The notes beneath the pieces are model-generated. The model was not told the origin of the DNA and searched no databases. It saw only the letters and a program-made list of their open reading frames with translations. A DNA stretch of 21,784 bases from a virus, in the IMG/VR virus record IMGVR_UViG_3300028008_000121, positions 1 through 21,784 of that record, one strand, 5' to 3'. The position numbers and the translations under genes were made by a program. Below, piece after piece: positions 1 through 21,784 of the stretch; position 1 is the first letter of the stretch, and the number at the start of each line of letters is the position of its first letter.

Positions 1-25
1 GGTTAAACAAAATAAGGAGCAAACC

Positions 26-1126
26 ATGACAGACCACGTCAATGAAGGCATGGGCCCATTGTCTGGGTCATCACGCACTAGCCGACAAACATTAGAAAAT
101 GTGCGATTAATATTAAAACATCGTGCGCCAGTAAACGAAGAATCTCGTGGTTCTCGTTCACGCAACATCTCAGCAATTTTCGTTGAGACTGGCGAAGGTG
201 AGCGTTTCAAATATCCATTTATTCACTTAAATGGTGCAAGAGCAATGGCAAGACACGTTGCATCAGGTGGTGAAACACACGATATGGTAGGTGAAGCAAT
301 TATTGAAATGTCTGACAACTTGTCAAGGCTAAAAGAATTTATGAATGTTGTGAACAAACAAGATTTAGTAAATGAAACAAATCGTGCTGATGTTTGGAAT
401 GTTAAACGCAGTGTGATGGCTATCAAAGAAAAGATACAAAGAATTCAAGGTGCAAAAGGTTATGCTAGTTTCGTAGAAGACTTGGCTCTTAATGGTGCTA
501 AAACACAACAAGAGATGTCAGAAGAAATGGTAGATGCATATGTAAAGAAATTTACAAAGTCTACATTTGAAGAAAACTTAAAAGAAATTTTCCCATTACT
601 ACACAAAGTTAACGAAGAAGAATTTACAAATCGTAGAGATGGACAGACTGATAGAGTTAAAGAAATAATGACTCAAACAGTTAAGAAGACTGGCGAGAGA
701 GTTAACAAAATTAGTTTTGGTCCACCAAGTTCTGAGAATTATGACTACTCAAAAATCAAAAATCAATTTGCTGAACCACGTACTCCAGAAGAAGCGGCAC
801 AACTTAAGATTAATAAGATAGCAATGACATTTGATGACCTTGCTGACAGAGTTCAAGTAGATACATTATTAGACAAGAAAGGCAAAAAGAAAGGTCACGA
901 TTTAGCGGCTGAAGTTTCTTTTTTCTTAACTGATATCGCAGATGCAGTTCGTTCAAATCCAAGAGGCATTTCTAAAGAAGATATGCAAGTAGCAGGTACT
1001 TTAATGAAGATGTCAAAGGCTTCAGTAGAAACTGTTGAGCCAAAATCAGCAGATACGCAAATATCTGAAATGCTTGAAGAAGCATTCTCAAAATTCGACC
1101 CAGACAGAGTTCTTACAGAAAATTAA
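26..1126 (+). CDS. Conserved marine T4-like phage protein, possibly the C-terminal part of a larger protein
   Basis: The function is unknown to me. The 366-residue product has an N-terminal stretch rich in Arg and Ser (residues about 15-50, SRTSRQ, RGSRSRNI) followed by GERFKYPFIHLNGARAMARH, a pattern I recall from large conserved proteins of marine T4-like phages. The middle and C-terminal parts look helical and charged. An AAGGAG at 14-19 precedes the ATG at 26 by 6 bases and supports this start. However, the frame has no stop between base 2 and the ATG, and remembered relatives carry this region inside a longer chain, so the gene may begin outside the window. It ends just before an extended -10 promoter and a terminator. 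Being real coding sequence is near certain; the start and role are not. Confidence 0.8.
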   Translation: MTDHVNEGMGPLSGSSRTSRQTLENVRLILKHRAPVNEESRGSRSRNISAIFVETGEGERFKYPFIHLNGARAMARHVASGGETHDMVGEAIIEMSDNLSRLKEFMNVVNKQDLVNETNRADVWNVKRSVMAIKEKIQRIQGAKGYASFVEDLALNGAKTQQEMSEEMVDAYVKKFTKSTFEENLKEIFPLLHKVNEEEFTNRRDGQTDRVKEIMTQTVKKTGERVNKISFGPPSSENYDYSKIKNQFAEPRTPEEAAQLKINKIAMTFDDLADRVQVDTLLDKKGKKKGHDLAAEVSFFLTDIADAVRSNPRGISKEDMQVAGTLMKMSKASVETVEPKSADTQISEMLEEAFSKFDPDRVLTEN

Positions 1127-1135
1127 AATTTCTGC

Positions 1136-1165
1136 TTGACATTCACTGTCAATCTATGCTATAAT
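1136..1165 (+). promoter_or_regulatory. Sigma70-like promoter P1
   Basis: TTGACA at 1136-1141, an 18-base spacer and an extended -10 TGCTATAAT (TATAAT at 1160-1165). The predicted start is near 1172. TTGACA and TGTCAA (1147-1152) form a perfect 6-bp dyad around a 5-base centre. The predicted start lies inside the 5' arm of the adjacent terminator. Confidence 0.65.
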
Positions 1166-1166
1166 C

Positions 1167-1195
1167 AAAGAGAGTGTTAAAACTCTCTTTTTTTA
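1167..1195 (+). terminator. Rho-independent terminator after the first gene
   Basis: A perfect 8-bp stem (AAAGAGAG at 1167-1174 with CTCTCTTT at 1183-1190), an 8-base loop and a T-rich run through 1194. It would stop transcription leaving the first gene before gp32. The stem is AT-rich, so its strength is moderate. Confidence 0.6.
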
Positions 1196-1232
1196 TGCTT
1201 CCAAAAAACATTCAAAAAGACTGATTTAATGC

Positions 1233-1261
1233 TTGACTTTGGTAAAAAAGATAAGTATAAT
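1233..1261 (+). promoter_or_regulatory. Sigma70-like promoter P2 for gp32
   Basis: TTGACT at 1233-1238, a 17-base spacer and a perfect TATAAT at 1256-1261. The predicted start is near 1268, giving a leader of about 86 bases before gp32. ACTT after TTG (1236-1239) pairs with AAGT at 1253-1256. Confidence 0.65.
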
Positions 1262-1262
1262 A

Positions 1263-1353
1263 GTATCATTAGTAGAAATATTTGTGATACATAAAAACTA
1301 ATAAAAAAACTAATAATAAGAAAACTAATAAAGGCTAATATAGGAGAAATATA
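1263..1353 (+). promoter_or_regulatory. AU-rich repeated leader of gp32, candidate autoregulatory operator
   Basis: The stretch before gp32 holds an inverted repeat (GTATCA at 1263-1268, TGATAC at 1285-1290). It is followed by four CTAATA repeats in an A-rich context (ACTAATA at 1297, 1309 and 1324; GCTAATA at 1334), then an AGGAG near 1342 and the ATG at 1354. In T4, gp32 represses its own translation by binding cooperatively to an unstructured A/U-rich leader downstream of a pseudoknot. A long unstructured repeated leader here fits the same control; this is inference. TTAGT in the hairpin loop (1269-1273) is complementary to ACTAA at 1297-1301, so a pseudoknot could be drawn, though with an awkwardly long middle loop. 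Confidence 0.45.
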
Positions 1354-2358
1354 ATGGCAACACTAGCAGAAATCCGTGCGAAATTACTCGCACAAGACAA
1401 TAAAGCATCAGAGAACTCTTCCTCAAATAGAGGTACAGATGCAGTATTCCCTTTCTGGAATATGGAAAATGACAATACATCCGTATTGAGATTCCTTCCA
1501 GACTCAGACCCCACTAACACATTCTTTTGGAAAGAACGTCAAGTTATCAAACTTCCGTTCCCTGGTGTTAAAGGCGGTGACGAAACTAAACGAGTAATCG
1601 TTCAAGTACCTTGCGTTGAAATGTGGGGCGAATCGTGCCCAGTTCACGCAGAGATACGTCCATGGTTTAAAGACCCAGCAATGGAAGACCTAGGTCGTAC
1701 ATATTGGAAAAAGCGTTCATACGTTTTCCAAGGTTTGGTTGTAAGTGACCCTATCGGTGGTGAACAACCAGAAAATCCAGTTCGTAGATTTATCATTGGA
1801 CCACAAATCTTCAAATTATTGAAGGCGGCTCTAATGGACCCAGACATGGATAATCTACCAACAGATTATGAACAAGGTACAGACTTCCGTCTTACTAAAA
1901 CACAAAAAGGTCAGTATGCTGACTATTCAACTTCATCTTGGTCACGTAAAGAACGTTCACTAAATGAAGAAGAACGTCAAGCAATTGAAACTCATGGTCT
2001 TTTCGACTTGAATGAGTTCATGCCAAAACGTCCAACTGAGGATGACATGCGAGTAATCATGGAGATGTTTGAAGCATCTGTAGATGGTGAATTGTATGAC
2101 CCAACTCGTTGGGGACAGCACTATAAACCTTATGGGTTAGATGTTCCAGCAGGAACTTCTGCACCAGCAACTCCAACTCCAACTGCTCCAAAAGTAGAAG
2201 AAGTTAAAGAAGTTGCACCAGCAGAAACAACACCTGTTGCTGAAACACCAACACCAACGCCAACACCGGCACCAGCAACAGCAGAAACAACTGCTGATGC
2301 ACCAAAGGCCGATGCGGCAGATATCTTAGCAATGATTCGTAGTAGAAAAACTGACTAA
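1354..2358 (+). CDS. 32: Single-stranded DNA-binding protein gp32
   Basis: This is the T4-type ssDNA-binding protein that coats single strands in replication and recombination and loads partners such as UvsX/UvsY and gp41. The 334-residue product starts MATLAEIRAKLLAQD, the basic N-terminal segment used for cooperativity. It has the core signature FPFWNMEND...VLRFLPD (about 32-50), and a zinc-type cluster CVEMWGESCPVH with Cys87, Cys95 and His98; I could not place a fourth ligand with confidence. After about residue 265 comes a Pro/Thr/Ala-rich linker ending in a short tail, ADILAMIRSRKTD, a layout usual for marine relatives. T4 gp32 is 301 residues; the extra length is mostly the linker. It lies directly upstream of uvsX, with its own promoter and a repeated leader that suggests autoregulation. 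The start is fixed by AGGAG 7 bases upstream. Confidence 0.93.
   Translation: MATLAEIRAKLLAQDNKASENSSSNRGTDAVFPFWNMENDNTSVLRFLPDSDPTNTFFWKERQVIKLPFPGVKGGDETKRVIVQVPCVEMWGESCPVHAEIRPWFKDPAMEDLGRTYWKKRSYVFQGLVVSDPIGGEQPENPVRRFIIGPQIFKLLKAALMDPDMDNLPTDYEQGTDFRLTKTQKGQYADYSTSSWSRKERSLNEEERQAIETHGLFDLNEFMPKRPTEDDMRVIMEMFEASVDGELYDPTRWGQHYKPYGLDVPAGTSAPATPTPTAPKVEEVKEVAPAETTPVAETPTPTPTPAPATAETTADAPKADAADILAMIRSRKTD
2245..2278 (+). repeat. Short tandem repeat coding for the Pro/Thr linker of gp32
   Basis: Repeated ACACCA / ACGCCA hexamer-like units encode a Thr-Pro run inside the linker between the DNA-binding core and the C-terminal tail of gp32. This kind of tract is prone to length change. Confidence 0.6.
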
Positions 2359-2370
2359 GAACCAATATGA

Positions 2371-2399
2371 GTGTGGGGAGTAAATCTCCCCATACTTTT
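2371..2399 (+). terminator. Terminator-like hairpin between gp32 and uvsX
   Basis: A 10-bp stem with one G-U pair (GTGTGGGGAG at 2371-2380 with CTCCCCATAC at 2386-2395), a 5-base loop and TTTTA. It probably limits read-through from the highly expressed gp32 gene into uvsX. No promoter is obvious in the remaining 26 bases before uvsX, so it is likely a partial terminator. Confidence 0.7.
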
Positions 2400-2425
2400 A
2401 TAAAATATCACATAAGGAGAATTAT

Positions 2426-3496
2426 ATGGCACGAGCCTTTGATGCGAGTAAATTTCGCAAAAACATAACAAAATCTGTTCCAGGCATGAGTGTGGGTTTC
2501 AGAGACCCAGATACTTGGATATCAACAGGTAATTATACATTAAATAAACTTATCAGTGGTGAATTTCATAAAGGAATTCCATTAGGTAAAGTAACAGTAT
2601 TTGCAGGTGAAAGTGGTGCAGGCAAATCATTTGTAGCCGCAGGTAATGTAGTTAAAAATGCACAAGACCAAGGAATTTTTGTAGTACTAATTGACAGTGA
2701 GAACGCACTAGATGAAACGTGGTTACACGCACTTGATGTAGATACTACACCCGAAAAACTACTAAAATTGAATGTAGCAATGATTGATGATGTTGCTAAA
2801 ATCATTTCAGACTTTATGAAAGACTATAAGGCAGAATATGCCGATGCACAAGACGAAGACCGTCCTAAAGTGTTATTTGTTATTGATAGTCTTGGAATGA
2901 TGATGACCCCAACCGATGTTGACCAGTTTAATCGTGGTGACATGAAAGGTGATATGGGTCGTAAACCAAAAGCCCTAGCGGCATTAGTAAGAAATAGTGT
3001 GAATATGTTCGGTGACTATAATATCGGTTTAGTTGCGACAAATCATACTTACGCATCACAAGATATGTTTGACCCAGATGATAAAATCTCAGGTGGTCAA
3101 GGATTTATCTATGCATCTTCAATTGTAGTAGCAATGCGTAAACTTAAACTAAAAGTAGATGCAGATGGCAATAAGACATCTCAAGTACATGGTATTAGAG
3201 CGGCTTGTAAAGTAATGAAAACAAGATATGCTAAACCATTTGAGGGTGTTCAGGTAGAGATTCCGTATGAAACTGGAATGTCACCGTATTCTGGATTAGT
3301 TGAGTTTTTTGAAGCAAAGGGTGTATTAACAAAACAAGGTAATCGATTGAAATATAATACAAAATCAGGTGAAGAAATGATTGAGTTTCGTAAGAACTGG
3401 ACAGATGAAAAACTTGATATTGTTATGAAAGACTGGAATGAAGAAAACTTGGATGACGAAAAGCACGAACTGGAACAAGTTGAGTCAGAAGTATAA
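2426..3496 (+). CDS. uvsX: RecA-like strand-exchange recombinase UvsX
   Basis: UvsX forms filaments on gp32-covered ssDNA and drives strand exchange for recombination-dependent replication and repair. The 356-residue product has a RecA-fold ATPase: Walker A GESGAGKS at 61-68, a conserved LIDSENALDE segment near 88-97, and Walker B VLFVIDS around 149-155. A GGQG motif near residues 223-226 and TNHTYAS fit DNA-binding loop regions of the family. Length is close to T4 UvsX (about 390). An AAGGAG lies 7 bases before the ATG. It sits between gp32 and a uvsY-like gene, the three partners of T4 presynaptic filament assembly. Confidence 0.93.
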   Translation: MARAFDASKFRKNITKSVPGMSVGFRDPDTWISTGNYTLNKLISGEFHKGIPLGKVTVFAGESGAGKSFVAAGNVVKNAQDQGIFVVLIDSENALDETWLHALDVDTTPEKLLKLNVAMIDDVAKIISDFMKDYKAEYADAQDEDRPKVLFVIDSLGMMMTPTDVDQFNRGDMKGDMGRKPKALAALVRNSVNMFGDYNIGLVATNHTYASQDMFDPDDKISGGQGFIYASSIVVAMRKLKLKVDADGNKTSQVHGIRAACKVMKTRYAKPFEGVQVEIPYETGMSPYSGLVEFFEAKGVLTKQGNRLKYNTKSGEEMIEFRKNWTDEKLDIVMKDWNEENLDDEKHELEQVESEV

Positions 3497-3512
3497 GAAA
3501 AAAGCAAAATGT

Positions 3513-3520
3513 AATAAATA
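3513..3520 (+). promoter_or_regulatory. Possible T4-late-like promoter box
   Basis: AATAAATA resembles the late box (TATAAATA) read by gp55-type sigma factors. It sits in the loop of an inverted repeat (AATGTA at 3508-3513, TACATT at 3519-3524). A start about 6 bases downstream would give a leader of about 34 bases carrying the ribosome-binding site of the next gene. In AT-rich DNA such boxes arise by chance, so this is tentative. Confidence 0.3.
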
Positions 3521-3559
3521 CATTGCTTACACCAACAAGACATACTAAGAGGAGACAAC

Positions 3560-3790
3560 TTGGAATCAGAATCGCTTTACGAGTTATGGGAGACTTTATT
3601 AACTTACATCCCAGGAAAAGATAGAATAGAAGCCGGAGAGATGTTTATCAAACAGTGTGACGAATTAGGAATGAGTCCTGAAGACATAGAGATATTAATT
3701 GATGGAGATAAGATACTAGAAGTTGCACTAGACCGGTACTTTGAAGATGATGATGAGGATTATTATGAAGAAGACGATGATTGGGACTAA
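3560..3790 (+). CDS. Small acidic protein between uvsX and the uvsY-like gene
   Basis: The function is unknown. The 76-residue product starts with TTG, supported by a strong GAGGAG at 3549-3554. It has a helical body (LWETLLTYIPGKDRIEAGEMF) and a very acidic C-terminus made almost entirely of Asp, Glu and Tyr from about residue 62 on (FEDDDEDYYEEDDDWD). Acidic tails of this sort can mimic DNA or bind ssDNA-binding proteins; that is only a suggestion here. Its stop overlaps the ATG of the next gene by one base (TAATG), so the two are translationally coupled, placing it with the recombination genes. Confidence 0.8.
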   Translation: MESESLYELWETLLTYIPGKDRIEAGEMFIKQCDELGMSPEDIEILIDGDKILEVALDRYFEDDDEDYYEEDDDWD

Positions 3791-4254
3791 TGAATTGGTA
3801 TAGCAAAATAGTAAAAGACTGGAGTGAAATCCCAACATGCATTCAATTTTATGAAAGCGAGTTGGCTGACGCAAGACGAGAAGTAAAGATAAAGGGAAAT
3901 ATTGAAAAGAACTCTACTCAACTTCCTGCATTTGTTGAATTACGCTTTGGTCAATTACAAGAGATAGAAGCGATATTAGAGCATTTAAACATTACGTTAC
4001 GAAAAAAGAGAAGTTCTTATTTAAGAAAATACCTAGAGAACTATAATAAAGTTTTGAGTAGCAGAGATGCTGAAAAGTACGCAGACGGCGAAGACGAAAT
4101 TGTTGCAGTTGGTGAATTGATAAATCAAGTTGCACTAATTAGAAACCAATATCTCGGAATAACAAAAGGCTTCGAAATTAAGCACTTTCAACTGTCAAAC
4201 ATAATTAAGTTGCGTGTGGCAGGAATGGAAGATTCAGAGATTAACACATATTAG
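3790..4254 (+). CDS. uvsY: UvsY-like recombination mediator
   Basis: UvsY helps UvsX displace gp32 from ssDNA. The 154-residue product is helical and basic, with features I associate with UvsY-annotated proteins of marine T4-like phages: QLQEIEAILEHLNITLRKKRS near 60-80, RKYLENYNKVLSSRDAEKYADGE, and a C-terminal IRNQYLGITKGFEIKHFQLSNIIKLRVAGMED. It is slightly longer than T4 UvsY (137). An upstream TTG in the same frame would add three residues, but the ATG overlapping the previous stop (TAATG) is the better start. Position next to uvsX supports the call. Similarity to T4 UvsY itself is too weak to confirm by eye. Confidence 0.6.
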   Translation: MNWYSKIVKDWSEIPTCIQFYESELADARREVKIKGNIEKNSTQLPAFVELRFGQLQEIEAILEHLNITLRKKRSSYLRKYLENYNKVLSSRDAEKYADGEDEIVAVGELINQVALIRNQYLGITKGFEIKHFQLSNIIKLRVAGMEDSEINTY

Positions 4255-4257
4255 GGA

Positions 4258-6591
4258 ATGAGGAAAATGACTGGGATTCATATAGTTAAGCGAAACGGAG
4301 AGAAAGAGAACTTAGATTTAGAAAAAATGCATAAGGTCGTATTCGAGGCCTGTAATAACATCAGTAATGTGTCAGCAAGTGAAGTAGAATTAAAATCTCA
4401 TATTCAATTTTACAGTGGCATGACAAGTAGTGAAATACAAGAAACACTTATAAAAGCGGCAGCCGAATTAATATCAGAAGATTTGCCAAACTATCAATGG
4501 GTTGCAGGCAATCTAATCAATTATCATATCAGAAAAGAAGTATATGGTACTTTTGAACCAAGTCATGTACTTGATTTAGTTAAACAAAATGTTACTTCTG
4601 GATTCTATGATAAGTCTTTACTAGAAGATTATTCAGTAGAAGAATGGGAAAAGATTAACACATTCATTAAACACGATAGAGATTTTAACATTACATATGT
4701 TGGAATGGAACAGTTTCGCGGAAAGTATCTAGTACAAAATCGAGTAACAAATAAACTTTATGAAACGCCACAGATGGCATATATGCTAATTGCGGCAACA
4801 CTATTCAGTAGTTACGCAAAAGAAGAAAGATTAAAATGGGTAAAAGATTACTATGATGCAATTAGTACTTTTGATATCTCGTTACCAACTCCTGTTATGG
4901 CTGGTGTTCGTACACCACAAAGACAATTCAGTAGTTGTGTATTAATTGAAACAGATGATAGTTTAGATAGTATCAATGCGACATCTAGTTCAATTGTTAA
5001 ATATGTCTCTCAGAAAGCAGGAATTGGGGTTGGTGCGGGTAGTATCCGAGCAATAAACTCACCTATTCGCAATGGCGATGCATCACATACTGGTGTTATT
5101 CCATTCTATAAAATGTTTCAAGCGGCAGTTAAATCATGTTCACAAGGTGGTGTTCGTGGTGGTGCGGCAACATTATATTATCCTGTTTGGCATTTAGAAG
5201 TTGAAGACTTACTTGTTTTAAAGAACAATAAAGGTACAGAAGATAATCGTGTAAGGCACATGGACTATGGTGTTCAGTTCAATAAACTGATGTATGAACG
5301 TCTAATGATTGGTGGCAATATTACATTATTCTCACCACAAGATGTCCCAGGATTGTACGAGTCATTCTTTAATGACCAAGATAAGTTCCGTGAACTATAT
5401 GAACAAGCAGAACGTAAAACATCTATTCGTAAGAAATCAGTTCCAGCAATTGAATTGTTTTCTGCATTTATGAATGAGAGAAAGAATACAGGTCGTATCT
5501 ATCTACAAAATGTAGACCATGCGAATGACCATAGTTCTTTCATTTCAGAGGTAGCACCAGTCAAGCAATCAAATCTATGTTGTGAGATTACTCTTCCAAC
5601 AAAGCCATTGAATAGTGTGATGGATGAAGAGGGCGAAATTGCTCTCTGTACACTCAGTGCTATCAATTGGGGTAATATAAAATCTCCAGAAGATTTTGAA
5701 AAGCCTTGTGATTTAGCAGTAAGAGGTCTTGATGCTCTATTGAGTTACCAAGATTATCCACTCATTGCGGCCGAGTTAGCAACTAATAACAGGAGACCTT
5801 TGGGCGTAGGCATTATTAATTTTGCGTATTGGTTGGCTAAAAACGATACGAATTATACTGACCCTAACTTAGAGTTAGTTGATGAATGGGCAGAAGCCTG
5901 GAGTTATTATCTAATCAAAGCATCAAATAATTTGGCAAAAGAGATTGGACCTTGTCCTAAATCTGATGAAACAAAGTACGGACATGGTGTAGTACCAATT
6001 GATACTCGTAAAATAGAGATTGATGAACTAGTTAAACACACAGAAAGAATGGATTGGAAATCTCTTAGAGAAGATTTAAAAGAACACGGAGTAAGAAATT
6101 CAACATTAATGGCTCTTATGCCTGCTGAAACATCAGCACAGATTTCAAACTCAACGAATGGTATTGAACCACCAAGAAGTTATGTATCGATTAAACAATC
6201 AAAACATGGAGTTCTGAAACAAGTTGTCCCTGGTATTCATAAGTTAAAAAGTAAGTATGAACTTCTATGGGACCAACAATCGCCAGAGGGTTACTTAAAG
6301 ATTATGGCAGTATTACAAAAGTATATTGACCAAGGTATCTCAGTGAACACAAGTTATAATCCAGTGTTCTTTGAAGATGAAAAGATACCAATGTCTGTGA
6401 TGTTACAACATCTTATTATGTTTTATAAGTACGGTGGTAAACAATTATACTATTTCAATACATTCGATGGTCAAGGAGAGTTAGACATTAATGTATTAAA
6501 TTCAATGGATAAAAATGAAGAAGTTTCAGAGGAACCGTTAGCATACGGTACCTTAATAGATGATGAGGATTGTGAAGGTTGCACAATATAG
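4258..6591 (+). CDS. nrdA: Class Ia ribonucleoside-diphosphate reductase, alpha subunit
   Basis: NrdA reduces ribonucleoside diphosphates to deoxynucleotides for phage DNA synthesis, working with NrdB. The 777-residue product is colinear with E. coli NrdA. It has an N-terminal ATP cone (IVKRNGEKENLDLEKMHKVV, about 9-95). The active-site cysteines align as Cys227 (QFSSC), Cys441 (SNLCCE) and Cys464 (ALCTLS). The radical-transfer tyrosine pair is Tyr731-Tyr732 (QLYYFN), and the C-terminal redox CxxC is Cys772/Cys775. All key residues are present, so it should be active. The ATG at 4267 (MTGIHIVKRNG) fits homologue N-termini and the upstream AGGGA better than 4258; the difference is three residues. 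It is followed 12 bases later by nrdB. Confidence 0.96.
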   Translation: MRKMTGIHIVKRNGEKENLDLEKMHKVVFEACNNISNVSASEVELKSHIQFYSGMTSSEIQETLIKAAAELISEDLPNYQWVAGNLINYHIRKEVYGTFEPSHVLDLVKQNVTSGFYDKSLLEDYSVEEWEKINTFIKHDRDFNITYVGMEQFRGKYLVQNRVTNKLYETPQMAYMLIAATLFSSYAKEERLKWVKDYYDAISTFDISLPTPVMAGVRTPQRQFSSCVLIETDDSLDSINATSSSIVKYVSQKAGIGVGAGSIRAINSPIRNGDASHTGVIPFYKMFQAAVKSCSQGGVRGGAATLYYPVWHLEVEDLLVLKNNKGTEDNRVRHMDYGVQFNKLMYERLMIGGNITLFSPQDVPGLYESFFNDQDKFRELYEQAERKTSIRKKSVPAIELFSAFMNERKNTGRIYLQNVDHANDHSSFISEVAPVKQSNLCCEITLPTKPLNSVMDEEGEIALCTLSAINWGNIKSPEDFEKPCDLAVRGLDALLSYQDYPLIAAELATNNRRPLGVGIINFAYWLAKNDTNYTDPNLELVDEWAEAWSYYLIKASNNLAKEIGPCPKSDETKYGHGVVPIDTRKIEIDELVKHTERMDWKSLREDLKEHGVRNSTLMALMPAETSAQISNSTNGIEPPRSYVSIKQSKHGVLKQVVPGIHKLKSKYELLWDQQSPEGYLKIMAVLQKYIDQGISVNTSYNPVFFEDEKIPMSVMLQHLIMFYKYGGKQLYYFNTFDGQGELDINVLNSMDKNEEVSEEPLAYGTLIDDEDCEGCTI

Positions 6592-6603
6592 AGGAAAGCA
6601 AGT

Positions 6604-7737
6604 ATGACAACAGTATTTAATTCAAAAAATAAACAAGACCACACCAAAGCAAAGGCTTTCTTGGACCCATCAGGCGGTGTAACAATTCAACGATATGATA
6701 TGTTGAAGTATAAGCAGTTTGACAAACTAACTGACAAACAGTTAGGTTTCTTTTGGCGACCAGAAGAAGTTGATTGTCATAAAGATGCGAATGACTTCAA
6801 TGCACTTACTGATACTGAAAGACATATCTTTACAAGTAATCTTAAAAGACAAATCTTATTAGATAGTGTACAAGGTCGTGCGCCAGTAGAGGCGTTTGGA
6901 CCACTAGTATCTATACCAGAACTAGAAGCATGGATTCAAACTTGGACATTTAGTGAAACAATTCACTCACGTTCATATACACATATTATTCGTAATGTAT
7001 ATGCAGACCCATCAAAAGTATTTGATGAAATGATGTCCATTAATGAGATTACAGATTGTGCTGGTGCTATTAGTACTAATTATGATGAACTTATTGACTT
7101 GTCATTGAAGTACCAATTATTAGGTGAGGGCAAACACACAGTCAATGGTAAGAAAGTTGATGTAAACTTGTATGAACTTAAGAAAGCATTATACAAAACA
7201 TTAATGAGTGTCAATATCTTAGAAGGTGTTCGTTTCTATGTATCATTTGCATGTAGTTGGGCATTTGCAGAACTTAAAAAGATGGAAGGCAATGCTAAAA
7301 TTATTAAACTAATTGCACGTGATGAGAACTTGCACTTAGCATCTACTCAATCTCTTTTAAAGATTTTACCTAAAGACGATAAAGATTATATTAAGATTGC
7401 AAAAGAAACAGAAGAAGAATGTATTCAGATGTTTGTTGATGCAGTAGAACAAGAAAAAGCATGGGCTGAGTATCTATTTAAAGATGGCAGTATGATTGGA
7501 CTAAACACACAATTATTAGGTGATTATATTGAATGGATTTGCTGTAAACGTATGATTGCTGTTAATCTAAAATGTCCATATACAGTACCACAAGCCAATC
7601 CACTACCATGGACACAGAAATGGATTGCTGGAGCAGAAGTACAAGTAGCACCACAAGAAACAGAGATTACTTCTTATATACAAGGAGGAGTCAAGCAAGA
7701 TGTATCAGAAGACACATTTGGTGGAATGTCATTGTGA
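6604..7737 (+). CDS. nrdB: Class Ia ribonucleoside-diphosphate reductase, beta subunit
   Basis: NrdB houses the di-iron centre and stable tyrosyl radical that starts catalysis in NrdA. The 377-residue product aligns along its whole length with E. coli NrdB (376). Iron ligands appear as Asp87, Glu118, His121 (SETIHSRSY), Glu207, Glu241 and His244 (ARDENLHL), and the radical tyrosine as Tyr125. The C-terminal tail (DTFGGMSL), which docks on NrdA, is also present. GAGGAAAG upstream serves as ribosome-binding site. The last four bases overlap the GTG start of the next gene. Confidence 0.96.
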   Translation: MTTVFNSKNKQDHTKAKAFLDPSGGVTIQRYDMLKYKQFDKLTDKQLGFFWRPEEVDCHKDANDFNALTDTERHIFTSNLKRQILLDSVQGRAPVEAFGPLVSIPELEAWIQTWTFSETIHSRSYTHIIRNVYADPSKVFDEMMSINEITDCAGAISTNYDELIDLSLKYQLLGEGKHTVNGKKVDVNLYELKKALYKTLMSVNILEGVRFYVSFACSWAFAELKKMEGNAKIIKLIARDENLHLASTQSLLKILPKDDKDYIKIAKETEEECIQMFVDAVEQEKAWAEYLFKDGSMIGLNTQLLGDYIEWICCKRMIAVNLKCPYTVPQANPLPWTQKWIAGAEVQVAPQETEITSYIQGGVKQDVSEDTFGGMSL

Positions 7738-8159
7738 TAGACCTCAATGCAATCGGTATAGTAGATTACGAAGTAAAAGATTTTGTTGCGTTAACACCTC
7801 ATAACGAGGCACATTTTTGTTTAGTACCTAGGACTGTTGACCAACAGGTTATTTTAAAATTACAAAAGATTATGATGGATATTGGTAATGCCAATATTAA
7901 AGATGGAGTATGTGAGCAATACGAAACAATAATGAAGTTTGTTAACGACCATCCAATCATAGAAATTCATTTAACAAAGGAGAAAAAAATGACTAAAATG
8001 GGCTTAGAATTTGATGCATGGGTTCAAAATACATGGATGGACCACCTTGATGAAAAGATGCAGTGGAATGAAAAAGTAGATTATACTCAAAAAGACTGGC
8101 TTAAGAAGAATTTAGATTTCTTAACCAATAAATTTCAAGAAGAAGTTAGGCAGAAGTAA
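7734..8159 (+). CDS. Unknown small protein downstream of nrdB, with a nested in-frame start at 7989
   Basis: I do not recognise it. The frame is open back into nrdB, but translation of that part is a shadow. The sensible start is the GTG at 7734, whose last two bases and the following A form the nrdB stop (GTGA), giving 141 residues. The N-terminal half (IDLNAIGIVDYEVKDFVAL..., about 1-80) looks like a compact alpha/beta domain. The C-terminal half (residues 86-141) begins at an in-frame ATG at 7989 preceded by a near-ideal AAAGGAG at 7976-7982, 6 bases upstream. The gene may therefore make a full-length and a 56-residue short form, or the short form may be the main product. The short part is helical and charged (WMDHLDEKMQW...). 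The stop abuts the next ATG. Confidence 0.7.
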   Translation: MIDLNAIGIVDYEVKDFVALTPHNEAHFCLVPRTVDQQVILKLQKIMMDIGNANIKDGVCEQYETIMKFVNDHPIIEIHLTKEKKMTKMGLEFDAWVQNTWMDHLDEKMQWNEKVDYTQKDWLKKNLDFLTNKFQEEVRQK

Positions 8160-8942
8160 ATGAAAGTTGTCCTCGCAACAGGCGGATTCGACCCTATTCA
8201 TTCGGGTCATATCTCATATCTCAAAGCCGCTAAAGAAATGGGCGATATACTTATCGTAGGCATAAATTCAGATGAATGGTTAGAACGCAAAAAGGGTAAA
8301 TCTTTTATGCCTTGGAATGAACGTCTATCAATTCTCAATAACTTACAAATGGTAGATGAAGTCTTCACCTTTATGGATGACGATGATACCGCTATTAATT
8401 TTATTAAACAAGTTATTGCACATTATCCAAATGACCAAATAATCTTTGCCAATGGCGGCGACAGAAAAAAAGGCAATACTCCTGAAGTAGAATTTGCAAC
8501 ATCTATTGCAGATACTTCACCTGGATTTGGTTTTGTTTGGGGCGTTGGCGGAGAAGATAAAAAGAATTCAAGTAGTTTGATTTTAGAAGAATGGAAAGCA
8601 CCAAAAACTGTTCGTAATTGGGGTTGGTATAGAGTATTAGATGACAAGTCTGGATATAAAGTTAAAGAATTAATAATAGCACCAGGTCAAAGTTTAAGTA
8701 TGCAACGCCATGAATTTAGAGCAGAACATTGGTATATTCTTAAAGGAGAATGTTCATTTAATACAATAAATGCTTCCTCTGACATCGAATGGTCAGGAAC
8801 ATTCAGAGAACATCAGACGGTGACAATTCAAAAAAATGAATGGCATCAAGCCTGTAATGAGACAAATGAACCATGTCACATATTAGAAGTACAGTATGGC
8901 GACAAGTGTGTAGAAGAAGATATCGTGAGGTTACCTAAATAG
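8160..8942 (+). CDS. Nucleotidyltransferase-cupin fusion protein
   Basis: The 260-residue product joins two domains. Residues 1-140 are a nucleotidyltransferase of the TagD/HldE-C type: GGFDPIHSGH at 8-17 with the catalytic HxGH (His14-His17), INSDEWLERKKG, NGGDR near 98-102 and a KNSSSLI segment at 135-141 resembling the family ISSS/T motif. Residues about 150-258 are a cupin like that fused to ManC-type sugar nucleotidyltransferases (WGWYRVLD, PGQSLSMQRHEFRAEHWY, NEWHQACN), with His184, Glu189, His190 and His229 as likely metal ligands. The pair suggests synthesis and modification of a nucleotide-activated sugar or polyol, perhaps for surface glycan or DNA modification; the substrate is unknown. 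The ATG directly follows the previous stop, with no strong ribosome-binding site, so translation is probably coupled. Confidence 0.85.
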   Translation: MKVVLATGGFDPIHSGHISYLKAAKEMGDILIVGINSDEWLERKKGKSFMPWNERLSILNNLQMVDEVFTFMDDDDTAINFIKQVIAHYPNDQIIFANGGDRKKGNTPEVEFATSIADTSPGFGFVWGVGGEDKKNSSSLILEEWKAPKTVRNWGWYRVLDDKSGYKVKELIIAPGQSLSMQRHEFRAEHWYILKGECSFNTINASSDIEWSGTFREHQTVTIQKNEWHQACNETNEPCHILEVQYGDKCVEEDIVRLPK

Positions 8943-8990
8943 ACCTAGTACGATATTCAATGTAAATTTCACAACTAAAAGGAGTAAGAA

Positions 8991-9218
8991 ATGAAACTAA
9001 TTAAGACAGGAAATATATATGACAAGGATAATTCAATGAACTTATTAAACTTAACTGAAACAGAGATTAACCAATTAATCGAATCATTGGCAAAAAATCC
9101 AGGTATCGAAGAAGACGACAAAGAACCAACATTGAACTGGTTGCGTGAGCAATTATCTGAGCAAAAAATTGGTGGTGCTTGGAAACGCAGACTCAGAGAA
9201 AAGGGACATGTCATTTAA
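8991..9218 (+). CDS. Small hypothetical protein
   Basis: A 75-residue product of unknown function. It has a good AAGGAG 6 bases before the ATG. An internal Met at residue 16 (MNLLNLTETEINQLIESLAK) could be the start in relatives, but it lacks a matching ribosome-binding site. The body is helical and acidic and the C-terminus is basic (GGAWKRRLREKGHVI). Its end overlaps the next gene's start by 11 bases, so the two are probably coupled. Confidence 0.7.
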   Translation: MKLIKTGNIYDKDNSMNLLNLTETEINQLIESLAKNPGIEEDDKEPTLNWLREQLSEQKIGGAWKRRLREKGHVI

Positions 9219-9645
9219 GAGTTGGATATACGGAACTCTTATAACGATTGTAATTTTATTTGCATTCGTACAAACGGTTGAGGCACAAAATACTCAACCA
9301 CACAAGATTGACACTGACCCAGAGTTGCTTGTTCTTGCACCTGAACTTCTCGAAAAAGAACTGGCTATAATGGTATTAGGGGGCATTGATTATTATGTCC
9401 AAGAATGTACTACATTAACCTCTCGTGGTGTTATCTATAGAAATAAAATAATTACATATCACGAAATATCAGAAGATTTTCTACCAATCAATCCAACATA
9501 TATCAAAGGAGCATTAGCAGTGTCTGGTTATGATTGCTATGAGATGTATGAATTGATAGAATCGTTAGAACAAGGTGTAATAGAAGAACCACAACAACCT
9601 GTTGATAAAGAGACAATTATTTCAGAAGATTTATTGACATCGTAA
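9208..9645 (+). CDS. Hypothetical exported protein with signal peptide
   Basis: The chosen ATG at 9208 gives 145 residues starting MSFKSWIYGTLITIVILFAF, a classic signal sequence: a basic residue, a hydrophobic core and a VEA-Q signal peptidase I site near residue 26. The frame is open further upstream, but that part has no signal-like features and overlaps the preceding gene. The mature part is acidic, with two central cysteines (YVQECTT, SGYDCYEMYEL) that could form a disulfide in the periplasm. No function is recognised. A periplasmic or envelope role in the infected cell is inferred from the signal only. Promoter P3 overlaps its last codons. Confidence 0.7.
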   Translation: MSFKSWIYGTLITIVILFAFVQTVEAQNTQPHKIDTDPELLVLAPELLEKELAIMVLGGIDYYVQECTTLTSRGVIYRNKIITYHEISEDFLPINPTYIKGALAVSGYDCYEMYELIESLEQGVIEEPQQPVDKETIISEDLLTS

Positions 9646-9662
9646 TGACGTTGTGATATAAT
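9634..9662 (+). promoter_or_regulatory. Sigma70-like promoter P3
   Basis: TTGACA at 9634-9639, a 17-base spacer and an extended -10 TGATATAAT (TATAAT at 9657-9662). The predicted start is near 9669, 24 bases before the ATG at 9693, with AGGAA in between. ACATCGT and ACGTTGT (9637-9643, 9648-9654) form a dyad with one mismatch. The promoter overlaps the stop of the upstream gene and should drive the membrane protein and prs. Confidence 0.75.
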
Positions 9663-9692
9663 ATTTGTAAGAGTAAAAACTGAGGAATTAAT

Positions 9693-9950
9693 ATGATAGA
9701 GTCGGAAATGTTTTATATGGTATGGATTGCTTGTGGTGTTTGTATGTATCTTTCTTATCAAATGGGAAAAGGTGAAGGATATAAAAATGCACAAATTGAA
9801 ATAGCAACCACGATAGTTGATATACAATTAGAAAAGATAAGAGTACAAGAAATGAAACAAGAGGTTGAATCTCATAAACAATCACTTCTTGAAATTCAGA
9901 AAGAAACGGAACAACTAGTTAAAGATGCAAAACCAAAGGAAATAGCATGA
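9693..9950 (+). CDS. Small membrane-anchored coiled-coil protein
   Basis: An 85-residue product with one N-terminal membrane segment ([18 protein letters not shown], about 7-24), then a long charged helix from about residue 32 to 80 ([35 protein letters not shown]) with heptad-like spacing. The layout is that of many small phage inner-membrane proteins; a lysis role (spanin-like) is conceivable but nothing specific supports it, and its position before prs argues against a lysis cassette. The stop overlaps the prs start (ATGA). Confidence 0.75.
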
Positions 9951-10900
9951 AAATTATTGCTGGAAATAGCAATTTACCCCTAGCCGAAGAAGTCGCCGCA
10001 CATTGTTTTGCTTCTTTGGTACCAGCAGAAATAAAAGCATTTGCAGATGGCGAAACTAGTGTAGAATTTTTAGAAAACATTCGTGGTGAAGATGTTTTTA
10101 TTATACAATCAACAAGCACACCAGTTAATGATAATCTGATGGAACTTTTGATTATGATTGATGCCGCAAAACGTAGTAGTGCAAAACGAATTACAGCCGT
10201 TATGCCTTACTTTGGATATGCAAGACAAGACAGAAAGAGTGCAAGTAGAACTCCTATTACTGCAAAACTTGTTTCAAATCTGATTAGAGAAGCAGGTGCG
10301 GATAGAGTTTTAACAATGGATTTACATGCTGGTCAAATTCAAGGATTTTTTGATATTCCAGTTGATGATTTAACAAGTAGAGTTGCTTTTGCTAAAGATA
10401 TTAAAAGAAAGTTAGGCAAAAAAGTATATCAAAACACAGTATTTGTTTCACCAGACGCAGGCGGAACGCCAAGAGCAAGAAGATTTGCTGATATGTTCAA
10501 TGAAGATATTGCTATCGTTGATAAACGCAGACCTAGAGCAGGTGAAAGTGAAGTAATGAATATTATTGGTGAGGTTGATGGACAACACGCAATAATTGTA
10601 GATGATATCATTGACAGTGGTGGAACATTATGTAATGCCGCAAAGGCAATCATAGATGCTGGTGCATTAAGTGTAAGAGCATACATTACTCATGGAGTAT
10701 TAACGGGTACAGCCTGTCAAAAGGTAGAGAATAGTGTATTAGAAGAATTAGTTATAACGGACAGTATTAATTTTGTATGTCCAAGTGATTGTAAGAAGAC
10801 ACGAGCAGTGTCAGTATCAAAATTATTCGGTGAAGCAATTCGCAGAGTAAGTAATGAAGAAAGTGTAAGTAGTTTGTTTAATAACAACATAAAATTATGA
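9947..10900 (+). CDS. prs: Ribose-phosphate pyrophosphokinase (PRPP synthetase)
   Basis: Prs makes PRPP from ribose 5-phosphate and ATP, feeding nucleotide and NAD synthesis. The 317-residue product matches bacterial Prs in length and motifs: [25 protein letters not shown] (about 27-51), [11 protein letters not shown] (about 84-94), [11 protein letters not shown] (about 126-136), [20 protein letters not shown], and the PRPP loop [12 protein letters not shown] near 211-222. The E. coli residues DLHAEQ and SPDIGGVVRA read DLHAGQ and [10 protein letters not shown] here. Some phage Prs homologues act on ADP-ribose in NAD-rebuilding pathways; this cannot be told from sequence by eye. It is coupled by ATGA overlaps to both neighbours. 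Confidence 0.93.
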
Positions 10901-11133
10901 ACCAACCAACAATAAAAGTGGGAACAATTATACAACATAAACATTCTCATAAAATAGCAAAGATTACAGATGTATACTATCCACCTGATAATCCTTATGT
11001 TATATCTTTGTCTTATAGTTACGTAGAGTCGGGTAATACTCGTTCGATAATAGACACAGATTTAGAGAATTTTATTGAAAAATGGGATGTTTTAGACGCA
11101 AAACCACAAAAAAATAAGCCAATTCCTGCTTAA
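10897..11133 (+). CDS. Small hypothetical protein downstream of prs
   Basis: A 78-residue product of unknown function. Its ATG overlaps the prs stop (ATGA), so it is the last gene of that operon. The N-terminal half ([21 protein letters not shown]) has the alternating pattern of a small beta-barrel, SH3- or KOW-like domain; the tail is Lys/Pro-rich. After it come about 85 non-coding bases that hold promoter P4. Confidence 0.65.
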
Positions 11134-11157
11134 TTTACCCATAAAACCCTTAAAAAT

Positions 11158-11185
11158 TTGACAAATCCTCGATTTGTGCTATAAT
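11158..11185 (+). promoter_or_regulatory. Sigma70-like promoter P4 with a 7-bp dyad filling the spacer
   Basis: TTGACA at 11158-11163, a 16-base spacer and an extended -10 TGCTATAAT (TATAAT at 11180-11185). ACAAATC at 11161-11167 and GATTTGT at 11171-11177 are perfect inverted repeats. The predicted start is near 11192. The segment 11175-11220, from the extended -10 through the start codon, is nearly identical to that of P5. Confidence 0.8.
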
Positions 11186-11220
11186 ATAAGTATATTCAAT
11201 AAAAGAGAGGGTTAAATATG
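11175..11220 (+). repeat. Promoter/ribosome-binding module, copy 1
   Basis: A 46-base segment (TGTGC-TATAAT through GAGAGGGTTAAATATG) repeated at 11921-11966. I count 41 of 46 identical bases and no gap; the last 16 bases are identical. It places both downstream genes under the same start signals. Confidence 0.85.
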
Positions 11221-11646
11221 GCTTATATATCAACTGATGAAGTAAAAGCAGTTCGAGTTGCTCTTAAAGAGCGTTTCAAAAACAAACTTAAGTTCTCTGT
11301 TCGTAGAGAAAACTATTCAAGTCTTAATGTTTCTATCGTTTCTGGTGAAATAAACTTCTATGACGGAAGTTTAGACTCAGAAGATAGACACAATCCTAAT
11401 GCTCCAATCAATAAATTCGATGGGCATCTTCAAGTGAACAATTATTATCCTGAATATTACGGAAAACATTCTTCATTAATCGCAGATATTGATAATATTA
11501 TGAAAACTGCACCTGCAAATGCAGAAGGTGGACGTGAATATTATGATAATTCAGATGCAATGATTGATTATTTTGATACTGCCTTTTATACTAACATAAG
11601 CATAGGTAAGTGGAACAAACCTTATGAATTTAAGGGAGCGAAATAA
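11218..11646 (+). CDS. LPD29-domain-like protein
   Basis: The 142-residue product starts MAYISTDEVKAVRVALKERFKNKLKFSVRRENYSSL and contains YYDNSDAMIDYFDTAFYTNISIGKWNKPY near the end. Both patterns resemble the large polyvalent protein-associated domain 29 (LPD29) found in phage and plasmid proteins delivered into or made early in host cells. The biochemical function of that domain is unknown. A strong GAGAGGG lies before the ATG, and promoter P4 lies directly upstream. Its stop overlaps the next ATG by one base (TAATG). Confidence 0.75.
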   Translation: MAYISTDEVKAVRVALKERFKNKLKFSVRRENYSSLNVSIVSGEINFYDGSLDSEDRHNPNAPINKFDGHLQVNNYYPEYYGKHSSLIADIDNIMKTAPANAEGGREYYDNSDAMIDYFDTAFYTNISIGKWNKPYEFKGAK

Positions 11647-11897
11647 TGTCAGTAGAACTAAAACAAAAACTTGACAAAATCTACATAGATATTGATGGTC
11701 CTAATGGAAATGCATTTAATCTATTAGGAGCCGCTTCGGTTTTATCTAAGAAATATGATTTTCCTGGTGAGACGATTAGAGATGAAATGGCATCAGGTGA
11801 TTATATGAATTTACTAAAGGTATTTGATGATAATTTTGGTGAGTTCGTAGTGTTACAAACTGAAAATGCTGAGTATCTTGAGGCATTTGCAAAATGA
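11646..11897 (+). CDS. Small conserved phage protein
   Basis: An 83-residue product, not functionally assigned. The pattern YIDIDGPNGNAFNLLGAASVLSKKY followed by DEMASGDYMNLLKVFDDNFGEFVVL is one I recall from many small phage proteins near metabolic genes. Start and stop overlap the LPD29-like gene (TAATG), so they are co-translated. Promoter P5 follows its stop within a few bases. Confidence 0.75.
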   Translation: MSVELKQKLDKIYIDIDGPNGNAFNLLGAASVLSKKYDFPGETIRDEMASGDYMNLLKVFDDNFGEFVVLQTENAEYLEAFAK

Positions 11898-11903
11898 AAA
11901 AAC

Positions 11904-11931
11904 TTGACAGATATGATATCTGTGCTATAAT
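11904..11931 (+). promoter_or_regulatory. Sigma70-like promoter P5 with a perfect 8-bp dyad filling the spacer
   Basis: TTGACA at 11904-11909, a 16-base spacer and an extended -10 TGCTATAAT (TATAAT at 11926-11931). ACAGATAT at 11907-11914 and ATATCTGT at 11916-11923 are a perfect 8-bp inverted repeat around one base. The predicted start is near 11938, 26 bases before the ATG at 11964. Confidence 0.8.
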
Positions 11932-11966
11932 ATATTTATATTAAACAAATGAGAGGGTTAAATATG
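11921..11966 (+). repeat. Promoter/ribosome-binding module, copy 2
   Basis: Second copy of the 46-base module at 11175-11220, 746 bases away, ending in the ATG of the AAA+ ATPase. Five differences by hand count. Confidence 0.85.
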
Positions 11967-12977
11967 AGTTATGTAAAAATCGAAAATGGGTATTACAACT
12001 ATAAAGATATAAATGGTGTATTCCCCCTAGTTAAAGGTATTACAAAATCAAAAGATGGTTCGTATTTTGTAAAAATTAATACTAGTAAGTCTGACATTAA
12101 AGCATTCAAAGGTCGTGAAGTAGTTCGAGTTAAGATTGAAAATCAAGACCAAGTTAAAGAAGTTAAAAATGTTAAACTTGATAAAAAAGTTGTTGAAACT
12201 GACGACCAAGCAATTGAAAGAATTGCTGAACGTTTTTCAATTTTAGAAGAAATGACTAATGCTACATTAGATGGCATTGTTAGAGGTATGGTAGTAACAG
12301 GACCTCCAGGAGTTGGTAAAACATACGGTGTTGAGCAAGTACTTGAAAAAGATAGTTTGTTTGATATGATGGCTGATAAACCACTAAGACATACTTTTGT
12401 TAAAGGTGCCATGTCGGCAATTGGTCTATATAGTACTCTTTATAAGTATTCAGATTCCAAGAGCATTGTTGTTCTGGATGACTGTGATACTATTCTTTTT
12501 AATGAAGATGCCTTGAACATTCTTAAAGCCGCACTTGATAGCGGTAAGAAAAGAAGAATTTCTTGGAACTCGGACTCTAACTTTTTAAGAAGAGAAGGTG
12601 TTCCTGGTGAATTTGAATTCAACGGTTCAGTTATCTTTATTACAAACTTAAAGTTTGATAGTACTAGACAAACTAAAATCAAAGACCACTTAGAGGCTAT
12701 TCTTTCTAGGTGTCACTATCTTGACCTTACCCTTGATACAACTAGGGATAAGATTATGAGAATTAAGCAAATTGCCAGAGATGGTGGATTGTTTGATACT
12801 AAAGGTCTTACTAAGATACAAGAAGAAGAAATTCTTGATTTTATCATTGAGAACCAAGATAGATTGAGAGAAGTTTCATTGAGAATGGCTCAAAAGATTG
12901 CAGACCTTAGAAATATGAATAAAGATAGATGGAAGGTTCTTGCAGAATCAACTTGTATGAAGAGAAGAGTCGCTTAA
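11964..12977 (+). CDS. AAA+ ATPase
   Basis: The 337-residue product has Walker A GPPGVGKT at 113-120, Walker B IVVLDDCD at 168-175 and a sensor-1 stretch VIFITN ending at Asn228, followed by an ILSRCHYLDLTL segment and a helical C-terminal part. An N-terminal domain of about 90 residues precedes the ATPase. It lacks the N-terminal signature of clamp-loader gp44, so I do not call it gp44. It is a type of single-domain AAA protein common in marine T4-like phages with no fixed role. The ATG at 11964 follows GAGAGGG at the same spacing as the LPD29-like gene; an earlier ATG at 11949 overlaps that ribosome-binding site and is rejected. Confidence 0.85.
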   Translation: MSYVKIENGYYNYKDINGVFPLVKGITKSKDGSYFVKINTSKSDIKAFKGREVVRVKIENQDQVKEVKNVKLDKKVVETDDQAIERIAERFSILEEMTNATLDGIVRGMVVTGPPGVGKTYGVEQVLEKDSLFDMMADKPLRHTFVKGAMSAIGLYSTLYKYSDSKSIVVLDDCDTILFNEDALNILKAALDSGKKRRISWNSDSNFLRREGVPGEFEFNGSVIFITNLKFDSTRQTKIKDHLEAILSRCHYLDLTLDTTRDKIMRIKQIARDGGLFDTKGLTKIQEEEILDFIIENQDRLREVSLRMAQKIADLRNMNKDRWKVLAESTCMKRRVA

Positions 12978-13003
12978 AAAGTTTAAAACGTGTTAACCCT
13001 CGG

Positions 13004-13036
13004 CGCCAGTAATAGAAATGTTACTGGCGTTTTTTT
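13004..13036 (+). terminator. Strong rho-independent terminator after the AAA+ ATPase
   Basis: A perfect 9-bp GC-containing stem (CGCCAGTAA at 13004-13012 with TTACTGGCG at 13021-13029), an 8-base loop and seven T. It separates the ATPase operon from uvsW. Confidence 0.9.
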
Positions 13037-13058
13037 ATGCCATCCGCTAAGAAAACAC

Positions 13059-13087
13059 TTGAAATCCCTATTCAAATATGTTATACT
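13059..13087 (+). promoter_or_regulatory. Sigma70-like promoter P6 for uvsW
   Basis: TTGAAA at 13059-13064, a 17-base spacer and an extended -10 TGTTATACT (TATACT at 13082-13087). TTGAA and TTCAA (13059-13063, 13071-13075) form a 5-bp dyad with the same 17-base span as in P1. The predicted start is near 13094, 21 bases before the uvsW ATG; the leader has only a weak AAAGA-type ribosome-binding site. Confidence 0.65.
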
Positions 13088-13114
13088 ATCTTAAATGATA
13101 AAGAAAAAGTATAA

Positions 13115-14560
13115 ATGAGTAAATGCACAATCATAATCAAGGACGAAGTAAACATTAAGTTAGAAGGACTTGACCCATCAACTCGTAGGAAATGTAGTGA
13201 CAAATTGAAGTACTTTCTACCTCATGCATATCATATGCCTGCATATAAACTCGGTCGATGGGATGGAACAGTCCGCTTTTGTGATGTCGGTGGTAGAACT
13301 TATCTAAATCTATTAGATGATGTTTTGCCTGTAATCATCGAACAAGGTTACGAAATAGTTGTCGATGATAGGCGTAAAAACGAAGAAATGAGTTTTTCAG
13401 TAGTAACTGAGGACTTCTGGGAAGGAGTTACTTGGCCTGAAGGACACATAAAAGCGGGCGAACCCATTATTTTACGAGATTACCAAGTTGAAGTAATCAA
13501 TCAGTTCATATCTAAACCACAATGTCTCCAAGAGATAGCCACAGGAGCAGGTAAGACGATTATGACTGCTACAATGAGTAAAGTAGTAGAGAAATATGGT
13601 AGGTCAATTATCATCGTTCCAAACAAAGATTTAGTTCGACAAACAGAAGAAGATTATACTAATTGTGGACTAGATGTTGGAGTATATTTTGGTGATAAGA
13701 AAGACCACGGAAAGACACATACAATTTGTACATGGCAAAGTTTAAATTCTTTATTAAAGAAAACTAAAAAAGGCGAAGCAAACATCCAGGAATTCATCGA
13801 AGACGTATGTTGTGTTATTGTTGATGAAACACATCAAGCAAAAGCAGATGTATTAAAAGATTTACTGACTAGTGTATTTGCTAATGTGCCTATTCGTTGG
13901 GGACTAACAGGAACTATTCCTAAGAGTGATTGGGAATCTGCTAGTTTACGTAGTTCACTTGGTGATGTTGTAAACAAACTATCAGCAAAAGAATTACAAG
14001 ACCAAGGAGTGTTAGCAAATTGTCACGTTAACATCATTCAAACACAGGAAACTGCAAGTTATCCTAACTATCAGAATGAAATGACATTTTTACTCGAAGA
14101 TAAAAAGAGATTAAAGTATGTGGCTAACATGATTAAAGAAATATCTGTTTCAGGAAATACTCTTGTTCTTACAAACAGAATTAAAAATGGCGAAGCACTG
14201 CAAGACCTTATACCAGATTCTGAGTTTGTTCAAGGTTCTATGGCAGTCACAGATAGAAAGGATGCATATAATGATATAAATGAAGGCACGAATACAATTA
14301 CAATTGCTACTTATGGAGTAGCCGCAGTTGGTATAAATATTCCTCGTATATTTAATTTGGTATTATTAGAACCAGGCAAATCGTTTGTTAGAGTTATTCA
14401 GTCGATTGGTCGTGGTGTTCGTATTGCGGAAGACAAAGATTTTGTACAGATATGGGATGTAACGAGCAGATGTAAGTTCTCAAAAAGACATCTTACAGAA
14501 CGTAAGAAATATTATAAAGAGGCTTCATACCCATTTACAATAGAAAAAATAACATATTAA
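13115..14560 (+). CDS. uvsW: UvsW helicase
   Basis: UvsW is an SF2 RNA-DNA and branched-DNA helicase that in T4 removes R-loops, helps switch from origin to recombination-dependent replication and rewinds stalled forks. The 481-residue product has an N-terminal domain of about 110 residues (KLGRWDGTVRFCD near 45-57, typical of the family). It then has the Q-like motif LRDYQ at 120-124, Walker A ATGAGKT at 142-148, motif II DETH at 237-240, motif III LTGT near 270 and motif VI QSIGRGVR. T4 UvsW has about 500 residues. It has its own promoter P6 after a strong terminator. Confidence 0.93.
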   Translation: MSKCTIIIKDEVNIKLEGLDPSTRRKCSDKLKYFLPHAYHMPAYKLGRWDGTVRFCDVGGRTYLNLLDDVLPVIIEQGYEIVVDDRRKNEEMSFSVVTEDFWEGVTWPEGHIKAGEPIILRDYQVEVINQFISKPQCLQEIATGAGKTIMTATMSKVVEKYGRSIIIVPNKDLVRQTEEDYTNCGLDVGVYFGDKKDHGKTHTICTWQSLNSLLKKTKKGEANIQEFIEDVCCVIVDETHQAKADVLKDLLTSVFANVPIRWGLTGTIPKSDWESASLRSSLGDVVNKLSAKELQDQGVLANCHVNIIQTQETASYPNYQNEMTFLLEDKKRLKYVANMIKEISVSGNTLVLTNRIKNGEALQDLIPDSEFVQGSMAVTDRKDAYNDINEGTNTITIATYGVAAVGINIPRIFNLVLLEPGKSFVRVIQSIGRGVRIAEDKDFVQIWDVTSRCKFSKRHLTERKKYYKEASYPFTIEKITY

Positions 14561-14584
14561 TGAAAGAGATAACTAAGGAAAATT

Positions 14585-15085
14585 ATGAAAATATTAACAC
14601 CAGCCAATAAATGTTTTGAAATGAACAGTTTGCCCGAGGAAATAGAAGATATCCGATATTGTGTCATGGATGTAACAGATAAAGATGACCCAGATTTCTT
14701 TTTCATTCCTTTGGTTTTTATAGAAACATTCAGTGCGCCTAGTATGAACATTAGCATTGGACCATATAATATAGAAATGCCAATAGATTGGAACATTATG
14801 ATTGGCGAAGCAGAAATCGGAATGTGTGAATTTATTCCACTAACCAGTATAAATGAACGAAAATTTGATACACTATTGACAAATCCATTAAAAGGGTTTA
14901 CAATGGATTGGCAACCAATTAAAGTTAACAATGTATTTGCAGATGTGAAATGGTTCTTTCCGAAACTTAAATACGGACACATTCTTGCGATACCATTAGA
15001 ATACGGAGATAGTCCAAAATGTGCATATTTTGTAAAAGACTTAAATCGAATACCAGACCAAATGTCAAGTTATGATTTTTTCTGA
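14585..15085 (+). CDS. Conserved hypothetical protein of marine T4-like phages
   Basis: The 166-residue product has no function I can name. Its pattern of MKILTPANKCFEMNSLP at the N-terminus, PLVFIETFSAPSMNISIG, MPIDWNIMIGE, and KWFFPKLKYGHILAIPLEYGDSPKCAYFVKDLNRIP at the end is familiar from conserved proteins near replication genes in marine T4-like phages. It looks like a beta-rich globular protein. AAGGA precedes the ATG by about 6 bases. It overlaps the next gene by 14 bases. Confidence 0.8.
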   Translation: MKILTPANKCFEMNSLPEEIEDIRYCVMDVTDKDDPDFFFIPLVFIETFSAPSMNISIGPYNIEMPIDWNIMIGEAEIGMCEFIPLTSINERKFDTLLTNPLKGFTMDWQPIKVNNVFADVKWFFPKLKYGHILAIPLEYGDSPKCAYFVKDLNRIPDQMSSYDFF

Positions 15086-15287
15086 AAGTGATAGAGGTCA
15101 TAGAATCGTAATTGATTCGTATAAGAAAGCCGATGAGGCTTATATATGGTGTTCAGATAACATTCCATTAACAGAATGGACAGTATTACAAGATGAGAAT
15201 GCTGAATCATTTTACTTTGAAAGAGATGAGTATGCTCAACGATTTTTATTAGTATTTGGCGGAAGATATTATAAACATGGCAACTAA
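15072..15287 (+). CDS. Small protein, paralogue-like to the gene at 17512
   Basis: A 71-residue product, function unknown. It overlaps both neighbours (14 bases before, 11 after), which suggests coupled translation. The pattern WCSDN...FYFERDEYAQRFLLVF matches WCDDN...IFFEDENDAAMFTLVW in the gene ending at 17832, so the two are probably diverged copies of one small alpha/beta fold. No catalytic motif is visible. Confidence 0.75.
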   Translation: MIFSESDRGHRIVIDSYKKADEAYIWCSDNIPLTEWTVLQDENAESFYFERDEYAQRFLLVFGGRYYKHGN

Positions 15288-15759
15288 GTTACCACTAAAT
15301 GATGTATTAAATGCAATCGATAGAAGAGATTTCAATTGGTATGCTAATCTTGATGCTGAGAAAAAGAAAGCATGGAGCAGTTGGTTGTTTGTACGTTATG
15401 CAAGTTCTACGAAAGGTAAAGATAAAGAAGAACTATTACTTAATACGAATGAGTTTGTGAATAAACATTATGGAGATATCTATAAGTATGATGAGTTAGT
15501 TTGGAAGTTAATGTGTTTAACGGGTACAGGAAAGAAACAGTACCACGAATGGATTAAACCACCAAACTCAAAGATAAAGAAAGATGCTATTTCGCAGTTT
15601 GTTTCAGAAACGTATCCTACAATGAATGGTGTTGAAGTAGAACTGTTTCTAAAAATGAACGATGTTGCAGATTTGAAACAAATGGCAACTGATATGGGCA
15701 TGACTGATAAAGAGATTGATGAAATCTTTGGTAAAAAGAAAAGAAAGAAGAAAAAATAA
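15277..15759 (+). CDS. 62: Clamp-loader small subunit gp62
   Basis: gp62 joins four gp44 ATPase subunits to load the gp45 sliding clamp. The 160-residue product starts MATKLPLNDVLNAIDRRDFNWYANL and has WLFVRYASSTKG near 36-50 and NEFVNKHYGDIYKYDELVWKLMCLTG near 60-90, the pattern of gp62 in marine T4-like phages. The C-terminus is Lys-rich (KKKRKKKK). The ATG at 15277 is preferred over an upstream in-frame ATG at 15256 because homologues start MATKLPL. gp44 and gp45 are not in this window, although in T4 the order is 45-44-62. The stop abuts the next ATG. Confidence 0.8.
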   Translation: MATKLPLNDVLNAIDRRDFNWYANLDAEKKKAWSSWLFVRYASSTKGKDKEELLLNTNEFVNKHYGDIYKYDELVWKLMCLTGTGKKQYHEWIKPPNSKIKKDAISQFVSETYPTMNGVEVELFLKMNDVADLKQMATDMGMTDKEIDEIFGKKKRKKKK

Positions 15760-15918
15760 ATGACAGAAGAAGTAATAATTTATGTTGATGGAGAAAGTGC
15801 ATCTTGTATGGGTGAACTAAATGACCATCCTAAAGTTTATTACTTTGTTCCCGAAGAGGGATATGCAGTTTGTGGATATTGTGGTATCAAGTTCGCAAGG
15901 AGAAAAGAAAATGTTTGA
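15760..15918 (+). CDS. Zinc-finger protein of zf-CHCC type, 52 residues
   Basis: A short gene whose ATG directly follows the gp62 stop (TAAATG). The product contains CMGELNDHPKVYYF and then VCGYCGIKF: Cys17, His24 and Cys39-x2-Cys42. That is the arrangement of the zf-CHCC family, related to the small NDUFS6/Complex I zinc-finger subunit and widespread as tiny bacterial and phage proteins. The likely fold binds one zinc ion; the role in phages is unknown. Its end overlaps the ATG of the next gene by 8 bases, and the ribosome-binding site of that gene lies inside it. Confidence 0.85.
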   Translation: MTEEVIIYVDGESASCMGELNDHPKVYYFVPEEGYAVCGYCGIKFARRKENV

Positions 15919-16582
15919 ATGTCAATATTGTAATGCAAAGTTTAAGTCTGAAAGGACTCTAATGGTTCACGTTTGTGAACCTAAAAGACGTTGGATGAAT
16001 AAAGACGAAAAATATTCAAGACTGGCTTTTTATGCTTTTAATAGATTTTATGAATTAACACATGCAGTTGGAAAGCCAATTGACTTTGATATGTTTGCAA
16101 AAAGTAAGTTTTATCTAGGGTTTACTAAGTTTGGAAAGCACATAATCAATATAAATGCAATAAATCCCGAAGAATTCATTGACTTTGTTATACAAAATAG
16201 TGTAAAATTAGATAAGTGGACATCAGATACAGTATATAACACATATATACAGGAGTTAAATAGAAAAGAATCTGCTGATAGGGCAGTAGAACGAAGCATA
16301 TTACTTATGCAGAAATGGGGTGAAGAATATGAAAGACCTTTTAATAAGTTTTTTAAAGAGGTCAGTAAGCCATTGGCAATTCATTATATCAAATCAGGAC
16401 GCATTAGTCCTTGGGTTATTTTTAATAGTGATAATGGTGCTGAATTAATCGACAGTTTTTCTGATGAAGAATTAATTATCATTAACGATTATTTGGAACC
16501 TGCATTTTGGTCAAGAAAGTTTAATGCTAGAGTAGAAGATGTACAGTTTGTTAAAATGATATTAAATAAGGCAGGTATATAA
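15911..16582 (+). CDS. Conserved protein with N-terminal C2H2-like zinc finger
   Basis: The 223-residue product starts MFECQYCNAKFKSERTLMVHVCEPKRRW: Cys4-x2-Cys7, then His and Cys spaced as in a C2H2/C2HC finger (His20, Cys22). The rest is helical, with ISPWVIFNS near 177-185 and PAFWSRKFNARVEDVQFVKMILNKAGI at the C-terminus, a layout I recall from a conserved marine T4-like phage protein of unknown function. Nucleic acid or protein binding is implied by the finger only. The start is fixed by AAGGAG at 15897-15902, 8 bases upstream. The upstream open stretch in the same frame is a shadow of the small zinc-finger gene. Confidence 0.85.
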   Translation: MFECQYCNAKFKSERTLMVHVCEPKRRWMNKDEKYSRLAFYAFNRFYELTHAVGKPIDFDMFAKSKFYLGFTKFGKHIININAINPEEFIDFVIQNSVKLDKWTSDTVYNTYIQELNRKESADRAVERSILLMQKWGEEYERPFNKFFKEVSKPLAIHYIKSGRISPWVIFNSDNGAELIDSFSDEELIIINDYLEPAFWSRKFNARVEDVQFVKMILNKAGI

Positions 16583-16770
16583 TGGCAACTAAAAGAGAAA
16601 CGTCAACAATAGGTAATTTAGTTATACAGAAAGACCCAGAAACAGGAGAATTATACTTAGAATTGCCCAAAGAAACTTTGAAGAAGTTAGGATGGAATGA
16701 AGACGATGAGTTGCAGTGGATAGAAAACCCAGACGGAACTTGGAATGTAATAAAATCGGAGAAGAAATAA
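16582..16770 (+). CDS. AbrB/MazE-like small protein
   Basis: The 62-residue product (IGNLVIQKDPETGELYLELPKETLKKLGWNEDDELQWIENPDGTWNVI) has the swapped-hairpin AbrB pattern: strand, LPKETLKKLGW..GDxLxW, strand. Family members bind DNA as dimers and act as transcription regulators or antitoxins. There is no toxin gene next to it, so a regulatory role is more likely. Start and stop each overlap the neighbour by one base (TAATG on both sides). Confidence 0.75.
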   Translation: MATKRETSTIGNLVIQKDPETGELYLELPKETLKKLGWNEDDELQWIENPDGTWNVIKSEKK

Positions 16771-17033
16771 TGAACCCAGATGACTTAATTAGTAATACAA
16801 ATTACTCTGATGTAACAATATCAGTGGATGATTCATATTGGAATGATATGGCCGACCCAAGAGATGATGAAATTAAATCTATGAATGACAGATTGTCAAC
16901 AATTGAAAATCGTTTATCAATTCTTGTACCAGATAAAGAGATGTTAGAGAAGTATGAAGTATTACAGGACATATACAAACAGTATAAGGTAGCAGAAGCA
17001 TTGCTCTCTGGTCCTGAATCGGAGATAGAATGA
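16770..17033 (+). CDS. Small acidic coiled-coil protein
   Basis: An 87-residue product of unknown function starting at the ATG that overlaps the previous stop (TAATG); the longer frame back to 16716 is a shadow. Residues about 30-80 form a likely coiled coil (DDEIKSMNDRLSTIENRLSILVPDKEMLEKYEVLQDIYKQYKVAEALL). Similar short helical proteins occur widely in marine myoviruses. Its stop overlaps the next start by four bases (ATGA). Confidence 0.75.
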   Translation: MNPDDLISNTNYSDVTISVDDSYWNDMADPRDDEIKSMNDRLSTIENRLSILVPDKEMLEKYEVLQDIYKQYKVAEALLSGPESEIE

Positions 17034-17524
17034 AAAATACTAGACAATATACATGGGAAGGTGTACAAGAAGCAATCAATTCAATTGCTATGCAAATGTT
17101 TAAAGATGAATGGCGACCAGATTATATCGTAGGTATAACTCGTGGTGGTTTAGTACCAGCAGTTCTACTTTCACATGCAACTGATATACCAATGAAAACA
17201 TTATGTGTTCAATTAGAATCAAAGGGACTAGAAGAAAACACTGAACGAAATGCTGAAATAGCCAGAGATGCATTAAAGAATAATAAAAAGATTTTAATTC
17301 TTGATGACATCAATAGAGGTGGAGATGCAATGCAATGGATTCAAAATGATTGGCAAGATGTAATTGGTATGGTAGGTGATTATAAATCAGAGTCTTGGCA
17401 TAGTAATGTTAGATTCGCTTCATTGATTGATAATCCTAATTCTAAAGTTCCTATGGACTATTGTAATGAAGAAGTTGACTTAGATGAGGAAAGTATCTGG
17501 GTGGAGTTTCCGTGGGAGAGTTAA
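17030..17524 (+). CDS. Phosphoribosyltransferase
   Basis: The 164-residue product is a type I PRTase of the xanthine/guanine-like group: YIVGITRGGLVPAVLLSH near 32-49 and the PRPP-binding loop ILILDDINRGGDAM at 88-101. The loop differs from the usual DDIxDTGxT: Asn-Arg-Gly-Gly-Asp replaces Asp-Thr-Gly-Lys-Thr, so the two acidic residues are kept but the Thr/Ser cluster that grips the 5-phosphate is changed. Substrate is unknown (a purine base or nicotinamide-like base). It could use PRPP made by the phage Prs. Confidence 0.85.
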   Translation: MKNTRQYTWEGVQEAINSIAMQMFKDEWRPDYIVGITRGGLVPAVLLSHATDIPMKTLCVQLESKGLEENTERNAEIARDALKNNKKILILDDINRGGDAMQWIQNDWQDVIGMVGDYKSESWHSNVRFASLIDNPNSKVPMDYCNEEVDLDEESIWVEFPWES

Positions 17525-17832
17525 TAAGACGAAATCCTAAAAGAACACAAGAAAGGCTTTTAAAACTTCGTAAGATTGTAGGACCAGAAAAGAATCCTAA
17601 AAGAAGATTTGTAGCAGAATTTGATAACGAAGAATATTTAAAATGGACTTCTGTTTCTTGTAAGAATGTAGATTATGGAGAAACTCATTTAATAAAAGGC
17701 GCAGGTCGTCTAGGAGAGTTAGTAGATTGGTGTGATGACAATTGTAATAAGTTATATGTTTTAGGTATGAACGATATAATATTTTTTGAAGATGAAAATG
17801 ATGCGGCAATGTTTACTTTGGTATGGAAATGA
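17512..17832 (+). CDS. Small hypothetical protein, paralogue-like to the gene at 15072
   Basis: A 106-residue product starting with GTG at 17512 and overlapping the PRTase end by 13 bases; GGTGGAG at 17500-17506 is a fair ribosome-binding site. The N-terminal third is strongly basic (NPKRTQERLLKLRK). The C-terminal half (VDWCDDNCNKLYVLGMNDIIFFEDENDAAMFTLVW) matches the pattern of the 71-residue protein at 15072. Function unknown. Its stop overlaps the next start (ATGA). Confidence 0.75.
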   Translation: MGELIRRNPKRTQERLLKLRKIVGPEKNPKRRFVAEFDNEEYLKWTSVSCKNVDYGETHLIKGAGRLGELVDWCDDNCNKLYVLGMNDIIFFEDENDAAMFTLVWK

Positions 17833-18422
17833 ATATAGTAAAAACTGATATTGATATTGATGTAGTTGATAGAGAATCTCTATTAACTCACTTCAAACAT
17901 ATTCCAGCGATTATCAAAAAGAAAGATGATACATATGATAAACATAATAGTGGTGTGTATCTTCAACCTATTCCGTTTGACCAGTTAACTGGATTCTCAT
18001 CAATTGATTATAAAGAAGCAGAAGACAGAGGATATTTCAAGTTAGATTTTCTAAACAATTCTTTATATGAAGGTGTACGAGATGAAGAACATTTAGATAA
18101 ACTGACAAATCAAGAACCGATATGGGATTTATTACAACACGAAGATGTAGTTAAAAATCTAGCACACGTTCATGCTCACATTGGTGTCTTAAAAGTATTG
18201 AAACCACAGAGTATTATAGAACTTGCAGAAGTTCTAGCAATCATTAGACCTGCTAAAAGACCTCTCTTAAACGAGAGTAAAGAAAAAATTAAAAAAGAAG
18301 TATGGGTTAAACCAACAGATGGTTCATATTATTTTAAGAAAGCACATGCGATTGCATATGCAGTAAGTATTGTGGTGCAACTTAATCTATTTTGCGAACA
18401 AGTTGAACAGAACGCCGTTTAA
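17829..18422 (+). CDS. Short DnaE-like (C-family DNA polymerase) fragment protein
   Basis: The 197-residue product reads like a condensed piece of bacterial DnaE. GYFKLDFLNNSLYEGV matches the DnaE segment around its third catalytic Asp (VKFDFLGLRTL). EPIWDLLQHEDVV...LKPQSIIELAEVLAIIRPAKRPLL matches IF.LLQ.GDT.GVFQ...KP....LIAL.ALYRPG. GSYYFKKAHAIAYAVSIVV matches GYGFNKSHAAAYAL. The N-terminal PHP domain and the other two catalytic Asp residues (PDFDIDF) are absent, so it should not polymerise on its own. It may be a domesticated accessory or a decoy for host polymerase parts; that is speculation. The ATG at 17829 overlaps the previous stop (ATGA); an ATG two codons earlier is also possible. 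Its 3' end overlaps the minus-strand gene by 41 bases. Confidence 0.8.
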   Translation: MNIVKTDIDIDVVDRESLLTHFKHIPAIIKKKDDTYDKHNSGVYLQPIPFDQLTGFSSIDYKEAEDRGYFKLDFLNNSLYEGVRDEEHLDKLTNQEPIWDLLQHEDVVKNLAHVHAHIGVLKVLKPQSIIELAEVLAIIRPAKRPLLNESKEKIKKEVWVKPTDGSYYFKKAHAIAYAVSIVVQLNLFCEQVEQNAV

Positions 18423-18774
18423 TTCTCTTTTGAATAATATTCGATAAACTTGTTTCTGGTCCCCATAATACTTCAGTATCTTTAGTATTCATGTTTAGAA
18501 TAACTTTATTAAAAGGCTCTATTTGTGACCTAAGGAACAGATTTATAGGAATCAATCTATTTGATTCCCACCACCATTGTTCGCCGAGTTCTATGAAATG
18601 TTTTCTGGCTTCGGCATTATCAATCTGCTCAAAGTCGTACATAGATGTTATTGTACTATCGCTGTTAATAATGATTCCAAGATACTCTTTGTATTCTTTT
18701 TTATTGCCATATTTGACACATGAGAAGAATGGATAGTTATCTTGTAGCCATTGTATTTTATCTTCGTCTATCAT
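18382..18774 (-). CDS. Conserved hypothetical protein on the minus strand
   Basis: The 130-residue product is the only minus-strand gene in the window. Patterns VKYGNKKEYKEYLGIIINSDSTITSMYDF, HFIELGEQWWWESNRLIPINLFLR and KRIKRRSVQLVRKID are like a conserved marine T4-like phage protein of unknown function. The first ATG is at 18774; a TTG two codons earlier is less likely. No ribosome-binding site is visible, and a late-like ATAAATA box lies 6 bases upstream on this strand. It is convergent with and overlaps the DnaE-like gene. Confidence 0.8.
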   Translation of the reverse strand: MIDEDKIQWLQDNYPFFSCVKYGNKKEYKEYLGIIINSDSTITSMYDFEQIDNAEARKHFIELGEQWWWESNRLIPINLFLRSQIEPFNKVILNMNTKDTEVLWGPETSLSNIIQKRIKRRSVQLVRKID

Positions 18775-18780
18775 AAACAA

Positions 18781-18788
18781 TATTTATG
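18781..18788 (-). promoter_or_regulatory. Late-like promoter box, minus strand
   Basis: Read on the minus strand the box is CATAAATA, resembling the T4 late consensus TATAAATA. With T4 spacing the start would be at 18775, one base before the ATG at 18774, giving an essentially leaderless mRNA. Confidence 0.45.
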
Positions 18789-18812
18789 CATCCTAAAAAT
18801 CACCCTCTGGAA

Positions 18813-18820
18813 GATAAATA
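18813..18820 (+). promoter_or_regulatory. Late-like promoter box, plus strand
   Basis: GATAAATA resembles the T4 late box. With T4 spacing the start falls on 18826, the A of the start codon of the downstream virion-type gene. It faces away from the minus-strand box about 24 bases upstream. Confidence 0.5.
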
Positions 18821-18825
18821 CATAT

Positions 18826-19629
18826 ATGATAAACTTTAACTTATACCAATACGAACGAGACATAGAAGTTGTTGTACAGGACGGAGATAACAACGCAACT
18901 ATGACTCAATACCTGGGGAATATGCCAATGTATGATACTACACACAAACTACATAAGGGTATCGATAATACTCTTAGATTTAAATTTAGGGACACAGATA
19001 GGAAATCTGTAGACCTTACTGGAAAAACTGTTATATGGAAAATGTACGACCGAAGTTCAAGAGAAAATGTACTTTTCAAATACTTAACTATTACAAATGC
19101 AACAAAAGGAATGGGGACATTATCAATCCCGACTTCTGATACAGTTCTACTCCCAGAGGGATTTTATCAATTTGCAATGTATACAGTAAAGGATGGTGTA
19201 GAGCAAATCATTTATACAGATACAAATGACAATGCCCATGGTGTGCTTGAAGTATTAGATGACGTTTATCCAGAGTTTTCAGACTCACAATCAACATCAA
19301 CATTCTATGATAACGGAACAAGAAAGATATCAACTGTATTTGACGGTGCAGGAGATACCATTAAAGCAAAATCTATTCACACATTTGCTGTTTACTATAC
19401 AGGATTTACAGGAGTTCTGAAGATAGAAGGCGATTTAAGTGAACAAGCAAGTTCATCAGATGACGATTGGTTTGATTTAACTCCAAGACTTATGTATGAC
19501 CCAAACATTACAATTAATAATGAAACAGGTGTTCAAGGATATGTTATTCAAGCAAATGTTAATTGGCTTAGGGTTTCATATTTAAATACAGCAACAGGTA
19601 CAGTCGATAAGATATTGGTTAGAAACTAA
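18826..19629 (+). CDS. Probable virion or tail-associated protein with BppU-like N-terminal domain
   Basis: The 267-residue product starts MINFNLYQYERDIEVVVQDGDN. Residues about 40-150 (LRFKFRDTDRKSVDLTGKTVIWKMYD ... GTLSIPTSDTVLLPEGFYQFAMYTVKDG ... VLEVLDDVYPEF) have the beta-sandwich pattern of N-terminal domains of baseplate upper or fibre-type proteins. The C-terminal part is also beta-rich (TFAVYYTGFTGVLKIEGDLSEQ ... WLRVSYLNTATGTVDKILV). Length and the late-like promoter box support a structural role. The frame is open upstream to 18751, but that stretch lies opposite the minus-strand gene and is not protein-like. The start has no ribosome-binding site at usual spacing. Confidence 0.75.
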   Translation: MINFNLYQYERDIEVVVQDGDNNATMTQYLGNMPMYDTTHKLHKGIDNTLRFKFRDTDRKSVDLTGKTVIWKMYDRSSRENVLFKYLTITNATKGMGTLSIPTSDTVLLPEGFYQFAMYTVKDGVEQIIYTDTNDNAHGVLEVLDDVYPEFSDSQSTSTFYDNGTRKISTVFDGAGDTIKAKSIHTFAVYYTGFTGVLKIEGDLSEQASSSDDDWFDLTPRLMYDPNITINNETGVQGYVIQANVNWLRVSYLNTATGTVDKILVRN

Positions 19630-19642
19630 TCAACTAAACCAC

Positions 19643-19671
19643 TTGACTTTTGGTCTCCAATGTTGTATTAT
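19643..19671 (+). promoter_or_regulatory. Sigma70-like promoter P7 for the primase gene
   Basis: TTGACT at 19643-19648, a 17-base spacer and TATTAT at 19666-19671. The predicted start, near 19678, is within a base or two of the primase ATG at 19679, so the transcript would be leaderless. A short dyad TTGG-TCT-CCAA (19650-19660) lies in the spacer. Confidence 0.55.
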
Positions 19672-19678
19672 AACAACT

Positions 19679-20677
19679 ATGGAACTACAACAATCTGTTT
19701 ATCAATTCATTTCCGGTAAGACAAGACAAAGTTCAGGCGGCTGGCTGAGTTTTAATTGTCCGTGCTGTATCGACCAAGGAGAATCTCGTGCTGATACGAG
19801 AATGAGAGGCGGATTAAAGAATGAGGGTGATTTAGTATCATATCATTGTTTTAATTGTGGTATTACGGCATCTCATAGAAAAGGCCATGTTATCAACAAG
19901 AATTTTGTTAAATTTATGAGATTATTGGGTGTTCCTGAGAGTGAGATAAAGAGATTGCAGATTGAAAGTATAAGAGAAAAAGAATTATCAGAGGGACCAT
20001 GGGTGTTCACATCAAAGACGCAGACCACAAGAATCCCATCATTTGCTGATATGAACTTGCCAGAGAGTTCAGAGTTATTAGAAGATGTAATAAATAAAGA
20101 TAACCCACCCGAAGGTGCCATTATGGCGGCAAAATATCTTATTGACCGTGAAGTTTATGATTTCGTTGATACATATTGGAGCAGTTCATTTGGATTTAAG
20201 AATCGTGTTATATTTCCGTTTACACAAGGCGACAGAATTGTAGGATATACAGGAAGAGATTATACGGGCAAATCAGAGTCTAAGTATATGACTAAGCAAC
20301 CAAAGAATTTTTTATATAATTCTGATAAGATTAAAGAAGATAAAGAATATTTGATTGTAGTTGAAGGAACAATTGATGCGGCAGTCTTAGACTGTGTTGC
20401 TATAATGAGCAACGAAGCATCACAGAATCAGATTGATTATATTAATCAGTTCAAAGGGGAAGTTATCGTATGTCCTGACAGAGATAACGCTGGTAAGAAG
20501 TTAATTCATCAGGCACAAGAAAATGGTTGGAGTGTTTCATTTCCAATCTGGGAAGAACATATTAAAGATGCGGCAGATTCAGTTAAAGAGTATGGAAAAT
20601 TATATACTCTGAAATCAATTATTGATGGTCGTATAAGTAATAGTACAAAGATAAGTGTTAAGACTAAAATAATGTGA
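19679..20677 (+). CDS. 61: DNA primase gp61
   Basis: gp61 makes RNA primers for lagging-strand synthesis and works with helicase gp41. The 332-residue product has an N-terminal zinc ribbon (Cys27-x2-Cys30 in CPCC, Cys57-x2-Cys60 in CFNC). It then has a linker and a Toprim domain with EGTIDA (conserved Glu) near 232-237 and CPDRDNAGKK (DxD) near 264-273. Length matches T4 gp61 (342). The TTG at 19643 in the same frame would place the promoter inside the gene; ATG at 19679, giving MELQQSVYQFI, fits the family. There is no ribosome-binding site in the few bases upstream. Confidence 0.92.
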   Translation: MELQQSVYQFISGKTRQSSGGWLSFNCPCCIDQGESRADTRMRGGLKNEGDLVSYHCFNCGITASHRKGHVINKNFVKFMRLLGVPESEIKRLQIESIREKELSEGPWVFTSKTQTTRIPSFADMNLPESSELLEDVINKDNPPEGAIMAAKYLIDREVYDFVDTYWSSSFGFKNRVIFPFTQGDRIVGYTGRDYTGKSESKYMTKQPKNFLYNSDKIKEDKEYLIVVEGTIDAAVLDCVAIMSNEASQNQIDYINQFKGEVIVCPDRDNAGKKLIHQAQENGWSVSFPIWEEHIKDAADSVKEYGKLYTLKSIIDGRISNSTKISVKTKIM

Positions 20678-20784
20678 GTTTATTAGTGGGTGAGCCAACC
20701 GACCACTTAAAAATAGCGGAGGACAATTCGGCAGGAGGGACTCATAACGACCTGCTTACAATAAAAAGCGTAGGAGCAAAATGA
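20674..20784 (+). CDS. Possible 36-residue protein linking primase and clpP
   Basis: A GTG overlapping the primase stop (GTGA) opens a frame of 36 codons that closes with a TGA overlapping the clpP start (ATGA). The product (about 36 residues, with EPTDHLKIAEDNSAGG and THNDLLTIKSVGAK) looks like real protein, hydrophilic with an ordered pattern. It exactly fills what would otherwise be a 103-base gap, rare in this genome. The start has no clear ribosome-binding site, so translation would depend on coupling. Function unknown. Confidence 0.55.
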   Translation: MSLLVGEPTDHLKIAEDNSAGGTHNDLLTIKSVGAK

Positions 20785-21437
20785 AGTTAATTAATAACAA
20801 GAATGATAGAGAAAACGTGATACCGGAACCTAAAAAACAACCAGAGATGCCACCACCACCACCGATGCCATCGCCACCGCAACCCCCAAAACCACCAGGT
20901 GAGTTTTTGCGAGAGAATGGTGTGTTGCATATGGATAAAGAATTCAATCAGGAAAATTGTATGCCATTAGTTAAAATGATTATGGAATATAATTTGATGC
21001 CAGAAAAAGATGCACCGAAGATTATACATTTGTATATAAACAGTCCGGGTGGATATGTTGATAGTTGTATGCATCTTATTGATGTAGTGAAACAATCACG
21101 TATTCCAGTGTACACATACGGAATGGGGTCAATTGCATCATGTGGTGTCATGCTTATGATGGCTGGTATTAAAGGACATCGTTATCTAACTCAAAACACA
21201 GCAGTTATGTCACATGAATTTAGTGGTGGAACAAAAGGTCAGTACCATGATATGCTAGATGCTCATTCTCATATGGAATGGACTAATAAGAAACTACTTG
21301 AACATTATATGAAATGTACTGGAAAGAAAGAACCATATATTAGGAAGCACCTATTGGCACCTAAAACAGACCATTGGTTAACGCCAGAAGAAGCGATTAA
21401 ACATGGAATTGCAGATAAACTAGTTGAAACATATTGA
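20781..21437 (+). CDS. clpP: ClpP-like serine protease with proline-rich N-terminus
   Basis: The 218-residue product is a ClpP-fold peptidase: INSPGGYVDSCMHLID near 86-101, then the catalytic triad Ser120 (GSIASCG), His145 (VMSHEFSGG) and Asp197 (KTDHWLTPEEA), all present. E. coli ClpP has Ser97, His122 and Asp171 in the same contexts. Residues 1-40 are replaced by a polar stretch and a proline run (PPPPPMPSPPQPPKPP, about 24-39), which is odd because the ClpP N-terminus forms the gated pore. Phage ClpP-like proteins may use host ClpA/ClpX or act in head maturation; its position among replication genes favours a host-takeover role. AGGAG lies 4 bases before the ATG. Confidence 0.9.
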   Translation: MKLINNKNDRENVIPEPKKQPEMPPPPPMPSPPQPPKPPGEFLRENGVLHMDKEFNQENCMPLVKMIMEYNLMPEKDAPKIIHLYINSPGGYVDSCMHLIDVVKQSRIPVYTYGMGSIASCGVMLMMAGIKGHRYLTQNTAVMSHEFSGGTKGQYHDMLDAHSHMEWTNKKLLEHYMKCTGKKEPYIRKHLLAPKTDHWLTPEEAIKHGIADKLVETY

Positions 21438-21462
21438 CAAAGTACTTAAAATTTTGTATAAT
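21434..21462 (+). promoter_or_regulatory. Sigma70-like promoter P8 for gp41
   Basis: TTGACA at 21434-21439, a 17-base spacer and TATAAT at 21457-21462, overlapping the clpP stop. ACAAA (21437-21441) pairs with TTTGT (21453-21457), and AAGTACTT (21440-21447) is itself palindromic. The predicted start, near 21469, leaves an 18-base leader with GAGG before the gp41 ATG. Confidence 0.75.
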
Positions 21463-21486
21463 ATTATAAACACTCAGAGGATATAA

Positions 21487-21784
21487 ATGTCAGAAGTCAA
21501 AAACTATTCACCAGACTTGCAGAGATTGTTCGTTCAATTTATGCTAACTGACCCACAGTTATTCACACGAATAATGGGAATTGTTGATGAACGACATTTT
21601 GATAGACCCACTCGTGACATTGTAAAATTTCTTATTGGGTATAGTGATGAATATTCAACTATGCCATCTGTTGAACAGATTAAAGCAGAGACAGGTCAAG
21701 AGATAGAATTACTAGAAGACATAGCAAAGCATAGTGATTGGTTTGTTGATGAGTTTGAAACATTCTGTAGACACAAAGCAATTG
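21487..21784 (+). CDS. 41: Replicative DNA helicase gp41, 5' part
   Basis: The gene runs off the right edge; 99 residues are visible. NYSPDLQRLFVQFMLTDPQLFTRIMGIVDERHFD at the N-terminus, then VEQIKAETGQEIELLEDI and WFVDEFETFCRHKAI, match the N-terminal domain of T4-like gp41, the DnaB-family hexameric helicase that moves on the lagging strand and binds primase gp61, encoded just upstream. The ATPase domain is beyond the window. GAGG at 21477-21480 lies 6 bases before the ATG. Confidence 0.88.
   Translation, partial: MSEVKNYSPDLQRLFVQFMLTDPQLFTRIMGIVDERHFDRPTRDIVKFLIGYSDEYSTMPSVEQIKAETGQEIELLEDIAKHSDWFVDEFETFCRHKAI

Follow-up and report, generated by a model that had tools for sequence, protein, structure and literature searches.

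Promoters P4 and P5 of this phage are copies of a sigma70-type cassette, A4-5C-TTGACA-N16-TATAAT, that is repeated through a clade of jumbo phages and carries two short half-sites within its spacer. We put at roughly even odds, a probability of about 0.5, the reading that these half-sites serve a putative host DNA-binding protein. The window, meaning the whole stretch of DNA analysed, is a 21.8-kb virus record (21,784 nucleotides) whose UvsW-type helicase has its nearest named relatives among jumbo phages, at 58% identity to Phosso, then the PA5oct-like phages, and 52% to Atu_ph07; contigs bearing relatives of its AAA gene reach 342 kb. Because the relatives of both genes lie on jumbo contigs, the source is placed in a jumbo-phage clade and not among the classical T4-like phages, so that the label T4-like, used in an earlier note on this DNA, was a loose one. 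A marine source can be guessed at from the relatives. The window also holds a gene for a ribonucleotide reductase large subunit with an ATP cone (4258-6591) and a phage-borne ribose-phosphate pyrophosphokinase gene (9947-10897). The features around the two promoters are as follows.

11150-11157, + strand: A-rich stretch adjoining the P4 -35 on its upstream side, TTAAAAAT; AAAAAC in most of the promoter family
11158-11185, + strand: promoter P4, TTGACA-AATCCTCGATTTGTGC-TATAAT, with a 16-bp spacer and extended -10 TGTGC; precedes the LPD29-domain gene at 11218
11161-11177, + strand: P4 spacer dyad, ACAAATC-CTC-GATTTGT, with left half-site AATC and right half-site GATT; 4/5 inner pairs
11186-11217, + strand: P4 leader, a conserved AT-rich start region and purine-rich GAGAGGG, followed by the ATG at 11218
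11218-11646, + strand: gene behind P4, 142 aa, LPD29 domain (PF18847), phrog_10415
11646-11897, + strand: 83 aa, phrog_1933; follows the LPD29 gene and probably belongs to the P4 unit
11895-11903, + strand: A-rich stretch adjoining the P5 -35 on its upstream side, TGAAAAAAC
11904-11931, + strand: promoter P5, TTGACA-GATATGATATCTGTGC-TATAAT, with a 16-bp spacer and extended -10 TGTGC; precedes the AAA-ATPase gene
11907-11923, + strand: P5 spacer dyad, ACAGATAT-G-ATATCTGT; 5/5 inner pairs
11932-11963, + strand: P5 leader on the assumption that translation begins at the in-frame ATG 11964; contains GAGAGGG (11951-11957), spaced as in P4
11949-12977, + strand: gene behind P5, 342 aa, AAA ATPase (PF00004), phrog_1250; 5 aa shorter if the start is 11964

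P4 and P5 each match the sigma70 hexamers at 12/12 positions, with TG before the -10, and by their -35, -10, spacing, TGn and nearby start codon both have the sequence of strong sigma70-type phage promoters. The first base of the start codon lies 33 bases past the -10 in P4 and 18 in P5, or 33 with the second ATG, and the P5 gene may start at ATG 11964, the ORF list giving the ATG at 11949. A strong terminator-like hairpin (13 pairs, then a T-run) at 13002-13031, 3' of the AAA-ATPase gene, probably closes the P5 unit. The description of the two promoters as near copies with near-palindromic spacers is confirmed, their sequences being as the earlier note quoted them, and it was correct that two differences between them are matched on both arms: A-T in P4 is G-C in P5 at positions 4/14, and C-G is A-T at positions 7/11. 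There is also a third difference at the central pair 8/10, an unpaired C.C in P4 and T-A in P5. As had been proposed, the dyad belongs to the DNA, lying ahead of the predicted transcription start, and it recurs across the promoter family.

Because the outer ACA and TGT of the dyad are set by TTGACA and the extended -10, the five inner pairs alone are informative. The earlier note had asked whether shuffled spacers would give equal dyads as often, and they rarely do: the 5/5 of P5 has a probability of 0.004 when its own letters are shuffled and 0.0014 in random sequence of 35% GC, and the 4/5 of P4 a probability of 0.02 by either measure. Folded as single-strand DNA, the two spacers each form a 7-bp stem (-4.1 and -4.0 kcal/mol, equalled by 0/200 and 1/200 shuffles). 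For comparison, 105 other distinct viral spacers were taken from the matches listed for the pattern TTGACA-N11-TGTGCTATAAT. Among these listed matches, 3 of the 105 reach an inner-pair score of at least 4, and the shuffle expectation is 2.1 for 107 spacers, two from the P4/P5 family included. In the window and the relatives of its AAA gene, seven distinct spacers have this pattern, with scores of 5, 5, 5, 4, 4, 4 and 2. The dyads of P4 and P5 are unusual for promoters of this pattern, and the symmetry is genuine, a property of their family.

Other dyads occur at promoters. An inverted repeat of the -35, TTGACA-N4-TGTCAAG, occurs in the spacer before TGTGCTATAAT at eight loci (L058, L061, L094, L100, L129, L130, L166 and L167), and at 5/8 of them the repeat lies behind TTATTGTAC. 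The window promoter at 9634 has the dyad ACATCGT-AATG-ACGTTGT, and similar-looking promoters appear mostly to differ there. At L054:5890-6000, by an AAA-gene orthologue of only 47% identity, the promoter-like sequence is of another kind, and a dyad, ACCATT-A-AATGGT, overlaps its -35. Finally, positions 1136-1190 of the window hold a sigma70 promoter with perfect hexamers, TTGACA-N18-TATAAT, and a few bases beyond it a hairpin and T-run resembling an intrinsic terminator, a layout predicted to yield a very short RNA. L253 and L270 have an identical hairpin, and its 3' arm, CTCTCTTTT, is complementary in sequence to AAAAGAGAG of the P4 leader; the dyad of the same promoter, TTGACA-TTCAC-TGTCAA, is kept in the matching L270 unit and lost in L253. 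The window has no Rfam match.

The wider family comprises 85 distinct AAA[ACT]TTGACA promoters from 135 loci. The spacer is 16 bp long in 72 of them, 34 in the window's group (W, AAA gene at least 80% identical) and 38 in a sister group (C, ~69-72%); it is 17 bp in 12 others and 18 bp in 1, and these 13 were left out of the 16-bp analyses. The spacer columns are symmetric in both groups: the match probability is 0.435 in W about axis 6.0, against 0.286 for shuffled columns (p 0.007), and 0.488 in C about axis 6.5, against 0.258 (p 0.003), where each p-value is the best of 12 axes and becomes ~0.08 (W) or ~0.04 (C) on correction. The left and right half-sites of both groups have mirror-image base frequencies, as a dimeric operator would, at the uncorrected p-values. 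C has 58 observed pairs where permutation of arms among promoters gives 55.3 (p 0.28), W has 83 where it gives 73.9 (p 0.063), and an inner-pair score of 4 or 5 is found in only 7 of the 34 W spacers. Halves that vary largely independently around a symmetric consensus are what a protein site of two half-sites would give, not a base-paired structure, and the spacer box itself is only roughly mirror-symmetric. The -10 is TATAAT in 24/34 W promoters as against 4/38 in C, where it is weak.

Comparisons of orthologous spacers bear on the claim, made in the earlier note, that the two matched differences reflect selection for pairing through compensatory change. First, 7/8 distinct P4 orthologues in the window's group have an unaltered left arm, AATCC, and the right arm drifts; 69.6% of cells are paired, against 70.3% when shuffled, and no cell is compensated. 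With the sister clade added (n = 17), pairing falls below the shuffled level (60.5% against 64.7%). Second, the P5 orthologues of the window's group (n = 11) are paired at 85.2% against 83.5% shuffled, with 136/500 shuffles as high, and a two-sided change is found in 1/8 pairs. L017 and L018 keep 0/5 of the inner pairs; L018 folds at 0 kcal/mol and L032 at -0.1, and both retain the other promoter features. Third, a weak signal in the opposite direction is present in the widest sets. All 17 P5 orthologues together are paired at 76.5% against 71.4% (8/500 shuffles as high), with a covariation of 0.249 against 0.170 (9/500), a level that related sequences can reach without structure; perfect compensated forms among them are GATTTTAAATC (L026) and GATTCAGAATC (L029). 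A sample of 71 spacers has 141 pairs, where shuffled letters give ~93 and permuted arms 123.7 (p 0.02 for the latter), and removal of the P5 orthologues brings the arm-permutation p to 0.11. This remainder is weak, since the pair counter accepts G-T and the shuffles ignore relatedness, and it leaves room for some selection on pairing.

For P4 the compensation claim fails; for P5 it stands between undecided and unsupported. Covariation above a shuffled null, which the earlier note had proposed as its check, is lacking among near relatives (P4, P5, and P4 with the sister clade) and weakly present in the widest P5 and 71-spacer sets. Divergence without pairing, which by that note's own account would tell against it, is seen in the right arm of P4 and in L017 and L018, while L026 and L029 stay compensated. 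Two matched differences between two promoters resembled covariation, and the orthologue comparison did not uphold it; the observation was real and its interpretation is mostly wrong. Of the two options that had been offered for the dyad, a drifting protein-binding site is the better, and a DNA hairpin lacks support.

In the sister group the spacer contains a fixed box. GANTC starting at spacer position 7-9 is present in 33 of 38 distinct C spacers against a shuffle expectation of 0.46, and in 3 of 34 W spacers against 0.39. P4 and P5 have no GANTC, as is the case at the box position in 31/34 W spacers, and the W box is mostly GATTT or ATATC-like; the motif is still carried by the P4 orthologue L009 (CGAATC) and the P5 orthologue L011 (GATTC). 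Counted by contig, GANTC occupies the box position in 15/18 cassettes of G011 and 8/9 of G013. Forward matches to the longer form [CA]GAWTC[GA]TG lie 11-13 bases from the first base of TTGACA in 13/15 cases in G011 and 7/9 in G013, as against 0/7 and 0/4 for reverse matches (one TTGACA mismatch allowed), and none is so placed near TTGACA in PA5oct, Phosso or Atu_ph07, each covered by a segment of 120-140 kb. The total of 22 such forms in G011 (both strands) is no more than a third-order Markov model allows for (19.3), so that the box is special by its placement and not by its frequency. A scan of viral_contigs returned at least 120 stretches for the GANTC pattern and 3 for an AGNCT control; in 16 contigs, all chosen from the GANTC-pattern matches, the matches are on a single strand per contig and the reversed control gives 0. 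The N of the box is A or T in 104/104 boxes at spacer position 8, and G or C in 0.

GANTC is depleted in G011 and G013, the two largest of the contigs obtained: no other of 24 like-built motifs is as rare there (observed/expected 0.56), and none has as high an intergenic/coding ratio (1.70 and 1.93, respectively), although the cassettes themselves inflate the intergenic count. Observed/expected is 0.61-0.77 in the other contigs (G015 0.74, pooled W 0.77) and 0.85 in the window, where the intergenic/coding ratio is 0.41; the segments of PA5oct and Atu_ph07 also give 0.77.

The cassette is shared across phage lineages. Three small-phage contigs, L450, L424 and L496, contain 6, 2 and 3 cassettes, often accompanied by the leader ATATACATAAT, which is seen in the jumbo phages too. 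Pelagiphages or phage DSL-LC06 give the matches to their terminase, portal, capsid or scaffold genes, and no ORF of at least 60 aa from the three contigs has a match in the six jumbo contigs at an E value of 1e-4. Sharing of the cassette in the absence of shared detected genes points either to a reader in the host or to transfer of cassettes between phages. The reader of the box would more likely be a host protein than a phage protein, and cassette transfer would explain the sharing too; three contigs are few, and each singly may be a chimeric assembly. Further afield, Atu_ph07, Phosso, PA5oct, phiM12 and Melnitz-3 have 3 matches in total to AACTTGACA-N16-TANNNT, with GANTC at the box position in 0, and with one mismatch the GANTC form gives 7 matches among these five, of which Phosso has 6 and phiM12 has 1; the reversed control gives 6. 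The pelagiphages HTVC111P, HTVC112P and HTVC202P, relatives of L450, have no cassette. A scan of genome_contigs found two metagenome-assembled contigs: L297, filed under a Flavobacteriaceae metagenome-assembled genome, has a full GANTC cassette with leader at 1510-1540 and is probably a misbinned phage contig, and L296 has the core pattern without the family's leader.

Two regulators were sought as candidates in the phage records, with MucR found in none of 10 records and GcrA in 0/16. A CcrM-type gene (PF01555) scores above cut-off in 0/32 records, with one weak sub-cut-off match each in G011 and G023, and the phage methylase PF02086 is not found above cut-off in the jumbo-clade records, its two matches both being in Atu_ph07.

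We propose that the cassette (A4-5C, TTGACA, a 16-bp spacer, TRTG-extended TATAAT, an AT-rich leader and GAGAGG) would serve many small transcription units of the jumbo-phage clade, and that its spacer half-sites would be bound by a protein acting jointly with host RNA polymerase. One half-site would touch the -35; the other, more constrained, would lie ~4 bp upstream of the -10 and read GATTT or GATATC in W and GAATC or GATTC in C. Facing half-sites would make the consensus roughly palindromic, with the good match in P5 and P4 arising by happenstance. The binding protein and its host origin are putative, as is its action as an activator rather than a repressor, which the mostly off-consensus -10 hexamers of the sister clade suggest.

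A rather unlikely alternative is that RNA polymerase itself reads the spacer, through the UP-like A-tract, the TRTG, spacer contacts and the leader, and that cassettes have been copied between genes, their palindromic look being a by-product of an ACARAT...ATYTGT consensus. The W consensus could be such a polymerase-imposed preference plus cassette copying: ACA and TGT belong to the -35 and the extended -10, the symmetry resides mostly in column composition, as the arm permutation of W indicates, and P4 and P5 orthologues often lose it. To our knowledge, however, the spacer preferences of the polymerase are less specific than a GAWTC box held at one position seven bases from the -35, and the other viral TTGACA-N11-TGTGCTATAAT promoters among the matches listed have no such symmetry. 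T4 early promoters, in the available text of one report, have an extra consensus beyond the -35, TGn and -10 (PMC2988021). By the same text they are, as the cassette would be, strong promoters for the host polymerase, which combine -35, TGn and -10 with A-rich DNA upstream and further bases in common; the cassette differs from them in having a fixed box inside a 16-bp spacer.

A specific form of the protein-site explanation, which we also regard as unlikely, holds that the box is a host GANTC signal, methylated by CcrM and used by the sigma70 cofactor GcrA to activate the phage promoter in an alphaproteobacterial host, W having largely lost GANTC following a change of host or cofactor. The SAR11 bacteria, which are alphaproteobacteria, are infected by phages with relatives of the L450 and L424 structural genes. 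GANTC stands at one fixed place in the great majority of C spacers, yet is the rarest of the 24 motifs in G011 and G013, and the C promoters have a weak -10. In the available text of the reports concerned, rarity with intergenic bias is the pattern of GANTC in CcrM-bearing alphaproteobacteria (PMC3973325); Caulobacter start sites that have GANTC between -35 and -10 fall into a single cluster, which is switched on at 40-60 minutes (PMC4287350); GANTC methylation enhances GcrA binding, and GANTC mutation costs four promoters 60-80% of their activity (PMC3667746); and the proposed GcrA activating motif is YGAKTCK or YGAKTCG (PMC7987155), to which CGAATCG and AGAATCA conform when read on the opposite strand (AGAATCA as YGAKTCK). 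Sister-clade promoters, likened to those of Caulobacter by sequence, share with them a GANTC in the spacer just upstream of the -10 and, in G011 and G013, its depletion outside promoters.

The same comparison also separates them, as the cassettes are in phage DNA, use GAWTC only, and are AT-rich with a perfect -35. P4 and P5 have no GANTC between -35 and -10, and 31/34 W spacers have none at the box; the restriction of N to A or T is one that CcrM would not require; depletion is weak outside G011 and G013, being as strong in PA5oct and Atu_ph07 as in pooled W, and in the window GANTC is not biased towards intergenic DNA. The searches for PF01555 in 32 records and GcrA in 16 were negative as given above, and the promoter class is absent from the alphaproteobacterial phages Phosso, Atu_ph07 and phiM12 and from the three SAR11 isolates. 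Even in Caulobacter, merely 31% of GcrA-bound cell-cycle starts have GANTC nearby (PMC4287350), and in a Brevundimonas no extended GcrA motif was found (PMC7987155), again in the available text of those papers. A fuller version of this scheme is speculative and unlikely: phages in which no common gene was detected, from small tailed ones with pelagiphage-like structural genes to 340-kb jumbo phages, would share a cassette with the host CcrM site and be switched on in the cell cycle by GcrA-sigma70, and the W site would have decayed to the unmethylatable, more symmetric operator of P4 and P5.

It is improbable that the reader is a phage-encoded dimeric repressor or activator that binds the spacer dyad and times early genes. 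Consensus half-sites mirrored about one axis and common to many promoters do have the look of a regulon operator, but the box also occurs in the small-phage contigs that share no ORF of at least 60 aa with the six jumbo contigs, and most members have a dyad well short of perfect. Operator-in-spacer promoters, for example those with lac- or tet-type repressor sites, have symmetric half-sites between -35 and -10. The cassette resembles these in half-sites that are symmetric, lie between -35 and -10 and vary independently, and is unlike them in being common to phages without shared genes and in often having only one good half-site. Least probable by far is a dyad kept as a DNA hairpin or cruciform, the earlier note's parallel to the N4 virion RNA polymerase, which proves unsupported: the stems of P4 and P5 fold better than shuffles, could form a short stem with a 3-nt loop as in N4 hairpin promoters, and have the matched differences, the compensated L026 and L029 and the weak covariation of the widest sets in their favour, but compensatory change is absent from P4, near P5 orthologues and P4 with the sister clade, orthologues with unstable stems (L018, L032) keep the other promoter features and L017 has no inner pairs, perfect sigma70 hexamers flank the dyad, and, in the available text of one report, an E. 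coli promoter lost its activity when an N4 hairpin was inserted between its -35 and -10 (PMC4496689). A search for RNA_pol (PF00940) gave no match in 8 records, nor in any control genome.

The promoter family with its fixed spacer box, around P4 and P5, is a more interesting object than the hairpin first proposed, and it is possibly tied to host methylation. Among the titles and abstract openings of the openly licensed literature in the matches listed, we found no description of GANTC boxes or of such dyads in phage promoters. If a host factor reads the box, the cassette would be a host-specific signature in phage DNA that could help to assign uncultivated giant phages to their hosts, and it would offer a direct test of whether phages use bacterial DNA methylation for the timing of their genes.
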